This document shows positions 1-64,000 of a stretch of 64,000 nt of DNA, one piece after another. The notes beneath the pieces were generated by a model. That model made no database searches and was not told the origin of the DNA. It was given only the letters and a program-made list of their open reading frames with translations. The stretch is from Clostridiaceae bacterium Marseille-Q4149. Its GTDB lineage: Bacteria; Bacillota; Clostridia; Oscillospirales; Oscillospiraceae. Position numbers and translations under genes: made by a program. The DNA is taken from the NCBI GenBank assembly GCA_018228685.1, contig CP073691.1:2542001-2606000 (forward strand). The letters are read 5' to 3'. Within the stretch, counting starts at the first letter, position 1. Every line of letters begins with the position of its first letter.

Positions 1-1211
1 CGGCGCTGCATGAGGAGGTCATCTATCTGGCGGGGGCCAAGGGCGACAGCACCGCCGAGGTTGCCCTGCAGTATAACGACAGCTATAACGAGACCCTGGT
101 GTCCTTCGCCAACGACATCCACACCCCCGAGGGCGGCATGCACGAGACGGGCTTCAAAACGGCCCTGACCCGGGTGCTGAACGCCTATGGCATGAAATAC
201 GGCATGATCAAGGAGGGCGACAAGGTCTCCGGCGAGGACGTCCGGGAGGGCATCACCGCCGTGATCTCCGTGAAGCTGACGGAGGCCCAGTTCGAGGGAC
301 AGACCAAGGCCAAGCTGGGCAACGCCTCCATCCGCACCCTGGTGGACAGCGTGGTATCCGACCAGCTGGCCGTGTATCTGGAGGAGCACCCGGTGGTGGC
401 CCGGACCATTCTGGACAAGGCCCTGACCGCCAACCGGGCCAGGGAGGCTGCCCGAAAGGCCCGGGAATCCATCCGCCGCAAGACCGCCCTGGGCGGGGCG
501 GCCATGCCCGACAAGCTGCGGGACTGCAACGAAAATAACCCCGAGCTGACGGAGATCTATATCGTGGAGGGCGACTCCGCAGGCGGCTCTGCTACTCAGG
601 GACGGGACTCCCGCTTCCAGGCCATCCTGCCTCTGTGGGGCAAGATGCTGAACGTGGAAAAGGCCCGGGCGGATAAGGTCTACGGCAACGACAAGCTCCA
701 GCCGGTGATCACGGCCCTGGGCGCCGGGATCGGCGACGAGCTGGACCTGAACCGGCTGCGGTATCACAAGATCATCATCATGGCCGATGCCGATGTGGAC
801 GGCGCCCATATCCGGACGCTGCTGCTGACCTTCTTCTTCCGGTTCATGCGGCCCCTGATCGAGGAGGGGTATGTATACTCCGCCGTGCCCCCTCTGTATA
901 AGCTGACCCGGGGCAAGCAGCAGCGGGTGGCCTATACCGACGAGGAGCGGGACGCCATTTCCGCCGAAATGCGCAGCGGCAACCCCAACGTGAAAATTGA
1001 CATCAGCCGCTTCAAGGGCCTGGGCGAGATGAACCCCCACGAGCTGTGGGAGACCACCATGGACCCGGAAAAGCGCACCCTGCGCCGCATTACCCTGGAC
1101 GACGCCGTGGCCGCCGACGCCACGTTTACGGTGCTGATGGGCGAAAAGGTGGAGCCCCGAAAGGAGTTCATCGAGAAAAACGCCAAATATGCGGTGAATC
1201 TGGATTATTGA
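1..1211 (+). CDS. gyrB: DNA gyrase subunit B, C-terminal part (5' end outside window)
   Basis: This is the ATPase subunit of gyrase, which with GyrA introduces negative supercoils. The reading frame is already open at base 3 and runs to a TGA at 1209-1211, so the N-terminal GHKL ATPase domain is mostly outside the window. The visible part holds the end of the transducer domain, then the TOPRIM domain with EGDSAGG followed by DADVDGAHIRTLL, the acidic residues that bind Mg2+ for DNA cleavage. It ends with the short Gram-positive-type tail RFKGLGEMNPHELWETTMDP and lacks the large insert of enterobacterial GyrB. gyrA follows after 53 bases that contain a perfect palindrome. The identity is clear; ParE is the only alternative, and linkage to a GyrA with a degenerate GyrA box favours GyrB. 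Confidence 0.97.
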   Translation, partial: ALHEEVIYLAGAKGDSTAEVALQYNDSYNETLVSFANDIHTPEGGMHETGFKTALTRVLNAYGMKYGMIKEGDKVSGEDVREGITAVISVKLTEAQFEGQTKAKLGNASIRTLVDSVVSDQLAVYLEEHPVVARTILDKALTANRAREAARKARESIRRKTALGGAAMPDKLRDCNENNPELTEIYIVEGDSAGGSATQGRDSRFQAILPLWGKMLNVEKARADKVYGNDKLQPVITALGAGIGDELDLNRLRYHKIIIMADADVDGAHIRTLLLTFFFRFMRPLIEEGYVYSAVPPLYKLTRGKQQRVAYTDEERDAISAEMRSGNPNVKIDISRFKGLGEMNPHELWETTMDPEKRTLRRITLDDAVAADATFTVLMGEKVEPRKEFIEKNAKYAVNLDY

Positions 1212-1236
1212 TTCAAAAATGCTTGCATTTTTGAAT
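1211..1236. repeat. Perfect palindrome between gyrB and gyrA
   Basis: ATTCAAAAATGC (1211-1222) is followed by TT and its exact reverse complement (1225-1236). The left arm begins on the last base of the gyrB stop codon. No run of T follows, so it is not a standard intrinsic terminator. It resembles palindromes at the 3' end of miaB (60682) and just downstream of it (60720): A-rich left arm, CTT or AAC loop, placement at a stop codon. Confidence 0.7.
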
Positions 1237-1264
1237 TTCACCATCCCCACAAGGAGAATAAAAT

Positions 1265-3757
1265 ATGAGCAAAAAACCACAGTACGACCCTGAGGAGCTG
1301 CGGTACCCGGACCAGCACATTGTGGAGCGGTCCCTGGTGCCGGAGATGGAAAAATCCTATATCGAATACGCCATGTCCGTGATCGTGGGCCGGGCCCTGC
1401 CCGACGTGCGGGACGGCCTGAAGCCCGTGCACCGGCGGATCCTCTACGCCATGTATGAGGACAACCTGACCTCGGACCGCCCCTTCAAGAAGTCCGCCAC
1501 CTGCGTGGGCGACGTGCTGGGCCGGTATCACCCCCACGGCGACGCGTCCGTGTATGACGCCCTGGTCCGCCTGGCCCAGGACTTCTCCATGCGCTATATG
1601 CTGGTGGACGGGCACGGCAACTTCGGTTCCGTGGATGGCGACCCCCCTGCGGCCTACCGTTACACCGAGGCAAGGCTGGCCAAGATCGCAGGCGAAATGC
1701 TGCGGGACATCGAAAAGGACACCGTGGACTGGGACCCCAACTTCGACGAAAGCCGCAAGGAGCCCCGGGTGCTGCCCTGCCGGTTCCCCAATCTTCTGGT
1801 CAACGGCTCCTCCGGCATCGCCGTGGGTATGGCTACCAATATCCCGCCTCATAATCTGCGGGAGGTCATCGGTGCGTGCATCTGTGTGCTGGACAATCCC
1901 GACGCCACCTTGGGTGATCTGATGGAGCACGTCCAGGGTCCCGACTTCCCCACCAAGGGCATCATCATGGGCCGGGCCGGGATCCGGGCCGCCTATGCCA
2001 CCGGCCGGGGCCGGGTGGTGGTTCGGGCACGCCACGAATTCGAGGAATTCGGCAACAACCGCACCCGCATCATCATCACGGAGCTTCCGTATCAGGTGAA
2101 CAAGCGGATGCTTATCAAGAATATGGCCGACCAGGTGGAGGACAAGCGTCTGGAGGGCATTAGCAACATTCAGGATGAGACGGACCGTAACGGTATGCGC
2201 ATCGTCATCGAGCTGAAGCGGGACGCCAACCCCCAGGTGGTGCTCAATCGTCTGTTTGCCCAGACCCAGCTGCAAAGCTCCTTTGCCATCAATATGCTGG
2301 CCCTGGTCCAGAACCAGTCCCAGCCGAAAATTCTCTCCCTGCGGCACATCATCGACGAGTACCTGGCCTTCCAGGAGGAGATCATCGTCCGCCGCACCAG
2401 ATACGACCTGAAGAAGGCCCAGGAGCGGGCCCATCTTCTGGAGGGTCTGCTGATTGCCCAGGACAACATTGACGAGGTCATCCATATCATCCGCACCAGC
2501 TATGACAATGCCAAGGAGAACCTGATGCAGCGCTTCGGGCTGGACGACGTCCAGGCCCAGGCCATTTTGGATATGCGTCTGAAGGCTTTGCAGGGGCTGG
2601 ACCGGGAAAAGCTCCAGAACGAGTATCAGGAGCTGGAGGAGAAGATCGCCTATTACCTGCGGGTGCTGGGAGACGAGAACCTGGTGAAGGCCATCCTGAA
2701 GGAGGAGCTGCAGGCCATCTCCGACAAGTACGGCGACGACCGCAAGACAGAGATTCAGGACGTGGAGGACGAGATCGACATCGAGGACCTGATCGAGGAG
2801 GAGGAGTGCGTCTTTACCCTTACCGCCAACGGGTACATCAAGCGCACCCCCGTCAGCGAGTATGCGGCCCAGAGTAAGGGCGGCATGGGCAAGAAGGGCA
2901 TCACCACCCGGGACGAGGACACCGTGGTGGACGTGTTCACCGCCTCCACCCATGACTATATTCTGTTCTTTACCGACACCGGCAAGGTGTATAAGAAGAA
3001 GGGCTATCTGATTCCCGAAAGCGGCAAGGCCGCCAAGGGCACCAACATCGTGAACATCCTGCAGGTGGAGACCGGCGAGCGGGTCCAGGCTATGCTGCAC
3101 TTCCGGGAAACCGGCGACGACCAGTTGTATTTGTTCATGACCACCCGGAACGGCACCGTAAAGCGCCTGGAGGTATCGGCCCTGAAGAACCTCCGCAACA
3201 ACGGCATCCGGGCCCTGACCCTGGACGAGGGCGACCGGCTCATCGACGTGTTGGAGACCCACGGCAGCGACCGGATCCTCATCGCCACCCACGACGGCCA
3301 GGCCGTCTGCTTCGACGAGACCGACGTCCGGGCTATGGGCCGCACGGCGGTAGGCGTCCGGGGCATCCGCCTGCGGGAGGGCGACTATGTGGTGGGCGCC
3401 GCCAAGGCGGTGCCCGGCAAGACGGTGCTGTCTATCACCGAGCGGGGCTACGGCAAGCGCACAGCGGTGGAGGAATACCGCATCACCGCCCGGGGCGGCC
3501 TGGGCATCCGCAACTATATGGTCACGGAGAAAACCGGCCCCATCGTGGGCATCAAGGTGGTGGACGGTACCGAGGACCTGCTGCTGGTGACCCAGGCAGG
3601 CATCCTCATCCGCACGGCGGTGGAGAATATCCGTATTGCCGGCCGCGCCACCCAGGGCGTCATTGTCATGCGCTTTAAGGAGGAAGGCGACCGCGTCATC
3701 TCCATGGCCCTGACGGACCGGGAGCAGGACGCCGAAAAGGAGCCGAGCCATGAGTAA
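1265..3757 (+). CDS. gyrA: DNA gyrase subunit A
   Basis: This is the breakage-reunion subunit of gyrase, 830 residues, near the usual length. The ATG at 1265 follows AAGGAGAATAAAAT. The N-terminal winged-helix domain has the catalytic tyrosine at Y133 (AYRYTEARL). The quinolone-determining segment reads [15 protein letters not shown], so Ala94 sits where E. coli has Ser83, while Asp98 matches Asp87. A coiled-coil tower follows. The C-terminal beta-pinwheel starts near residue 515 and carries a degenerate GyrA box, QSKGGMG. The last eight bases overlap the next gene, so translation is probably coupled. An acidic region ([14 protein letters not shown]) lies between tower and pinwheel. Confidence 0.97.
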
Positions 3758-4088
3758 GAAAAAGGAGATGTACGCCCCCCTGACCCGGTGGCAGTATTTC
3801 ACCAAGACGCTGTATCATGACCCCAGCAAGACCCAGGAATTTGAATATGACGGCGTGATCTATCTGAAAAGCCAGGAGCTGCAGGACATCGAGGAGCGCA
3901 ACGCCCGGGTCAACTGGGTGTTGCTGCTGGTGCTGTGCGCCATGTTCCTGACGGCCATCAAGTGGCAGAACATCGTGGTCATCGCCGTGGGCATGGTGGT
4001 CATCGTGGCGGGGGAACTGTTCCGCATGAGCCGCCTGCCCAAGGATATCAAGGCCCACCTGACGGATTCCGGACGGAGGAAGCTGTGA
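3750..4088 (+). CDS. Small two-helix membrane protein, unknown function
   Basis: A 112-residue protein whose ATG overlaps the gyrA stop codon region by eight bases, with an in-gene GAGCC as a poor Shine-Dalgarno; translation is probably coupled to gyrA. About 50 basic and aromatic residues are followed by two hydrophobic segments, roughly 52-68 ([15 protein letters not shown]) and 73-87 ([16 protein letters not shown]), then a basic tail. I do not recognise the family. It is cotranscribed with gyrA and trmO, which says little about its role. The four-base overlap with the next start (GTGA) supports it as a real gene. Confidence 0.75.
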
Positions 4089-4759
4089 CGGAGATGAAGA
4101 TCATCGCCCGGATCCGGACGGAGCTGCCGGAGAAATTCGGCGTGCCCCGGCAGAGCGGCCTGGTGCCCCAGCTGCGGGGCCGGGTGATCTTTGAGCCGGA
4201 GTACCGGAACCCGGACGCCGTCCGGGGCCTGGAGGACTTCTCCCATATCTGGCTGATCTGGCAGTTTTCCCGGGCGGTGCGGGAGGGCTGGTCCCCAACG
4301 GTGCGGCCCCCCAGGCTGGGTGGCAACCGCCGCATGGGGGTGTTTGCCACCCGGTCGCCCTTCCGGCCCAACGCCCTGGGGCTGTCCTCCGTGCGGCTGG
4401 ACCGGGTGGAGCTGGACCCGGCCCTGGGGCCGGTGCTCCATGTGTCCGGGGCGGACCTGATGGACGGGACGCCGATCTTCGACATCAAGCCCTATCTCCC
4501 CTATACCGACAGCCATCCCCAGGCCGCCGGCGGCTTCACCGACGGCCTGGCCCATGCGCCGCTGACGGTAGAGTGCTCCCCTGCCCTGCTGGAGCATATC
4601 CCGGCGGACAGCCGGGAGGGACTTCTGGGAGTGCTGGCCGGGGATCCCCGGCCCCGGTATCAGGAGGACCCCCAGCGGATATACGGCCTGTCCTTCGCCG
4701 GGCACAACGTGAAATTCACCGTGGACGGAGACCGTCTCACCGTGATCGCGGTGGAATAA
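4085..4759 (+). CDS. trmO: tRNA (N6-threonylcarbamoyladenosine37-N6)-methyltransferase TrmO
   Basis: This SAM-dependent enzyme N6-methylates t6A37 in some tRNAs that read ACY codons. The family signature is plain: RIRTELPEKFGVPRQSGL near the N-terminus, then GVFATRSPFRPNALGLS and LDGTPIFDIKPYLPY-like DLMDGTPIFDIKPYLPY, ending with the C-terminal half typical of TsaA/YaeB proteins. I chose the GTG at 4085 (224 residues), because GGAGGA lies four bases upstream and it overlaps the preceding stop as GTGA; the ATG at 4094 is the alternative. The frame stays open further upstream, but that part only covers the previous gene. rnhA starts 12 bases after its stop. Confidence 0.93.
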   Translation: MTEMKIIARIRTELPEKFGVPRQSGLVPQLRGRVIFEPEYRNPDAVRGLEDFSHIWLIWQFSRAVREGWSPTVRPPRLGGNRRMGVFATRSPFRPNALGLSSVRLDRVELDPALGPVLHVSGADLMDGTPIFDIKPYLPYTDSHPQAAGGFTDGLAHAPLTVECSPALLEHIPADSREGLLGVLAGDPRPRYQEDPQRIYGLSFAGHNVKFTVDGDRLTVIAVE

Positions 4760-4771
4760 CAGGATGATTCT

Positions 4772-5206
4772 ATGAAAACAGTTACGATCTATACCGACGG
4801 CGCGTGCTCCGGCAACCCCGGCCCCGGGGGCTGGGGGGCCATCCTGGAGTGGAACGGCGTGGAAAAGGAGCTGTCCGGCGGCGCGGCGGACACCACCAAC
4901 AACCGCATGGAGCTCACCGGCGTCATCCGGGCCCTGTCCTGCCTGAGGGAGCCCTGCGTGGTGGAGCTGTACTCCGACTCCAAATACGTCATCGACGCCC
5001 TGTCCAAGGGCTGGGTGTACGGCTGGCAGAAGCGAGGATGGGTGAAAAGCGACAAAAAGCCCGCCCTGAACGTGGACCTGTGGCAGGAGCTGCTGCCCCT
5101 GGTCGCCCGGCATGAGGTGCACTATCACTGGGTCAAGGGCCACGCCTCCAACGAGAAAAACAACCGCTGCGACCAGCTGGCGGTGGCGGAGAGCAAGAAA
5201 TTCTGA
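4772..5206 (+). CDS. rnhA: Ribonuclease HI
   Basis: It degrades the RNA strand of RNA:DNA hybrids. The 144-residue length is typical. All four acidic metal ligands are present: D9 ([16 protein letters not shown]), E47 (NRMELTGVI), D69 (LYSDSKYV) and D134 (NNRCDQLA). The basic handle segment [16 protein letters not shown] and the flexible-loop histidine in [11 protein letters not shown] are also there, so it should be active. It is the last gene of the gyrB-gyrA-orf-trmO-rnhA run; a double hairpin follows before the convergent purine permease gene. Confidence 0.96.
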
Positions 5207-5329
5207 AAAAATCTGCGATGTTCACAAAAAGTTCACGTGGATTTCATGATTTCGCCATGTTTACAAGGTATTCTTTTACCTGTACAAAGGAACCATTCCT
5301 TATGTGATTTTCTCTCTCTCCTAACAAAC

Positions 5330-5411
5330 ACACAGAAAACTCCCTCTGCCGCTGGCGGAGGGAGTTTTCTGTGTGAAAAAAAATTCCGGTGCCGAAGCAC
5401 CGGAATTTTTT
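5330..5411. terminator. Two adjacent terminator hairpins between convergent genes
   Basis: The first hairpin pairs 5330-5350 with 5354-5374 (ACACAGAAAACTCCCTCTGCC and its complement with one G:T pair). The second pairs AATTCCGGTGC (5382-5392) with GCACCGGAATT (5397-5407), with a run of A on the left and of T on the right. It can therefore stop transcription from both rnhA and the permease gene. The stretch 5207-5329 holds no gene that I can support. Confidence 0.85.
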
Positions 5412-5421
5412 GCGGTCAGAT

Positions 5422-6846
5422 TTACCGGGTCAGGAAGAACATCAGGGCGAACAGGATGCTGATGATCCAGGTGCCCACGTTGATATCCTTGATCTTGCCG
5501 GTGAAGATCTTCACGAAAACGTAGGAGATCAGGCCGAAGGCAATACCGTAGGAAATGTTGTAGGTCAGGGGCATGAAGGCCACGGTGACAAAGCCGGTGA
5601 CGGCGGCGGCGGGATCGTCCCAGTTGATGTTGCGGACGTTGGACATCATCAGAACGCCCACATAGATCAGGGCCGCGGCGCAGGCATAGGTGGGGATCAG
5701 CTGGGCCACCGGGGACAGGAACATGGCGATGAAGAACATCACCGCGGTAGCCATAGAGGCAAGACCGGTGCGGCCGCCCTCGGCCACGCCGGCAGAGGAC
5801 TCCACGAAGGTGGTGACGGTGGAGGTGCCGCAGACGGCGCCGGCACAGGTAGCGCAGGCATCGGCCAGCATAGCACGGTCCATGTTGGGGACGTTGCCGT
5901 CCTTATCCAGCATGTTGCCGGCAGAGCAGGCGCCGTACAGGGTGCCCAGGGTGTCGAACATATCCACCATGCAGAAGGCCAGCATCGTAGTCAGCAGCAT
6001 CACCACAAAAGCGCCGGTGCCGTTGGCGGCAATGAAGGCAGAGAAGTCAAAGCCGGACTTGAACACCGCGGCGAAGGCCTGGGTGCCGAAATCACGGAAA
6101 GCGCCGAAGAAGTCGGAGGTCAGGTTGGGAGCCACGGCGGAGGCATAGAAGCCGGGAACGGTGATCAGGCCGATGGCATAGTACAGCACGGCAGCGCCCA
6201 GAATACCCCACAGCACCGCGCCGCGGACCTTCTTCTTGCTCATGGCGCCGATGGCGAACACGGCGATCAGGGTGATGAGCATGGGGAAGATGGTGGCCCA
6301 GGTCTGCTCGCCGGTGAACACGTTGAAGGAATGCAGGTTCACGCAGGTGGAGGCGTCGTTGACCACGATGCCGGCGTTCTGCAGGCCGATGAAGGCGATG
6401 AACAGGCCGATACCGGCGGAGATGGCCACCTTGACCTCGTGGGGAATGGAGTCGAAGATGATCTTGCGCAGACCGGTAACGGTCAGCAGCACGAAGATGA
6501 TGCCATCGAACAGCACCAGCACCAGGGCGTTGGCATAGCTCAGGCCCAGGCCCACACACACGGTGTAGACGAAATAGGCGTTGAGGCCCATGCCGGAGGC
6601 CTGCGCCAGAGGCAGGTTAGACAGCAGGCCGATGAGCAGGGTGCCCACCACGGCGGAAATGGCGGTGGCCACGTAAATGGCGCCGTAGCTGACGCCCAGC
6701 ACGTCTGTGCCGTCGCCAAAGGGGTTCGAGAACATACCGGCATTGACCATCAGAATGTAGGCCATAGCCATGAAGGTGGTGATACCGGCCATGATCTCCG
6801 TCCGGATGGTGGAGCCTTTTTCGGTTACATGGAAGAAACGATCCAT
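5422..6846 (-). CDS. NCS2-family purine (hypoxanthine/guanine-type) permease
   Basis: A polytopic uptake permease of 474 residues, about 12-14 membrane segments, in the AzgA/PbuG branch of NCS2, which imports adenine, hypoxanthine or guanine with a cation. Typical motifs are the start RTEIMAGITTFMAMAYILMVN, GLNAYFVYTVC and the hallmark GTSTVTTFVESSAGVAEGGR. I placed the start at 6846 because AGGAGAG lies just upstream; an open extension to about 7026 lacks a ribosome site and adds non-membrane sequence. No purine riboswitch aptamer was recognised in the leader. It is monocistronic, facing rnhA. Confidence 0.93.
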   Translation of the reverse strand: MDRFFHVTEKGSTIRTEIMAGITTFMAMAYILMVNAGMFSNPFGDGTDVLGVSYGAIYVATAISAVVGTLLIGLLSNLPLAQASGMGLNAYFVYTVCVGLGLSYANALVLVLFDGIIFVLLTVTGLRKIIFDSIPHEVKVAISAGIGLFIAFIGLQNAGIVVNDASTCVNLHSFNVFTGEQTWATIFPMLITLIAVFAIGAMSKKKVRGAVLWGILGAAVLYYAIGLITVPGFYASAVAPNLTSDFFGAFRDFGTQAFAAVFKSGFDFSAFIAANGTGAFVVMLLTTMLAFCMVDMFDTLGTLYGACSAGNMLDKDGNVPNMDRAMLADACATCAGAVCGTSTVTTFVESSAGVAEGGRTGLASMATAVMFFIAMFLSPVAQLIPTYACAAALIYVGVLMMSNVRNINWDDPAAAVTGFVTVAFMPLTYNISYGIAFGLISYVFVKIFTGKIKDINVGTWIISILFALMFFLTR

Positions 6847-6863
6847 AAACTCTCTCCTTTTCT

Positions 6864-6931
6864 GAATTGTTTTCCACTGCGCCTTCTGGGCGCAGCAACT
6901 CAATTCTACCATTATGTACCTTTTCCCGCAA
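6864..6931 (-). promoter_or_regulatory. Promoter and 5' stem-loop of the purine permease gene
   Basis: On the minus strand TTGCGG (6931-6926), a 17-base spacer and TAGAAT (6908-6903) form a plausible sigma-A promoter. Downstream the leader can fold CTGCGCC/GGCGCAG (6877-6895), enclosed by GAATTG/CAATTC (6864-6869 with 6901-6906). The rest of the gap up to 7074 shows nothing else clear. Confidence 0.55.
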
Positions 6932-7074
6932 CCCCTGTTTCGACAAAAGCTCCCCGCTTCTGCGAAATTTGTGACTCTTGCCGGGAAATGAGCCGGTTTT
7001 TTTGTGGAAACAGCGAGATAAAGCATCGCCTTGAACGCACCGCAAAATTCTGCTGTTCGATGAATCGAATTTTC

Positions 7075-7130
7075 TTGCTTTTTGGGGAATTTCTGTTATA
7101 CTGAGCTTGTAACGAGTGTATATTGTTACA
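7075..7130 (+). promoter_or_regulatory. Promoter with overlapping inverted-repeat operator
   Basis: TTGCTT (7075-7080), 16 bases, TATACT (7097-7102). The expected start site lies inside TGTAAC-N11-GTTACA (7108-7113 and 7125-7130), a perfect dyad suited to a repressor. The cognate regulator is not identifiable from the window. Confidence 0.6.
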
Positions 7131-7160
7131 GAGAGAATAAGAGAAAAAGGAGAACAAATT

Positions 7161-7562
7161 ATGCTTTTGGAAATTATCGGAGCGATTTTGTCCATGGTGG
7201 GTTCCTGGATGATCTTTAAGAAGATGGGCCGCCAGGGCTGGGAGGGCATCGTCCCCATCTACAGCACCTATGTTCTGTGCAAGGTGCTGTACGGCAACGG
7301 CTGGAAGTTCCTGCTGCTGCTGATCCCCTTCTACAACATCTATTTCGCCATCAAGATGATGGTGGACCTGGCCAAGGCCTTCAACCAGGGCGTGGGCTTT
7401 GCCATCGGTCTGCTGCTGCTGCCCTTCGTGTTCAACCTGATCCTGGCCTTTGGCGGGGCTCAGTATATGGACGGCAGCTTTGCCAATACCCAGCCCGACA
7501 TGGTGGAGGACGTGGTCAACAAGGCCAGGGATGCCGTGTCCGGCGACCAGAACGACCGGTAA
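7161..7562 (+). CDS. Small polytopic membrane protein (DUF5684-like)
   Basis: A 133-residue protein started at 7161, where AAAAAGGAG precedes the ATG by a normal distance. It contains about three hydrophobic segments and the pattern MGRQGWEGIVPIYSTYVLCKVLYG followed by LLLIPFYNIYFAIKM, which I associate with DUF5684 proteins of Firmicutes (from memory). A short polar C-terminus ends in DAVSGDQNDR. It has its own promoter with a dyad over the start site and its own terminator, so it is a single regulated gene. Function unknown. Confidence 0.8.
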   Translation: MLLEIIGAILSMVGSWMIFKKMGRQGWEGIVPIYSTYVLCKVLYGNGWKFLLLLIPFYNIYFAIKMMVDLAKAFNQGVGFAIGLLLLPFVFNLILAFGGAQYMDGSFANTQPDMVEDVVNKARDAVSGDQNDR

Positions 7563-7568
7563 ATATCA

Positions 7569-7652
7569 AAAAGCTCCGGCCCGACCGGAGCTTTTTGACG
7601 CTTGATCGCATAAAAAGGGGAGAGACTTGCAGCCTCTCCCCTTTTTATGCGA
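7569..7652. terminator. Two convergent terminator hairpins
   Basis: AAAAAGCTCCGG and its complement (7569-7580/7586-7597) end in T5 and serve the plus-strand gene. The second, roughly 7607-7625 paired with 7634-7652, is a 19-base stem that serves the minus-strand rubrerythrin gene. Confidence 0.85.
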
Positions 7653-7656
7653 TTCC

Positions 7657-8226
7657 TTACTTCCCGAAGTACCGGTTCAGCAGACCCTCAAAGGCCTTGC
7701 CGTGTCTCGCCTCGTCCCGGGCCATCTCGTGGACGGTGTCGTGGATGGCGTCCAGGTTGTACTTCTTGGCCAGCTTGGCCAGCTCGAACTTACCGGCGGT
7801 AGCGCCGTTCTCGGCGTCCACGCGCATCTGCAGGTTCTTCTTGGTGGAATCGGTGACCACCTCGCCCAGCAGCTCGGCGAACTTGGCAGCGTGCTCGGCC
7901 TCCTCCAGGCCGGCCTTCTCCCAGTACATGCCGATCTCGGGATAGCCCTCGCGGTGGGCCACACGGGCCATGGCCAGATACATACCCACCTCGCTGCACT
8001 CGCCCTCGAAGTTGGCGCGCAGACCGGCAATGATCTCCTCGCGGACCTCGGCAGGGACGTCCTCGCCGAACACCTTGCCTACGCCCACCACATGCTCGGC
8101 GGCCCAGGTCTTTTCCTCGGCCTGCAGGGTGAACTTATCGCCGCTGACATGGCACACCGGGCACTCAGCCGGGGGATTCTCGCCTTCATAAACGTAACCG
8201 CAAACAGGACAGACCCACTTTTTCAT
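7657..8226 (-). CDS. Reverse rubrerythrin (N-terminal rubredoxin, C-terminal diiron domain)
   Basis: A cytosolic peroxide/oxygen-detoxifying protein of anaerobes, 189 residues. The rubredoxin-like iron site is at the N-terminus (CPVC at 6-9 and CPVC at 22-25), the reverse of classical rubrerythrin. The ferritin-like four-helix part follows with the diiron ligands in [23 protein letters not shown] and [16 protein letters not shown] at 8226 follows GGAGG at a good distance. It is monocistronic with its own promoter next to a 14-base palindrome. In clostridia such genes are commonly under PerR control, but no clear PerR box was seen. Confidence 0.94.
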
Positions 8227-8296
8227 AGTAAATTTCCTCCGTTATATTCAGTATTTATTGGTTTTGGGAACCGTGGCTCCCTCATTGACTGAATGC

Positions 8297-8339
8297 AGTA
8301 TAACACGGAATCGGGTCCTTTATAAGTTGCAATTGCAAC
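8297..8339 (-). promoter_or_regulatory. Rubrerythrin promoter with upstream 14-bp palindrome
   Basis: Minus-strand TATACT (8302-8297) with a weak -35, TTATAA (8325-8320), at 17 bases. Directly upstream, abutting the -35, is the perfect palindrome GTTGCAATTGCAAC (8326-8339). A weak -35 with an adjacent dyad suggests an activator or redox regulator site. Confidence 0.5.
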
Positions 8340-8361
8340 AATCGGAAAATTTTTCCGATTG
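8339..8361. terminator. Hairpin at the 3' end of the SPFH gene
   Basis: CAATCGGAAAA (8339-8349) pairs with TTTTCCGATTG (8351-8361). T5 follows on the plus strand; on the minus strand, where the SPFH gene runs, only TT follows. It probably ends the SPFH message but is not an ideal intrinsic terminator. It shares one base with the palindrome at 8326-8339. Confidence 0.45.
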
Positions 8362-8364
8362 TTT

Positions 8365-9288
8365 TTACGCCTGGGGCGGATCGTTCTCCACCAGCGCCTT
8401 GGCGCTGGCCGCCAGACCTGCCAGGCCCTGGATCTCGCTGGGGATAATGATCTTGGTGGCCTTGCCGTCGGCCATTTTCTCCAGAGCCTCCAGGCTCTTG
8501 AGCTTGATGACCTGGTCGTTGGGGGCGTTCTCGTTGAGCATGCGCATGGCGTCGGCCAGGGCCTGCTGCACCTTCATGATGGAGGTGGCCTCGGCCTCGG
8601 CAGCCATGATCTTGGCCTGCTTGGCGGCATCGGCCCGCAGAATGGCGGACTGCTTCTCGCCCTCGGCCACCAGGATCTTGCTGGCCTTCTCGCCCTCGGC
8701 CTGAAGGATGGACTCCCGGCGCTCGCGCTCGGCCTTCATCTGCTTTTCCATGGCGTTCTGGATCTCGCGGGGAGGCAGGATGTTCTTCAGCTCCACCCGG
8801 TTGACCTTGATGCCCCAGGGGTCCGTGGCCTCGTCCAGGATGGTGCGCATCTTGGCGTTGATGGTATCCCGGGAGGTGAGGCTCTGGTCCAGCTCCAGCT
8901 CGCCGATGATGTTGCGCAGGGTGGTGGCGGTGAGGTTCTCAATGGCGTTCATGGGATACTCCACGCCGTAGGTATACAGCTTGGGGTCGGTGATCTGGAA
9001 ATAGATCACGGTGTCGATCTGCATGGTGACGTTGTCCTTGGTGATCACGGGCTGGGGATCGAAATCCGCCACCTGCTCCTTCAGGCTGACCTTCTTCACC
9101 ACCCGCTCAATGAACGGGACCTTCAGATGGAAGCCCACGCCCCACACGGAGTGGAACGCGCCCAGGCGCTCCACCACATAGGCCTTGGACTGCTGCACGA
9201 TATAGATGTTGCGGACGATGACGATGAGCACCAGCACCACCAGAATGGCGATGGCCACTGCGCCGGGGATAGAGATGTTGCTTGGCAT
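8365..9288 (-). CDS. SPFH/band-7 membrane scaffold protein (stomatin/QmcA-like)
   Basis: A 307-residue protein with one N-terminal membrane anchor (about residues 8-26, AVAIAILVVLVLIVIV), then an SPFH domain starting at QSKAYVVERLGAFHSVWGVG and running to about 185, and a helical coiled-coil region rich in Glu/Ala/Lys (AEGEKASKILVAEGEKQ). These proteins oligomerise in membrane microdomains and often work with NfeD partners. GGAGG precedes the ATG. The gene lies 42 bases downstream of an NfeD-domain gene in the same orientation, the classic SPFH/NfeD pairing. Confidence 0.92.
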   Translation of the reverse strand: MPSNISIPGAVAIAILVVLVLIVIVRNIYIVQQSKAYVVERLGAFHSVWGVGFHLKVPFIERVVKKVSLKEQVADFDPQPVITKDNVTMQIDTVIYFQITDPKLYTYGVEYPMNAIENLTATTLRNIIGELELDQSLTSRDTINAKMRTILDEATDPWGIKVNRVELKNILPPREIQNAMEKQMKAERERRESILQAEGEKASKILVAEGEKQSAILRADAAKQAKIMAAEAEATSIMKVQQALADAMRMLNENAPNDQVIKLKSLEALEKMADGKATKIIIPSEIQGLAGLAASAKALVENDPPQA

Positions 9289-9330
9289 GTGATTTTCCTC
9301 CTGTTTTTAATATAAGTAGTGTTTACGGAC

Positions 9331-10140
9331 TTACACGGGTTCCACGAACAGGCGCACGCCCTCCATGCGGACGATCTTCACCTGCGCGTTGCGGGGGATG
9401 GGCTGGCCGCTTTCGCTGCGGGCGGTCCAGGTCATGCCGCCCACATACACCGCCCCGGTGGGCACGGCGTTGTCGATGCTCTCCGTGACCCGGGCGGTCT
9501 GGCCCAGCACGCGGTCGGCGTTGGTGGCGGTAACGTCCTTGTGCAGCAGCTTCTTCACCAGGGGCCGGGTGGCCGCCAGGCACACGATGGACACCACGAA
9601 GAACAGGGCCAGCTGCAGCCAGATGGGACCGCCGCAGATGGCGGCAATCAGCCCTGCCACGGAGCCCACTACGAACCAGATGGACGTCAGCCCCACGGTG
9701 ATGGCCTCCACCACGCCGAAGATCACCATGGCGGCGATCCAGATCAGCGTCATCATATCGGTGCTTCCTCCTTTCAGACACAGCCCCAGCACCAGGGCCA
9801 GAGCCAGGGTCACGGCCACTGCGCCGATGCCCAGCCACTTCTCCCGGGGGGCCAGATTGGCGAAAAACGCGGACAGCGCCGTTTTCAGGGTTTTCTCCGG
9901 CAGCGGGGCCTTGGGCACGTCCTGCACCGGAGCCTCCCGGGGCACCTCCTGGGAAAACAGCTCATCCAGGGACACCTGATACCGGTTGCAGATATAGAGG
10001 ATCTTCTCAATCTCCGGATATCCCCGGCAGGATTCCCATTTGCTGACGGCCTGCCGGGACACCTTCAGCTCCGCTGCGAACTGCTCCTGAGTCAGTCCCG
10101 CCCGGCGGCGCACCTCCTGTAACCGTTCTCCAAAGGCCAT
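9331..10140 (-). CDS. XRE-type HTH domain fused to an NfeD-like membrane domain
   Basis: The 269-residue frame joins two modules. Residues 1-62 are an XRE helix-turn-helix domain (LTQEQFAAELKVSRQAVSKWE), followed by a linker and a membrane segment at about 102-121. From Met129 onward it is a standard short NfeD protein: three or four hydrophobic segments (130-192) and a C-terminal OB-like domain (about 205-269, LGQTARVTESIDNAVPTGAVYVGG). HTH-plus-one-helix proteins that stop near residue 124 are common in Clostridia; here the frame continues straight into NfeD. The join itself encodes a strong ribosome site, so NfeD may also be made alone. It precedes the SPFH gene. A frameshift joining two genes is possible. 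Confidence 0.85.
   Translation of the reverse strand: MAFGERLQEVRRRAGLTQEQFAAELKVSRQAVSKWESCRGYPEIEKILYICNRYQVSLDELFSQEVPREAPVQDVPKAPLPEKTLKTALSAFFANLAPREKWLGIGAVAVTLALALVLGLCLKGGSTDMMTLIWIAAMVIFGVVEAITVGLTSIWFVVGSVAGLIAAICGGPIWLQLALFFVVSIVCLAATRPLVKKLLHKDVTATNADRVLGQTARVTESIDNAVPTGAVYVGGMTWTARSESGQPIPRNAQVKIVRMEGVRLFVEPV
9751..9774 (-). promoter_or_regulatory. Internal ribosome binding site for a free NfeD protein
   Basis: On the minus strand AAAGGAGGAAG (9774-9764) lies about eight bases before ATG ATG (9756-9751). Codons 124-130 of the fusion read K-G-G-S-T-D-M, so the ribosome site is translated as part of the linker. Starting at 9756 gives a 141-residue protein of normal NfeD length. 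Confidence 0.7.
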
Positions 10141-10200
10141 GGCCCCGTCCCTCCGTTTCTCACTGGCCCCATCCTACCGGAAACGGGCCGCAATGTCTAC

Positions 10201-10271
10201 CAACCTCCGTTTGCACCCGGGGAAAAACTGGAATTTTCTGCGCAACCTCAGGTTGTCATGGTTTTAGTATA
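10201..10271 (-). promoter_or_regulatory. Paired operator-like repeats upstream of the HTH-NfeD gene
   Basis: CAACCTCAGGTTG (10243-10255) is a perfect odd-length palindrome; CAACCTCCGTTTG (10201-10213) is a near copy starting exactly 42 bases away, four helical turns. On the minus strand a -10-like TATACT (10271-10266) puts the start of transcription near 10259, so both sites would lie just downstream of it. No good -35 is visible. Autoregulation by the adjacent HTH domain is an inference. Confidence 0.5.
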
Positions 10272-10342
10272 CTATATTTTCGCCTCCCGCGCCACAACAT
10301 TTTGAAAAATCCTCCGGATTTTTACCCGGCGGACAAATCGGC

Positions 10343-10371
10343 TTGACAAATGTTTCCTGCCCGTGTATACT
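10343..10371 (+). promoter_or_regulatory. Consensus promoter of the leader peptide/ABC exporter operon
   Basis: TTGACA (10343-10348), exactly 17 bases, TATACT (10366-10371): the strongest promoter match in the window. Such a promoter makes sense if expression is set by downstream attenuation rather than initiation. The gap 10272-10342 shows nothing else. Confidence 0.85.
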
Positions 10372-10403
10372 GAACCCATCTGATAAGAAAGGTGGTGCCC
10401 GAT

Positions 10404-10454
10404 ATGCTGTTTTATAACGCTTTTGTCGTGTCGGGGACCCTTGTGCGCCTGTAA
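10404..10454 (+). CDS. Leader peptide of 16 residues ahead of the exporter attenuator
   Basis: The frame MLFYNAFVVSGTLVRL starts at an ATG preceded by AAAGGTGGTG at a proper distance and ends in TAA at 10452-10454. It lies about 26 bases after the predicted start of transcription, between a consensus promoter and an intrinsic terminator. Residues 6-10, AFVVS, occupy the same positions as IFVIS in ErmCL, where macrolide-bound ribosomes stall at residue 9, and resemble IAVV of ErmAL1. B. subtilis bmrCD, which encodes a related heterodimeric exporter, is controlled by a translated leader (bmrB) and attenuation. The ORF is clear; the sensing role is inference. Confidence 0.7.
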   Translation: MLFYNAFVVSGTLVRL

Positions 10455-10456
10455 CG

Positions 10457-10524
10457 AGCCTGCCGTAAGATAGGGCGGGCCCCTTGCGGCTGTGTCGGCG
10501 TCCTCGGAAGGAGGGCGCTTTTTT
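10457..10524 (+). terminator. Attenuator: alternative hairpins and intrinsic terminator
   Basis: GCCTGCC pairs with GGCGGGC (about 10458-10464 with 10474-10480). The terminator proper is GCGTCCTC (10498-10505), loop GGAAG, GAGGGCGC (10511-10518), then T6 (10519-10524). GGGGACCC inside the leader ORF (10433-10440) can instead pair with GGGCCCC (10477-10483), which would break the first hairpin, so competing folds are possible. It lies upstream of the exporter genes, not after a gene, as expected for an attenuator. Confidence 0.75.
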
Positions 10525-10579
10525 CGTGCCCGGAATTTGGAAAAGAGAGAAGAATGAGAGAGGAAGTGTTTTTGCCTTC

Positions 10580-12418
10580 ATGGAAACCACCCGAAAATTA
10601 TCCCGGCGGGAGAAGCTCGCCCTGATCGGGAAATATCTGCGCCCCTGCTGGGGGCACTTTGCGGCGGCGCTGCTGTGCGCATGCCTGGCCATGGTGTTCA
10701 ACGCCCTGACGCCCCAGATCATCCGCATCACCGTGGACTCCATCCTGGGGCCCGAAACGCCCCAGCTGCCCGGATTCCTGATGTCCTGGCTGAACTGGGC
10801 GGCTCTGGAGGCCCAGCCCCTGCGGGCCCTGTGGTGGGCCGCTGCCGCCGTCCTGCTGACGGCCCTGCTGCGGGGCGTGTGCAGCTATGGCCAGCGGCTC
10901 CAGCTGGCCCGGGGCTCCGAGAGCTACGTCAAGGGCATCCGGGACGATCTGTACCGCCACATTCAGTATCTGCCCTTTGCCTGGCACAAGAATAACCCCA
11001 CCGGCGATATCATCCAGCGCTGCACCTCCGACGTGGACGTGATCCGCCAGTTCGTGTGCAATCAGCTGGTGGAGGTGGTGCGCACGGTGTTTCTCATCGC
11101 GCTGTACCTATGCATCATGTTCACCATGAACCTGCGCCTGTCCCTGATCTCGGCGCTGTTCATCCCCATTGTGGGCCTGTCCTCCGGTGTGTTCTACAAG
11201 AAAATCTCCGGCCGCTTCCAGGCCGCCGACGAGGCGGAGGGCGACCTGACCACCTGCGCCCAGGAGAACCTCACCGCCGTCCGGGTGGTCCGGGCCTTCG
11301 GCCGGGAGCGGTATGAGGAGGAGAAGTTCAACGGGAAAAACCAACGCTTCTCCCAGCTGTGGATCCGGCTGGGAAAGCTCCTGTCCGTATACTGGGCCTC
11401 CGGCACCCTGCTGACCTGCCTGCAGGTGATGGTCATCGTGGTGGCCGGCGCCTGCGAATGCGTGGCCGGGCGGATGACCCTGGGCTCCTTTGTGGCCTTC
11501 GTCACCTATAACGAGGCTCTGGCCTGGCCCGTCCGTTCCCTGGGCCGGGTGCTGTCCGATATGAGCAAGGCCGGGGTGTCCATGGACCGCGTGGGCTATA
11601 TCCTCAACGCCCGGGAGGAGCGGGACCTGCCCGACGCCGTGGACGCCGTAAACGGCGACATCGTCTTTGACCACGTCAGCTTTGCCTACGACGGCCAGCC
11701 GGTGCTGGAGGACGTGTCCTTTACCATTCACCAAGGGGAGACCTTTGCCATTCTGGGGGGCACCGGCTCCGGCAAGAGCACTCTGGTGCACCTGCTGGAC
11801 CGGCTGTATGACCTGCCGAAGGGCGGCGGCTCCATCACCATCGGCGGGGTGGACATCCGCCGCATGAAGCGGGAGTCCCTGCGCCGCCAGATCGGCCTGG
11901 TGCTCCAGGAGCCTTTCCTGTTCTCCCAGACCGTGGGCGAGAATATCTGCGCCGTGCGGCCGGACGCCGGGGACGAGGCCATGCGCCGGGCCGCCGCCGT
12001 GGCCTGCGTGGACGAGGCCATCTCCGCCTTCCCCCAGGGGTACGACACCGTGGTGGGCGAGCGGGGCGTCACCCTGTCCGGCGGACAGAAGCAGCGGGTG
12101 GCCATCGCCCGGATGCTGATGCAGCAGGCCCCCATTATGGTGTTTGACGACTCCCTGTCCGCCGTGGACGCCGAAACCGACGCCAGGATCCGCGCCGCCC
12201 TGCGGGACACCCTGCACAGCGCCACCGTGCTGCTGATCTCCCACCGGGTCACCACCCTGATGCAGGCCGACCGCATTCTGGTGCTGGACGGCGGCCGGGT
12301 GTCCGCCCTGGGCGCCCACCGGGAGCTGATTGACCGCCCCGGCATTTACCGGGATATTTACGACATCCAGATGCGCAGCGATGACCGCGCCCTGGTGGAG
12401 GAAGGAGGGAACGCCTGA
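10580..12418 (+). CDS. Heterodimeric multidrug ABC exporter subunit, degenerate-site half (BmrC-like)
   Basis: A 612-residue half-transporter: six membrane helices (about 35-330), then an ATP-binding domain. Walker A is GGTGSGKST (393-401) and the signature is canonical LSGGQKQR (499-506). Walker B reads VFDDSLSAVD, with Asp524 where the catalytic Glu should be. This loss in one partner is typical of BmrC/YheI, TM287 and other heterodimeric exporters. The ATG at 10580 is my choice; AGAGGAAG is about 13 bases upstream, rather far, and a GTG at 10527 is the in-frame alternative. Its stop overlaps the next start (TGATG), so the halves are translationally coupled. Confidence 0.9.
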   Translation: METTRKLSRREKLALIGKYLRPCWGHFAAALLCACLAMVFNALTPQIIRITVDSILGPETPQLPGFLMSWLNWAALEAQPLRALWWAAAAVLLTALLRGVCSYGQRLQLARGSESYVKGIRDDLYRHIQYLPFAWHKNNPTGDIIQRCTSDVDVIRQFVCNQLVEVVRTVFLIALYLCIMFTMNLRLSLISALFIPIVGLSSGVFYKKISGRFQAADEAEGDLTTCAQENLTAVRVVRAFGRERYEEEKFNGKNQRFSQLWIRLGKLLSVYWASGTLLTCLQVMVIVVAGACECVAGRMTLGSFVAFVTYNEALAWPVRSLGRVLSDMSKAGVSMDRVGYILNAREERDLPDAVDAVNGDIVFDHVSFAYDGQPVLEDVSFTIHQGETFAILGGTGSGKSTLVHLLDRLYDLPKGGGSITIGGVDIRRMKRESLRRQIGLVLQEPFLFSQTVGENICAVRPDAGDEAMRRAAAVACVDEAISAFPQGYDTVVGERGVTLSGGQKQRVAIARMLMQQAPIMVFDDSLSAVDAETDARIRAALRDTLHSATVLLISHRVTTLMQADRILVLDGGRVSALGAHRELIDRPGIYRDIYDIQMRSDDRALVEEGGNA

Positions 12419-14244
12419 TGGCTGCCTTCGACGAGAAAGATTATACAAGATCCTTTGACTGGAGCATCTGGAAAAGGCTGACCCCTTTTGTGCGGCCTTT
12501 CCGCCGGGACTTTGTAGGGATGCTGGTGTTCAACGGCCTGTGCGCCCTGGTGGACGTGGCCATTCCCCTGTTCCAGCGCTACGCCATCCGCGGCTTCATC
12601 CAGGTGGATTCCCTCCGGGGCATCGTGCCCTTCTCCCTGGTGTATCTGCTGGTAATTCTTTTACAGGCTCTGTCCGTGGTGGCCTTCGCCCGCAACTCCA
12701 TGACCATCGAGATGAACATGGGCCGGGATATGCGCCGCTCCCTGTTCCACCATCTCCAGACCCTGTCCTTCTCCTTCTATAACGTGACCCCCGTGGGCTA
12801 TCTGTTGACCCGGGTCATGAGCGATACAAACCGCATTGCCAGCATGATCGCCTGGAACATGACGGATATCCTCTGGGCCCTGTTCTATGTGCTGGGCACC
12901 TTTGCGGCCATGCTGGCCCTGAACTGGCGGCTGGCCCTGGTGGTCATCGTCATCGTGCCTGTCATGGCGGTGCTCACCGGATATTTCCAGAACCGCATCC
13001 TCCGCTGGAACCGGAAGGTCCGGAAGCTGAACTCCCGCATCACCGGCTCTTTCAACGAGGGCATCACCGGCGCCAAAACCACCAAGACCCTGGGCACCGA
13101 GGAGCAGACCGTGGCCGCCTTCCGGGACCTGACCCGCCAGATGCACGACGCCGGCATCGGCGCGGCCCGGCTCAATGCCATCTATATCCCGCTGGTGCTG
13201 TTTGCCAGCACCATGGCCGTGGCCATTGTGCTGCTGCGGGGCGGGTATATGGTGTCGGGGGGACTGCTGGAGCTGGCCACCCTCTCCACCTTCACCACCT
13301 ACGCCGTGGGCATTTTCGAGCCCATCCAGATGACCGCCGCCAACATCGCCGAGTTCATCTCCCTCCAGGCCTCCATCGAGCGGGTCATGGACCTGATGGA
13401 CAAGACCCCCCAGATCCAGGACGCCCCGGAGGTCATCGAAAAGTACGGCGACGCCTTCCACCCCAAGCGGGAGAACTGGGAGCCCATCCGGGGCGAGATC
13501 GAGTTCCGGGACGTGACCTTCCGCTATCCCGACGGCGGCGGCAACGTGCTGGAGCACTTCTCCCTGCACATTCCCCAGGGGTCCACCGTGGCCATCGTGG
13601 GCGAAACCGGCGCGGGTAAGAGCACCCTGGTGAACCTGGCCTGCCGGTTCTTCGAGCCCACGGAGGGCAAGATTCTCATCGACGGCGTGGACTATCGCCA
13701 ACGCAGCCAGCTGTGGCTTCACAGCAGCATCGGCTACGTGCTCCAGGACCCCCACCTGTTCTCCGGCACCGTCCGGGAGAACATCCGCTACGGGAAGCTG
13801 GATGCCACCGATGCGCAGGTGGAGGCCGCCGCCCGGGCCGTGTCCGCCGACACGGTGGTGGCCAAGCTGGAAAAGGGCTGGGACAGCGACGTGGGCGAGG
13901 GCGGCGGACGGCTCTCCACCGGCGAAAAGCAGCTGATCTCCTTTGCCCGGGCCGTGCTGGCGGACCCCCGCATCTTCGTCCTGGACGAGGCCACCTCCTC
14001 CATCGACACCCAGACCGAGCAGCTGATCCAGCAGGCCATCGACCACCTGCTCCAGGACCGCACCTCCTTCCTGATCGCCCACCGGCTCTCCACCATCCGC
14101 AAGGCGGACATGATCCTGGTGGTCCGGGACGGCCGCATCGTGGAGCAGGGCACCCACCAGGAGCTGCTGCGCCGCCATGGCTATTACCACGATCTTTACA
14201 GCAAGCAGTTCGCCGAGGAATCTGCGGCCCGCATCCTGCAATAA
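12418..14244 (+). CDS. Heterodimeric multidrug ABC exporter subunit, catalytic half (BmrD-like)
   Basis: The partner half-transporter, 608 residues. Six membrane helices are followed by an ATP-binding domain with Walker A GETGAGKST (395-403), Walker B FVLDEATSSID with the catalytic Glu524, and a degenerate signature LSTGEKQL (499-506) instead of LSGGQ. Combined with the first subunit this gives one intact ATP site (this Walker A/B with the partner's LSGGQ) and one degenerate site, the BmrCD/TmrAB pattern. GGAGG sits 8 bases before the ATG inside the end of the previous gene. Export of drugs or lipid-like compounds is likely; the actual substrate is unknown. Confidence 0.92.
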   Translation: MAAFDEKDYTRSFDWSIWKRLTPFVRPFRRDFVGMLVFNGLCALVDVAIPLFQRYAIRGFIQVDSLRGIVPFSLVYLLVILLQALSVVAFARNSMTIEMNMGRDMRRSLFHHLQTLSFSFYNVTPVGYLLTRVMSDTNRIASMIAWNMTDILWALFYVLGTFAAMLALNWRLALVVIVIVPVMAVLTGYFQNRILRWNRKVRKLNSRITGSFNEGITGAKTTKTLGTEEQTVAAFRDLTRQMHDAGIGAARLNAIYIPLVLFASTMAVAIVLLRGGYMVSGGLLELATLSTFTTYAVGIFEPIQMTAANIAEFISLQASIERVMDLMDKTPQIQDAPEVIEKYGDAFHPKRENWEPIRGEIEFRDVTFRYPDGGGNVLEHFSLHIPQGSTVAIVGETGAGKSTLVNLACRFFEPTEGKILIDGVDYRQRSQLWLHSSIGYVLQDPHLFSGTVRENIRYGKLDATDAQVEAAARAVSADTVVAKLEKGWDSDVGEGGGRLSTGEKQLISFARAVLADPRIFVLDEATSSIDTQTEQLIQQAIDHLLQDRTSFLIAHRLSTIRKADMILVVRDGRIVEQGTHQELLRRHGYYHDLYSKQFAEESAARILQ

Positions 14245-14259
14245 TTACCAGAATATGGA

Positions 14260-14291
14260 AGCCCTGGCAGCGGCGCTGCCGGGGCTTTTTT
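14260..14291 (+). terminator. Terminator of the ABC exporter operon
   Basis: AGCCCTGGCAG (14260-14270) and CTGCCGGGGCT (14276-14286, one G:T pair) are followed by T6. Confidence 0.9.
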
Positions 14292-14304
14292 CACCCCGTT
14301 TTCC

Positions 14305-14319
14305 GGGAAAGCGCTTCCC
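14305..14319. promoter_or_regulatory. Possible catabolite-responsive (cre-like) site upstream of ackA
   Basis: GGGAAAGCGCTTCCC contains GAAAGCGCTT, the core of a cre box. In B. subtilis ackA is activated by CcpA from an upstream cre, but here the site is about 220 bases before the predicted promoter, too far for that mechanism unless another promoter exists. The rest of 14320-14539 shows no gene. Confidence 0.25.
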
Positions 14320-14539
14320 ATCTGTCCCCCTGTGACGGACAGACTTTCCTTGGCTCCTATCGACCGTTTCCCGCCTGACAGGCGGATACTCCGTGAAAAT
14401 TCTGACAAGCAGATTCACCCGTTTGCCAGGATTTTCACATATTTGTCCGCCTATGGAATACAGCCGTTTCCTATACCTGACATTGTTAAAACCTTGACCG
14501 CTATATTTTCATTTTGCTTCCAGTTATTTCCAAAAAAGG

Positions 14540-14568
14540 TTGCCAAGCCGCCGTCTTTTCGATACAAT
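14540..14568 (+). promoter_or_regulatory. ackA promoter
   Basis: TTGCCA (14540-14545), 17-base spacer, TACAAT (14563-14568), about 70 bases before the ackA ATG. Confidence 0.75.
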
Positions 14569-14636
14569 ATCCTGCGAGATAGAGAAGAAGGAACCTGCAG
14601 CATGTAATGTGGGACCAAAAATCAAGGAGGTCTTTC

Positions 14637-15848
14637 ATGAAAGTATTAGTCATCAATGCCGGCAGCTCATCCCTGAAGTATCAGCTGCTGGACCCGGAAA
14701 CCGGCCATCTGCTGGCCAAAGGCCTGTGCGAGCGCATCGGCATTGACGGAAGATTCACCTATAAGCCCCAGGTGGAGGGCAAGGCCGCCGTGTCGGCGGC
14801 GGACGTCCCCATGCCCACCCATTCCGAGGCCATCCAGGCGGTGCTGTCCGCCCTGGTGGACCCGGACAACGGCGTCATCTCCTCCATGAAGGAGATCGAC
14901 GCGGTGGGTCACCGGGTGGTCCACGGCGGCGAGAGCTTCGCCAGCTCCGTCCTCATCACCGACCAGGTGATGCAGGCGGTGGAGGACTGCACCCCCCTGG
15001 CGCCTCTGCATAATCCGGCCAACATCATCGGCATCGAGGCCTGCCGGGCCGTCCTGGGCCACGACGTGCCCCAGGTGGCGGTGTTCGACACCGCCTTCCA
15101 CCAGACCATGCCCGAGCATGCGTATCTGTACTCCATCCCCTATGAGTATTACGAGAAGGACAAGATCCGCCGCTACGGCTTCCACGGCACCTCCCACCGC
15201 TATGTGTCCCTGCGGGCGGCGGAGCTTCTGGGCCGTGACCCAGCGGAGCTGAAGGTGGTGTCCTGCCACCTGGGCAACGGCTCTTCCCTGGCGGCAGTCA
15301 AGGGCGGCCGCTGCGTGGACACCTCCATGGGCCTGACGCCGCTGGCGGGCCTGCCTATGGGCACCCGGGCCGGTGATATGGACGTGGGCGTGGTGGAGTT
15401 CATCGCCAACAAGTACGACATGACCATTTCCGAGGCCGTGAACCTGCTGAACAAGGAATCCGGCATGCTGGGCCTGTCCGGCGTGTCCTCCGACTTCCGG
15501 GATCTGGAGCAGGCGGCGGAGAAGGACCATCACCGGGCCACCGTGGCCCTGGAGATCTTCGAGTACCGGGTCCGCAAGATGATCGCCGAGTATGCCGCCG
15601 CCATGGGCGGCGTGGACGTGGTGGTATTCACCGCCGGTGTGGGTGAAAACGCACCCGAGACCCGGGCCCACATCCTCCAGGGCCTGGAGTTCATGGGCAT
15701 CACCTGCGATCCGGAGAAGAACCGCTGCCGGGGCAAGGAGCAGATCATCTCCCGGGACGGCGCCCCCGTCATCGTCATGGTGGTCCCCACCAACGAGGAG
15801 CTGATGATCGCCCAGGACACCATGGAGCTGGTCCTGGACCAGGAATAA
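14637..15848 (+). CDS. ackA: Acetate kinase
   Basis: It interconverts acetyl phosphate plus ADP with acetate plus ATP, the final substrate-level ATP step of acetate fermentation. The 403-residue length is normal. Motifs include NAGSSSLKYQLLD at the start, the catalytic region VGHRVVHGGE, VFDTAFHQTMPE, RRYGFHGTSHRYV, CHLGNGSSLAAV and VVFTAGVGENAPETR. I took ATG 14637, six bases after AAGGAGG, not an in-frame ATG 30 bases upstream that lacks a ribosome site. pta is not adjacent. The gene has its own promoter and a bidirectional terminator. Confidence 0.97.
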   Translation: MKVLVINAGSSSLKYQLLDPETGHLLAKGLCERIGIDGRFTYKPQVEGKAAVSAADVPMPTHSEAIQAVLSALVDPDNGVISSMKEIDAVGHRVVHGGESFASSVLITDQVMQAVEDCTPLAPLHNPANIIGIEACRAVLGHDVPQVAVFDTAFHQTMPEHAYLYSIPYEYYEKDKIRRYGFHGTSHRYVSLRAAELLGRDPAELKVVSCHLGNGSSLAAVKGGRCVDTSMGLTPLAGLPMGTRAGDMDVGVVEFIANKYDMTISEAVNLLNKESGMLGLSGVSSDFRDLEQAAEKDHHRATVALEIFEYRVRKMIAEYAAAMGGVDVVVFTAGVGENAPETRAHILQGLEFMGITCDPEKNRCRGKEQIISRDGAPVIVMVVPTNEELMIAQDTMELVLDQE

Positions 15849-15872
15849 GCCCTATTTAATTGACCATTTCGC

Positions 15873-15907
15873 AAAAAAACCGGGACGCCGCAGCGTCCCG
15901 GTTTTTT
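15873..15907. terminator. Bidirectional terminator between ackA and the MATE gene
   Basis: CCGGGACGC (15880-15888), loop CGCA, GCGTCCCGG (15893-15901), flanked by A7 on the left and T6 on the right. Confidence 0.92.
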
Positions 15908-15952
15908 AACTTGTCAACAAGTCCAGCCCTGCGCAGCGGGCCGCAGAAGTCT

Positions 15953-17323
15953 TTACCAGCTCTGGGCCGACAGGATGACCTTCTTATAGCTGCGGCGGAA
16001 ATAGAGAATCTCCGCGGCGCCGGTGATGGCCCAGGAGAAGATATACAGCAGATACAGGGAGGTGATGGTGCCCAGCCAGGCGAACACGGTGTATACCCAG
16101 ATGACCCGGAACACGCAGGAGCCCAGAATAACGATCACCGTGGGGCCTACGCTTTTGCCGATGCCCCGGGAGGCGGCGATGCTGGCGTCCATCAGCGGGG
16201 ACACCACATAGGAAAAGCTCATGATCCGCAGCCGCTGCATGCCTGCGTCGATGACCGCCGTCTCGTTGGCAAACAGGCCCAGGAAGCTCCGGCCGAAAAA
16301 CAGCAGCAGCAGACCGCACACGGCCCCCACCCCGGCAGCGTAGCACATGCTCACCAGGTAGCTTTTGACGATGCGCTCGGTTTTGCCGGCGCCCCAGTTC
16401 CGGCTGACGAAGCTGGCGCAGCCGGTATAGAAGGCCGCCATCATGTTAAAGAGCAGGGTATCGGCGTTGGCGGCGGCGGAGCTGCCGGACACCGTGACGG
16501 CGTCGAAGGAGTTCAGGCCCACCTGGACAAACAGGTTGGCCACGGCGAAAATGGCGTTCTGCAGCCCCGTGGGGATGCCGATGGCCAGGACCCGGCGGGC
16601 CTCCTGGGGATGGACCCGGAGGCGGCGCAGCTCCAGGCGGCAGGCGTCCTTCCGCCGCAGCAGGTGCAGCACGATCAGCAGGGCCGACAGGCACTGGGCG
16701 ATGACGCTGGCGATGGCCACGCCCTCGGCGGCCATGTGGCAGCGGATCACAAAGAACAGGTTCAGGACCACGTTCAGCACACCGGCAACGGACAGATACA
16801 GCAGAGGCCGCCGGGTGTCGCCCACGGCGCTCATGATGCCGTTGCCGCAGTTGTACACGGCCATGGCCGGCATACTCAGGGCGTATATCTTCAGGTAGAG
16901 GACGGCCCCATCCATCAGCTCGTCCTTGGTGTGCAGCAGGGTCAGCATGGGCCGGGCCAGCAGCACGCAGATCAGGCACAGCACCACGCCGATGGCGGCG
17001 CACAGCACAAAGGACGTGTGAACGGTTTTTTCCACCCGCTGCCTATCCCCCATGCCCAGGCCCCGGGCCACCGCCACGTTGACGCCGCTGCCCATGCCGA
17101 TCAGCAGTCCCGTGAACAGCGACACCAGCAGCGTGGTGGAGCCCACGGCTCCCAGCGCCCGGTAGTCCGCGAACTTGCCGGCAATGGCCACGTCGCTGAG
17201 GTTGAACAGCACCTCCAGCACCTGGGTCAGCATCAGGGGCAGGCTGAACAGCAGCATGTTTTTCCACAGGGAGCCTTCCGTCATGTTGACGGACAGGGCG
17301 CTCTTTTTTTGCGTCGCTTCCAT
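15953..17323 (-). CDS. MATE-family efflux transporter
   Basis: A 456-residue, twelve-helix cation-coupled exporter of the multidrug and toxin extrusion family, NorM/DinF type. It shows the family start LWKNMLLFSLPLMLTQVLEVLFNLSDVAIAGKF, an internal repeat of the same pattern in the second half (IGIPTGLQNAIFAVANLFVQVGLNSF), and conserved NWGAGKTERI and AASRGIGKS segments. ATG 17323 follows AAGAGGTG; a GTG nine bases upstream is the alternative. It is divergently transcribed from the ABC importer operon, with palindromes between them. The substrate cannot be read from the sequence. Confidence 0.92.
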   Translation of the reverse strand: MEATQKKSALSVNMTEGSLWKNMLLFSLPLMLTQVLEVLFNLSDVAIAGKFADYRALGAVGSTTLLVSLFTGLLIGMGSGVNVAVARGLGMGDRQRVEKTVHTSFVLCAAIGVVLCLICVLLARPMLTLLHTKDELMDGAVLYLKIYALSMPAMAVYNCGNGIMSAVGDTRRPLLYLSVAGVLNVVLNLFFVIRCHMAAEGVAIASVIAQCLSALLIVLHLLRRKDACRLELRRLRVHPQEARRVLAIGIPTGLQNAIFAVANLFVQVGLNSFDAVTVSGSSAAANADTLLFNMMAAFYTGCASFVSRNWGAGKTERIVKSYLVSMCYAAGVGAVCGLLLLFFGRSFLGLFANETAVIDAGMQRLRIMSFSYVVSPLMDASIAASRGIGKSVGPTVIVILGSCVFRVIWVYTVFAWLGTITSLYLLYIFSWAITGAAEILYFRRSYKKVILSAQSW

Positions 17324-17344
17324 GAAACACACCTCTTATCCAAA

Positions 17345-17450
17345 ATATACTGGCACGCAATTGCACAGTATAACACCACAATTTGCACAAAACAACCCCC
17401 TCAGACGCCATATTTTCCCCAGAGGAAATGGCACGTCATTGTGCACAATG
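17345..17450. promoter_or_regulatory. MATE promoter and TTGTGCA-type operator cluster
   Basis: Minus-strand promoter: TTGTTT (17395-17390), 17 bases, TATACT (17372-17367). Its spacer contains TTGTGCAAATTG, TGTGCAATTG follows the -10, and a perfect palindrome CATTGTGCACAATG lies upstream at 17437-17450. Three related TGTGCA sites around one efflux promoter suggest specific repression. The remaining gap 17451-17552 has no supported feature. Confidence 0.55.
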
Positions 17451-17552
17451 TTGTGTTCCGGAGGCAGCCCCCTCTACCGGCGGAAAAAACCGGGAAAACG
17501 GCGGCAGATGGATAAAATTTTCACATTCCGGGAGAAAAGTCGCGAAAAGCCC

Positions 17553-17581
17553 TTGCAATCCACGGGGAAATGTGGTACAGT
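17553..17581 (+). promoter_or_regulatory. Promoter of the ABC importer operon
   Basis: TTGCAA (17553-17558), 17 bases, TACAGT (17576-17581), about 107 bases before the first ATG. Confidence 0.6.
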
Positions 17582-17687
17582 CCACTTCGACAATTGAATA
17601 GGGGCGGCGGGGCCTGTCCGCACTGCCGCCTGACACCATTATTTCTGGCTTGCCGCCAAGGTCGCGGCAAGGAAAAAGGAGAAAGCT

Positions 17688-19241
17688 ATGAAGAAGAAAC
17701 TATTGGCTCTTTTCCTGGCGCTGGTAATGGTCGGCGCCGTACTCCCGGGATGCGGAGACGGCAGCAAGGACCCCGGCGGACAAGGAAATAACGGCAAAAC
17801 GGGCGAACCGGTCAAGGGTGGCGAGATCACCGTTGGCATCGCCCAGGACCTGGACGACAGTCTTGACCCCCACCAGACGGTGGCCGCAGGAACCAGAGAG
17901 GTCTTGTTCAACATCTTCGAGGGATTGGTGAAGCCCAATTCCGACGGCGAAATGATCCCCGCTGTGGCGGAGAAATACACGCTGTCCGAGGATGGAACCA
18001 CCTATACCTTCACGCTTCGTGAGGGAGTGAAGTTCCACAACGGCCAGACAGTGACCGCAGAGGATGTTGTATATTCCATCAATCGCTGCGCCGCTGTGCC
18101 GGAGGGTCAGGAGAAGCCTCTGGTAGCGGCGTTTTCTGCTGTCAAGAGTGTCGAGGCCCTGGACGAAAAGACCGTTGCCGTTACCATCGCACAGCGGGAC
18201 CTGGAGTTCATCAGCTATATGACGGCCGCCATCATCCCCGCGGACTATGAAAATCAGGACACGGCTCCGGTGGGCACCGGCCCCTTCAAGTTCGTGTCCC
18301 GGACCCCCCAGCAGGACTTCGTCATGGAGCGGTTCGAGGATTACTGGGGCGCCCCGGCGTGGCTGGACAAGGTCACCTATAAAATCTGCGAAAATGCCGA
18401 CGCCCTGGTGATGAACCTGAACGGCGGGTCCATCGACCTGTGCGCCCACCTGACCTCCGCCCAGGCCTCCCAGCTGAACCAGAACTTCCAGGTGCTGGAG
18501 GGCACCATGAACCTGGTGCAGGCCATCTATCTGAACAACCAGGCCAAGCCCTTTGACAATCAGCTGGTGCGCCAGGCCCTGTGCTATGCCATCGACCGGC
18601 AGGGCATCATGGACATGGTGGCCGACGGCCACGGCACCGCCGTGGGCAGCAGCATCTATCCCGCATTCACCAAGTATTTCCTGCCGGAGCTGGTGGATAA
18701 GTATCCCCACGATGTGGCCAAGGCCAAGGAGCTGCTGGCCCAGGCCGGGTATCCCGACGGCTTCGACATGACCATCTCCGTCCCCAACAACTATCAGCCC
18801 CATATGGACACCGCCGAGGTGGTGGCCGAGCAGCTGCGGGAGGCGGGGATCAACGTGACCATCCAGCCGGTGGAATGGAGCACCTGGCTGGACACCATCT
18901 ATAACGGCCGCCAGTTCCAGGCCACGGTGGTGGGCGTGGACGCCGCCAATATGACCGCCCGGGCCATGCTGGAGCGTTTTACCTCCGACTACGGCAAGAA
19001 CTTCATCAACTATAATAACCCCGCCTATGACGCCCTGTTCCAGCAGGCTATCAACGCCCAGGACGAGGCCACTCAGACGGACCTGTACAAGCAGATGGAG
19101 GCCATGCTGGCGGACACCGCCGCCAACGTGTATATCCAGGACCTGTGCGACCTGGTGGCCATGCGGCAGGATCTGGGGGGACTGAAGTTCTATCCCATCT
19201 ATGTGCTGGACCTGTCCACGGTCTATCTGACCCAGCGGTAA
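17688..19241 (+). CDS. Extracellular solute-binding lipoprotein, family 5 (peptide/nickel type)
   Basis: A 517-residue lipoprotein. The signal peptide MKKKLLALFLALVMVGAVLPGC ends in the lipobox LPGC with Cys22 as lipid anchor, followed by a Gly/Asp/Asn-rich spacer. The body is a SBP_bac_5 protein: GEITVGIAQDLDDSLDPHQT, LREGVKFHNGQTVTAEDVVYSINR and VRQALCYAIDRQGI are family landmarks. It delivers the ligand to the permease encoded next. Dipeptides, other small peptides or nickel are all possible for this family. AAAAAGGAG precedes the ATG. The first 550 bases use visibly more GTT, GTA and CTT codons than the remainder. Confidence 0.93.
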   Translation: MKKKLLALFLALVMVGAVLPGCGDGSKDPGGQGNNGKTGEPVKGGEITVGIAQDLDDSLDPHQTVAAGTREVLFNIFEGLVKPNSDGEMIPAVAEKYTLSEDGTTYTFTLREGVKFHNGQTVTAEDVVYSINRCAAVPEGQEKPLVAAFSAVKSVEALDEKTVAVTIAQRDLEFISYMTAAIIPADYENQDTAPVGTGPFKFVSRTPQQDFVMERFEDYWGAPAWLDKVTYKICENADALVMNLNGGSIDLCAHLTSAQASQLNQNFQVLEGTMNLVQAIYLNNQAKPFDNQLVRQALCYAIDRQGIMDMVADGHGTAVGSSIYPAFTKYFLPELVDKYPHDVAKAKELLAQAGYPDGFDMTISVPNNYQPHMDTAEVVAEQLREAGINVTIQPVEWSTWLDTIYNGRQFQATVVGVDAANMTARAMLERFTSDYGKNFINYNNPAYDALFQQAINAQDEATQTDLYKQMEAMLADTAANVYIQDLCDLVAMRQDLGGLKFYPIYVLDLSTVYLTQR

Positions 19242-19271
19242 CGTTATACTGAACTGAAAGAGGCGATGACC

Positions 19272-20213
19272 ATGAAATACGCGGCCAAGAAAATCGGACT
19301 GATGCTGCTGACCATGGTCATCGTCTCTTTTCTGGCGTTTCTGGCGTTCCAGGTGATCCCCGGGGACCCGGCGGTGAAGCTGCTGGGTACCGAGGCCACC
19401 CCGGAGCGCATTGCCGCCCTGCGGGCGGAAATGGGACTGGACCGGCCGTTTTTTGAGCGGTATGTCCAGTGGGTGCTGGGGGCCCTGAAGGGGGACTTCG
19501 GCACGTCCTACAGCTATAAAATGCCGGTGTCGTCCATGCTGGCGGGGAAGCTGCCGGTGACGGGGCTTCTGACGGGGATGTCCTTTGTGCTGATTCTGGC
19601 CTTTTCCATCCCCCTGGGCATTTTCACCGCCCGCCACGCCGGAGGGCGGCTGGACCGGGCCATGACCGCCGTGAACCAGGTGCTCATGGCCATCCCGGCC
19701 TTTGTGACGGGCATCCTGCTGACCTATGTGTTCGGCCTGGTGCTGCGGTGGTTCGTGCCGGGAAACTACGTTTCTCCCGGCGACAACTTCGGCGCTAGCC
19801 TGTGGTATTTTCTGTTCCCGGCCGTGTCCATCGCCCTGCCCAGGGTGGCTATGACGGTGAAGATGCTGCGCTCGTCCATTCTGTCGGAGCTGCAGAAGGA
19901 CTATGTCCGCACCTCCCACAGCCGGGGCAACAGCGACCGGGCTACCCTGTACCGCCATGTGCTGCGCAATGCCATGGGGCCGGTGGTGTCGTTTCTGGCC
20001 ATGACCGTGGCGGACATTGTGGCCGGCTCCGTGGTCATCGAGCAGGTATTCTCCCTGCCGGGGCTGGGCCGGATGCTGCTGACCTCCATCGCCAACCGGG
20101 ACTATCCCGTGGTGCAGGCGGTGGTGGTGATCGTGGCCTTCTGGGTGGTGCTGGTGAATCTGCTGGCGGACCTGATCAACCAGCGGCTGGACCCCCGGCT
20201 GCGGCTGACGTGA
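19272..20213 (+). CDS. ABC importer permease, DppB/NikB type
   Basis: An integral membrane permease of 313 residues with about six helices. It has the family N-terminus (VSFLAFLAFQVIPGDPAVKLLG), GTSYSYKMPVSSMLAGKLPVT and the EAA-like cytoplasmic loop around YVRTSHSRGNSDRATLYRHVLRNAMGPV that contacts the ATPases. I prefer ATG 19272 over the ATG at 19266, since GAGG is only two bases before the latter. It follows the binding-protein gene by 30 bases. Confidence 0.93.
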   Translation: MKYAAKKIGLMLLTMVIVSFLAFLAFQVIPGDPAVKLLGTEATPERIAALRAEMGLDRPFFERYVQWVLGALKGDFGTSYSYKMPVSSMLAGKLPVTGLLTGMSFVLILAFSIPLGIFTARHAGGRLDRAMTAVNQVLMAIPAFVTGILLTYVFGLVLRWFVPGNYVSPGDNFGASLWYFLFPAVSIALPRVAMTVKMLRSSILSELQKDYVRTSHSRGNSDRATLYRHVLRNAMGPVVSFLAMTVADIVAGSVVIEQVFSLPGLGRMLLTSIANRDYPVVQAVVVIVAFWVVLVNLLADLINQRLDPRLRLT

Positions 20214-20244
20214 CAAATCGGAAAAAGAAAGGTGGGAGCGGGCC

Positions 20245-21057
20245 TTGCTGCTGAACGAAAAAAAGAATCACTATCTGCGGACGGGGCTGATCCTCACCGG
20301 ATTGATGGCGGCCCTGGCCCTGGTGGGCTGCGTGTGGACCCCCTATTCCCCCACGGCCATGTCCGGCAGCGAAAAATTCCTGGCCCCGTGCCTGCGGCAC
20401 CTGTTCGGCACGGACAACTTCGGCCGGGACATTTTCAGCCGGGTGCTGGCCGGGGCGGGCACCACCTTCTTCATCAGCGCCGCCACCGTGTGCATCGGCG
20501 CGGCGGCGGGCACCCTGGTGGGGGCCTTTACCGGCTATTTCGGCGGCTGGCTGGACGAGGCGCTGATGCGCGTCAACGACGCGGTGACGGCGTTTCCCAG
20601 CATCCTGCTGGCCCTGGTGTTCATCTCGCTGCTGGGGTTCGGCAAGTACAACGTGATCCTGGCCCTGGGTGTCGCCTTTGTGCCCAGCTATGCCCGGGTG
20701 ATCCGCAGCGAATTTGCCCGGCACCGGGAGATGAACTATGTCAAAAGCGCCCGGCTCATGGGAGCGGGGCATCTGCGCATTATGTTTCTGCATATTCTGC
20801 CCAACACCCGGCAGGTGCTCCTGCCGACGCTGGTGATCGGGTTTAACAACGCCGTGCTGGCGGAGGCCAGCATGAGCTATCTGGGCATCGGCGTGAAGCC
20901 CCCGGACGTGTCCCTGGGGTACATGCTGTCGGAGTCCCAGAGCTATATGGCCAGGGCCCCCTGGTATATGCTGACGGTGGGCGGCGTGATCGTGCTGCTG
21001 ATTTTAGGCGTCAGCCTGCTGGGCGAGGGCCTGCAGCAAAAGGAATGGGGGAGGTGA
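20245..21057 (+). CDS. ABC importer permease, DppC/NikC type
   Basis: The second permease, 270 residues, with the typical N-terminal periplasmic segment TPYSPTAMSGSEKFLAP and LFGTDNFGRDIFSRVLAGAGTT, then five to six helices with the EAA loop at RSEFARHREMNYVKSARLMGAG. The start is a TTG at 20245, eight bases after GGTGGG; no ATG or GTG in frame fits. A TTG start may keep expression lower than its partners. The gene ends five bases before the first ATPase gene. Confidence 0.91.
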   Translation: MLLNEKKNHYLRTGLILTGLMAALALVGCVWTPYSPTAMSGSEKFLAPCLRHLFGTDNFGRDIFSRVLAGAGTTFFISAATVCIGAAAGTLVGAFTGYFGGWLDEALMRVNDAVTAFPSILLALVFISLLGFGKYNVILALGVAFVPSYARVIRSEFARHREMNYVKSARLMGAGHLRIMFLHILPNTRQVLLPTLVIGFNNAVLAEASMSYLGIGVKPPDVSLGYMLSESQSYMARAPWYMLTVGGVIVLLILGVSLLGEGLQQKEWGR

Positions 21058-21061
21058 CGGT

Positions 21062-21841
21062 ATGCTGGAGATCCGGGATCTGCACGTGCAGTTTCACGGG
21101 GCGGACCACGAGGCGGTGCGGGGCATCGACCTGACGGTGGGCGACGGCGAGATCGTGGGCCTGGTGGGTGAATCCGGCAGCGGCAAAACCGTCACGGCCA
21201 TGATGATCTCCGGTCTGCTGCGGCCGGAGCAGGCGGCCTTCCGGGGCCAGATTCTGCTGGACGGGCGGGACCTGCTGACCAGCAGCGGCGACACCCTGCG
21301 CAGCATCCAGGGCCGGGACATCTGCGTGGTGTTCCAGGAGCCTATGAGCGCCATGGACCCCACCATGCGCATCGGGCCCCAGGTGGAGGAGTGCCTGCGG
21401 GTGCACACGGACCTGCCGCCGGGAAAGCGGCGGGAGCTGGCCCTGCAGGCCCTGCGGGACGTGGACCTGCCGGAGGCGGAGGAGGTATACCGGAAATATC
21501 CCCACGAGCTGTCCGGCGGTATGCTGCAGCGGGCCATGATCGCGGCGGCCATCCTGCCCCGGCCGAAACTCCTGCTGGCGGACGAGCCCACCACGGCTCT
21601 GGACGTGACCATCCAGGCCCAGATTCTGGAGCTGCTGCGGCGGCTGAACCGGGAGCTGGGCATGTCCATTCTGTTTATTTCCCACAACCTGGCGGTGGTG
21701 CGGAAGCTGTGCACCCGGGTGGCGGTGATGGAGAAGGGACACATCGTGGAGTCCGGGCCGGTGGATCAGATATTCTTCCACCCCCAGGCCCCCTATACCC
21801 AGCGGCTGATCGCCGCCATTCCCACAAGGAGGAAGCTATGA
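21062..21841 (+). CDS. ABC importer ATPase, DppD/NikD type (short form)
   Basis: A 259-residue ATP-binding subunit: Walker A GESGSGKT, signature LSGGMLQR, Walker [14 protein letters not shown], and the switch histidine in FISHN. It ends at [20 protein letters not shown] and so lacks the extended C-terminal oligopeptide/Cys-rich tail of DppD (about 325 residues), being nearer NikD in length. GGGAGGTGACGGT precedes the ATG. Its stop overlaps the next start by four bases (ATGA). Confidence 0.92.
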
Positions 21842-22572
21842 GCCAGGACATTGTTCTGCAGGTCCGTGACCTGAACGTATGGTACCGGCCCTCCGGGACC
21901 ATCGGGCGCAGAAAGCGCCGGCAGGTGCTCCATGATGTGAGCTTTGATCTGCACCGGGGGGAGATTCTGGGTTTGGTGGGGGAATCCGGCAGTGGAAAGA
22001 CCACCCTGGCCCGGACCATTCTGGGCTTTGTGCCGGACTATACCGGCACGGTGACTCACTTCACCAAGCGGCCCCAGATGGTGTTCCAGGACCCGGCCAG
22101 CAGCCTGAATCCCAGCCGCACCGTGGGCTGGATTCTGGCCGAGCCTCTGCGGATATACGGCAAGTATGACCGGGAGGAGATCGCCCGCCGGGTGGAGCGG
22201 ACCATGGAGCTGGTGGGCCTGGACCCGGAGTGCCGGGACCGGCTGCCCCATCAGCTGTCCGGCGGACAGCGGCAGCGGGTGTGCATCGGGGCAGCCCTGA
22301 TCGTGCACCCCCAGCTCATCGTGGCCGACGAGGCCGTGTCGGCCCTGGATGTGACCATCCAGGCGCAGATTTTGCAGCTCATCGCCCGGCTGCGCCGGGA
22401 GCTGGGCATATCGTATCTGTTTATCTCCCACGATCTGAACGTGGTCTACGAGATCTGCGACCGGTGTCTGGTGATGCACCATGGCCGCATCGTGGAGCAG
22501 GGGCCGGTGGAGGAGCTATTTGACCATCCGAAGGAGGAATATACCCGCCAGCTGCTGGCAGCGGCGGAGTGA
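21838..22572 (+). CDS. ABC importer ATPase, DppF/NikE type (short form)
   Basis: The second ATPase, 244 residues, starting at ATG 21838, eight bases after AAGGAGG. Walker A is GESGSGKTT, signature LSGGQRQR, Walker [15 protein letters not shown] and H-loop FISHD, so it should hydrolyse ATP. Like its partner it stops right after the ATPase core, unlike DppF. A segment of open frame upstream belongs to the previous gene's other frame and has no ribosome site. The next gene starts six bases after the stop. Confidence 0.92.
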
Positions 22573-22578
22573 GCGCAT

Positions 22579-23007
22579 ATGACCGAAGAACGGAGACAGA
22601 AATTACTGCAATCATCCCAGGGCCCCGGGGCGGAGCCCTTCAGCCAGTATAATCATATGAAGGTCACTGCCGTGGACGACGGCACCGCCACGGTGGAGCT
22701 GGTTCTGCAGCCGGACAGCCTGAACTGCTGGGGCACCCCCCACGGCGGCGCGCTGTTCACCATGGCCGACGTGGCGGCGGGGATGGCCCTGCTGACCCTG
22801 CGGCAGGAGGTGACCTTCACGGTGTCCTCCAGCATCGAATACCTGTCCGCCGCCCCGGGAACCGGGAAGCTCACCGCCGTGGGCACCGTGGAGAAGATGG
22901 GCGGGCACATGGGCTTCAGCCGCACGGACATCCGGGACGAGAGCGGCAAGCTCGTCGCGGCCCTGCGGACGGTGATGTATCTGACGGGCCGCCCGCTGGA
23001 GCTGTGA
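22579..23007 (+). CDS. PaaI-type hotdog-fold thioesterase
   Basis: A 142-residue cytosolic acyl-CoA thioesterase-like protein. The signature LNCWGTPHGGALFTMADVAAG, with the HGG loop and following acid, is that of PaaI/4HBT proteins; the N-terminal MTEERRQKLLQ and SQYNHMKV are also typical. It starts six bases after the ABC ATPase gene and overlaps the next gene by four bases (GTGA), so it is part of the importer operon. This hints that the imported or a derived compound may pass through a CoA thioester, but that is inference. Confidence 0.88.
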   Translation: MTEERRQKLLQSSQGPGAEPFSQYNHMKVTAVDDGTATVELVLQPDSLNCWGTPHGGALFTMADVAAGMALLTLRQEVTFTVSSSIEYLSAAPGTGKLTAVGTVEKMGGHMGFSRTDIRDESGKLVAALRTVMYLTGRPLEL

Positions 23008-24089
23008 GAGCCTTTTTCCGGCGGCACCGGGGGCTGCACATCTGGCTTTTGTCGGTGTGCGGGGTGCTGGCCCTGTACTTTGCCCTGCGGACTGTGCCGG
23101 GGCTGATGACCCGGTTCAGCCGGGGGATCATCATGCCCCTGGAGCGGGCGGTGGCGGCGGTGTGCTATCGGGCGTCCTTCTCCGTGGCAGAGCTGCTGTA
23201 CGCCATAGCGGCGGGAGTGGTTCTGCTGTGGCTGGGGGCCGCCGTCCGGCGGCTGATCACGGAAAAGGGCCGCCGGGGGCGGATCGTGTACCGGTTCGTA
23301 CTGACGGCGGTGTGCGTGGTGCTGACGGTGTACGCCGGGTTCAGCCTGCTGTGGGGCGTCAACTACTACGCCGAGTCCTTTCAGGAGCAGTCCGGCGTAT
23401 ATGCCCGGGAGTCCACCCCGGAGGAGCTGGCCCGGGTGACGGAGTATTTCGCCCGGCAGCTGGCCGGCTGCGCGGACCAGGTGCAGCGGGACGAAAACGG
23501 CCTCTTTGCCGAAAGCCGGGCGGACATCTTCGCCCACAGCGTGCGGGTGTTCGACGGGATATACGACGAGTTTCCGTGCCTGGTGATGGAGGACCGGGTG
23601 CCCAAGGGGGTGCGGTTTTCCACGGCCCTCAGCGCCATGGACTTCACGGGATTTTACTTCCCCTTTACCGGGGAGGCCAACCTGAACATCGACAGCCCCG
23701 CCTGCTATCTGCCCAGCACCATTGCCCATGAGATGGCCCATCAGCGGGGCATCGCCTCGGAGCAGGAGTGCAATTTCATCGCCATTGCCGCCTCCACCAC
23801 GGCGCAAAGCCCGGCGTATCGCTACTCCGGGTGGCTGATGGGGTTCACCTACCTCTCCAACGCCCTGTACCGGGCGGATCAGGAGGCCTGGAAGCAGGTG
23901 CGGGTGCTGCTGCCGGACACGGTGGTGGCGGACCTGCGGGACAACTCCGCCTATTGGGCGGAATTTGAGGGTCCGGTAAACGACGCGGCCCAGAAGGTGT
24001 ACGACTCCTTCCTGAAAAGCAGCGGCGAGTCCCGGGGGACCCAGAGCTACGGCACCGTGGTGGATATGCTGATGGCGTATTATGGATAA
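23004..24089 (+). CDS. DUF3810 membrane protein with HExxH zinc-protease motif
   Basis: A 361-residue protein beginning with a GTG that overlaps the previous stop. About three hydrophobic segments fill the first 120 residues (WLLSVCGVLALYFAL, ELLYAIAAGVVLLWLG, VLTAVCVVLTVYAGFSLLW). The extracytoplasmic part contains TIAHEMAHQRGIASEQECNFIA, an HEMAH zinc-binding motif with a downstream acidic residue as third ligand candidate. This fits DUF3810, a family of predicted membrane metallopeptidases with unknown targets. It is the last gene of the seven-gene operon, with a terminator 28 bases on. Confidence 0.87.
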   Translation: MRAFFRRHRGLHIWLLSVCGVLALYFALRTVPGLMTRFSRGIIMPLERAVAAVCYRASFSVAELLYAIAAGVVLLWLGAAVRRLITEKGRRGRIVYRFVLTAVCVVLTVYAGFSLLWGVNYYAESFQEQSGVYARESTPEELARVTEYFARQLAGCADQVQRDENGLFAESRADIFAHSVRVFDGIYDEFPCLVMEDRVPKGVRFSTALSAMDFTGFYFPFTGEANLNIDSPACYLPSTIAHEMAHQRGIASEQECNFIAIAASTTAQSPAYRYSGWLMGFTYLSNALYRADQEAWKQVRVLLPDTVVADLRDNSAYWAEFEGPVNDAAQKVYDSFLKSSGESRGTQSYGTVVDMLMAYYG

Positions 24090-24116
24090 GTCAAAAAAGG
24101 CGCTGCCCTTTTAGTG

Positions 24117-24153
24117 ACGGGGACCGTTCCGGTGGGACGGTCCCCGTTTTTTT
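24117..24153 (+). terminator. Terminator of the seven-gene importer operon
   Basis: ACGGGGACCGT (24117-24127) and ACGGTCCCCGT (24137-24147), then T7. Confidence 0.92.
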
Positions 24154-24174
24154 GACGAAAATGCCAAATTTCAG

Positions 24175-24203
24175 GTGACAACCCGCCGCCTATCCCGTAT
24201 AAT
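24175..24203 (+). promoter_or_regulatory. fhs promoter
   Basis: GTGACA (24175-24180), 17 bases, TATAAT (24198-24203), about 63 bases before the ATG. Confidence 0.8.
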
Positions 24204-24266
24204 AGACCCCACAGGCCCTCCGGGGCCTGGATAGGGAAATATAGGGAAAACGGAAGGAGAAGCCAC

Positions 24267-25940
24267 ATGACAGACATTCAGATCGCCCAGCAGGCCGCGC
24301 CCCTGCCCATCGGCGATATTGCCGCCGCCTGCGGCATCGATCCCCAGTATCTGGAGCAGTACGGCCGGTATAAGGCCAAGATCGACTACCGCCTGCTGCG
24401 GGACCGGGCGGACCGGCCCGACGGCAAGCTGATCCTGGTCACCGCCATCACCCCCACCCCCGCCGGGGAGGGGAAAACCACCACCACCGTGGGCCTCACC
24501 GACGGCCTGCGGAAAATCGGCAAAAACGCCGTGGCCGCCCTGCGGGAGCCGTCCCTGGGGCCGGTGTTCGGCGTGAAGGGCGGGGCCGCCGGCGGCGGCT
24601 ATGCCCAGGTGATCCCCATGGAGGACATCAACCTCCACTTCACCGGGGATTTCCACGCCATCGGGGCGGCCAACAACCTGCTGGCCGCTCTGCTGGACAA
24701 CCACATCCAGCAGGGCAACGCCCTGGGCATCGACTGCAAGCAGATCGTGTGGAAGCGCTGCGTGGACATGAACGACCGCCAGCTCCGCCACGTTATCGAC
24801 GGCCTGGGAGGCCGGATGCAGGGGGTGCCCCGGGAGGACGGGTTCGACATCACCGTGGCCAGCGAGGTCATGGCCGTGCTGTGCCTGGCCAGCGATATTC
24901 CGGATCTGAAGGCCCGGCTGGGCCGGATGATCGTGGCCTATACCTTTGACGGGCGGCCGGTGACGGCCCACGATCTCAAGGCGGAGGGGGCCATGACGGC
25001 CCTGCTGAAGGATGCGCTGAAGCCCAACCTGGTGCAGACGCTGGAGCACTCCCCTGCCCTGATCCACGGCGGGCCCTTTGCCAACATCGCCCACGGGTGC
25101 AACAGCGTCACCGCTACCCGCATGGCCCTGAAGCTGGGGGACTATGCCGTTACCGAGGCGGGCTTTGCCGCCGACCTGGGGGCGGAGAAGTTTTTCGACA
25201 TCAAGTGCCGCCTGTCCGGTCTGCGGCCCTCCGCCGTGGTGATCGTGGCCACGGTGCGGGCGCTGAAATACCACGGCGGCGTGCCCAAGGCGGAGCTGAA
25301 CCGGGAGGATCTGTCCGCCCTGGAAAAGGGTCTGCCCAACCTGCTGCACCATGTGGGCACCATCCGCAATACCTTCCACCTGCCCTGCGTGGTGGCCGTC
25401 AACGCCTTCCCCACGGACACGGCGGAGGAGCTTCGGCTGGTGCAGGAGCGGTGCCGGGAGCTGGGAGTCAACGCCGTGCTGTCGGAGGTCTGGGCCAAGG
25501 GCGGCCAGGGAGGCCGGGACCTGGCCCGGGAGGTGGTGCGCCTGTGCGATCAGCCCCGGCTGGAGGAGTTCACCTTCGCCTATCCCGACAACACCTCCCT
25601 GATCTATAAGCTCAACTCCATTGTGGGCCGGGTGTACGGCGGCAGCCAGGCGGTGCTGACCCCCGCCGCCCAGAAGCAGCTGAAGCGGCTGACGGAGCTG
25701 GGCTTCGGCGGCCTGCCGGTGTGCATGGCCAAGACCCAGTATTCCCTGTCCGACGACCCGGCCCTGCCGGGGGCCCCCAGGGACTTCACCGTCACCGTCC
25801 GCAGTCTGAAGGTCAGCGCCGGAGCGGGGTTCATCGTGGCCTATACCGGGGACATCATGACCATGCCGGGCCTGCCCCGGGTCCCGGCGGCGGAGAACAT
25901 CGACGTGGACGAAAACGGCGTCATCACCGGGCTGTTCTGA
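24267..25940 (+). CDS. fhs: Formate-tetrahydrofolate ligase
   Basis: It makes 10-formyl-tetrahydrofolate from formate, THF and ATP, feeding purine synthesis and the one-carbon pool. The 557-residue length is normal. The ATP-binding P-loop is [16 protein letters not shown] near residue 70, followed by [23 protein letters not shown] and [20 protein letters not shown], all conserved. GGAAGGAG precedes the ATG. It is alone between its own promoter and a strong terminator; no folD or other Wood-Ljungdahl genes are adjacent. Confidence 0.97.
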
Positions 25941-25962
25941 GAGGATACATGTAGAAGCAATC

Positions 25963-25991
25963 GCACCCCCGGCGGATTCCGCCGGGGGTGC
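25963..25991. terminator. Terminator between fhs and the convergent flavoprotein gene
   Basis: GCACCCCCGGCGG, loop ATT, and the exact complement; GTGTTGTTTT follows on the plus strand. Confidence 0.85.
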
Positions 25992-26007
25992 GTGTTGTTT
26001 TCAATTA

Positions 26008-27378
26008 TCACGCGTTTTCCGCAATATACCGGGCCACATACACGCCGCTGGCGCTGGCGTGGGACAGGGAGTGGGTCACGCCGCTGCCGTCGCCGATGAC
26101 GAACAGGCCCGGGTGGCAGGTCTGGAGGTTCTTGTCCAGCTGGACCTCCATGTTATAGAACTTCACCTCCACGCCATAGAGCAGGGTGTCGTCGTTGGCG
26201 GTGCCGGGGGCGATCTTGTCCAGGGCGTAGATCATCTCGATGATGCCGTCCAGGATGCGCTTGGGCATCACCAGGCTCAGGTCGCCGGGGGTGGCGGACA
26301 GGGTGGGGGTCACGAAGCTCTCCTCAATGCGCTTGGGGGTGGACCGCTGGCCCCGAATCAGGTCGCCGAAGCGCTGGATGATCACGCCGCCGCCCAGCAT
26401 GTTGGACAGCCGGGCGATGCTCTCGCCGTAGCCGTTGGAATCCTTGAAGGGCTCGGAGAAGTGCTTGGCCACCAGCAGGGCAAAGTTGGTATTCTCCGTA
26501 TGCATGGCCGGGTCCTCATAGCTGTGGCCGTTGACGGTGACGATGCCGTTGGTGTTCTCGTTGACCACCGCCCCCTTGGGATTCATGCAGAAGGTGCGCA
26601 CCCGGTCCTGGAACTTCTCGGTGCGGTAGACGATCTTGCTTTCATACAGCTCGTCGGTCAGGTGGGCGAACACCTCATAGGGCAGCTCCACCCGGACGCC
26701 GATGTCCACCCGGTTGGACTTAGTGGCGATGTCCAGCTCCCGGCACACCTGCTCCATCCACTTGCTGCCGCTGCGGCCCACGGAGATGACGCAGTAGCGC
26801 CCGTCGTAGCTGCCCTTGTCCGTCACCACCCGGTAGCCGCCGTCGGTGCGCTCCACGGACTGCACCGGCGTGTCAAAGTAGATATCCATCTTGTCCTTCA
26901 GCCGGTTATACAGGTGCTCCAGCACCACCAGGTTCTTATCCGTGCCCAGGTGGCGCACGGAGGCGTCCAGCAGGTGCAGGTCGTTCTCCAGGCACAGCTT
27001 CTTGATGGGGGTTGCGCCGGTGGAGTACAGGTGGGTGCCCTCACCACCGTTTGCCACGTTGATTTCGTCCACATATTCCATCAGCTCCAGAGCCTGCTTT
27101 TTGCCGATGTATTCGTGCAGGGTGCCGCCGAACTGGTTGGTGATGTTGTATTTGCCGTCGGAAAAGGCCCCGGCCCCGCCGAAGCCGTTCATAATGGCGC
27201 AGGTGGGGCACTTGACGCAGGACTTCACCTTCACGCCGTCAATGGGACAGTGCCGCCGGGCCAGGGCGTGGCCCGCCTCAAACAGGGCGATCTTCAGGTC
27301 CGGCCGCTTCTCCAGCAGCTCATAGGCGGAATAAATTCCGCCGGGGCCTCCGCCCACGATCAGCACATCATACTGCAT
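26008..27378 (-). CDS. FAD-dependent oxidoreductase, COG2509 family, with Cys cluster
   Basis: A 456-residue flavoprotein. The dinucleotide-binding motif is VLIVGGGPGGIYSAYELLEK at the N-terminus and the family hallmark GFGGAGAFSDGKYN follows at about 65-78. Just before it lies a cluster C44, C54, C57, C60 (SCVKCPTC), which could bind a metal or an Fe-S cluster; the paralogue at 33.2 kb lacks it. C-terminal GLFVIGDGSGVTHSLSHASASG closes the FAD site. Start at 27378, eight bases after GGAGG; an ATG six bases upstream is too close to it. The substrate of COG2509 enzymes is not established. Confidence 0.85.
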   Translation of the reverse strand: MQYDVLIVGGGPGGIYSAYELLEKRPDLKIALFEAGHALARRHCPIDGVKVKSCVKCPTCAIMNGFGGAGAFSDGKYNITNQFGGTLHEYIGKKQALELMEYVDEINVANGGEGTHLYSTGATPIKKLCLENDLHLLDASVRHLGTDKNLVVLEHLYNRLKDKMDIYFDTPVQSVERTDGGYRVVTDKGSYDGRYCVISVGRSGSKWMEQVCRELDIATKSNRVDIGVRVELPYEVFAHLTDELYESKIVYRTEKFQDRVRTFCMNPKGAVVNENTNGIVTVNGHSYEDPAMHTENTNFALLVAKHFSEPFKDSNGYGESIARLSNMLGGGVIIQRFGDLIRGQRSTPKRIEESFVTPTLSATPGDLSLVMPKRILDGIIEMIYALDKIAPGTANDDTLLYGVEVKFYNMEVQLDKNLQTCHPGLFVIGDGSGVTHSLSHASASGVYVARYIAENA

Positions 27379-27415
27379 AGTCATTTCCTCCTGATTCACA
27401 TAGTTATACATATAT

Positions 27416-27444
27416 AGTATACCACCAGCCGCCCGGTGAAACAA
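27416..27444 (-). promoter_or_regulatory. Promoter of the Cys-cluster flavoprotein gene
   Basis: Minus-strand TTGTTT (27444-27439), 17 bases, TATACT (27421-27416). Confidence 0.65.
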
Positions 27445-27472
27445 ACAACTTTTCCTTATGTCTGCCATTTCC

Positions 27473-27501
27473 TTGTATCTTACCCCCCGTTATGGTACAA
27501 T
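27473..27501 (+). promoter_or_regulatory. thyA promoter
   Basis: TTGTAT (27473-27478), 17 bases, TACAAT (27496-27501), divergent from the flavoprotein promoter. Confidence 0.7.
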
Positions 27502-27531
27502 AACCCCAAAACGTATAAGGAGGGGCCGCCT

Positions 27532-28362
27532 ATGAGCCGCGCCGATGAAATATTTCAGCAGAACTGCCGGGACATCCTGGAAAACGGGGTGTGGGACACA
27601 GACCAGAACGTCCGCCCCCACTGGGAGGACGGTACTCCGGCCCACACGGTGAAGAAATTCGGCATCATCAACCGCTATGACCTGCGGCAGGAGTTTCCCA
27701 TTCTCACCATCCGCCGCACCTATTTCAAAACCTGCATCGACGAGCTTCTGTGGATCTGGCAGAAGAAGTCCAACAACATCCACGACCTCCGGGGCCATAT
27801 CTGGGACAGCTGGGCCGACGAAAACGGCTCCATCGGCAAAGCCTACGGCTATCAGCTGGGGGTGAAGCACCAATACCCGGAGGGGGCGTTTGACCAGGTG
27901 GACCGGGTGCTGTATGACCTGCGGCACAACCCCGCCTCCCGGCGGATCATGACCAATCTGTATAACTTCCAGGACCTGCACGAGATGGCCCTGTACCCCT
28001 GCGCCTATTCCGTGACCTTCAACGTGTCGGGCCGGACCCTGAACGCCATTCTGAACCAGCGCAGCCAGGATATGCTGACGGCCAACAACTGGAACGTGGC
28101 CCAGTATGCCGTGCTGGTGCATATGATGGCCCAGGCCTCCGGCCTGGAGGCCGGGGAGCTGGTCCACGTCATCGCCGACGCCCACATCTATGACCGGCAC
28201 GTCCCCCTGGTGCGGCAGCTGCTGGAGCGGCAGGGCCGCCCGGCCCCGGCCTTCGTCATGGACCCGGAGGTGACGGATTTCTATCGCTTCACCAGGGACA
28301 GCTTCCGGCTGGAGGGGTACGACCCCCTGCCCTTTGACGAAAAGATCCCCGTGGCCATCTGA
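27532..28362 (+). CDS. thyA: Thymidylate synthase (ThyA), clostridial variant
   Basis: It methylates dUMP to dTMP with methylene-THF. The 276-residue protein starts at ATG 27532, after AAGGAGGGG; an open extension upstream runs through the promoter. The catalytic cysteine is C157 in LYPCAYSVTF, and the phosphate-binding QRSQD follows at 176-180. Two departures from textbook ThyA are visible: PCA in place of PCH after the cysteine, and NNWNVAQYAVL and ADAHIYDRH where PFNIASYA and GDAHIY.NH are usual. From memory these are shared by many clostridial ThyA proteins. No dihydrofolate reductase gene is adjacent. Confidence 0.9.
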   Translation: MSRADEIFQQNCRDILENGVWDTDQNVRPHWEDGTPAHTVKKFGIINRYDLRQEFPILTIRRTYFKTCIDELLWIWQKKSNNIHDLRGHIWDSWADENGSIGKAYGYQLGVKHQYPEGAFDQVDRVLYDLRHNPASRRIMTNLYNFQDLHEMALYPCAYSVTFNVSGRTLNAILNQRSQDMLTANNWNVAQYAVLVHMMAQASGLEAGELVHVIADAHIYDRHVPLVRQLLERQGRPAPAFVMDPEVTDFYRFTRDSFRLEGYDPLPFDEKIPVAI

Positions 28363-28371
28363 TTTTCCCCG

Positions 28372-28417
28372 CCCCACAGGCTTTTTTCTTGACCGAAAAT
28401 GGCCTGTGGGGTATAAT
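28372..28417 (+). promoter_or_regulatory. Promoter of the xpaC-telA-TPM operon with a nested inverted repeat
   Basis: TTGACC (28389-28394), 17 bases, TATAAT (28412-28417). CCCCACAGGC (28372-28381) and its exact complement (28402-28411) place one arm in the promoter spacer. The T6 run lies in the loop, so this is not a normal thyA terminator. Confidence 0.75.
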
Positions 28418-28446
28418 AGTCTTAACGCAAATTCGGAGGCGATGGG

Positions 28447-29139
28447 ATGAAAAAAATCGTTCACAAACCGGCTGCGCCGCTGTATGCGGCGGCGGCTGCA
28501 TGGGTGCTGTATGCCCTGCTGTTCCCCCTGTACCGGCCGGGGCACTTTGTCATAGCCCTGGCGGCCTCCGCCGTGGTATACGGCATCGCCCGGCTGTTCT
28601 GCAAGGATATTGTGGAGGAGGTGCCCCAGGAGCCGGAGACCACCGGCAATCCGGAGCTGGACCAGATGATCGCCCAGGGAAAGGGCGCTCTGGACGAGAT
28701 GCGCCGCCTGAACGACAGCATCCAGGACGCGGCCATCAGCGCCCAGATTGAACGGCTTTCCCAGGTGTCCGACAAGATTTTTCAGCAGGTGCAGAAGAAT
28801 CCCTCCCAGCTGCCCCAGATCCGCAAGTTCATGAGCTACTATCTGCCCACCACCCTGAAGCTGCTGCGGGCCTATGACGACATGAGCCGCCAGGGCGTTC
28901 AGGGGGAGAACATCACCGGCACCATGGAGCGGGTGCGGGGCATGATGAGCACCATCGTCACCGCCTTCGAGCGGCAGCTGGACAGCCTGTTCGGCGACCA
29001 GGCCCTGGATATCTCCACGGATATCACGGTGCTGGACAACATGATGGCCCGGGAGGGCCTCAGCGACGACCCCATCCACCGCACCCAGGCAAAGCCTGAC
29101 GACGGCCCCCAGGACGACGGGATCCAATTGGAGCTTTAA
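28447..29139 (+). CDS. xpaC: XpaC-like 5-bromo-4-chloroindolyl phosphate hydrolysis family protein
   Basis: A 230-residue protein with an N-terminal hydrophobic hairpin (about residues 10-48, two helices) and a long helical cytoplasmic part containing a conserved pattern LPQIRKFMSYYLPTTLKLLRAYDDM, characteristic of XpaC family proteins. In B. subtilis and many Firmicutes xpaC sits directly before telA, as here, 33 bases apart. The family name comes from a historical phenotype; the real biochemical role is not known, and a helper function in cell-envelope stress with TelA is the usual inference. Confidence 0.85.
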   Translation: MKKIVHKPAAPLYAAAAAWVLYALLFPLYRPGHFVIALAASAVVYGIARLFCKDIVEEVPQEPETTGNPELDQMIAQGKGALDEMRRLNDSIQDAAISAQIERLSQVSDKIFQQVQKNPSQLPQIRKFMSYYLPTTLKLLRAYDDMSRQGVQGENITGTMERVRGMMSTIVTAFERQLDSLFGDQALDISTDITVLDNMMAREGLSDDPIHRTQAKPDDGPQDDGIQLEL

Positions 29140-29172
29140 GACACCATTACTCATAAAGGAAGGACGATTACC

Positions 29173-30342
29173 ATGACCGATAACATGACCCCTCAGCTGA
29201 CCCTGGACCCCACCGCCGCTGCCGCCGAGGCAGTGCCCACCCTGACTCTGACTCCGGAAGCCCCGGAGGCCCCCCAGGTGGAGGAGGAAAAGAAAATTGA
29301 GCCCGTGGAGATGGACGACAAGCTGCTGACCGACGCGGAAAAGAAGGCGGTGGAGGATTTCTCCCACAAGATCGACATCCGGGACACCAACATGATCCTG
29401 CAGTACGGCGCGGCGGCCCAGAAGAGCGTGGCGGGCTTTTCCGAAAACGCCCTGAACAGCGTCCGCAACAAGGACCTGGGCGAGATCGGCAAGGACCTGA
29501 GCCAGCTGGTGGTGGAGCTGAAGGGCTTCGGCGAGGAGGAGGAAAAGAAGGGCCTGGCGGGCCTGTTCAGAAGGACCGGCAACCGGCTGGAGACCATGAA
29601 GGCCCAGTACGGCAAGGTGGAGGCCAACGTGGACAAGATCGCCCAGAGCCTGGAACAGCACCAGATCACCCTGCTGAAGGATGTGGCCATGTTTGACCAG
29701 ATGTATGAGCTGAACCTGAAGTATTACAAGGAACTGACCATGTACATTCTGGCCGGGAAGAAGCGGCTGGCGGAGGTGCGGTCCACGGAGCTGGAGGAGC
29801 TGCGCAAAAAGGCGGAGCAGACGGGTCTTGCCGAGGACGCCCAGGCCTACAACGACCTGGTGAACCTGTGCAACCGGTTTGAAAAGAAGCTCCACGACCT
29901 GGAGCTGACCCGGATGGTGTCCGTGCAGATGGGGCCCCAGACCCGCCTCCTGCAAAACAACGACACCCAGATGATCGAGAAGATCCAGTCCTCCCTGGTG
30001 AACACCATTCCCCTGTGGAAGAGCCAGATGGTGCTGGCCCTGGGCATGGAGCACAGCCGTCAGGCCACCGCCGCCCAGAACGCCGTCACCGAGATGACCA
30101 ACCAGCTCCTGCGCAAGAACGCCGACACCCTGAAGATGGGCACCATCGCCACCGCCAAGGAGGCCGAGCGCTCCATCGTGGATATCGAGACCCTGCAGCA
30201 CACCAACCAGCAGCTGATCTCCACCCTGGACGAGGTGATGAACATCCAGAAGGAGGGGGCCGAGAAGCGCAAGGCCGCCGAGGTGGAGCTGGGCCGCATC
30301 GAGGGCGAGCTGAAGCAGAAGCTCCTGGAGCTCCGGGGCTGA
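29173..30342 (+). CDS. telA: TelA/YceH toxic-anion (tellurite) resistance family protein
   Basis: A 389-residue, almost wholly helical protein without signal peptide or membrane segments. The TelA family is visible from IDIRDTNMILQYGAAAQKSVAGFSENALNSVRNKDLGEIG through ARRT-like region to NTIPLWKSQMVLALGMEHSRQA and the C-terminal coiled coil rich in Glu/Lys. Homologues are linked to tellurite, acid, detergent and antibiotic tolerance, mechanism unresolved. GGAAGG precedes the ATG. It lies between the xpaC and TPM genes, one operon. Confidence 0.92.
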   Translation: MTDNMTPQLTLDPTAAAAEAVPTLTLTPEAPEAPQVEEEKKIEPVEMDDKLLTDAEKKAVEDFSHKIDIRDTNMILQYGAAAQKSVAGFSENALNSVRNKDLGEIGKDLSQLVVELKGFGEEEEKKGLAGLFRRTGNRLETMKAQYGKVEANVDKIAQSLEQHQITLLKDVAMFDQMYELNLKYYKELTMYILAGKKRLAEVRSTELEELRKKAEQTGLAEDAQAYNDLVNLCNRFEKKLHDLELTRMVSVQMGPQTRLLQNNDTQMIEKIQSSLVNTIPLWKSQMVLALGMEHSRQATAAQNAVTEMTNQLLRKNADTLKMGTIATAKEAERSIVDIETLQHTNQQLISTLDEVMNIQKEGAEKRKAAEVELGRIEGELKQKLLELRG

Positions 30343-30385
30343 TGCCCGCACACAGACTTTCCCCGAAAGGACCGGTGGCGTCACC

Positions 30386-31387
30386 ATGAAATTCTATCAA
30401 AAACGGGGCTTTGCGCTGGTGGTGCTGATCCTGGCCATCATCGGCTCCGGCGTTTACGGCATCAGCAAAAAGCCCGCCGCCCTGCCGGAGGTGTCCTATT
30501 ACAACTGGATCTGCGACGAGGCGGGCCTGCTGGACCAGGAGACCCGGCAGACCATCCAGGACTATAACACCGCCTGGAACAAGCAATATTACGCCGTGGT
30601 GGCGGTGGCCGCCGTGGACGATATCCGGGGCTGGTCCAGCGAGGACTATGCCCGGGAGCTGGGGGCCAGGTGGGGCCTGGGAGCCAACGATATGCTCCTG
30701 CTACTGGTAAAGGGCGGCGATTGGTACGTTGCCTGCGGCGACGACTTAGCCGACCAAATGACCGACACCCAGCAGACCCGGCTGAAAACCGCCCTGGACA
30801 CCCCCTACTATGCCGGGGATTATTCCCAGGCAGCGGTGGATTTCTTCCGCCAGTCCGACGTGGTCCTGGCCCAGACCCTGGGCCGCTCAAGTACCGGCGG
30901 TCAGTCCCCGGCTCCGGGCCAGCGCTGGCAGGAGCCTGCCGGCGCCTCCGGCGTCAGCATCGCCGGTGTGGTGCTGCTGATCATGTGCATATTCGTGGTT
31001 TGGGCGCTGCTGGACCGTATGCGCTACAACCGCTATCGCCGGCGTCCGGCTATGATGGGCGGGCCGGTGTACTATCCCATTTTCTGGGGCCGCAGGCCCC
31101 GGGCGCCCCGGCCGCCCCGTCCCCCTCGGGGTCCCGGCGGTCCCATGGGTGGACCCATGGGCGGCGGTCCCCGTCCGCCCCGGCCCACACCGCCCCGTCC
31201 GCCCCGGTCTAACGGGCCCCGGCCCGGCGGTTTCGGCGGCTCACGGCCCGGCGGCAGCTTCGGCGGCGGGTCCAGGTCCGGGGGCTTCGGCAATCGCGGC
31301 GGCTTTGGCGGCGGCGGACGCTCCTCCGGCGGCAGCCGGGGCGGAGGCTTCGGCGGCAAGGGCGGCTTCGGCGGCGGACGCCGCTGA
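30386..31387 (+). CDS. TPM-domain membrane protein with Gly/Arg/Pro-rich tail
   Basis: A 333-residue protein: an N-terminal signal-anchor (residues 8-25), an extracytoplasmic TPM domain (about 40-170; DEAGLLDQETRQTIQDYN, WGLGANDMLLLLVKGGDWYVACG), a second membrane helix (about 192-212), then a cytoplasmic tail of Pro/Arg followed by Gly/Phe/Arg/Ser repeats. TPM proteins include predicted phosphatases and repair-associated factors. The tail is low complexity and GC-rich, typical of the family. It ends the xpaC-telA operon; a TPM gene in this position suggests a shared membrane-stress role. Confidence 0.87.
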   Translation: MKFYQKRGFALVVLILAIIGSGVYGISKKPAALPEVSYYNWICDEAGLLDQETRQTIQDYNTAWNKQYYAVVAVAAVDDIRGWSSEDYARELGARWGLGANDMLLLLVKGGDWYVACGDDLADQMTDTQQTRLKTALDTPYYAGDYSQAAVDFFRQSDVVLAQTLGRSSTGGQSPAPGQRWQEPAGASGVSIAGVVLLIMCIFVVWALLDRMRYNRYRRRPAMMGGPVYYPIFWGRRPRAPRPPRPPRGPGGPMGGPMGGGPRPPRPTPPRPPRSNGPRPGGFGGSRPGGSFGGGSRSGGFGNRGGFGGGGRSSGGSRGGGFGGKGGFGGGRR

Positions 31388-31416
31388 GATCCATCCCCGA
31401 CAATCCAATAAAAATC

Positions 31417-31456
31417 GCACCTCAGGGGTCCCGGATATCCGGGACCCCTGAGGTGC
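31417..31456. terminator. Perfect 40-base palindromic terminator between convergent genes
   Basis: 20-base arms begin GCACCTCAGGGGTCCCGGAT at 31417 and are exactly complementary, meeting at ATAT. A T5 run follows on the minus strand, so it may stop transcription leaking from htrA as well as the TPM operon. Confidence 0.8.
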
Positions 31457-31547
31457 TTAAAGGAAGAAAGATGAAAGAAGAAAGAGAGAGTAAAAGGAAA
31501 ATGCGAAATATATCCAGTGATGCTTCCGAAGAAGCCGTCACGCTGCC

Positions 31548-33002
31548 TTAATTACCCCGGCCGCCGTTGCCCCGGCCGAAGAAGTAGTCATACAGGTCGC
31601 CGTAGGAATCCTGCTGACCCTGGTTCTGGTTGGGGGAATCGTCCTCGGTGCCGGTGGTCTGAGGCTGCTGGTCGAAGGTCAGGCTCAGGGTGATCTCCTG
31701 GCCGCCGCGCCACACCGTCAGGGTGACGGTATCGCCGGCCTTATAGCTCTTCTTGGCCATGGACAGGTCGCTCATGGAGGTGATGTCCGTGTCGTTGAGC
31801 TTGGTGATGACGTCGCCCAGCTGCAGGCCCGCCTTTTCCCCGGCGCCGCCCTTTTCCACGGCGTAGACGAACACGCCCTTGGTCACGTCGATGTTGTACT
31901 GGGCGGCCATCTGCTCGGTCATGCTGCCGGCCTTGATGGCCATATAGGCCTTATCGGTGACCTGGCCGTTTTCCATGATGTCGGTGATGATGGTTTGGAC
32001 ATCGCTGATGGGGATGGCAAAGCCGATACCCTCCACGGTGGTGTCGGAATAGCTGGAATACTTAGCGGACACAATGCCCACTACCTCACCGTACAGGTTC
32101 ATCAGGGGGCCGCCGGAGTTGCCGGGGTTGATGGAGGCGTCCACCTGGATCATGTTGAAGGGGGTGCCGTCCACGTTGATGGCCCGGTCGCAGCAGGACA
32201 CGATGCCCTGGCTCATGGAGAAGGTCAGCTCGCCCAGGGGATTGCCGATGGCCATCACTGTGTCGCCCACGTTGACGTCGGCGCTCTTGCCCAGGGTCAC
32301 GGCCTGGAGGCCGGTGGCCTCGATCTTCAGCACGGCCACATCATAGTCACTGTCGCCGCCCACTACAGTGGCGGGATAGGTATCGCCGTTATACAGGGTG
32401 ACGTTGACGCTGCTGGCGCCGGACACCACGTGCTGGTTGGTGACGATATAGCCGTCCTGGGTGATGACGAAGCCGCTGCCGGAGGAGGCGGACTCCACCT
32501 TCTGGCCGAAGATGTTGGTGGACACGGCGGAGCAGTTGATGGATACCACGCTGTTCACCGTGGAGGCGTACACCTCGGCGGGGGTCATCAGGGTCTGGCC
32601 GTCCACGGATTTGACGCTGACGGCGGAAGCCGTGCGGCCGGACTCCTGAATGGTGGCCTTGCCGCCCCGGCGGGCCAGGGACGCGCCGCCGAAGCCGCAC
32701 AGGCCGCCGATCAGGGCGCAGCACAGAACCAGAGCCGTGACCTTGGTACCGGTCTTTTTCCAGAAGGAGCCCTTTTCCGGCTTGGGGGGCTGGGGGTCAT
32801 CCTGGCAGGCGCCGGTGGTGTAGGCCACAGGCTCCTCCGGGGAGACCGGATCCTCCGGCCGGGATGCCGGCTGCCAGCTGGTCTGGCTGGGGTCGGGCTG
32901 TCCGGGCTGGGGCTCCCGGTCCTTGGAATAACTGTAATGATACAGGCTGTTTTCATCGTTGAAAGCGCCCTGATTGTTCTCGTCGTTGACACCGCTATAC
33001 AT
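31548..33002 (-). CDS. htrA: HtrA/DegP-family membrane-anchored serine protease
   Basis: A 484-residue S1C protease for quality control of exported proteins. About 85 acidic and Pro-rich cytoplasmic residues precede a single membrane helix (about 87-108). The protease domain has the triad H191 (VTNQHVV), D221 (DYDVAVL) and S296 (NPGNSGGPL). One PDZ domain follows at about 370-465 (GVFVYAVEKGGAGEKAGLQLGDVI), then an Asn/Gln/Gly-rich tail. GGAGG lies eight bases before the ATG. It stands next to the stress-linked xpaC-telA-TPM operon but in opposite orientation. Confidence 0.94.
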   Translation of the reverse strand: MYSGVNDENNQGAFNDENSLYHYSYSKDREPQPGQPDPSQTSWQPASRPEDPVSPEEPVAYTTGACQDDPQPPKPEKGSFWKKTGTKVTALVLCCALIGGLCGFGGASLARRGGKATIQESGRTASAVSVKSVDGQTLMTPAEVYASTVNSVVSINCSAVSTNIFGQKVESASSGSGFVITQDGYIVTNQHVVSGASSVNVTLYNGDTYPATVVGGDSDYDVAVLKIEATGLQAVTLGKSADVNVGDTVMAIGNPLGELTFSMSQGIVSCCDRAINVDGTPFNMIQVDASINPGNSGGPLMNLYGEVVGIVSAKYSSYSDTTVEGIGFAIPISDVQTIITDIMENGQVTDKAYMAIKAGSMTEQMAAQYNIDVTKGVFVYAVEKGGAGEKAGLQLGDVITKLNDTDITSMSDLSMAKKSYKAGDTVTLTVWRGGQEITLSLTFDQQPQTTGTEDDSPNQNQGQQDSYGDLYDYFFGRGNGGRGN

Positions 33003-33018
33003 AACTGTGAACCTCCTA

Positions 33019-33055
33019 TTGTCGGGCGGGGCGGAATGTGGTATGATGTGGTATC
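33019..33055 (+). promoter_or_regulatory. Candidate promoter and tandem 10-base repeat
   Basis: TTGTCG (33019-33024), 17 bases, TATGAT (33042-33047) could drive the plus-strand flavoprotein gene. The sequence ATGTGGTATG/ATGTGGTATC is repeated in tandem at 33036-33055 and also lies in the htrA leader. Confidence 0.4.
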
Positions 33056-33177
33056 ATGCTCCGCCGCCGCTGTGGTTTTCCTTCCGATGGTTTATAGTAT
33101 ACGCGGAAACCTTAAGCGAAGCTTTAAGAAACGGCGGAAAAATTTGAACATTCTATGAAGAAAGGGGGCGGGAGCCC

Positions 33178-34767
33178 ATGGTCAGGATCGAGGGGCTGAA
33201 GCTGGCCCCGGGGCAGGATGAGCAGCTGCTGCGGGGCAAGGCCGCCCGGCTGCTGCGGGTGCCGGAGGGGGACATTCTGTCCCTTCAGGTGCTGCGCCGG
33301 GCCATCGACGCCCGGGAGGAGCTGCACTTTGTCTATACGGCGGCGGTGACCCTGCGGCAGGAGAAGGCCGCACTGCGGCGGGTCCGGGACCGGCGGGTAA
33401 CGCCGTATGCGCCGGAGGTATACCGGCTGCCGGAGACCCTGGCGGCCCCTGAGACGCCGCCGGTGGTCATCGGGGCCGGGCCGGGGGGCCTGTTCACGGC
33501 CCTTGTTCTGGCCCGGTGCGGCCTGCGGCCCATCGTGCTGGAGCGGGGGCAGGACGCCGTGACCCGGCAGCGGGACGTGGCGTCCTTCTGGCGCACCGGA
33601 GTGCTGGACCCGGAGTCCAACGTACAGTTCGGCGAGGGCGGCGCCGGGGCCTTTTCCGACGGAAAGCTGAACACCGGCACCCGGGACATCCGGCACCGGT
33701 GGATTTTGGAGCAGCTGGCGGCCTGCGGCGCGCCGGAGAGCATCCTCACGGACGCCAAGCCCCATGTGGGCACGGATATGCTCCATTTGACCCTGGTGAA
33801 CCTGCGGCGGCAGCTGCTGGACCTGGGGGCTCAGGTGCGGTTCGGCCACCGGGTCACCGGACTGCGGGTCCGGGACGGAGCCTTGGAGGGGCTGGAGGTG
33901 TCGTCGCCGGAGGGGAGCTATGTGCTGCCGGCCAGGCAGGCGGTGCTGGCCCTGGGCCACAGCGCCCGGGATACCTTTGAAATGCTCCACGCCGCCGGGG
34001 TGCGGATGGAGCAGAAGCCCTTTGCTGTGGGGGTGCGCATCGAGCACCGGCAGGCGGATATGGACGCGGCGCAGTACCGGACGTTTGCCGGGCACCCGTG
34101 CCTGCCCGCCGCCGGCTATAAGCTGTCGTGCCACCCGGAAAACGGGCGCAGCGCCTTCTCCTTCTGCGTCTGCCCCGGGGGGCAGGTGGTGGCCGCCGCG
34201 TCGGAGGAGGGCCGGGTGGTGACCAACGGCATGAGCGAATATGCCCGGGACCGGGAGAACATCAACGGCGGCCTGCTGGTGAACGTGACCCCGGCGGACT
34301 TCGGCAGCAGCCATCCCCTGGCGGGCATCGCCTTCCAGCGGCGGCTGGAGGAGGCGGCCTTCCGCCTGGGCGGCGGAGGCTATGCGGCTCCCTGCCAGCG
34401 GGTGGAGGATTTTCTGGCCGGGCGGCCCTCCACGGGGCCGGGACGGGTGATCCCCAGCTATCGGCCCGGGGTCCGGTGGACGGACCTGCGGCAGTGTCTG
34501 CCGGAGTTCGTGTGGGAAACCCTGGCCCTGGCGCTGCCGATGCTGGACGGAAAGGTCCGGGGCTATGCCCAGGGGGACGCCGTGCTGACGGCAGTGGAGA
34601 CCCGGTCGTCGTCGCCGGTGCGGATCATACGAGACAACAGCGGTCAGTGCAATGTCCGGGGGCTGTACCCCTGCGGCGAGGGGGCGGGCTATGCCGGAGG
34701 CATCCTGTCCGCTGCCGCCGACGGCATGCGCTGCGCAGAAAAAATATGGGAGGTATACGGTAAATGA
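33178..34767 (+). CDS. FAD-dependent oxidoreductase, COG2509 family, N-terminally extended
   Basis: A 529-residue flavoprotein of the same family as the protein at 26.0-27.4 kb. An N-terminal domain of about 90 residues (with VLRRAIDAREELHFVYTAAV) precedes the FAD motif PVVIGAGPGGLFTALVLARCG. FGEGGAGAFSDGKLNTGT is the family hallmark; no Cys cluster is present before it. C-terminal LYPCGEGAGYAGGILSAAADGM completes the FAD site. GGGGGCGGGAG precedes the ATG. The stop overlaps the next start by four bases, so the two enzymes are made together; the substrate is unknown. Confidence 0.87.
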   Translation: MVRIEGLKLAPGQDEQLLRGKAARLLRVPEGDILSLQVLRRAIDAREELHFVYTAAVTLRQEKAALRRVRDRRVTPYAPEVYRLPETLAAPETPPVVIGAGPGGLFTALVLARCGLRPIVLERGQDAVTRQRDVASFWRTGVLDPESNVQFGEGGAGAFSDGKLNTGTRDIRHRWILEQLAACGAPESILTDAKPHVGTDMLHLTLVNLRRQLLDLGAQVRFGHRVTGLRVRDGALEGLEVSSPEGSYVLPARQAVLALGHSARDTFEMLHAAGVRMEQKPFAVGVRIEHRQADMDAAQYRTFAGHPCLPAAGYKLSCHPENGRSAFSFCVCPGGQVVAAASEEGRVVTNGMSEYARDRENINGGLLVNVTPADFGSSHPLAGIAFQRRLEEAAFRLGGGGYAAPCQRVEDFLAGRPSTGPGRVIPSYRPGVRWTDLRQCLPEFVWETLALALPMLDGKVRGYAQGDAVLTAVETRSSSPVRIIRDNSGQCNVRGLYPCGEGAGYAGGILSAAADGMRCAEKIWEVYGK

Positions 34768-35729
34768 GAAAAATCGCGGTGATGGAGGACTTCCTGACGC
34801 CGGAGCACCGGAAAAGGGTGCTGGCAGCGGCGGAAAAGCACGGCTTTGCGGTGGACTTTTACGGGCGGGGCAAGGCTCCGGCAGAGGGGCTGGACCAGTA
34901 TGAGATCATCTACGGATGGTGCGAGCCCGGAGACCTGAAGCGGGCCACGGGGCTGAAGTGGTATTGCTGCGGCTTCGCCGGGGTGGACCAGCTGTCCGAC
35001 GACAGCCTGTACGCCAGCCCCGACGTGGTGCTGTCCAACTCCTCCGGAGCCTACGGCCTCACCATCAGCGAGCACATCCTCATGGTGACGCTGATGCTGC
35101 TGCGGCGGATGCCGGAGTTCCAGGACATCGTCCGGCGGCGGGAATGGGTGTCGGAGCTGCCTATGCGGTCCATTTACGGCAGCCGCATCACGGTGCTGGG
35201 GGCCGGGGACATCGGCACCAATTTCGCCCGGCGGGCCAAGGCCCTGGGAGCGGGACACATCTGCGGCGTGTCCCGCAGCGGCCGGAACCCGGACCCCGCC
35301 TATGACCGGATGCTGCCCCAGGAGCAGCTGGACCAGGTGCTGCCGGAGACGGAGATCCTGGTGATGGCTCTGCCGTCGGTGGCGGACACCGTAGGCATCC
35401 TCAGCCGGGAGCGCATTGCCCTGCTGCCCCGGGACGCCATTGTGGTGAACGTGGGCCGGGGCACCGCCATCGACCAGGAGGCCCTGATGGAGGCCCTGAA
35501 CGCCGGGCGCATCGCCGGGGCGGCCCTGGACGTGGTGGTGCCGGAGCCGCTGCCCAGGGAGCACCCCCTGTGGAGTACCCGGAACCTGCTGCTGACGCCC
35601 CACATTTCGGGGAATATGTCCTTGGGCTACACCTGCGACATCAACGTGGATATGTTCTGCCGGGATCTGGAAAACTACGCCGCCGGCCGTCCCCTGGAGC
35701 ACCGGGTGGACCGGAAGCGGGGCTATTAA
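34764..35729 (+). CDS. D-isomer-specific 2-hydroxyacid dehydrogenase family protein
   Basis: A 321-residue NAD(P)-dependent dehydrogenase. The Rossmann motif is VLGAGDIGTNFARRAKALGA, and the catalytic Arg, Glu and His are visible in NVGRGTAIDQEAL, VVPEPLPREHPLW and LLTPHISGN. The GRG segment and C-terminal HRVDRKRGY resemble the branch annotated as phosphoglycerate dehydrogenase-like or hydroxypyruvate reductase-like; the true substrate is not evident. It is translationally coupled to the upstream COG2509 flavoprotein and followed by a strong hairpin. Confidence 0.87.
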   Translation: MRKIAVMEDFLTPEHRKRVLAAAEKHGFAVDFYGRGKAPAEGLDQYEIIYGWCEPGDLKRATGLKWYCCGFAGVDQLSDDSLYASPDVVLSNSSGAYGLTISEHILMVTLMLLRRMPEFQDIVRRREWVSELPMRSIYGSRITVLGAGDIGTNFARRAKALGAGHICGVSRSGRNPDPAYDRMLPQEQLDQVLPETEILVMALPSVADTVGILSRERIALLPRDAIVVNVGRGTAIDQEALMEALNAGRIAGAALDVVVPEPLPREHPLWSTRNLLLTPHISGNMSLGYTCDINVDMFCRDLENYAAGRPLEHRVDRKRGY

Positions 35730-35730
35730 A

Positions 35731-35787
35731 AGCTTGTCCAAAAAGGCTTGCAAGCTGAGCAGGGCCGCCCGGGAGGGCGGCCCTGCT
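35731..35787. terminator. Hairpins between convergent dehydrogenase and tex genes
   Basis: AGCAGGGCCGCC (35758-35769) pairs with GGCGGCCCTGCT (35776-35787). Just upstream, AGCTTG/CAAGCT (35731-35736 with 35751-35756) encloses GTCCAAAAAGGCTTG, similar to the repeat at 60720. Confidence 0.75.
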
Positions 35788-35795
35788 GCTTTATA

Positions 35796-37955
35796 TTACT
35801 GCTTTGGCGCCTGCTTCATGGACAGGCTGATGCGGCGCTTCTTTTCGTCCACCTCCAGGACCGTCACCTTTACCACGTCTCCCACGGATACGATCTCCGA
35901 GGGGTGGCGGATGAACCTGTTGCACACCTGGGAGATATGCACCAGGCCGTCCTGGTGGACGCCGATGTCCACGAACACGCCGAAATCCACCACATTGCGG
36001 ACGGTGCCCGTCAGCACCATGCCGGGGGCCAGGTCCTTGATCTCCAGCACGTCCGTCCGGAGGATGGGGGCAGGCAGGTCGTCCCGGACGTCCCGGCCCG
36101 GCTTGGCCAGCTCCGCCGCCACGTCCTGCAGGGTGGGAACGCCTACGTTCAGCCGGGCGGCGGTCTCCTCCCAGCCCAGGGCCTTCACCTTCTGGGGCAG
36201 GTCCGCCAGCCTCCCGGCGGCCACGTCGGCCAGGGTATAGCCGCACAGGGCCAGCAGTCCCTCCGCAGCGGCGTAGCTCTCCGGATGGACGCCGGTGTTG
36301 TCCAGCACAGACTTGCTCTCCGGCACCCGCAGGAAGCCCGCCGACTGCTGGAAGGCCTTGGGCCCCAGCTTGGGCACCTTCAGAAGCTGACGGCGGCCGG
36401 TGAAGGCGCCGTTTTCCTCCCGGTATTTCACGATATTTTTGGCGGTGGCGGCGTTCAGGCCGGACACCCGGCCCAGCAGGCTGGCGGAGGCGGTGTTCAC
36501 GTCCACGCCCACGGCGTTGACGCAGTCCTCCACCACCCCGGACAGCGTCTCGTCCAGCCGCTTCTGGGGCATATCGTGCTGATACTGGCCCACGCCGATG
36601 GCCTTGGGGTCGATCTTCACCAGCTCGGCCAGGGGGTCCTGCATCCGCCGGGCGATGGACACGGCGCTGCGCAGGTTCACGTCATACTCCGGGAACTCCT
36701 CCGCCGCCAGCTTGCTGGCGGAGTATACGGAGGCCCCGGCCTCGTTGACCATCATATAGCTGACGCCGCCTCCCAGGGCCCGGATCATCTCCACCGCCAT
36801 CTGCTCGGTCTCCCGGCTGGCGGTGCCGTTGCCGATGGCGATGTGGGTGACGCCGTGGCGGCGGACCAGACGGGACAGCCGGTCGATGGCCTCCTGCTTC
36901 TGGCGGGGGCCGTAGGTGGGGTACACCACGGCGGTGTCCAGCACCCGGCCGGTGCCGTCGATGACCGCCACCTTGCAGCCGTGGGCATAGCCGGGGTCCA
37001 GGCCCATGGTGACGTGGCCCTTTACCGGGGGCTGCATCAGCAGGGGCTTCAGGTTCAGGCCGAAGTTGGCGATGGCCCCCTCGCAGGCGGAGGCGGTGAG
37101 ATCGGACCGGGCCTCCCGCTCCAGGGAGGGATAGATCAGCCGGTCATAGGCATCCTCACAGGCGGCCTTGATAAACTCCATAGCCCGGGACCCGGGTCGC
37201 ACCACCGCCCGGCGCAGAGTCATCAGACCCAGCTCCCGGTCCAGCAGCACGGTGACGGAGAGGACGCCCTCCTTTTCGCCCCGGTTGATGGCCAGGACCT
37301 GGTGCCCGGCCAGCTTGGCGATGGGCTGGTCAAAGTCGTAATACAGCCGGTAAACGGTGTCCTCCTCCGTGGCGGCCAGACTCCGCAGATGTCCCTGCCG
37401 GCGCAGCAGCTCCCGCAGGGTCTTGCGGATGGCGGCATCGTCCGACAGCAGCTCTGCTACGATGTCGTTGGCCCCCTGGAGGGCGTCGGCCAGAGTCTCC
37501 ACCCCCTTCTCCGGGTCCACATAGTCCCGGGCGGCCTCTTCCGGAGCCGGGCAGTCCCGGCCCTGGTCCAGCAGCAGAAGGGCCAGGGGCTCCAGGCCCT
37601 TCTCCCGGGCCACCGTGGCCCGGGTGCGGCGCTTCTGCTTATAGGGGCGGTACAGGTCCTCCACCTCCGCCAGGGTGGCGGCGCTGTCGATGGCGGCGGA
37701 CAGCTCGTCGGTGAGCTTCCCCTGGCCGTCGATGGCGTTTTTCACCTCCTGGCGGCGCTGGTCCAGGTTCCGCAGATAGCTCAGCCGGTCCTCCAGGGTC
37801 CGCAGGGCGGTGTCGTCCATGCTGCCGTGCAGCTCCTTGCGGTAGCGGGCGATGAAGGGGATGGTATTGCCCTGGTCCAGCAGGTCGATGACGTTCTGCA
37901 CATGGGCCAGGGGCTTGTCCAGCTCCCGGGCCAGAATTTCAGCAATGGTGGGCAT
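35796..37955 (-). CDS. tex: Tex-family transcription accessory/RNA-binding protein
   Basis: A 719-residue protein, usual for Tex/YhgF. The order is an N-terminal helical region, a YqgF-like RNase-H fold domain (about 320-440; MGLDPGYAHGCKVAVIDGTGRVL), helix-hairpin-helix modules (about 500-560; DVNTASASLLGRVSGLNAATAKNIV) and a C-terminal S1 RNA-binding domain (about 640-715; GTVRNVVDFGVFVDIGVHQDGLVH). Tex binds nucleic acids and influences transcription; the bacterial molecular role is only partly known. AAAGGAG precedes the ATG. It lies downstream of DUF1846, separated by a terminator. Confidence 0.95.
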   Translation of the reverse strand: MPTIAEILARELDKPLAHVQNVIDLLDQGNTIPFIARYRKELHGSMDDTALRTLEDRLSYLRNLDQRRQEVKNAIDGQGKLTDELSAAIDSAATLAEVEDLYRPYKQKRRTRATVAREKGLEPLALLLLDQGRDCPAPEEAARDYVDPEKGVETLADALQGANDIVAELLSDDAAIRKTLRELLRRQGHLRSLAATEEDTVYRLYYDFDQPIAKLAGHQVLAINRGEKEGVLSVTVLLDRELGLMTLRRAVVRPGSRAMEFIKAACEDAYDRLIYPSLEREARSDLTASACEGAIANFGLNLKPLLMQPPVKGHVTMGLDPGYAHGCKVAVIDGTGRVLDTAVVYPTYGPRQKQEAIDRLSRLVRRHGVTHIAIGNGTASRETEQMAVEMIRALGGGVSYMMVNEAGASVYSASKLAAEEFPEYDVNLRSAVSIARRMQDPLAELVKIDPKAIGVGQYQHDMPQKRLDETLSGVVEDCVNAVGVDVNTASASLLGRVSGLNAATAKNIVKYREENGAFTGRRQLLKVPKLGPKAFQQSAGFLRVPESKSVLDNTGVHPESYAAAEGLLALCGYTLADVAAGRLADLPQKVKALGWEETAARLNVGVPTLQDVAAELAKPGRDVRDDLPAPILRTDVLEIKDLAPGMVLTGTVRNVVDFGVFVDIGVHQDGLVHISQVCNRFIRHPSEIVSVGDVVKVTVLEVDEKKRRISLSMKQAPKQ

Positions 37956-37975
37956 AAAGTACTCCTTTCTTCCGG

Positions 37976-38012
37976 GGAAAAACCGGGACGGAGCCTGTCC
38001 GTCCCGGTTTTT
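37976..38012 (-). terminator. Terminator of the DUF1846 gene
   Basis: AACCGGGACGGA (37981-37992) and TCCGTCCCGGTT (37998-38009), with A/T runs on both sides. The stem shares the CCGGGAC core with the ackA terminator. Confidence 0.88.
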
Positions 38013-39494
38013 TCACTTGTGATACAGGCGCTTGATCTCGTACCGGGGCTGGCAGCTGACGTGGATGCCCAGGCGCTTATAGAGCTTCTCGTCCTCCTCG
38101 GAGATAATGACGGAGAAGTGGGCGTCGCAGCCCCGGAGGTCGTCCAGCTTCTTCAGCACCCGCTCCGCCAGGGGGTTGGTGACGGCGGAGATGGACAGGG
38201 CGATGAGCACCTCGTCGGAGTGCAGCCGGGGGTTCCGGTGGCCCAGGTGGGAAATCTTCATGTCGCTGATGGGGGCGATGATGGACGACGGCAGCAGGTC
38301 CAGTTCCTTGTCGATGCCCGCCAGGGCCTTGATGGCGTTCAGCAGCAGCGCCGCCGAGGGTCCCAGCAGGGAGCTGTTCTTTCCGGTGACCACCCGGCCG
38401 TCCGGCAGGACCATGGCCCCGGCGGGGGCGGCGGTCTCCTCCGCCTTTTTCAGGCAGGCCGCCACGGCGGGACAAATATCCGGCGTGACACCGGCCTGCT
38501 GCATGATGATCTCCAGCTTGCGCACCACATCGTCGTCGCACTTGCCCCGGACCCGGTCCACCATACCGGCATAGTACCGGCGGAGGATCTCCATCCGGGA
38601 GGCCTCCTGGCATACCGCATCGTCCACAATGGCGAAGCCCGCCATGTTCACGCCCATGTCCGTGGGGGACTGATAGGGGGACGCGCCCTGGATCCGCTGG
38701 AACATGGCGTTGAGCACCGGGAAAATCTCCACATCCCGGTTGTAGTTCACGGTGGTCTTGCCGTAGGCCTCCAGGTGGAATGGGTCGATCATGTTCACGT
38801 CGTTCAGGTCCGCCGTGGCCGCCTCATAGGCCAGGTTCACCGGGTGCTTCAAAGGCAGGTTCCAGATGGGGAAGGTCTCATACTTGGCGTAGCCCGCCCG
38901 GACGCCCCGCTTGTTCTCGTGATACAGCTGGCTCAGGCAGGTGGCCATTTTGCCGCTGCCGGGGCCGGGAGCCGTCACCACCACGATGGGGCGAGTGGTT
39001 TCGATATAGTCGTTTTTGCCCAGGCCGTCGTCGGACACGATGTGGGCCACGTCCGAGGGGTATCCGGCAATGGGATAGTGGCGATAGCTCCGGACGCCCA
39101 GGGCCGTCAGCCGCTTGATGAAGGCGTCCGCCGCCGGCTGCCCGGCGTACTGGGTGATGACCACGGAGCCCACATAGAACCCCAGGCCCCGGAACACGTC
39201 CATCAGCCGCAGCACGTCCTCGTCATAGCCGATGCCCAGGTCGCCGCGGATCTTCTTCTTTTCGATGTCTCCGGCGCAGATGGCCACCACGATCTCCACC
39301 TCGTCCCGGATGGAGGCCAGCATCCGGATCTTGCTGTCCGGCTGGAACCCCGGCAGCACCCGGGAGGCGTGGTAATCGTCGAACAGCTTGCCGCCGAACT
39401 CGATATACAGCTTGTCGCCGAATTGCTCCCGCCGGGCCCGGATGTGCTGGGCCTGGAGGGCCAGGTATTTGTCGTTATCAAAACCGATTTTCAT
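38013..39494 (-). CDS. DUF1846 family protein
   Basis: A 493-residue cytosolic protein of the DUF1846 family, which is recognisable from start (MKIGFDNDKYLALQAQHI, FGGKLFDDYHASRVLPGF) to end (LGIHVSCQPRYEIKRLYHK). A phosphate-loop-like PGPGSGKMATCLSQLYHE lies near residue 180. Proteins of this family are common in clostridia and lactobacilli and their structure is known from structural genomics, but the activity is not established. GAGGGAG precedes the ATG. It is transcribed alone, upstream of tex. Confidence 0.9.
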   Translation of the reverse strand: MKIGFDNDKYLALQAQHIRARREQFGDKLYIEFGGKLFDDYHASRVLPGFQPDSKIRMLASIRDEVEIVVAICAGDIEKKKIRGDLGIGYDEDVLRLMDVFRGLGFYVGSVVITQYAGQPAADAFIKRLTALGVRSYRHYPIAGYPSDVAHIVSDDGLGKNDYIETTRPIVVVTAPGPGSGKMATCLSQLYHENKRGVRAGYAKYETFPIWNLPLKHPVNLAYEAATADLNDVNMIDPFHLEAYGKTTVNYNRDVEIFPVLNAMFQRIQGASPYQSPTDMGVNMAGFAIVDDAVCQEASRMEILRRYYAGMVDRVRGKCDDDVVRKLEIIMQQAGVTPDICPAVAACLKKAEETAAPAGAMVLPDGRVVTGKNSSLLGPSAALLLNAIKALAGIDKELDLLPSSIIAPISDMKISHLGHRNPRLHSDEVLIALSISAVTNPLAERVLKKLDDLRGCDAHFSVIISEEDEKLYKRLGIHVSCQPRYEIKRLYHK

Positions 39495-39631
39495 ATGTGC
39501 TCCCTCTTTCCGGTAATTGCTTCAACCTAACTATTATACACGACCGGGCCCGGGGAGAAAAGGCCTTTTTGCATTTTCCCCTCCGGCAAATTTGCCGGTT
39601 TTCGGGGCGGGATTTTGGGCGAAACGCGCCG

Positions 39632-39660
39632 TTGCGTTTTGCCCCCGGCGGGGGTATACT
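39632..39660 (+). promoter_or_regulatory. Promoter of a small-protein gene
   Basis: TTGCGT (39632-39637), 17 bases, TATACT (39655-39660), with a GC-rich spacer. Confidence 0.65.
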
Positions 39661-39695
39661 AAAAGGTACACCACATATGCAGGAGGATGCACACC

Positions 39696-39893
39696 ATGCG
39701 CTTTCAGGTTTTGCTGAAAAAGGAAAACGTTCCGGGGACCAATTTCTTCCCCTTTTTCGAGACCGACGACATCCAGGAGGCCAAGGACTTCGCCATGCGG
39801 CTGGCCTTTGAGGAGTTCAACCTGGTGAAGGTCATGGACACCAAGCGCCAGGAGCTGGTGCGGGACTTTGACGCCGCCATCTATCGGGAGTAA
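39696..39893 (+). CDS. Small conserved-looking protein of 65 residues, unknown
   Basis: The product starts MRFQVLLKKENVPGTNFFPF and ends FDAAIYRE, with no membrane segment or signal. AGGAGG directly abuts an in-frame ATG at 39687, so I prefer the ATG at 39696, nine bases downstream. It has a good promoter and a perfect terminator of its own, which argues for a real gene. I do not recognise the family; the mix of beta-prone start and amphipathic helix (EAKDFAMRLAFEEFN) suggests a small alpha/beta fold. Confidence 0.75.
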   Translation: MRFQVLLKKENVPGTNFFPFFETDDIQEAKDFAMRLAFEEFNLVKVMDTKRQELVRDFDAAIYRE

Positions 39894-39909
39894 CGCGAAT
39901 ACGGGAAAA

Positions 39910-39937
39910 AAGAGGCGCTGCCGCGGCAGCGCCTCTT
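39910..39937. terminator. Perfect terminator hairpin between convergent genes
   Basis: AAGAGGCGCTGCC (39910-39922), loop GC, exact complement (39925-39937). A run of A on the left makes it a better terminator for the minus-strand atoE gene. Confidence 0.85.
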
Positions 39938-39959
39938 CTCAATTGGTGGATCGGGTAAA

Positions 39960-41303
39960 TCAGAACCACAGGCCCCAGGCCAGGAAGCCCAGGCAGGCCA
40001 CCACGCCGGTGAACAGCAGAACGATGACCAGATAGCCCATGATATCCCGGGCAGACAGCTTGGCAATGCCCAGAGCAGGCAGAGCCCAGAAGGGCTGGAT
40101 CATGTTGGTCCACTGGTCGCCCCAGGCAATGGCCATGGCGGTGCGTCCGGCGTCGATGCCCAGGTTGGCGCCGGCGGGCATCATGATGGGACCCTGAACG
40201 GCCCACTGGCCGCCGCCGGAGGGAACGAAGAAGTTCACGATACCGGCCGCCAGGAAGGACAGCATGGGGAAGGTGATGCTGTTGGAGATGTTCACGAAGA
40301 ACTGGGAGATAACGCTGGCCAGAGACACGCCCTGCTCGTTGGCAGCCACCATCATGCCCATGATACCGGCATAGAAGGGGAACTGCAGCAGGATACCGGC
40401 GGCGCCGGCAGCAGCCTCGCCGATGGCGTCCACATAGCGGCGCAGGTCACCGTGGAGCAGGATGCCCAGGAACAGGAAGATCATGTTCACGATGTTCAGG
40501 CCCAGGGTGAAGCCGTTCTGGACGAAGTAGTAAACGATGTAGGCAAACCCGGCCACCACCAGGATCACCCACAGGATCTTGGAGTGCTCGATGCGGTCAG
40601 CGGGGGTCTTGATCTCGTAGGTCTTGTCCTTCTCATCCTGCAGCAGGGTGGGGTCGATGCAGACGGTGTGGGCCTTGTCGGGATGCATGGCGTAGTTGAT
40701 GAAGGGCATGGCGATCAGGATCACGACGCACATGATGATGTTCACAGGGTGGAACACGGTGGCGGTGATGGGGGCCTGATAGGTCACCTCACCGAAGGCC
40801 TTGCCGGCCACCAGGTCCAGGGGGATGGAGCCGGACAGACCCGCGTGCCAGATCACGAAGCCGGAGTAGGCGGAGGCGATCAGCAGAGGATAGTCCACGG
40901 TGGGAACGCGGCGGACCACTTCCTTGGCCAGCAGAGCGCCCACCACCAGGCCGAAGCCCCAGTTCAGCCAGCAGCAGATGGTGGAGACTATGGTGGTGAT
41001 CACGATGGCCTGCATATTGTTGTGGCACAGACCCGCCACAGCCCGCAGGGCCTTTTTGCAGGGCTTGGCGGAAGCCATGGCGGAACCGAATACCAGAACC
41101 AGGGCCATCTGCATGGAGAACGCCAGCAGGCCCCAGAAGCCCTTTGCGTCGCCCCAGGCGTTGAGCACCTTCAGCGGACCCATTCCCGTGGCAAACATGG
41201 CGCCGATGAAAACGATGATGCTCAGGATGATGGCGAACAGGAAGGCATCCGGCAGCCAGCGATTGACCACGCGAACGCAGCCGTTGGTGAATTTCTTGAA
41301 CAC
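39960..41303 (-). CDS. atoE: AtoE-family short-chain fatty acid transporter
   Basis: A 447-residue inner-membrane carrier with about twelve helices, of the AtoE family that moves short-chain fatty acids such as butyrate or acetoacetate. Landmarks are VVNRWLPDAFLFAIILSIIVF, GFWGLLAFSMQMALVLVFG, TIVSTICCWLNWGFGLVVGALLA, and the conserved late segment FFVPSGGGQWAVQGPIMMPA. The start is GTG at 41303, preceded by AGGAGAG. It is transcribed alone. In a butyrate- or acetate-fermenting anaerobe it may export or re-import acids; direction cannot be read here. Confidence 0.92.
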   Translation of the reverse strand: MFKKFTNGCVRVVNRWLPDAFLFAIILSIIVFIGAMFATGMGPLKVLNAWGDAKGFWGLLAFSMQMALVLVFGSAMASAKPCKKALRAVAGLCHNNMQAIVITTIVSTICCWLNWGFGLVVGALLAKEVVRRVPTVDYPLLIASAYSGFVIWHAGLSGSIPLDLVAGKAFGEVTYQAPITATVFHPVNIIMCVVILIAMPFINYAMHPDKAHTVCIDPTLLQDEKDKTYEIKTPADRIEHSKILWVILVVAGFAYIVYYFVQNGFTLGLNIVNMIFLFLGILLHGDLRRYVDAIGEAAAGAAGILLQFPFYAGIMGMMVAANEQGVSLASVISQFFVNISNSITFPMLSFLAAGIVNFFVPSGGGQWAVQGPIMMPAGANLGIDAGRTAMAIAWGDQWTNMIQPFWALPALGIAKLSARDIMGYLVIVLLFTGVVACLGFLAWGLWF

Positions 41304-41394
41304 AGACTCACTCTCCTTAATTTGGGGGCGCGGCGCACCGCGCTGTTTTGTTTCCCGGTCCGCCGCCCTATACGCAGCGGACCCGTCTATGTTA

Positions 41395-41423
41395 ATTCTA
41401 TAACAGTCACAGAATGTTTACAA
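41395..41423 (-). promoter_or_regulatory. atoE promoter
   Basis: Minus-strand TTGTAA (41423-41418), 17 bases, TAGAAT (41400-41395). Upstream, 41450-41470 holds TTGTGAAGTGTTACAG, loosely like a Rex or Crp/Fnr half-dyad. The AT-rich stretch 41424-41567 has no other feature I can support. Confidence 0.55.
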
Positions 41424-41567
41424 TTGCCAAATCGCTGAATTTTTAACGAACATTTTGTGAAGTGTTACAGATTTCTCGGATTTTTCATATATCACGCTAA
41501 AATATCGCAGAAAAGCATAAAGAATCAATAAAGTAATGGAGTTTTCGCGTTAAGTTTTTGGTTGGAG

Positions 41568-42695
41568 TCACCGAGCGACAGAGCAATAAAAACGGATGAG
41601 ATTCTCCACTGCGGCGGACAGATTTTCCCGGCAGGAAACCCGCACCTGTTCAAAGGGCAGGGGCAGAGGATTGACGGGGAAGGCGGCGGTGAGGCCCAGC
41701 TCATAGGCCCGGGGTAGGACGGAGACGTCCACCGCCCCGGCCAGGGCCGCGCAGGGAACTCTCAGCTCCCGGGCCCGCCGGGCCACGCCGATGACGGCCT
41801 TGCCGCCCAGGCTCTGGCTGTCCAGCCTGCCCTCGCCGGTTATGATCAGGTCCGCGTCCGCCGCCAGATGGGGGAAATCCGCCGCGTCCAGCAGCATCTC
41901 CACCCCCGGCCGCAGCCGGGCGTTCAGCAGGGCCGCCGCTCCCGCGCCGAAGCCGCCTGCCGCGCCGCCGCCGGGCATGTCCAGCACGTCCCGTCCCGTG
42001 TCCAGGCGCAGCACCGCCGCCAGATGGGCCAGGCCCGCGTCCAGCAGCTGCACCATGTCCGGGTCCGCCCCCTTCTGGGGGCCGAACACGGCGGCAGCGC
42101 CCCGGGGGCCGCACAGTGGGTTGTCCACGTCGCACAGCACCGTCACCGGCGGCAGAGGCTCCAGGTTTTCGGCGCAGATGCGGTGGATATCCCCCAGTGT
42201 GCCGCCGGTGGGGACAAAGGTCCGGCCCCGGCGGTCGTAAAATTCCACGCCCAGGGCAGCGGCGGCGCCGCAGCCGCCGTCGTTGGTGGCGCTGCCGCCC
42301 AGGCCCAGCAGCAGACGCCTGGCCCCATGGCGGGCGGCGTGCAGCAGCAGCTGGCCCACGCCGTAGGTGGTGGCCTCCGCCGGATGCAGGTCCGTTCCGG
42401 CCAGAGGCAGTCCTGCGGCGGCTGCCAGCTCCACAACGGCGGTGCCGTCAGGCAGCAGGCCGTAAAACCCCGGCGCCGTGCCGCCATAGGGGCCCGTGCA
42501 GGGGCATTCGATCCGCTGGCCGCCGCAGGCCGCCAGAAACGCCTCCACCGTACCCTCGCCGCCGTCGGCCAGGGGGATGGAGAGCACCTGTGCCCCGGGG
42601 TCCGCCCGCCCGATGGCCTCCCGGGCCACGGCGCAGAAGTCCCGGGCGGACAGGGTGCCCTTGAAGGAATCGGGGATAAGAATGTATTTGTGCAT
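41568..42695 (-). CDS. Glycerate kinase (GarK/GlxK type)
   Basis: It phosphorylates glycerate (family members give 2- or 3-phosphoglycerate) with ATP. The 375-residue protein starts at 42695, after GGGAGG; an in-frame open extension upstream lacks a site. Typical motifs are ILIPDSFKGTLSA, ADGGEGTVEAF, LLLGLGGSATNDGGCGAAAALG, CDVDNPLCGPRGAAAVFGPQKG and DLIITGEGRLDSQS. It may act with hydroxypyruvate/glycerate metabolism; the 2-hydroxyacid dehydrogenase at 34.8 kb could be relevant but is six kilobases away. Confidence 0.94.
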   Translation of the reverse strand: MHKYILIPDSFKGTLSARDFCAVAREAIGRADPGAQVLSIPLADGGEGTVEAFLAACGGQRIECPCTGPYGGTAPGFYGLLPDGTAVVELAAAAGLPLAGTDLHPAEATTYGVGQLLLHAARHGARRLLLGLGGSATNDGGCGAAAALGVEFYDRRGRTFVPTGGTLGDIHRICAENLEPLPPVTVLCDVDNPLCGPRGAAAVFGPQKGADPDMVQLLDAGLAHLAAVLRLDTGRDVLDMPGGGAAGGFGAGAAALLNARLRPGVEMLLDAADFPHLAADADLIITGEGRLDSQSLGGKAVIGVARRARELRVPCAALAGAVDVSVLPRAYELGLTAAFPVNPLPLPFEQVRVSCRENLSAAVENLIRFYCSVAR

Positions 42696-42755
42696 ATTGC
42701 ACCTCCCGGTGTAGCTTGTTGTCCATAGGATACTCCATCGGGGGAAAAATAACAA

Positions 42756-42780
42756 GAGGGCGCGGCCCAGCCGCGCCCTC
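42756..42780 (-). terminator. Terminator downstream of the ferredoxin gene
   Basis: GAGGGCGCGGC (42756-42766), loop CCA, exact complement (42770-42780). On the minus strand it is followed by TTGTTATTTTT. Confidence 0.85.
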
Positions 42781-42811
42781 CTGGGGGTGTCCTCCCAATT
42801 GTACCATTTTC

Positions 42812-42915
42812 GGCGGCAATCCGCCCTCTGCCCCGGCCCGCCGAGGGCAGCGGGCCCTACGGACTTGGCTCTCCCTCTGGGAGAGCTGTCGGCGCAGCCG
42901 ACTGAGAGGGCCCGC
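42812..42915. repeat. Dispersed intergenic repeat with multi-hairpin fold
   Basis: Four stems lie side by side: CGGCGG/CCGCC near 42812-42824, CTGCCC/GGGCAG (42828-42850), GCTCTCCC/GGGAGAGC (42868-42886) and GTCGGC/GCCGAC (42888-42902). The last two are enclosed by GGGCCCT/AGGGCCC (42852-42858 with 42907-42913), giving a three-way junction. The core GGCTCTCCC..GGGAGAGCTGTCGGC..GCCGACTGAGAGGG resembles, from memory, a repeat abundant between genes of gut Clostridia such as Faecalibacterium. Confidence 0.65.
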
Positions 42916-42933
42916 GTCCCCCCCGCCTTTTGT

Positions 42934-43122
42934 TCACCGGATCTCGATGGCCCCTACCGGGCAGCTGTCCGCCGCCTCCTGGGCCGCCAGCCGGCACTCC
43001 TCCGGCACCGGGCCGCTGATGGCCCGGGCGGGTTCCCCGGGATCCAGGGTAAACACGTCCGGGCATACTGCCGGACACAGCCCACACTGGATGCACGTTT
43101 TCGCATGGACCATAGCCTGCAT
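42934..43122 (-). CDS. Single-cluster [4Fe-4S] ferredoxin
   Basis: A 62-residue electron carrier. The cluster ligands are CIQCGLCPAVCP (three cysteines near the N-terminus plus a fourth) and the distant SCPVGAIEIR. This is the compact form with one cluster, not the clostridial 2[4Fe-4S] form. The acidic middle (LDPGEPARAISGPVPEEC) separates the two ligand regions. GGAGGGGCGG precedes the ATG. Its redox partners are not encoded nearby. Confidence 0.92.
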   Translation of the reverse strand: MQAMVHAKTCIQCGLCPAVCPDVFTLDPGEPARAISGPVPEECRLAAQEAADSCPVGAIEIR

Positions 43123-43192
43123 ATTCCGCCCCTCCTTTCCGTTGATCTGCCCATAGTCTGCCCCGTTTCCCGGGGAATTATCGCCTGCTGCC

Positions 43193-43221
43193 TTGCCCGG
43201 GGCAACAAATCATGCTATACT
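43193..43221 (+). promoter_or_regulatory. mnmE promoter
   Basis: TTGCCC (43193-43198), 17 bases, TATACT (43216-43221). Confidence 0.7.
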
Positions 43222-43254
43222 GACAGCATGTATGTATAAAAGGAGTGCGTTTCC

Positions 43255-44622
43255 ATGTCTGATACCATCGCCGCCATTGCCACGGCCCCGGGGCCGTCGG
43301 CCATTGGCGTGGTGCGCCTGTCCGGGCCGGACACCTGCACCGTGCTGGACCGGGTGTTCCGCCCGAAAAACGGCCGCCCCATGTCCCGGCAGGAGCCCCG
43401 CCGCCTGGTGCTGGGGGACGTGCTGGACCGGGACGGCCAGGTCATCGACAGCGCCTTGGCGGTGCTGTTCCCCGGCCCCGGCAGCTACACCGGCCAGGAC
43501 TGCGGCGAGCTGCAGTGCCACGGAAGCCCGGTGGTGCTGGACGCGGCCCTGGCCGCCATGCTTGCCGCCGGAGCCCGCCAGGCCAAGGGCGGCGAGTTCA
43601 CCCGCCGGGCCTTTCTCAACGGCCGCATGGACCTTTTGCAGGCGGAGGCCGTGGCGGACCTGATCGACGCCGAGACCGCCCAGGCGGCCCACAACGCCGT
43701 GGGCCAGCTGGAGGGGGTCCTCAGCCGCACCGTGGCGGAGATCTACGACGGCCTGATGGCCATTGTCTCCCGGTTTTACGCCGTGGTGGACTATCCCGAC
43801 GAGGACATCGGCGACCTCCAGCGGGAGGACATGCTGGATACCCTCCGCCGCGCCGAAAACCGGCTGGAGGAGCTGCTGGCCACCTTCTCCCGGGGAAAGC
43901 TCCTGAAATTAGGGGTCCCCACGGTGATCCTGGGCCGCCCCAACGTGGGCAAGTCCTCCCTGCTCAACGCCCTGCTGGGCTATGACCGGGCCATTGTCAC
44001 CGACGTGGCCGGAACCACCCGGGACACGGTGGAGGAAAAGGTCCGGGTGGGCCATGTGCTGCTGCGCCTGTGCGACACGGCGGGCATTCACCAGACGGAG
44101 GACGCCGTGGAGAAGATCGGCGTGGAGCGGGCCCGGGCCGCCGCCCGCCAGGCCTCCCTGGCCCTGCTGGTGCTGGACGGCTCCACCCCCCTGACCGATG
44201 CCGACCGGGAGGCCATGGACCTGGCCCGGCAGGCGCCCAACCTACTGGTGGCGGTGAACAAATCCGACCTGCCCCGGGCGGTGGACATCGGCCGACTGGC
44301 CGACGAGTTCGACAACGTGGTGTCCCTGTCCGCCCGCAGCGGCGAGGGGGTGTCCGTCCTGTGCGACGCCATCGGAGCCATGTACCCCGCCGGGGAGGGC
44401 CGCCCCGGGGAGCTGCTGACCAATGCCCGCCAGGCCGACGCCGTGTCCCGGGCTCTGGCCTCCGTCCGCAGCGCCCGCAGCGCCCTGCGTATCGGCATGA
44501 CCCCGGACGTGGTGCTCACCGACGCCGAGGCCGCCCTGGAGGCTCTGGGGGAGCTGAACGGAAAACACATCCGGGACGACCTGATCCAGACCATTTTCTC
44601 CCGCTTCTGCGTGGGAAAATAA
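43255..44622 (+). CDS. mnmE: tRNA uridine-5-carboxymethylaminomethyl modification GTPase MnmE
   Basis: With MnmG it builds the cmnm5U34 modification in the wobble position of several tRNAs. The 455-residue protein has the N-terminal folate-binding domain (AIATAPGPSAIGVVRLSGPD), the G domain (G1 GRPNVGKSSLLNALLG, G2/G3 region GTTRDTVEE and DTAGIHQT, G4 NKSD), and the C-terminal FCVGK with the catalytic cysteine, Cys452. AAAAGGAG precedes the ATG. Usually mnmG is next; here a hairpin-rich gap and an HxlR gene follow instead. Confidence 0.97.
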   Translation: MSDTIAAIATAPGPSAIGVVRLSGPDTCTVLDRVFRPKNGRPMSRQEPRRLVLGDVLDRDGQVIDSALAVLFPGPGSYTGQDCGELQCHGSPVVLDAALAAMLAAGARQAKGGEFTRRAFLNGRMDLLQAEAVADLIDAETAQAAHNAVGQLEGVLSRTVAEIYDGLMAIVSRFYAVVDYPDEDIGDLQREDMLDTLRRAENRLEELLATFSRGKLLKLGVPTVILGRPNVGKSSLLNALLGYDRAIVTDVAGTTRDTVEEKVRVGHVLLRLCDTAGIHQTEDAVEKIGVERARAAARQASLALLVLDGSTPLTDADREAMDLARQAPNLLVAVNKSDLPRAVDIGRLADEFDNVVSLSARSGEGVSVLCDAIGAMYPAGEGRPGELLTNARQADAVSRALASVRSARSALRIGMTPDVVLTDAEAALEALGELNGKHIRDDLIQTIFSRFCVGK

Positions 44623-44637
44623 AAAGACGCAAAAAAC

Positions 44638-44714
44638 GCCGGGACAGGGCTTTCCGTCCCGGCCTGTCCCGGATAAAAACCGGGACAAAGCCCGGCTTTT
44701 GCGGGACGTCCCGC
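44638..44714. terminator. Cluster of GGGAC/GTCCC hairpins after mnmE
   Basis: GCCGGGAC/GTCCCGGC (44638-44645 with 44656-44663), TGTCCCGG/CCGGGACA (44665-44672 with 44680-44687) and GCGGGACGTCCCGC (44701-44714). A further CCGGGACAGCTTTT follows at about 44721. No strong T run ends any of them; together they probably act as the mnmE terminator. Confidence 0.6.
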
Positions 44715-44745
44715 CTGAAACCGGGACAGCTTTTGGGGAGGTTTT

Positions 44746-45087
44746 ATGGACAGGAGTGAGGCAAAGAAAAAGGACCAGCTGCCCGCCTGTCCGGTGGAGA
44801 CCACGCTGACCTTGATCGGCGACAAGTGGAAGGTGCTGATCCTCCGGGACCTGATGCCGGGCACCAAGCGCTTCAGCGAGCTGAGAAAATCCGTGGGCGA
44901 TGTGTCCCAGAAGGTGCTCGCCGCCCAGCTGCGGGACATGGAGAAAAGCGGCCTGGTCCACCGGGAGGTCTATGCCGAGGTGCCGCCCCGGGTGGAGTAT
45001 TCCCTGACCCTGCTGAGCCGGAGCCTGAAGCCCATTCTGGACTCCATGTGGGCCTGGGGCGAGGGATACAAGGCATCCCTGGAATGA
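44746..45087 (+). CDS. HxlR-family winged-helix transcriptional regulator
   Basis: A 113-residue DNA-binding protein. The family core is CPVETTLTLIGDKWKVLILRDL, FSELRKSVGDVSQKVLAAQLRDMEKSGLV and the C-terminal SLKPILDSMWAWG. Cys15 is the conserved cysteine that in some homologues senses formaldehyde, quinones or disulfide stress. GGGGAGG is four bases before the ATG. No divergently transcribed target lies next to it, so its regulon is not visible. Confidence 0.93.
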   Translation: MDRSEAKKKDQLPACPVETTLTLIGDKWKVLILRDLMPGTKRFSELRKSVGDVSQKVLAAQLRDMEKSGLVHREVYAEVPPRVEYSLTLLSRSLKPILDSMWAWGEGYKASLE

Positions 45088-45090
45088 AAA

Positions 45091-45137
45091 AACGCCGTGA
45101 AGCGCTTGAAAAAGAAGCGCTTCACGGCGTTTTTTTG
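45091..45137. terminator. Bidirectional terminator between hxlR and the Smr gene
   Basis: AACGCCGTGAAGCGCTT (45091-45107) pairs with its exact complement (45115-45131); A6 and T7 flank it. Confidence 0.93.
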
Positions 45138-45476
45138 CTATTTTTTCAGCAGAACATAGGTGACGCCCCGGTTTTCGGCGTCCAGATCCCGGTCCTGCCG
45201 CAGCCGGGGGCACAGGGCCAGCCACCGGCGGGCCTCCTGGTTGAAGATGCTGAACTCCTCCCCGGGCAGGAAGCACAGCTCCTGCTGCCGCAGCCAGGTG
45301 CGGCAGGCAGTGCGCAGCCGCCCGCCCTTGCCGGAGGAGCCGTAGCCATGGATCAGCTTCATGGCCGGGGTCCCCATTTTCCGGGCGGCCTCCACCTCCG
45401 CCGCCAGGCGGCGGAGGGCTTCCGCGGCGTCGGGCCGCCCCAGCTCCAGATTCAGCTCCCGCACGGGTCTGTCCAT
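45138..45476 (-). CDS. Smr-domain protein
   Basis: A 112-residue small MutS-related domain protein. The diagnostic motif is KLIHGYGSSGKGGRLRTA (HGxG...GKGxLR), and the beginning ELNLELGRPDAAEAL matches the Smr start (LDLHG region, without the DLHG). Smr domains bind or nick nucleic acid; stand-alone forms are of unknown role. ATG 45476 follows GGAGGAG and overlaps the upstream amidotransferase gene by 25 bases. A longer frame upstream only shadows that gene. Confidence 0.83.
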   Translation of the reverse strand: MDRPVRELNLELGRPDAAEALRRLAAEVEAARKMGTPAMKLIHGYGSSGKGGRLRTACRTWLRQQELCFLPGEEFSIFNQEARRWLALCPRLRQDRDLDAENRGVTYVLLKK

Positions 45477-46066
45477 GGTTCTCCTCCTATCAGTGCAGCG
45501 AAATAGGCAAACAGGGCCTCTGCCCCGGGGGCGTCCGCCCGGCGCAGGCCATAGCTCTGGCGCTCCGGGTGCCACTGGACCCCCAGCACCGGCAGCTGCC
45601 GGTGGACCGCCGCCTCCACCACGCCGTCCGGGGACCACTGCACCGCCTGTAAGGGCGGGGCCAGGCGGTCCACCGCCTGGTGGTGGCAGCTGGTGACGGC
45701 GGGAGCTTCCCCCAGCAGACGGGCCATCAGCCCCTCCGCCCGGGTGGGGTGCACCAGATCGCCCCGGGGCAGCTGGTGGCCGGGGATATCCCGCAGGGTC
45801 CCGCCCCAGTGGACGTTCAAGGCCTGGAGTCCCCGGCAGATCCCCAGAATGGGCCGCCGGGACCGGGCAAAGGAGTCGATCAGAAAGGACTCCGTTCCCG
45901 GAAGGGGGCCCCGGATGTCCCCGCCGCCGGGCAGCAGCAGTCCCCCGCAGTCCAGACTGCGGTACAGGTCCCGGCACAGGACCACCCGGGCCCCGGCGCT
46001 CTCCAGTGCCGCCAGATAGTTTTCATATTGACCCGGCACACCGTACAGATAAACAGCAGGCTTCAT
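45452..46066 (-). CDS. Class I glutamine amidotransferase/gamma-glutamyl hydrolase family (C26)
   Basis: A 204-residue hydrolase of the peptidase C26 class, the group of PuuD-type gamma-glutamyl-GABA hydrolases. The catalytic cysteine lies in LGICRGLQALN, and GVQWHPERQ supplies His and Glu. The oxyanion and substrate regions (LLLPGGGDIRGP, HPTRAEG) fit. Gamma-glutamylated amines or folate-like gamma-glutamyl compounds are family substrates; none can be assigned. It overlaps the Smr gene by 25 bases, so the two are coupled. Confidence 0.87.
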   Translation of the reverse strand: MKPAVYLYGVPGQYENYLAALESAGARVVLCRDLYRSLDCGGLLLPGGGDIRGPLPGTESFLIDSFARSRRPILGICRGLQALNVHWGGTLRDIPGHQLPRGDLVHPTRAEGLMARLLGEAPAVTSCHHQAVDRLAPPLQAVQWSPDGVVEAAVHRQLPVLGVQWHPERQSYGLRRADAPGAEALFAYFAALIGGEPWTDPCGS

Positions 46067-46182
46067 AGCGTTCCCCTCCCCTGTCTATTATGCGGCGGCG
46101 GGGAAAATTATGCCGGGACGGCGGACAAAACAATAAATCCGAACCCACGGCCAATCGGCAAAGGGTTCGGATTCTATTGTGT

Positions 46183-46258
46183 TGGTGGACCTGAAGGGAT
46201 TCGAACCCTCGACCTCTCGGATGCGAACCGAACGCTCTCCCAGCTGAGCTACAAGCCC
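46183..46258 (-). tRNA. tRNA-Ala (anticodon CGC)
   Basis: On the minus strand the 76-base cloverleaf starts GGGCTTG and ends CAGGTCC-A-CCA, with the CCA encoded. The acceptor holds the G3:U70 pair that marks alanine tRNAs. D stem GCTC/GAGC, anticodon stem TTCGG/CCGAG with loop TTCGCAT, T stem GAGGG/CCCTT with TTCGAAT. The anticodon CGC reads GCG. Confidence 0.96.
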
Positions 46259-46289
46259 ATATGAACAGGGCAGTACACCCTGCTCATCT

Positions 46290-46317
46290 ATTATACACAT
46301 TTCCCGGCGGATTGCAA
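46290..46317 (-). promoter_or_regulatory. tRNA-Ala promoter
   Basis: Minus-strand TTGCAA (46317-46312), 16 bases, TATAAT (46295-46290), about 32 bases before the tRNA; a CAGGG/CCCTG hairpin lies between. Confidence 0.75.
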
Positions 46318-46372
46318 GCATTTTCTTCCCCGGCGGGCAAAAATCCGGTTCCGGCGGCGGGGCGGGAGCCGA

Positions 46373-46401
46373 TTGTAAAGCCTTCTGATTTGTGATAAAA
46401 T
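46373..46401 (+). promoter_or_regulatory. Helicase gene promoter
   Basis: TTGTAA (46373-46378), 17 bases, TAAAAT (46396-46401). Confidence 0.65.
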
Positions 46402-46436
46402 GCATGCCGGACCATAAAAGACAAAGGAGGCGCGCC

Positions 46437-48704
46437 ATGGACCGGGAAGCCTTTGACCGGAAATATGCCGCCCGGCTGAACCGCCAGCAGCAGGAGGCGG
46501 TGCACGCCGTGGAGGGCCCTGTGCTGCTGCTGGCGGTGCCCGGCAGCGGGAAAACCACCGTGCTGGTGACCCGCCTGGGTTATATGCTGTGCTGCTGCGG
46601 CATTGCGCCGGACCAGATCCTCACCATGACCTATACCCGGGCCGCCGCCGGGGAGATGAAGCAGCGCTTTGCCGCCCTGTTCGGCCAGGACTGCCCCCAT
46701 CCCCCGGAGATCCGCACCATCAACGGCGTATCCTCCAAGATCATCGCCTACTATGCCCAAAATTGCGGCAAAAGGCCGCCCTTCATCCTGGCGGAGGACG
46801 AGAGTGCCCTGGCGAAGCTGGTTTCGGACCTGTACCGGGACCTGTGCGGCGAGTACCCCACCCAGAGCGTGGTGAAGGAGCTGCGCAAGAGCATCGCCTA
46901 TGCCAAAAATATGATGCTGCCGGAGGAGCGGCTGGGGGAGCTGGACACCGGCTTCGAGAAATTCCCGGAGCTGTACCGGGAATACGGCAAGGCCCTGCGG
47001 GACAATAAATGGATGGACTATGACGACCAGATGGTGTACGCCAAAAAAATTCTGGAGTTCCACGAGGATGTGCGGACCCATTTTCAGAACCGCTTCCCCT
47101 ATATCTGCGTGGACGAATCCCAGGACACCTCCCGGATCCAGCACGCCATCATCCGCCTGCTGGCCGGGAAAAGCGGCAACATCTTCATGGTAGGCGACGA
47201 GGACCAGAGCATCTATGGCTTCCGGGCCGCCTATCCGGATGCCCTGATGCAGTTTGAACAGACCTATCCCGGGGCCCGGGTGCTGCTGATGGAGGAAAAC
47301 TACCGCTCCACGCCGGAAATTCTCCGGGCGGCGGACGCCTTCATCCGGAAAAATCACCACCGCCGCCCCAAGACCATCCACCCCACCCGGGCCTCCGGCG
47401 CTGCCGTCCGGGTGATCTACGCCATGGACCGGGCCGACCAGTACCCCTGGCTGGTGAATATGGCGGCCAGCGTCCGGGAGGAGACGGCGGTGCTTTACCG
47501 CAACAACGACAGCGCCCTGCCGCTGATCGACCTGCTGGACCGGGGCGGGATACCCTATCGCTGCCGCCGGATGGACGACGCCTTTTTCACCCACCGGATC
47601 GTGGCGGACATCCGGGACATCATCGCCCTGGCCCATGACCAGACGGACGCGGAGACCTTCCTGCGAATTTACTACAAGGTCGGCGGCGGAATTTCCAAAA
47701 AGGCGGCGGAGTATGCCTGCCAGAAAAGCCGGGCCAACGGAGGCTCCATCCTTCGGGAGCTGCTGGGCTTTCCGCAGCTGTCCCAATACGGCAGGGACAG
47801 CGCCGCCGCTCTGCTGACCATGCTGCCCATGCTTTTGCAGGACAACGCCGCCCAGGGCCTGAGCCGCATCTGGGACGGCCTGCGCTACCGGGACTATGCG
47901 GAGCGCCAGAAGCTGGACGGCGGCAAATATGAAATTCTCTGTCTGCTGGCCCGGCAGGAGACCGGGCTGGAGGGGCTGTGCCGCCGCCTGGACGAGCTGC
48001 AGGCCCTGGTGTCGGCCCCCTCCCTGCCCTGCGGCGGGGGACTGATCCTGTCCACCGTCCACTCCAGCAAGGGCCTGGAGTACGACACGGTGTATCTGCT
48101 GGACGTGCTGGACGGCATCCTTCCGGCGGTGACGGAGCCGAAGGACGCCGGGCAGCAGGACCAGTATCAGGAGGAGCGGCGGCTGTTCTATGTGGCCGTG
48201 ACCCGGGCCCGGAATCGGCTGTATCTGTTCGCCTGCCGGAATCGGGAGTCCGCCTTTGCCGACGAGCTGCGCCGGGAGCTGCCCCGGGAATACATCGGGC
48301 CGGAGGACGTGTTCGCCTCCCTGAATACGGAGCCGTGCGGAAAGCACTATCGCCACGCCGAAAAGGGCGGCGGCGTGATCCGGGCCTGCTGCCGGGGGCA
48401 GTGCATGGTGGCCTATGCCTCCGGCGAGACGGAGTTCCTGACCCTGGGCCAGATGGTGGACCGGCGGGCCGTGGCCTGGAGGGCCCCGGACCGGCCGGCT
48501 CCGGCGGCATTGCCCCGGGAGCAGGCGGCGCTGCCGCCGTCCGGGGTCCGTTCCGGGCAGAGGGCCGTCCACAGGGTTTTCGGACCGGGAACCGTGTTGT
48601 CCTTCCGGGACCCCATCGTGGAGATACGCTTTCCTGCCAAGGGGGACAAGAAATTCGTCCTGTCCGACTCGGTGCAGCGGGGACTGCTGCGCCTTGAGGA
48701 GTGA
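46437..48704 (+). CDS. UvrD/PcrA-like superfamily 1 DNA helicase
   Basis: A 755-residue 3'-5' helicase of the UvrD/PcrA group. Motif Q/I is LNRQQQEAVHAVEGPVLLLA with Walker A at 33-41 (AVPGSGKTT); motif II is CVDESQDTS; motif III FMVGDEDQSIYGFR; motif IV ENYRST; motif V TVHSSKGLEYDTVY; motif VI EERRLFYVAVTRAR. The C-terminus VHRVFGPGTVLSF...VEIRFPAKGDKKF is a Tudor-like PcrA tail. ATG 46437 follows AAAGGAGG. It is longer than a minimal helicase and shorter than AddA; repair or anti-recombination is the likely role. Confidence 0.92.
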   Translation: MDREAFDRKYAARLNRQQQEAVHAVEGPVLLLAVPGSGKTTVLVTRLGYMLCCCGIAPDQILTMTYTRAAAGEMKQRFAALFGQDCPHPPEIRTINGVSSKIIAYYAQNCGKRPPFILAEDESALAKLVSDLYRDLCGEYPTQSVVKELRKSIAYAKNMMLPEERLGELDTGFEKFPELYREYGKALRDNKWMDYDDQMVYAKKILEFHEDVRTHFQNRFPYICVDESQDTSRIQHAIIRLLAGKSGNIFMVGDEDQSIYGFRAAYPDALMQFEQTYPGARVLLMEENYRSTPEILRAADAFIRKNHHRRPKTIHPTRASGAAVRVIYAMDRADQYPWLVNMAASVREETAVLYRNNDSALPLIDLLDRGGIPYRCRRMDDAFFTHRIVADIRDIIALAHDQTDAETFLRIYYKVGGGISKKAAEYACQKSRANGGSILRELLGFPQLSQYGRDSAAALLTMLPMLLQDNAAQGLSRIWDGLRYRDYAERQKLDGGKYEILCLLARQETGLEGLCRRLDELQALVSAPSLPCGGGLILSTVHSSKGLEYDTVYLLDVLDGILPAVTEPKDAGQQDQYQEERRLFYVAVTRARNRLYLFACRNRESAFADELRRELPREYIGPEDVFASLNTEPCGKHYRHAEKGGGVIRACCRGQCMVAYASGETEFLTLGQMVDRRAVAWRAPDRPAPAALPREQAALPPSGVRSGQRAVHRVFGPGTVLSFRDPIVEIRFPAKGDKKFVLSDSVQRGLLRLEE

Positions 48705-48840
48705 GGGAGTGTCGGTATTTTTCCAGATTCAGGAAATTTCTGCATGATACTGTTCATTCTGGGGAAACATAAACAGTGAAAAAGTAGATATGTCAGGGAC
48801 GTTGTATAAGGAAATTGTATGACGCATTCGCCGAAATGTG

Positions 48841-48868
48841 TTGCATTTTTTGGGGCGTGTATTATAAT
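48841..48868 (+). promoter_or_regulatory. V-type ATPase operon promoter
   Basis: TTGCAT (48841-48846), 16 bases, TATAAT (48863-48868), about 54 bases before the first ATG. The stretch 48705-48840 shows no gene. Confidence 0.75.
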
Positions 48869-48921
48869 ATGGACATACCCGCAGTTCTATCAGGCAAATA
48901 CAGACAAGAAGGTGATCAATT

Positions 48922-49482
48922 ATGGAACTTCAGATTCAGGATCTTGTTTCTTCCATCAAAAAGGACGGCATCGACAGCGCAAATCAGCAGGCCGCCGCGA
49001 TTCTGGCCGACGCCCGGAAGCAGGCGGACGCCATCATCGCCGACGCAAAGAGTCAGGCGGATAAGCTGCGGGACGACGCCAAGGCCGAGATCGAGGTGTT
49101 CAAAAACAGCGCCCAGCTCAGCGCCCAGCAGGCCAAGCGGGACGCGGTTCTGGCCTTCCGGCAGGAGGTGCAGCAGGAGTTTGAGAAAATCCTGGCCGCC
49201 GACGTGGGCAAGGCTCTGGACCAGCAGACGCTGGCCAAGCTCATCCAGGCAGCCCTTCAGGGAGAGGACGTTTCCGGCTACGCCGTGGAGGTGGGCCAGG
49301 TGACGGACGGCATCCGCCAGCAGCTGGCCCAGGAGCTGAAAAACGGCCTGGAGCTCCGCCCCTCCAAGAAGGTGGGCGCAGGCTTCCGGCTGGCCGCCAA
49401 GGACGGCTCCGGCTATTTTGACTGCTCCGACCAGGAGATCGCGGAGATGCTCATGCCCTTCTTCCGGGATATGCACCTGTAA
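48922..49482 (+). CDS. ntpE: V-type ATPase peripheral stalk subunit E
   Basis: The first gene of the operon, 186 residues. The N-terminal half is a long coiled coil of Ala/Glu/Lys/Gln (QQAAAILADARKQADAIIADAKSQADKL), the peripheral-stalk helix, and the C-terminal half is a compact globular domain that would bind the A3B3 head (VGAGFRLAAKDGSGYFDCSDQEIAEML). The last segment matches subunit E. Usually a subunit G/H gene accompanies it; none is adjacent here. Confidence 0.9.
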   Translation: MELQIQDLVSSIKKDGIDSANQQAAAILADARKQADAIIADAKSQADKLRDDAKAEIEVFKNSAQLSAQQAKRDAVLAFRQEVQQEFEKILAADVGKALDQQTLAKLIQAALQGEDVSGYAVEVGQVTDGIRQQLAQELKNGLELRPSKKVGAGFRLAAKDGSGYFDCSDQEIAEMLMPFFRDMHL

Positions 49483-49493
49483 GGGGGCGGCCT

Positions 49494-50015
49494 ATGGCTT
49501 CCTACTACTATCTCATCTCCAGCCTGCCCATGCTCCGGACCCAGGGGGAGCCTCCCATGGACTACGCCGCTTTTCTGGCCATGTGCCGCTCGGCGGTCAG
49601 CGCCGGGGTATACCGGACGCTGGAGGAGCTGACGGTGGACTCGGACAAGGGGCCGCTGCTGTCGGAGTGGGCCGGGTTTTACAAGGCCCTGTGCCGGGAG
49701 CTGACCTATCAGCGGAATGTGAAGCTGGGCCGGCCCTGCGCCGTGCCCTCCGACCGGGACGCCGGCATTGTCCAGACGGTGACGGCGGCGGTAAACGCCG
49801 AAAATCCCCTGGAGGGGGAGCGGCTGCTGCTGGACCTGGAATTCCGCCGCCTGGACGGCATGATCGGCCTGCACAACTTCGATGACCACGCCCTGTACGG
49901 CTACGCCATGAAGCTGCAGCTGCTGGAGCGGCAGCGGACCTTCCGGTATGAGTCCGGCAAGCGGGCCTTCGACGGCCTGATGCAGAACATCCGCCAGCAG
50001 GTTTCCAGCCTATAA
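49494..50015 (+). CDS. DUF2764 protein, V-type ATPase operon subunit (C-like position)
   Basis: A 173-residue protein starting ASYYYLISSLPMLRTQG, the recognisable start of DUF2764 proteins, which occupy this place in V-ATPase operons of Bacteroidetes, spirochaetes and chlamydiae. It is much shorter than the normal subunit C (about 330 residues) but sits where C would be encoded and probably fills its socket role between stalk and rotor. Spacing to both neighbours is 11 and 18 bases. The assignment to DUF2764 rests on memory of the family and on position. Confidence 0.75.
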   Translation: MASYYYLISSLPMLRTQGEPPMDYAAFLAMCRSAVSAGVYRTLEELTVDSDKGPLLSEWAGFYKALCRELTYQRNVKLGRPCAVPSDRDAGIVQTVTAAVNAENPLEGERLLLDLEFRRLDGMIGLHNFDDHALYGYAMKLQLLERQRTFRYESGKRAFDGLMQNIRQQVSSL

Positions 50016-50033
50016 CGAAACAGGAGAATCAAA

Positions 50034-51764
50034 ATGGACAAAGTGACAGGATATGTGACCGGAGTGAACGGGAATCTGGTGGCAGCCACCTTTTCCGGCT
50101 CCGTCCGAAAGAATGAAGTGGGCTATGTCCTGGTGGGCGATGACCGGCTCAAGGGCGAGGTCATCCGCGTCAACGGCGACACGGCCAGCATGCAGATCTA
50201 TGAAATGACCAACGGCATCCAGGTGGGCGACAAGGTGGAGCTTTCCGGCGAGCTGATGAGCGTGGAGCTGGGCCCGGGCCTGCTGACCCAGGTGTTCGAC
50301 GGTCTGCAGAACCCCCTGCCGGAGCTGGCGCAGCAGTGCGGCTTCTTCCTGCAGCGGGGCGTGTATCTGGATCCCATCCCCAACAAGGACTGGGAGTTTA
50401 CCCCCCTGGTGAAGCCCGGTGACCACGTCACCGCAGGCGACGCCGTGGGCAGCGTGCCCGAGGGGCTGTTCACCCACCTGATCATGGTGCCCTTCGGCCT
50501 GAAGGACGAAGGATGGCGGGTGAAATCCGTCCGGGAAAAGGGCGTGTACAACGTCCGGGACACCGTGGCGGTGCTGGAAAACGACAACGGCGAGGAGAAG
50601 GAGCTGACCATGGTGTTCTCCTGGCCCGTGAAGCAGCCCATCCGCTGCTATGAGGAGCGTCTGCGCCCGGATGAGACCCTGGTGACCAAGCTCCGCTCCA
50701 TCGATACCTTCCTGCCGGTGGCCAAGGGCGGCACCTTCTGCGTGCCCGGCCCCTTCGGCGCCGGCAAGACGGTGCTTCAGCACATGGAGGCCAAGAACGC
50801 CGATGTGGACATCGTCATCGTGGCCGCCTGCGGCGAGCGGGCCGGCGAGGTGGTGGAGGTGCTGAAGGAGTTCCCCGAGCTGGTGGACCCCCGCACCGGA
50901 CGCTCCCTGATGGAGCGCACCATCATCATCTGCAACACCTCCTCCATGCCCGTGGCTGCCCGTGAGGCGTCGGTGTACACCGCCGTCACCATGGCGGAGT
51001 ATTACCGCCAGATGGGTCTGGACGTGCTGCTGCTGGCGGATTCCACCAGCCGCTGGGCCCAGGCCATGCGTGAGATGAGCGGCCGTCTGGAGGAGATCCC
51101 CGGCGAGGAGGCCTTCCCCGCCTATCTGGAGTCCGTCATTGCCTCCTTCTATGAGCGGGCCGGTAAGGTCCGGCTGAAGAACGGCAAGATCGCCTCCGTC
51201 ACCATCGGCGGCACCGTGTCCCCCGCCGGCGGCAACTTCGAGGAGCCCGTGACCCAGGCCACCCTGAAGGTGGTGGGCGCGTTCCACGGTCTGTCCCGCG
51301 AGCGGTCCGACGCCCGCAAATACCCCGCCATCCACCCCATCGACTCCTGGTCCAAGTACCGGGGCGTGGTGGATATGGACCGGGTGGAGCAGGCCCGCAG
51401 CATCCTCAAGCGCAGCAACGAGATCAACCAGATGATGAAGGTCATCGGCGAGGAGGGTACCTCCGCCGAGGACTATATCGTCTATCAGAAGGGCGAGCTG
51501 CTGGACGCGGTGTATCTGCAGCAGAACTCCTTCGATCCCATCGACGCGGCCTGCGATCCCGACCGTCAGATCCACGAGTTCAACGTGCTGTATGACGTGC
51601 TGACCCGGGATTTCGCACTCAGCGACAAAAAAGAGATCCGCGCCTTCTTCAACCAGGTCCGGCAGGAGTTCCTGGACTGGCACAACACCGTGTTCCGCAC
51701 CCCGGAATTTGAGGCCCAGGAAAAGCGGCTCAAGGACTTTTACCTGAGCAAGGCAGCGGGTTGA
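50034..51764 (+). CDS. ntpA: V-type ATPase catalytic subunit A
   Basis: The catalytic ATP-binding subunit, 576 residues. The P-loop is GPFGAGKT at about 239-246, followed by the catalytic glutamate region [18 protein letters not shown] and [27 protein letters not shown]. The bulge domain insertion typical of A subunits lies before the P-loop. It forms the A3B3 ring with the next product. AACAGGAGAATCAAA precedes the ATG. Confidence 0.96.
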
Positions 51765-51777
51765 GAGGGGAGTCAAT

Positions 51778-53073
51778 ATGCAGAAAGTTTACACGAAAAT
51801 TGAGTCCATCGTGGGTAACGTGGTCACGGTCCGGGCCTCCGGCGTCCGCAACGGCGACCTGGCCCTGGTGGGCGACAGCTATGCCAACGTCATCAAGCTG
51901 GACAAGGACCTGGTAACGCTTCAGGTGTTCAGCGGCACCCAGGGCGTCAGCACCACGGACCCGGTCCGGTTCCTGGGCCGCCCCATGATGGTGTCCTTCT
52001 CCGACCACCTGCTGGGCCGCATCTTCGACGGCGCCGGTGTCCCCCGGGACAACGGCCCCGCCCTGACGGAGAACATGATCCCCATCGGCGGCCCCTCCGT
52101 GAACCCGTCCCGGCGTATCGTGCCCAACAAGCTGATCCGCACCGGTATCCCCATGATCGACGTGTTCAACACCCTGGTGGAAAGCCAGAAGCTGCCCATC
52201 TTCTCCGTGTCCGGCGAGCCGTATAACCAGCTGCTCTCCCGCATCGCCATGCAGGCCCAGGTGGACATCATCGTCCTGGGCGGCATGGGCCTGAAGTACG
52301 ACGACTATCTGTACTTCCGGGACACCCTGGAAAAGAGCGGCGCCATGGGCCGCACGGTGATGTTCATCCACACCGCCTCCGACCCCACCGTGGAATGCAC
52401 CCTGGTGCCGGATATGGCCCTGGCCGTGGCGGAGCAGTTCGCCCTGGCCGGCAAGCGGGTGCTGGTGCTGCTGACGGATATGACCAACTACGCCGACGCG
52501 CAGAAGGAAATGGCCATCACTATGGAACAGGTGCCCTCCAACCGGGGCTATCCGGGCGATCTGTACAGCTGCCTGGCCGCCCGCTATGAAAAGGCTGTGG
52601 ACTTCGAGGGCGCGGGCTCCATCACCATTCTGGGCGTCACCACCATGCCCGGCGACGACGTGACCCATCCGGTGCCCGACAACACCGGCTATATCACCGA
52701 GGGCCAGTATTACCTGAAAAACGGTCACATCGAGCCCTTCGGCTCCCTGTCCCGTCTGAAGCAGAATGTCAACGACAAGACCAGAAGCGACCACCGGGCC
52801 CTGATGGACGGCATGATCCGGCTGTACAGCGCCTATAAGGAGAGCCTGGAAAAAAAGTCCATGGGCTTCATGATGTCCGAGTGGGACGAAAAGCTGCTGA
52901 AATACGGCCACCTGTTTGAAACGAAGCTGATGGACCTGAGCGTGAATATCCCGCTGGAGGAGGCGCTGGACCTGGGCTGGGAGATCCTGGCCGAGTGCTT
53001 CGAGCCCAATGAAACCGGCCTGAAAACGAGCCTCATCCAGGAGAGATGGCCCAAGCGGTCCGCCGTGGAATGA
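51778..53073 (+). CDS. ntpB: V-type ATPase non-catalytic subunit B
   Basis: The regulatory nucleotide-binding-fold subunit, 431 residues. It lacks a P-loop; the equivalent region reads [19 protein letters not shown]. Family landmarks are [47 protein letters not shown], and [27 protein letters not shown] precedes the ATG, 13 bases from the end of subunit A. Confidence 0.96.
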
Positions 53074-53083
53074 GGGTGCGCCT

Positions 53084-53698
53084 ATGGCTGTCAAACTTAC
53101 CAAAAATGAATTGAAGGTGCAGAAGGACCGCCTGAAGCAGTTCCAGCGGTATCTGCCCACCCTCCAGCTGAAAAAGCAGCAGCTGCAATCCGTGGTGATG
53201 CAGGTAACGGCCCAGCTGGAGCAGGTGGAGCAGCAGCGCCGGGCCGCCGTGGCGGGACTGGACGACTGGGTGGCCGTTTTCGCGGAAAACGACAGCTTCC
53301 CGGCGGACAAGCGCCTGGAGACCCTGATCCGCCCCCACCATGTGGTGTGCGGCGAGGAGAACATCGCCGGTGTCACCGTTCCGGTGTTCCAGGAGCTGAG
53401 CTTTGAGGAGATCCAATACGACGTGGCGGACTATCCCCTGTGGGTGGACACCGCCGCCGTGCGCCTGCGGGAGATCGCCCGGCTGGACGCTCTGGAAAAG
53501 ACCCTCCGCCGCCAGGTGGAGCTTCTGGAGCAGGAGCTGCGCTCCACGGCCCAGCGGGTGAACCTGTTTGAAAAGGTCAAGATCCCCGAGGCCAAGGAGA
53601 ACATCCGGGTCATCGGCATCTACCTGGGCGACCAGCAGACCTCCGCCGTGGTGCGGGGCAAGATCGCCAAGAAGAAGCTGCAGGAGGTGAGCGGATGA
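53084..53698 (+). CDS. ntpD: V-type ATPase central rotor subunit D
   Basis: A 204-residue, strongly helical protein that forms the central shaft turning inside A3B3. The start KLTKNELKVQKDRLKQFQRYLPTLQLKKQQL is the family N-terminal coiled coil, and LRRQVELLEQELRSTAQRVNLFEKVKIPEAKENI is the returning coil. The stop overlaps the ATG of subunit I by four bases. In other V-ATPases D works with subunit F, which has no counterpart in this operon. Confidence 0.94.
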   Translation: MAVKLTKNELKVQKDRLKQFQRYLPTLQLKKQQLQSVVMQVTAQLEQVEQQRRAAVAGLDDWVAVFAENDSFPADKRLETLIRPHHVVCGEENIAGVTVPVFQELSFEEIQYDVADYPLWVDTAAVRLREIARLDALEKTLRRQVELLEQELRSTAQRVNLFEKVKIPEAKENIRVIGIYLGDQQTSAVVRGKIAKKKLQEVSG

Positions 53699-55521
53699 TC
53701 GAAAAAATGAAGGTCGTCCACATTGTGGCGGCCGCATCGGAAAAAACCGCCCTGCTGGACCGGCTGCGGACCCTGGGCATCGTCCACTTCGCCGAAAAGG
53801 CCAGCGCCGACCAGCGGCATCTGGAGCGCTTTGCGCAGCTGTCCCGGATGGACATGGCCCTGCAGGAGTACGTCGGCCCGGGCCGGGAGACCGCGCCCAT
53901 GTCCGACAAGGACTTTGAGCCTTTTTATAAGGAGCTGGCCGACTGCCTGGAGCGCCGCAAGACCCTGCAGGAGAAGAAAACCGCCGCCGGTGCGGCGGCG
54001 GAGAAGCTGGCCGAGTGGGGCGACTTCTCCCCGGAGGAGCTGCGGGAGCTGAAGGACCAAGGCTTCGACATCCACGTCTACCGGACGGATAAAAAGACCA
54101 TGGCCGCCCTTGCGGCGGACCCGGACGTGCGTGTGATCCGGTTGGCCCCGGTGGGAAAGATGCCCACCCTGGCCTCCATCGGTCCCCTGCCGGGGACCTA
54201 CCCCGTCACCGAGTTCCCCATCCCCGATAAGGGTGCGGGTCAGCTGCGGCGTGAGCGGGACGACTGCGACCAGGGGCTTCGCAGCTGCCAGGCCTTCCTG
54301 ACCGAGGCCGCCAAGCACCTGCCCAGCATCCACGACCAGATGCTCAAGACCCAGAACGCCGCCGAGTACTCCTCCGTCAGCAACACGTCCCAGAGCCAGG
54401 ATGGCCTGGTGTGGCTCACCGGCTATATCCCGGAGGCGGAGGCGGAGGGCTTCAAGAAGGCCGCCGCCCAGGCCCACTGGGCCTGGGCTATGGAGGACCC
54501 CGCCGCCGATGACGACAAGGTCCCCACCAAGGTCAAGTACAACAAGGTCACCCGGCTGATGATCCCGGTGTTCGACATTCTGGGCGTGGTTCCCGGCTAC
54601 CGGGAGTATGACATTTCCTTCTGGTTTCTGGGCTTCTTCACCCTGTTCTTTGCCATGATCATCGGCGACGCCGGATACGGCTGCCTGTTCCTGCTGGCGG
54701 CGCTGGTCATGACCCTGAAAAGCAAGAAGGCGTCCACCGCGGTGCAGCTGCTGTGGCTGCTGTCCATTGCCACCATTGTGTGGGGCGCGCTGACAGGCAC
54801 CTGGTTCGGCCTGGAGCAGGCCATGGACGTGCCCTTGCTCCGGAGCCTGGTGATCCCCACCTTCGCCAACTATCCCGCCCACTTCGGTGTGGAATCCACC
54901 ACCCAGCAGAACACCATCATGAAGTTCTGCTTCATCCTGGGCACGGTGCAGCTGTCGCTGGCCTGCGTCATGAACATCCGCCGCAAGCTCCGGGAGAAGG
55001 ACCTGAGCTGGCTGGCGGACCTGGGCTGGCTGGCCGCCATCGACGCGCTGTATTTCGTGGTGCTGTACCTGGTCATCGGCCAGCAGGTGAATCTGATGCC
55101 TGTGGCCTGCGTGGTCATCGCGGGCTTCCTGCTGGTGGTGCTGTTCGGCGGTATGTCCCCGGACAAGAGCTTCGGCCAGGGCCTGAAGGCGGGCCTGGGC
55201 GACGCGTTCACGGTGTTCCTGAACACCATCAGCGCCTTCGGCAACATCATGAGCTACATCCGCCTGTTTGCCGTGGGCATGGCGTCTCTGGCCATCGCTC
55301 AGAGCTTCAACAACATGGCCCTGGGCTTCAAGGGCCCCTTGGTCATCGCCGCCATCCTGATCCTGCTGATCGGTCACGGGCTGAACATCGTCATGGGCCT
55401 GCTGTCTGTGGTGGTCCACGGCGTCCGCCTGAACCTGCTGGAGTTTTCCGGTCAGCTGGGTATGGAGTGGGCCGGTATTGCTTACGATCCCTTTAAAAAG
55501 CACGATAAAATCAAAAAATAA
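53695..55521 (+). CDS. ntpI: V-type ATPase membrane subunit I (a)
   Basis: The stator membrane subunit, 608 residues. The cytoplasmic N-terminal half (1-300) bears coiled coils; the C-terminal half has about seven to eight helices. The essential stator arginine is in IMSYIRLFAVGMASLAIAQ, and MEWAGIAYDPFKKH closes the protein. It forms the ion path against the K ring. Translation is coupled to subunit D through an ATGA overlap. Confidence 0.95.
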   Translation: MIEKMKVVHIVAAASEKTALLDRLRTLGIVHFAEKASADQRHLERFAQLSRMDMALQEYVGPGRETAPMSDKDFEPFYKELADCLERRKTLQEKKTAAGAAAEKLAEWGDFSPEELRELKDQGFDIHVYRTDKKTMAALAADPDVRVIRLAPVGKMPTLASIGPLPGTYPVTEFPIPDKGAGQLRRERDDCDQGLRSCQAFLTEAAKHLPSIHDQMLKTQNAAEYSSVSNTSQSQDGLVWLTGYIPEAEAEGFKKAAAQAHWAWAMEDPAADDDKVPTKVKYNKVTRLMIPVFDILGVVPGYREYDISFWFLGFFTLFFAMIIGDAGYGCLFLLAALVMTLKSKKASTAVQLLWLLSIATIVWGALTGTWFGLEQAMDVPLLRSLVIPTFANYPAHFGVESTTQQNTIMKFCFILGTVQLSLACVMNIRRKLREKDLSWLADLGWLAAIDALYFVVLYLVIGQQVNLMPVACVVIAGFLLVVLFGGMSPDKSFGQGLKAGLGDAFTVFLNTISAFGNIMSYIRLFAVGMASLAIAQSFNNMALGFKGPLVIAAILILLIGHGLNIVMGLLSVVVHGVRLNLLEFSGQLGMEWAGIAYDPFKKHDKIKK

Positions 55522-55539
55522 ACGGATAGGAGATCAACT

Positions 55540-55974
55540 ATGAATATCGAATTTATTGGTATGGCGTGCGCTCTGGGCCTGTCCGCCATGGGCTCTGCGT
55601 TTGGTTCCGGTTTTGCCGCTCAGGCCTCCGTGGGCGCGTGGAAAAAGTGCTACGCCAACGGCAAGCCCGCTCCCTTCATCATGGTGGCCTTCTCCGGCGC
55701 ACCTCTGACCCAGACCATCTATGGCTTCCTGCTGATGAACTTCATCCGCAGCGCCGTGGAGGGCGGCTGTGACGCGGCTCTGGCCATGTTCACCGGCATT
55801 TTCGCGGGCCTGGCCATCGGCCTGTCTGCCTTCTTCCAGGGCAAGGTTGCCGCCGCCTCCGCCGACGCTCTGGGCGAAACCGGAAAGGGCACGGCAAACT
55901 ACTTCATTGTCATCGGTATTATCGAAACGGTGGCACTGTTCACCCTGGTGTTCAGCCTGCTGCTGCTCCAGTAA
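55540..55974 (+). CDS. ntpK: V-type ATPase rotor ring subunit K (c), four-helix form
   Basis: A 144-residue proteolipid with two helical hairpins. Residues matching the Na+ site of Enterococcus hirae NtpK are all present: T57 and Q58 (APLTQTIYG), Q100 (FFQGK) and E129 (GIIETVALF), with the same 29-residue spacing between Gln and Glu. This predicts Na+ coupling. One carboxylate per four helices gives a low ion-to-ATP ratio, as in ATP-driven pumps. GATAGGAGATC precedes the ATG. It is the last gene before a strong terminator. Confidence 0.95.
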   Translation: MNIEFIGMACALGLSAMGSAFGSGFAAQASVGAWKKCYANGKPAPFIMVAFSGAPLTQTIYGFLLMNFIRSAVEGGCDAALAMFTGIFAGLAIGLSAFFQGKVAAASADALGETGKGTANYFIVIGIIETVALFTLVFSLLLLQ

Positions 55975-56015
55975 CCCCGCAAAAGCAAGGGGATCCGGTC
56001 CCCTGCCAGACAACG

Positions 56016-56052
56016 CAAAAACTTCCCCTGCCATAGGCAGGGGAAGTTTTTT
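56016..56052 (+). terminator. Terminator of the V-ATPase operon
   Basis: AAAAACTTCCCCTGCC, loop ATA, and the exact complement ending in T6. Confidence 0.93.
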
Positions 56053-56060
56053 GCTTATTA

Positions 56061-56091
56061 AAAAGGTCTCGCAGAGTTTGCCGCCCGCAGG
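56061..56091. repeat. Copy of a dispersed repeat shared with 60877-60906
   Basis: CTCGCAGAGTTTGCCGCCCG plus CAGG (24 bases) recurs exactly, in inverted orientation, downstream of miaB; AAAAG precedes it in both places. Here it lies between the V-ATPase terminator and the end of the P-type-ATPase-like gene. Confidence 0.75.
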
Positions 56092-56113
56092 TTTCGCGCA
56101 TTTTGGACAAGTA

Positions 56114-58279
56114 TTAGTAATACTTCACCAGCCCCGACAGCAGCAGGGTGGGGAGCAGCAGCAGAACCAGGAAGGCCAGCATGTACAGCGGCGACAGGGC
56201 GGCGAAATCGCCGGCGGTGGTCAGATAGTACGACAGCACCAGGCCGCACAGGCCGCCGATCCAGCTGAGGACGGTGGACCAGCGCACCGCCTGACACATC
56301 CGCTGGCTGCCGATGACGGTTTCCGCCATAGGCAGCAGGCCGTCCCGATAGATCAGGGCGTTGGGGGTCTCCCCGGGCTGGGCGGTCAGGTCCGCCAGGG
56401 CCAGCCGGGTGGCTACCCCCGGGTAAATGGGCCGGGCGTTCAGGCGGAATTTCCGCTTCAGCAGATTGGGGGTGATGTTGACGCCCCGGGTGGCCAGCAC
56501 CGGGGTCATCCGGTTCCGGCGCAGGGCCCGCAGGGCCCACTCCACGTTCCGGGAGGGCAGGTACTTCACCGCGAAGATGGCCGCCAGGCGGCCGTCCACC
56601 GTCATGAAAACACCGGTTTCCATTTTCAGGTCCCGGGGCAGGGCGATGCGGCGCTTTTTCATGAAATAGGCGCTGCCCATGGCCACCGTGGCCCCCCGGA
56701 CGGTGCAGTCGATGCCGCCATCCTCGTAATAGTGCAGGTCGTGGGCGTCGTAGCGGAAGCTGACCTGGCCGTCCATCAGCTGCAGCAGCAGGGGCGTCAG
56801 CTGGCTTCCGGCGGCCCGGCACAGGGCCTCGGCATAGGCCAGGGCCTCGCCGATCTCCTGATCGTATACCTTCAGGCCGTTAAGCTCCACCGTACCCAGG
56901 GCGGCGGAGGGCTCGTTCTTCTCCTTGCCGCGCAGGGACAGGACCCCGGCCGGGAACAGGTCCTCGTCCGTGACCACCACCCGGCGGGCGGCGGTAATGG
57001 CCCGGGCCCCCCTCCAGCCCGCCACGGCGCAGCCGCTTTTGTGCAGGCGGCGGCACAGCAGGGACAGGGGCAGCGTCCCGGACAGGGGCAGGGACAGGGG
57101 TACCGTGGCCGACAGCAGCGCCGACCACAGCCAGAGGAAGCGGTTCATCTGGTGCCCGCTGAGGGCTGCCACCAGGGCCAGCACCGTGGCCAGGGCCAGG
57201 TACAGCGGCGTCAGAATGGGCTGCCACCGGGCGGCGGGGTCCGGGGACTGCCACATGCGGTAAAAGCCCTCCAGCCGCCCCTGCTGCTTGCAGGCTCCGG
57301 CGGCGGTGACGGAGGCCACATACGGCGGCGTGCCACCCAGCTGGGCCAGGCGGAAGCTGTCATACCGGGCCCGGGCGGCGCGATATTGGCCGCAGGCGCA
57401 CAGATACAGCAACGCCGCCGCCGGGGCGGCAAAGGGCAGGTTCGGGCATTGCCCCAGAAACAGGCACTGGGCGCTGTCCGCCAGGGCTGCCAGGCCGCAC
57501 ACCAGAGCCGCCGCCGGGGCGGTGACGCGCCCATGGCCCAGGCTCTCCCCTGCCTCGTGCCACAGCCGGGTGCTCAGCAGCAGGCACAGGGCCAGCAGCC
57601 CCGCCGGTATGCCGCAGCGCAGCCAGACGTGGTCATACCACCCCTGGGACAGCAGATCCAGCCCGTCGATGACGGCCACGGCTATGGCCAGCAGGGTGGG
57701 CGCCGTCAGCAGCAGACGCTGCCGGTGCAGCCGGGCGCACTGCCACTTCTGCTCCCGGGCGGCGTCGTCCATGGTGGGCTCCGGCTCCGGCGGCTCCTCC
57801 GGGGCGTCGTCCGGGTTTTCCAGGTCCCGGGCGGGGATGCGGTCCCGAACCCACTGGGCGGCGGCGGACAGGCGCTCCCTCAAAGGCACCCGCTCCGGCA
57901 GGACGCCGTCCTCGTCGTCCTCCTCCGGAACGGCCCGGGGCTCGTCCGGGTCCTCCTGCCGCTGCCGGAAGCGGCGGCGCAGCCGGTCCAGGGGGTTCTC
58001 CCGGGGCGGTTCGTCGTCCGGACGATACTCCGGCTCCGGAACAGGCTCCGGTTCCGGTTCGGGTTCTGGTTGTGGTTCTTGTTCCGGCTCTTGTTCCGGT
58101 TCGGGGGCCGGCTCCGGCTCAGGCTCCGGTTCGGAGACCGGTTCGGGTTCGGGGATGGGCTCCGGTTCGGGGGCCGGCTCCGGCTCCCTTCGGGACCCAC
58201 CCGAGCCGAATTCGTCCAGAATGTCGTCTATGGTGAAGTCCATCTCCGGCGGCGTGGGCCGCATGTCTTCGTTACGCAT
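56114..58279 (-). CDS. P-type-ATPase-like membrane protein with degenerate catalytic loop and Glu-Pro-rich N-terminus
   Basis: A 721-residue protein. It starts with [15 protein letters not shown], then an EP-repeat stretch (32-84) and further acidic residues to about 170. Several hydrophobic segments follow. Residues 395-450 align in layout with a P-type ATPase from TM4 to the phosphorylation site: [34 protein letters not shown], then [12 protein letters not shown] where DKTGTLT is expected, so only Asp438 remains. Later [19 protein letters not shown] and [16 protein letters not shown] resemble the hinge and P-domain end, and two more helix pairs close it. Transport activity is doubtful. The gene follows rlmB by 15 bases. 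Confidence 0.75.
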
Positions 58280-58294
58280 GGTGATCCCTCGTTG

Positions 58295-59071
58295 TTATCC
58301 CCGGCGCTGGCGCACGGCCTCATACAGCAGGATGGCGGCGGCCGCCGACGCGTTCAGGGAGGAAATATGCCCCTTCATGGGGATGCTGACCAGGAAATCG
58401 CAGTTTTCCGCCACCAGGCGGCTCATGCCATCTCCCTCGGAGCCGATGACAATGGCCGCCGGGCCCTTGAGATCGGCGCTGTACAGGTTGGTGGAGGCTC
58501 CGGCGGCGGTGCCGAAGATCCAGACCCCCTGTTTTTTCAGGTCCTTCAGGACGGAGGTCAGGTTGGCCACCCGGGCCACCGGCAGATAGCTGACAGCCCC
58601 GGCGGAGGTTTTCCCCACGATGGCGGTGAGCCCGGCGGAGCGGCGCTTGGGGATGATGAGCCCGTGGGCCCCGGCGCACTCGGCGGTGCGGAGGATGGCC
58701 CCCAGGTTGTGGGGGTCGGATATCTCGTCGCACACCACCAGCAGAGGCGGCTCCCCCTTGGCGGCGGCGGCATCCAGGATGCTCTGGACGCTGACGTATT
58801 CCCGGACGGCGGCCAGGGCGATGACCCCCTGGTGGGAGTGGGTGCGGCTCATGGCGTCCAGCTTCCGCCGGTCCGCCTCCACCACCACCACACCGGCCTC
58901 CCGGGCCCGGGAGGCGATATGGCCCAGGGTCTTGTCCGTCTCGCCCTTGGCCAGATAGATCTTGTCAATGGCCGTTCCGGCCCGCAGGGCCTCGATCACA
59001 GCGTTGCGGCCCTCGATGAGGCCGTCGGCCTCCGCCTGGGGGGCGGGCCATCTGGTTTCGTTGTCTCTCAT
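58295..59071 (-). CDS. rlmB: 23S rRNA (guanosine2251-2'-O)-methyltransferase RlmB
   Basis: A SpoU-class methyltransferase, 258 residues. An N-terminal substrate-binding domain (GLIEGRNAVIEALRAGTAIDKIYLAKG) is followed by the knotted SPOUT fold with motifs EISDPHNLGAILRTAECAGAHGLI, IVIGSEGDGMSRLV and IPMKGHISSLNASAAAAILLYEA. The start at 59071 gives a normal N-terminus; the frame is open to 59161 but through promoter-like sequence. It is transcribed with the P-type-ATPase-like gene. A related TrmH-type target cannot be wholly excluded. Confidence 0.92.
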   Translation of the reverse strand: MRDNETRWPAPQAEADGLIEGRNAVIEALRAGTAIDKIYLAKGETDKTLGHIASRAREAGVVVVEADRRKLDAMSRTHSHQGVIALAAVREYVSVQSILDAAAAKGEPPLLVVCDEISDPHNLGAILRTAECAGAHGLIIPKRRSAGLTAIVGKTSAGAVSYLPVARVANLTSVLKDLKKQGVWIFGTAAGASTNLYSADLKGPAAIVIGSEGDGMSRLVAENCDFLVSIPMKGHISSLNASAAAAILLYEAVRQRRG

Positions 59072-59179
59072 GGTGCGATGTCCTCGTTTTTTCGATATTT
59101 TATCCAGTATACCATATTCCATGGACAAGATAAAGCGCCCGGGACACAAATTTTTCGCCATTTTTCCCGGCGGGCTTTC

Positions 59180-59208
59180 TTGTATCAGGCCGGAAAATGT
59201 GGTATGAT
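59180..59208 (+). promoter_or_regulatory. miaB promoter
   Basis: TTGTAT (59180-59185), 17 bases, TATGAT (59203-59208), about 62 bases before the chosen start. Confidence 0.65.
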
Positions 59209-59269
59209 AAATTATTAAATTAGGGAAGTGCCGCCTTTTTCACGACACGGGGCGGCTGGGAGGTTTCCA

Positions 59270-60715
59270 TTGGACAGAAAGCAAGTGCTTCTCGACGACG
59301 GGCAGATGGCCCGCCAGCGGGAATTTACCGAAAAAATCCACGCCATGCACCAGGCCCGGGGCCGGACGCCTCTGGCTCTGGTGGACACCTTCGGGTGCCA
59401 GCAGAACGTGGCCGACAGCCAGCATATCCTGGGGATGCTGCGGGACATGGGGTGCGAGTTCACCGACGATGCCGCCCGGGCGGACATTGTGGTGATGAAC
59501 ACCTGCGCCATCCGGGACCATGCGGAAAAGCGGGTATACGGCACCCTGGGCGCCCTGACCCACACCAAGAAGCAGAACCCGGAGCAGATCATCTGCCTGT
59601 GCGGCTGCATGGCCCAGCGGCCGGAGGTGGCGGAGAAGGTCCGGACCAGCTATCGCCATGTGGACCTGGTGTTCGGGCCCCAGGCCCTGTGGAAGTTCCC
59701 GGAACTTCTGTATCAGGTGTATACCCGCCGGGGCCGGGTGTTCTCCGTGGAGAACGAGCACGGCTCCATTGCCGAGGGGATGCCCGTGGTCCGGGAGGGC
59801 CGGGTCCGGGCGTGGGTGTCCATCATGTATGGGTGCAACAACTTCTGCTCCTACTGCATCGTCCCCTATGTCCGGGGCCGGGAGCGCAGCCGCGCCCCGG
59901 AGAAGATCGTGGAGGAGGTCCGCCAGCTGGCGGCGGAGGGCTTCAAGGAGATCACCCTGCTGGGCCAGAACGTGAACTCCTACGGAAAGGACCTGCCGGA
60001 GCCCTGGGACTTTGCGGACCTTCTGCGGGAGCTGGACAAGATCGACGGCGACTACCTGATCCGCTTTATGTCGTCCCAGCCCAAGGATGCCAGCTATAAG
60101 CTGTTTGACACCATGGCCCAGAGCCGCCACGTGGCCCACCAGCTGCACCTGCCGGTGCAGTCCGGCAGCGACCGGGTGCTGCGGGCCATGAACCGCCCCT
60201 ATGACCGGGCGAAATACCTGGACCTGATCGGCTATGCCCGGAAGGTCATGCCGGACCTGGTGCTGACGTCGGACGTGATCATCGGCTTCCCCGGCGAGAC
60301 GGAGGCCGAGGCCATGGAGACGGTGGACCTGGTGCGGCAGGTGGAATTCGACGCCCTGTTCACCTTCATCTTCTCCCCCCGGCCCGGTACGCCGGCGGCC
60401 AAAATGGACGATCCGGTGCCCCGGGCGGAGAAGCAGAAGTGGTTCGACACCCTGTGCAGCACCCAGAACGAGATTTCTGCCCGGCTCCACGCCGGGTATG
60501 TGGGCCGGACCCTGCGGGTGCTGGTGGACGGCGAAACCGACGACACCCGGTGGCCCCTGTCCGCCCGGACGGCGGGGGGACGGCTGGTGCACCTGGTGGG
60601 GGACAAGTCCGCCCTGGGCCAGTACCGGGACGTGAAGATCACCGACAGCAACACCTGGGCCCTGTTCGGGGAGATGCTTCCTGCATCAAAAGAACAACGT
60701 TCTTTTGATGCATAA
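59270..60715 (+). CDS. miaB: tRNA-2-methylthio-N6-dimethylallyladenosine synthase MiaB
   Basis: A radical SAM enzyme that adds the methylthio group to i6A37 of tRNAs. TTG 59270 is the likely start (481 residues), because TGGGAGG lies six bases upstream; a GTG at 59228 has no good site. The N-terminal UPF0004 domain holds three cysteines for the auxiliary Fe-S cluster (FGCQQN, NTCAIRDHAEKR, CGCMAQ). The radical SAM cluster is C189, C193, C196 (CNNFCSYC). A TRAM domain ends it. The last 12 codons (LPASKEQRSFDA) are written by a palindrome that runs into the stop codon, an odd tail that looks acquired. Confidence 0.95.
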   Translation: MDRKQVLLDDGQMARQREFTEKIHAMHQARGRTPLALVDTFGCQQNVADSQHILGMLRDMGCEFTDDAARADIVVMNTCAIRDHAEKRVYGTLGALTHTKKQNPEQIICLCGCMAQRPEVAEKVRTSYRHVDLVFGPQALWKFPELLYQVYTRRGRVFSVENEHGSIAEGMPVVREGRVRAWVSIMYGCNNFCSYCIVPYVRGRERSRAPEKIVEEVRQLAAEGFKEITLLGQNVNSYGKDLPEPWDFADLLRELDKIDGDYLIRFMSSQPKDASYKLFDTMAQSRHVAHQLHLPVQSGSDRVLRAMNRPYDRAKYLDLIGYARKVMPDLVLTSDVIIGFPGETEAEAMETVDLVRQVEFDALFTFIFSPRPGTPAAKMDDPVPRAEKQKWFDTLCSTQNEISARLHAGYVGRTLRVLVDGETDDTRWPLSARTAGGRLVHLVGDKSALGQYRDVKITDSNTWALFGEMLPASKEQRSFDA

Positions 60716-60917
60716 AACTGTCCAAAAAGGGCCTTGCCCTTTTTGGACAAAAGGCCCGCAGTCTGCTGCGCGCATAATTGGTCCGCCATGGGCGAACCAA
60801 TTCCACACTTGCAGACCGAGAAGTATTTTCGGCCAGGTACACGCCCCGGCCGAAAATGATTGCATTTCATTTACCGCCTGCGGGCGGCAAACTCTGCGAG
60901 GCTTTTTGATGCATAAG
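60682..60917. repeat. Cluster of palindromic repeats between miaB and mutS
   Basis: In order: TGCATCAAAAGAAC and complement (60682-60695/60699-60712) across the miaB stop; GTCCAAAAAGGGC and complement (60720-60732/60736-60748); AATTGGTCCGCC/GGCGAACCAATT (one mismatch) near 60776-60803; ATTTTCGGCC/GGCCGAAAAT near 60823-60857; the 24-base copy of the 56061 repeat in inverted orientation (60877-60906); and CTTTTTGATGCATAA ending at 60917, nearly the same as the miaB end. No gene is apparent from 60716 to 61045; GGGCATATGCCC near 60942 is a further short palindrome. Confidence 0.75.
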
Positions 60918-61045
60918 ATACCACGGCCAACGCCGCGAAGCGGGCATATGCCCCATAGAACAATAAGTTTTGCACTTTTCAACAATGTTTTCCACCACCA
61001 TTCGACAGATCAGCCGCCTATGCGGCAGAAAGCGCGGGTGAAACC

Positions 61046-63646
61046 ATGGCAGAGCTGACCCCCATGATGAAGCAGTATCTGCAGATTAAGGAACAGAATC
61101 AGGACGCCATCCTGTTTTTCCGGCTGGGAGATTTTTACGAGATGTTCGGCGACGACGCCCGGAAGGCGTCCAAGGAGCTGGACCTGACCCTGACCACCCG
61201 GGATAAGGACAAGAACAAGAGCTTCGAGGAGAAGATCCCCATGTGCGGCATCCCCTATCACGCCTCGGACGCCTATATTGCCCGGCTTATTGCCAAGGGC
61301 TACAAGGTGGCCATCTGCGAGCAGACCGAGGACCCTGCCACGGCCAAGGGCCTGGTGGACCGGGACATCATCCGGGTGGTGACCCCCGGCACGGTCATTG
61401 ACGCGGCCTGCCTGGAGGAGGGACGCTCCAACTTCTGCGCGGGGCTGTATCTGGACGACACCTGCGCGGGCTTCAGCGTGTGCGACATCTCCACCGGCAA
61501 GACCCACGTCACCGCCTTCCAGGGTCCGGACCGGGCGGAGCACCTGCTCAACGAGCTGGGGCGGTTTTCCCCGGCGGAGGCGGTGGTGAACCAGGCGGCC
61601 TACGACTGCGGGCCGCTGCTGAGTCTGATGCAGGATAAGCTCCACTGCCATGTGGAGCGGCTGAGCGCCGGACGCTTTCAATTGCAGGAGGCGGAAAGGA
61701 CCGTCCGGCAGCAGTTCGGCGACGAGGCCGCCGCCCGGCTGCCCAAGGGGAATCCCGCGGCGGCGCTGTCGCTGGGAGCCCTGCTGGGCTATCTCCACGA
61801 GACGCAGAAAACCGACCTGCGCCATGTGGACGACCTGGACTATTATCAGCAGGGGCAGTTTATGGAGCTGGACCTGACGGCCCGGCGGAATCTGGAGCTG
61901 ACGGAGACCCTACGCAGCAAGGAGAAAAAGGGCAGCCTCCTGTGGGTGCTGGACAAGACCAAGACCCCCATGGGCGGGCGGATGCTCCGCAGCTGGCTGG
62001 AGCGGCCCCTGCTGTCCGTAACGGCCATCACCCGCCGCAGCGGCGCCGTGGGCCAGCTGGTGGACCACACCATGACCCGGGAGGAGCTGGCCCTGGCCCT
62101 GTCCGGCATCGGCGACATGGAGCGGCTGGTGGGCCGCATTGTATACGGCACCGCCGGGGGCCGGGACGTGGTATCCCTGAAAAACGCCATGGCGCGGCTT
62201 CCCCATGTAAAGGAGCTGCTGTCGGCCTTTGACCGGGGCCGCCTGGGGGAGCTGGCCCAGCTGGACCCCCTGGAGGACCTGACGGACCTCATCGGCCGCA
62301 CCCTGTGCGACGATCCCCCCTTCTCCGTCCGGGAGGGGGAGTTCATCCGGGAGGGCTTCGACCCGGAGGTGGACCGCCTGCGGAGCATCCTCCATGGCGG
62401 CAAGGGCGTCATCGCCTCCATGGAGGCCGCCGAAAAGGAGAAAACCGGCATCCGCACCCTGAAGATCGGATACAACAAGGTATTCGGATACTACATCGAG
62501 GTGTCCAACTCCTTCAAGGACCAGGTGCCGGATACCTATATCCGCAAGCAGACCCTGGTCAACGGCGAGCGCTATATTACCCAGGAGCTGAAGGACCTGG
62601 AGCACGACATTCTGTCCGCCTCGGACCGGGTGTCGGCCCTGGAATATGAGCTGTTCACCCGCCTGCGGCAGGAGCTGAGCGGCCATGTGGCCCGGATCCA
62701 GGCCACGGCCGCCGCCGTGGCGGAGGCGGACTGCCTGTGCTCCCTGGCCGCGGTGGCAGTGAAGAACAACTACTGCTGCCCGGCGGTGGACGAGTCCGGG
62801 GTCATCGAAATCCACCAGGGACGCCACCCGGTGGTGGAGGCCATGCGGCCTGACGCCCTGTTTGTGCCCAACGACACCTATATGGGCCGCAGCGAGGACC
62901 GGGTGTCCATCATCACCGGCCCCAACATGGCGGGCAAGTCCACCTATATGCGCCAGGTGGCGCTGATGGTGCTCATGGCCCAGATCGGGTCCTTTGTCCC
63001 GGCCAAGGCCGCAAGGCTTGGCATCGTGGACCGGATCTTCACCCGCATCGGGGCCTCCGACGACCTGTCGGCGGGACAGTCCACCTTTATGGTGGAGATG
63101 ACGGAGGTCAGCGACATTCTGCGCACCGCCACCGCCGACAGCCTGCTGATCCTGGACGAGATCGGCCGGGGCACCTCCACCTTCGACGGCATGAGCATCG
63201 CCCGGGCGGTGCTGGAATACTGCGCCGACCCCAAGCGCCTGGGGGCCAAGACCCTGTTTGCCACCCACTATCACGAGCTGACCGCCATGGAGGGGACCCT
63301 TCCCGGCGTGAAGAACTATAACATCGCCGTCCGCACCCGGGGGGAGGAGATCGTGTTCCTGCGGAAGATCGTCCCCGGCGGCGCGGACCGCAGCTACGGC
63401 ATCGAGGTGGCCAAGCTGGCGGGCCTGCCGGAGGCGGTGGTGTCCCGGGCCAGAAAGATCCTCCGGCAGCTGGAGGAGGAGTCCGGCCACCCGGCGGCAG
63501 CCCCCGCTCCCCGGGAGGACCAGGTGTCCTTTGCCGCCGTGGCCGAGGGGGAGGTCATCGACCGGCTGCGCCGGGCCCAGGTGGACTCCCTGACGCCCCT
63601 GGAGGCATTGCAGCTGCTGTATGAGCTGAAAAAGAAGCTGACGTAA
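61046..63646 (+). CDS. mutS: DNA mismatch repair protein MutS
   Basis: It recognises mismatches and recruits MutL. The 866-residue length is typical. The mismatch-reading Phe-x-Glu lies in [10 protein letters not shown] (about residue 30); the connector, lever and clamp domains follow; the ATPase has Walker [14 protein letters not shown] (about 625), Walker [20 protein letters not shown] and the signature [14 protein letters not shown]. The C-terminal tail [15 protein letters not shown] matches the dimerisation motif. The ribosome site (GCGGGTGAAACC) is weak. mutL follows after 17 bases. Confidence 0.97.
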
Positions 63647-63663
63647 CACGAAAGGACAACGCT

Positions 63664-64000
63664 ATGCCTGATATTCAATGCCTGCCCCGGCACGTGGCGG
63701 ACCTGATCGCCGCCGGCGAGGTGGTGGAGCGGCCCGCCAGCGTGGCCAAGGAGCTGCTGGAAAACGCCCTGGACGCCGGGGCTACCGCCATCGTGGCAGA
63801 GGTGCAGCACGGGGGCCTGACCTATCTGCGGATGACGGACAACGGCTGCGGCATCGCGCCCCAGCAGCTGCCCACGGCGTTTCTGCGCCATGCCACCAGC
63901 AAGCTGCGCACCGCCGGGGACCTGGCTGCCATCGGCACCCTGGGCTTCCGGGGGGAGGCCCTGGCGGCTATTTCCGCCGTGTCCCGGGTGGATATCCTGA
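63664..64000 (+). CDS. mutL: DNA mismatch repair protein MutL, N-terminal part (3' end outside window)
   Basis: The first 112 codons of MutL. The GHKL ATPase motifs are clear: [26 protein letters not shown] (motif I, with Glu and Asn), MTDNGCGI (motif II) and [29 protein letters not shown] (motif III). CGAAAGGAC precedes the ATG. It is cotranscribed with mutS and truncated by the window end. Confidence 0.97.

Follow-up and report, generated by a model that had tools for sequence, protein, structure and literature searches.

In the window, meaning the whole 64-kb stretch of DNA that was analysed, a promoter, a ribosome site, a short leader ORF, an intrinsic terminator and two overlapping exporter genes follow one another in this order within 4 kb (Table 1). 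The promoter, the 16-codon leader with its ribosome site and the terminator in front of the exporter were all found where an earlier note on this DNA had placed them.

Table 1. Features of the exporter locus, in coordinates of the window
Feature	Position	Strand	Basis
Sigma-70-type promoter, TTGACA-17-TATACT	10343..10371	+	sequence scan
Strand A: leader Shine-Dalgarno (SD) and spacer, 5' strand of the predicted anti-antiterminator	10388..10403	+	folding, permutations
Leader ORF MLFYNAFVVSGTLVRL and stop	10404..10454	+	read directly
Strand B: predicted partner of A, or (10432-10438) of 10500-10506	10429..10451	+	permutations, folding
Strand C: terminator 5' arm	10497..10506	+	scan, folding
Strand D: terminator 3' arm and T run	10510..10524	+	direct reading, scan
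ABC exporter subunit 1, FDDSLS at Walker B, degenerate-site type	10580..12418	+	ORF scan, domain and PDB matches
ABC exporter subunit 2, LDEATSS at Walker B	12418..14244	+	ORF scan, domain and PDB matches

Both exporter subunits contain ABC_membrane and ABC_tran domains, and FDDSLS in one subunit opposite LDEATSS in the other is what heterodimeric exporters usually show when one of their ATP sites is degenerate and the other active. For subunit 1, the highest-scoring bacterial PDB entries are SAV1866 (312 bits), the 5mkk/6raf exporter (309), which we take to be TmrAB, YheI (306) and TM_0288 (291), with eukaryotic ABCB chains scoring above them; subunit 2 matches 6raf/5mkk chain A (339), TM_0288 (317) and YheH (310). 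The genes thus appear to encode a heterodimeric ABC pair, BmrCD-like in type, that would presumably export drugs. The designation "BmrCD-like exporter" in the earlier note holds for the heterodimeric pair, as judged from the domains; the PDB matches do not establish a specific orthology to BmrCD. Diverging from the exporter promoter, a minus-strand gene (9331-10140) encodes an NfeD-like membrane protein that carries a fused helix-turn-helix domain, and a Band 7/SPFH gene (8365-9288, minus strand) adjoins it. A MATE-family efflux gene (MatE; 15953-17332, minus strand) is located 1.7 kb past the exporter, behind a gene that we take from its sequence to be acetate-kinase-like.

The promoter (TTGACA at 10343-10348, a 17-nt gap, and TATACT ending at 10371) matches the consensus at 11 of 12 positions. 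An SD-like AAAGGTGG at 10388-10395, seen by direct reading and by scan, precedes the 16 codons of the leader, which start with ATG at 10404, end with TAA at 10452-10454 and encode the peptide MLFYNAFVVSGTLVRL. The terminator hairpin was located by scan at 10497-10519, with T's to 10524. Folding of 10378-10530 gave a minimum free energy of -62.1 kcal/mol (z -2.50), and 2 of 200 shuffles fold equally well. Rfam 15 yielded no match at the gathering score in the leader and none at E<=1 in 10300-10620, and a search of NCBIfam with the 16-mer, lengthened to 20 residues by padding, found no peptide family. In the 64-kb window as a whole, only four candidate combinations of leader and terminator were found, and the three besides the exporter leader look weak. 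The gap between terminator and exporter (10562-10577) contains 15-base matches (GGAAGTGTTTTTGCC, GAAGTGTTTTTGCCT) to strand B of the leaders of two relatives, L008 and L010, the latter from the cultured Caproicibacter fermentans; the matches may represent either a fossil of another leader or chance.

Relatives of the exporter were collected from genome contigs (93 found, the best 80 kept) and from whole genomes, where the exporter was found in 73 of 400 genomes of the family of L001 at E<=1e-180 and in 14 of 250 genomes of the family of L008 at E<=1e-215. The former family is taken as Oscillospiraceae because the Oscillospiraceae member L004 falls in the same search. Upstream regions were extracted for 80 loci, and 41 of the 80 best contig loci were scanned (L031 and L043-L080 were left out). 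Leaders were present in 10/10 of L001-L010, in L034, L036 and L038, in 20/20 of those of L081-L102 that have upstream sequence (L083 and L094 have none), and in 9/14 of L151-L164. No leader was recognised in the upstream regions of L041, L103, L104 and the other five of L151-L164, nor was such a leader seen among the more distant exporters listed (about 50% identity). Further exporter searches in a genus (1/32), again in the family (20/370, every one already known) and in a second genus (2/25, likewise known) added no new leader. L085, L095 and L096 repeat L001, L004 and L005, and L152 and L160 repeat L008 and L010; the working set consists of 38 distinct leaders, the window and 37 relatives, which are related to each other. 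Leader starts were marked by eye from SD and ATG, partly after the complementarity described below had been noticed, and the L089 leader and the L101 ORF were likewise assigned by eye.

The layout of leader ORF, terminator and exporter is kept in these relatives, as read from their sequences. It is more than a chance arrangement: a leader ORF with SD and terminator precedes the exporter in all 20 Oscillospiraceae-type family loci with at least about 66% identity and upstream sequence, so that the search proposed earlier for an equivalent leader before other Oscillospiraceae exporters had a positive outcome. A terminator-like hairpin lies behind all 38 leaders, 21-49 nt from the stop codon (42 nt in the window), and a promoter match of at least 10/12 is found upstream in 36.

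Strand A, from the SD to the AUG, is complementary to strand B, which lies toward the 3' end of the leader ORF. Examples are GGCATACAGG with CCTGTATGCC in L099, GGCCGCAAA with TTTGCGGCC in L034, and GCAGGCAAA with TTTGCCTGT in L010. The mean A:B energy is -18.7 kcal/mol in native leaders versus -14.8 when ORFs are swapped between species, and none of 20000 permutations reached the native sum; the same swap test on 30 non-redundant leaders (eight near-duplicates removed) gave 0/50000. A:B also surpassed codon-shuffled ORFs at p<0.05 in 33 of the 38 leaders, failing in L006, L036, L093, L159 and L162. Positions 8-15 of A each occur in three to six pair types (wobble included, A not length-aligned), and B starts in frame 0, 1 or 2 in 15, 13 and 10 leaders, respectively. 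The use of all three frames and the varied pair types argue for conservation of B at the RNA level rather than in the peptide. A:B complementarity thus follows the species, and the leader peptides are not conserved, as far as sequence comparison goes. In ribosome-free folds, eight of the 38 leaders form at most 1.2 A:B pairs. As a codon-level test of translation, a frame-blind search found B in open frame 0 in 29/38 leaders, and in frames +1 and +2 in 3 and 11; this count carries little weight, as frames without any stop (5 and 7) were scored closed, most starts read ATGA, which closes frame +1 at once, and the frame-blind partner differs from B in 6/38. The absence of stops in 917 codons is circular, because B was sought inside the ORF.

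Strand B can also pair past the stop codon, toward the terminator 5' arm (C). In the window this pairing is specific when the RNA ends at that arm: CGGGGAC at 10432-10438 pairs with GTCCTCG at 10500-10506, which is the terminator's own 5' arm. For the effect of a ribosome, each RNA was folded to the end of the terminator 5' arm with the bases from -15 to +14 of the first base of the P-site codon held unpaired. Over the 38 leaders, the ribosome-free mean was 7.25 A:B pairs and 2.5 B:downstream pairs; a ribosome on codon 1 changed these means to 0.01 and 8.3, and one on the stop codon to 2.96 and 1.45. B:downstream pairing decreased from 8.3 to 7.0 along codons 1-4, then to 5.6 on codon 5, 4.1 on codon 6 and 3.1 on codon 7, where A:B was back to 5.6. 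The modelled switch is therefore on for codons 1-4, mixed for 5-6 and off from 7. Averaged over all positions at which the ribosome covers B, both A:B and B:downstream were low (1.1 and 0.9). The window behaves alike: codons 1-4 were on with three different footprints, the outcome on codons 5-6 varied between footprints, and B:downstream stayed at or below 4.3 from codon 7 onward, compared with 15.4 for a ribosome on codon 1 and 6.8 without ribosome.

Native leaders exceeded the mean of 40 codon shuffles on three measures of this switch in 35, 32 and 36 of the 38 cases, with Wilcoxon p of about 1e-10, 1e-6 and 5e-11 over 38 related rows, uncorrected for relatedness. For the window, 13, 71 and 4 of 300 codon shuffles matched the native switch on single measures, and none on all three. 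On average, pairing of the terminator 5' arm went no further than from 0.53 to 0.71, and it was 0.63 when the ribosome sat at the stop codon. When the window RNA was folded at full length, the equilibrium probability of the terminator was 0.88 without ribosome, 0.38 with a ribosome on codon 1, 0.68-0.88 on codons 2-11 and 15-16 (0.78-0.88 on codons 2-6), and 0.28-0.58 on codons 12-14. As the full-length equilibrium favours the terminator, the switch would have to act during transcription, as a kinetic process. The B:C fold and its dependence on ribosome position are thus features of the folding models.

These data bear on a rival view, in which the main role of A:B is to limit translation of the leader by concealing its SD once one round is complete; the terminator, with no B:C switch, would then be an ordinary attenuator or insulator. 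The leader SD is indeed part of A, equilibrium folding favours the terminator, and B:C is weak in single leaders, only 5/38 reaching p<=0.05 against shuffled C. Against this view, the gain in ORF:downstream pairing on masking codon 1 surpassed the codon-shuffled mean in 32/38 leaders, and plain B:C duplexes swapped between leaders were worse in aggregate (0/20000 permutations, and 0/50000 on the 30 non-redundant leaders). A mainly translation-limiting role without a B:C switch is judged unlikely.

The earlier note had linked the switch to a macrolide-arrest-like motif in the peptide, at which a drug-stalled ribosome would shift the RNA fold and block the terminator. In an ErmCL-type form of this reading, a ribosome with bound macrolide would be arrested near V9 of MLFYNAFVV-S by its nascent chain. 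The letters do coincide at F7, V8 and S10 with F, V and S of ErmCL if the sequence of the latter is as given in that note. Within the leader, strand B (core about 10430-10439, from the end of codon V9 to T12) encodes part of V9 together with S10, G11 and T12, and F7 and V8 lie outside it, so that the F7-V8 share of the likeness would be chance. An AFVV/IFVI-like motif occurs in only 1 of the 38 leaders, that of the window, and the peptides, of 16-45 codons, are unrelated and have no overall shared motif. Eight close pairs of leaders, some with a common member, differ by 5-11 nonsynonymous versus 1-3 synonymous codons, with no third-position excess, as expected if the leader residues are free. 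The leader ORF, the alternative folds and the position of the terminator before the exporter agree with the earlier proposal. In the models, a ribosome at codon 9 masks B rather than releasing it, and B:downstream is 2.7 there versus 6.8 in free RNA (2.8 and 1.8 with the two other footprints). With a ribosome on codons 7-16, the terminator 5' arm of the window was modelled as 0.69 paired upstream, with A, versus 0.41 in ribosome-free RNA, and the full-length terminator probability was 0.71 at codon 9 versus 0.88. A codon-9 stall may thus have some effect, and it is for these two values that arrest of the ErmCL type is kept as a reading, a quite improbable one; conservation does not support it and the geometry does so only in part.

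An amino-acid-sensing leader of the trp-operon type, reading the supply of one charged tRNA, would share the leader, the alternative folds and the terminator, and a comparable A:B helix is found in a Met-rich leader upstream of a metN-like gene (L169, below), but the exporter leaders contain no one-residue run in any of the 38 peptides and their commonest residues at positions 2-10 are only Thr (10.5%) and Asn (10.2%), which makes this reading very improbable indeed.

Searches for the A:B layout as a pattern gave matches in 6/300 and 5/300 genomes, compared with 1/300 and 0/300 for a reversed-pattern control. Besides exporters, the matches include two possible leaders (L166, L169) and an ordinary gene start (L168); judged by their letters, L171 and L172 seem to be a gene start and a random match. 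In L169, on the minus strand, the Met-rich leader MRNCYGMMMDRMGMMRMPTSPRACFPVVTR, with a promoter-like site and a terminator, lies upstream of a gene at 394-1401. Its SD-spacer:ORF-end helix has -21.8 kcal/mol, and the downstream gene is metN-like, with ABC_tran and NIL domains. This leader may be a methionine attenuator; a simple folding model does not show Met-codon stalls releasing A:B. In L166, the SD spacer of a Cys- and Ala-rich ORF, from about position 1500, is complementary to codons of that same ORF; a terminator-like hairpin lies before a substrate-binding-protein gene, and the frame of the ORF is open past the hairpin.

The exporter leader is probably a ribosome-mediated transcription attenuator of the bmrB/vmlR/rli kind, which would sense a start-proximal delay of the ribosome with little dependence on the peptide. 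With no ribosome on the leader, or after its passage, A would pair with B, hiding the leader ribosome site and leaving the terminator C:D free to form, and the exporter would be off. A would instead be covered by a ribosome delayed on about the first four codons; B could then pair forward with C, RNA polymerase would read through, and the exporter would be on. The leader would have to be translated, its peptide sequence being largely free, and the signal would be the residence of the ribosome close to the start codon, an effect expected of drugs acting against initiation or early elongation. We infer from this scheme the need for leader translation, induction by drugs, readthrough and drug export. 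Residue 2 is Thr in 15 of the 38 otherwise unrelated peptides. Chloramphenicol and linezolid prefer Ala, Ser or Thr at the penultimate position. Thr at residue 2 fits early stalling, and relatedness or codon effects could equally explain the count.

More tentatively, with somewhat less than even confidence, Oscillospiraceae and their relatives may have a lineage-wide class of attenuators with a peptide-blind leader, translated but free in its residues, whose only readout would be whether a ribosome sits on roughly the first four codons. Such a class would answer inhibitors of initiation and early elongation whatever their chemistry. Other operons, such as that of L169, may have adopted a related SD-spacer:ORF-end helix.

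With the attenuator reading of the exporter leader, the peptide-motif account would be replaced by a testable RNA account, in which the protein sequence of the leader can diverge almost freely while the switch stays. The predicted inducers of this exporter in gut and rumen relatives would be start-proximal inhibitors rather than those of ErmCL-type macrolide arrest. Systems of this kind can escape searches that look for conserved leader peptides.

In Bacillus subtilis, induction of bmrCD requires both translation of the bmrB leader and its terminator, and occurs with lincomycin, erythromycin and chloramphenicol but not with kanamycin or gentamicin (PMC4191407). The present locus resembles it in a translated leader (here inferred) and intrinsic terminator before a heterodimeric ABC exporter, and in predicted terminator, antiterminator and anti-antiterminator folds (PMC4191407). 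The bmrB leader differs in having 53 codons, with the terminator inside its coding region, whereas the window leader ends before the terminator, and an SD-spacer:ORF-end helix is not described in the accessible part of that paper (PMC4191407). No description of such a helix with an unconstrained peptide was found in searches of the open-licence literature.

Short uORFs that govern ABCF genes are similar in mechanism. At the B. subtilis vmlR uORF (MIN), a stalled ribosome prevents the anti-antiterminator so that the antiterminator forms, and initiation-stalling drugs induce (PMC9226507); at the cplR uORF (MRI) of Clostridioides difficile, ribosome stalling relieves transcription attenuation (PMC10201436). 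In both, as in silico here, the uORF is within an anti-antiterminator disrupted by a start-proximal ribosome (PMC9226507; PMC10201436), and the repressed fold of cplR likewise includes a 5' hairpin that surrounds the uORF (PMC10201436). The vmlR uORF has only three codons and precedes an ABCF gene (PMC9226507), in contrast to the 16-45 codons before an ABC exporter found here, and cplR differs by its conserved three-codon uORF, its ABCF gene and a terminator that also hides the downstream SD (PMC10201436). Two peptide variants of the vmlR uORF work as well as the native one and a third is weaker (PMC9226507), and its sequence has been called crucial (PMC10201436); the peptide thus matters there to some degree, unlike in the present proposal.

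In Listeria, the anti-antiterminators of rli53-lmo0919 and rli80-hflXr also overlap a small ORF, and rli59-lmo1652, before an ABC transporter, answers several translation inhibitors; unlike the leaders described here, the rli53 ORF has 3 residues and the rli80 ORF has 14 with an RLR arrest motif (PMC8079631; PMC6310831). The toiL uORF of Escherichia coli is another single uORF that senses several drug classes, start-codon stalls included, and stalls anywhere in it were proposed to work, but it acts by unmasking a translation start and relieving Rho termination (PMC12121999). By analogy, bmrB-bmrCD and vmlR seem mechanistically closest to the proposed attenuator, which would be a variation in which the SD spacer supplies one helix strand, and the 3' end of a longer ORF, with a peptide that looks unconstrained, supplies the other.
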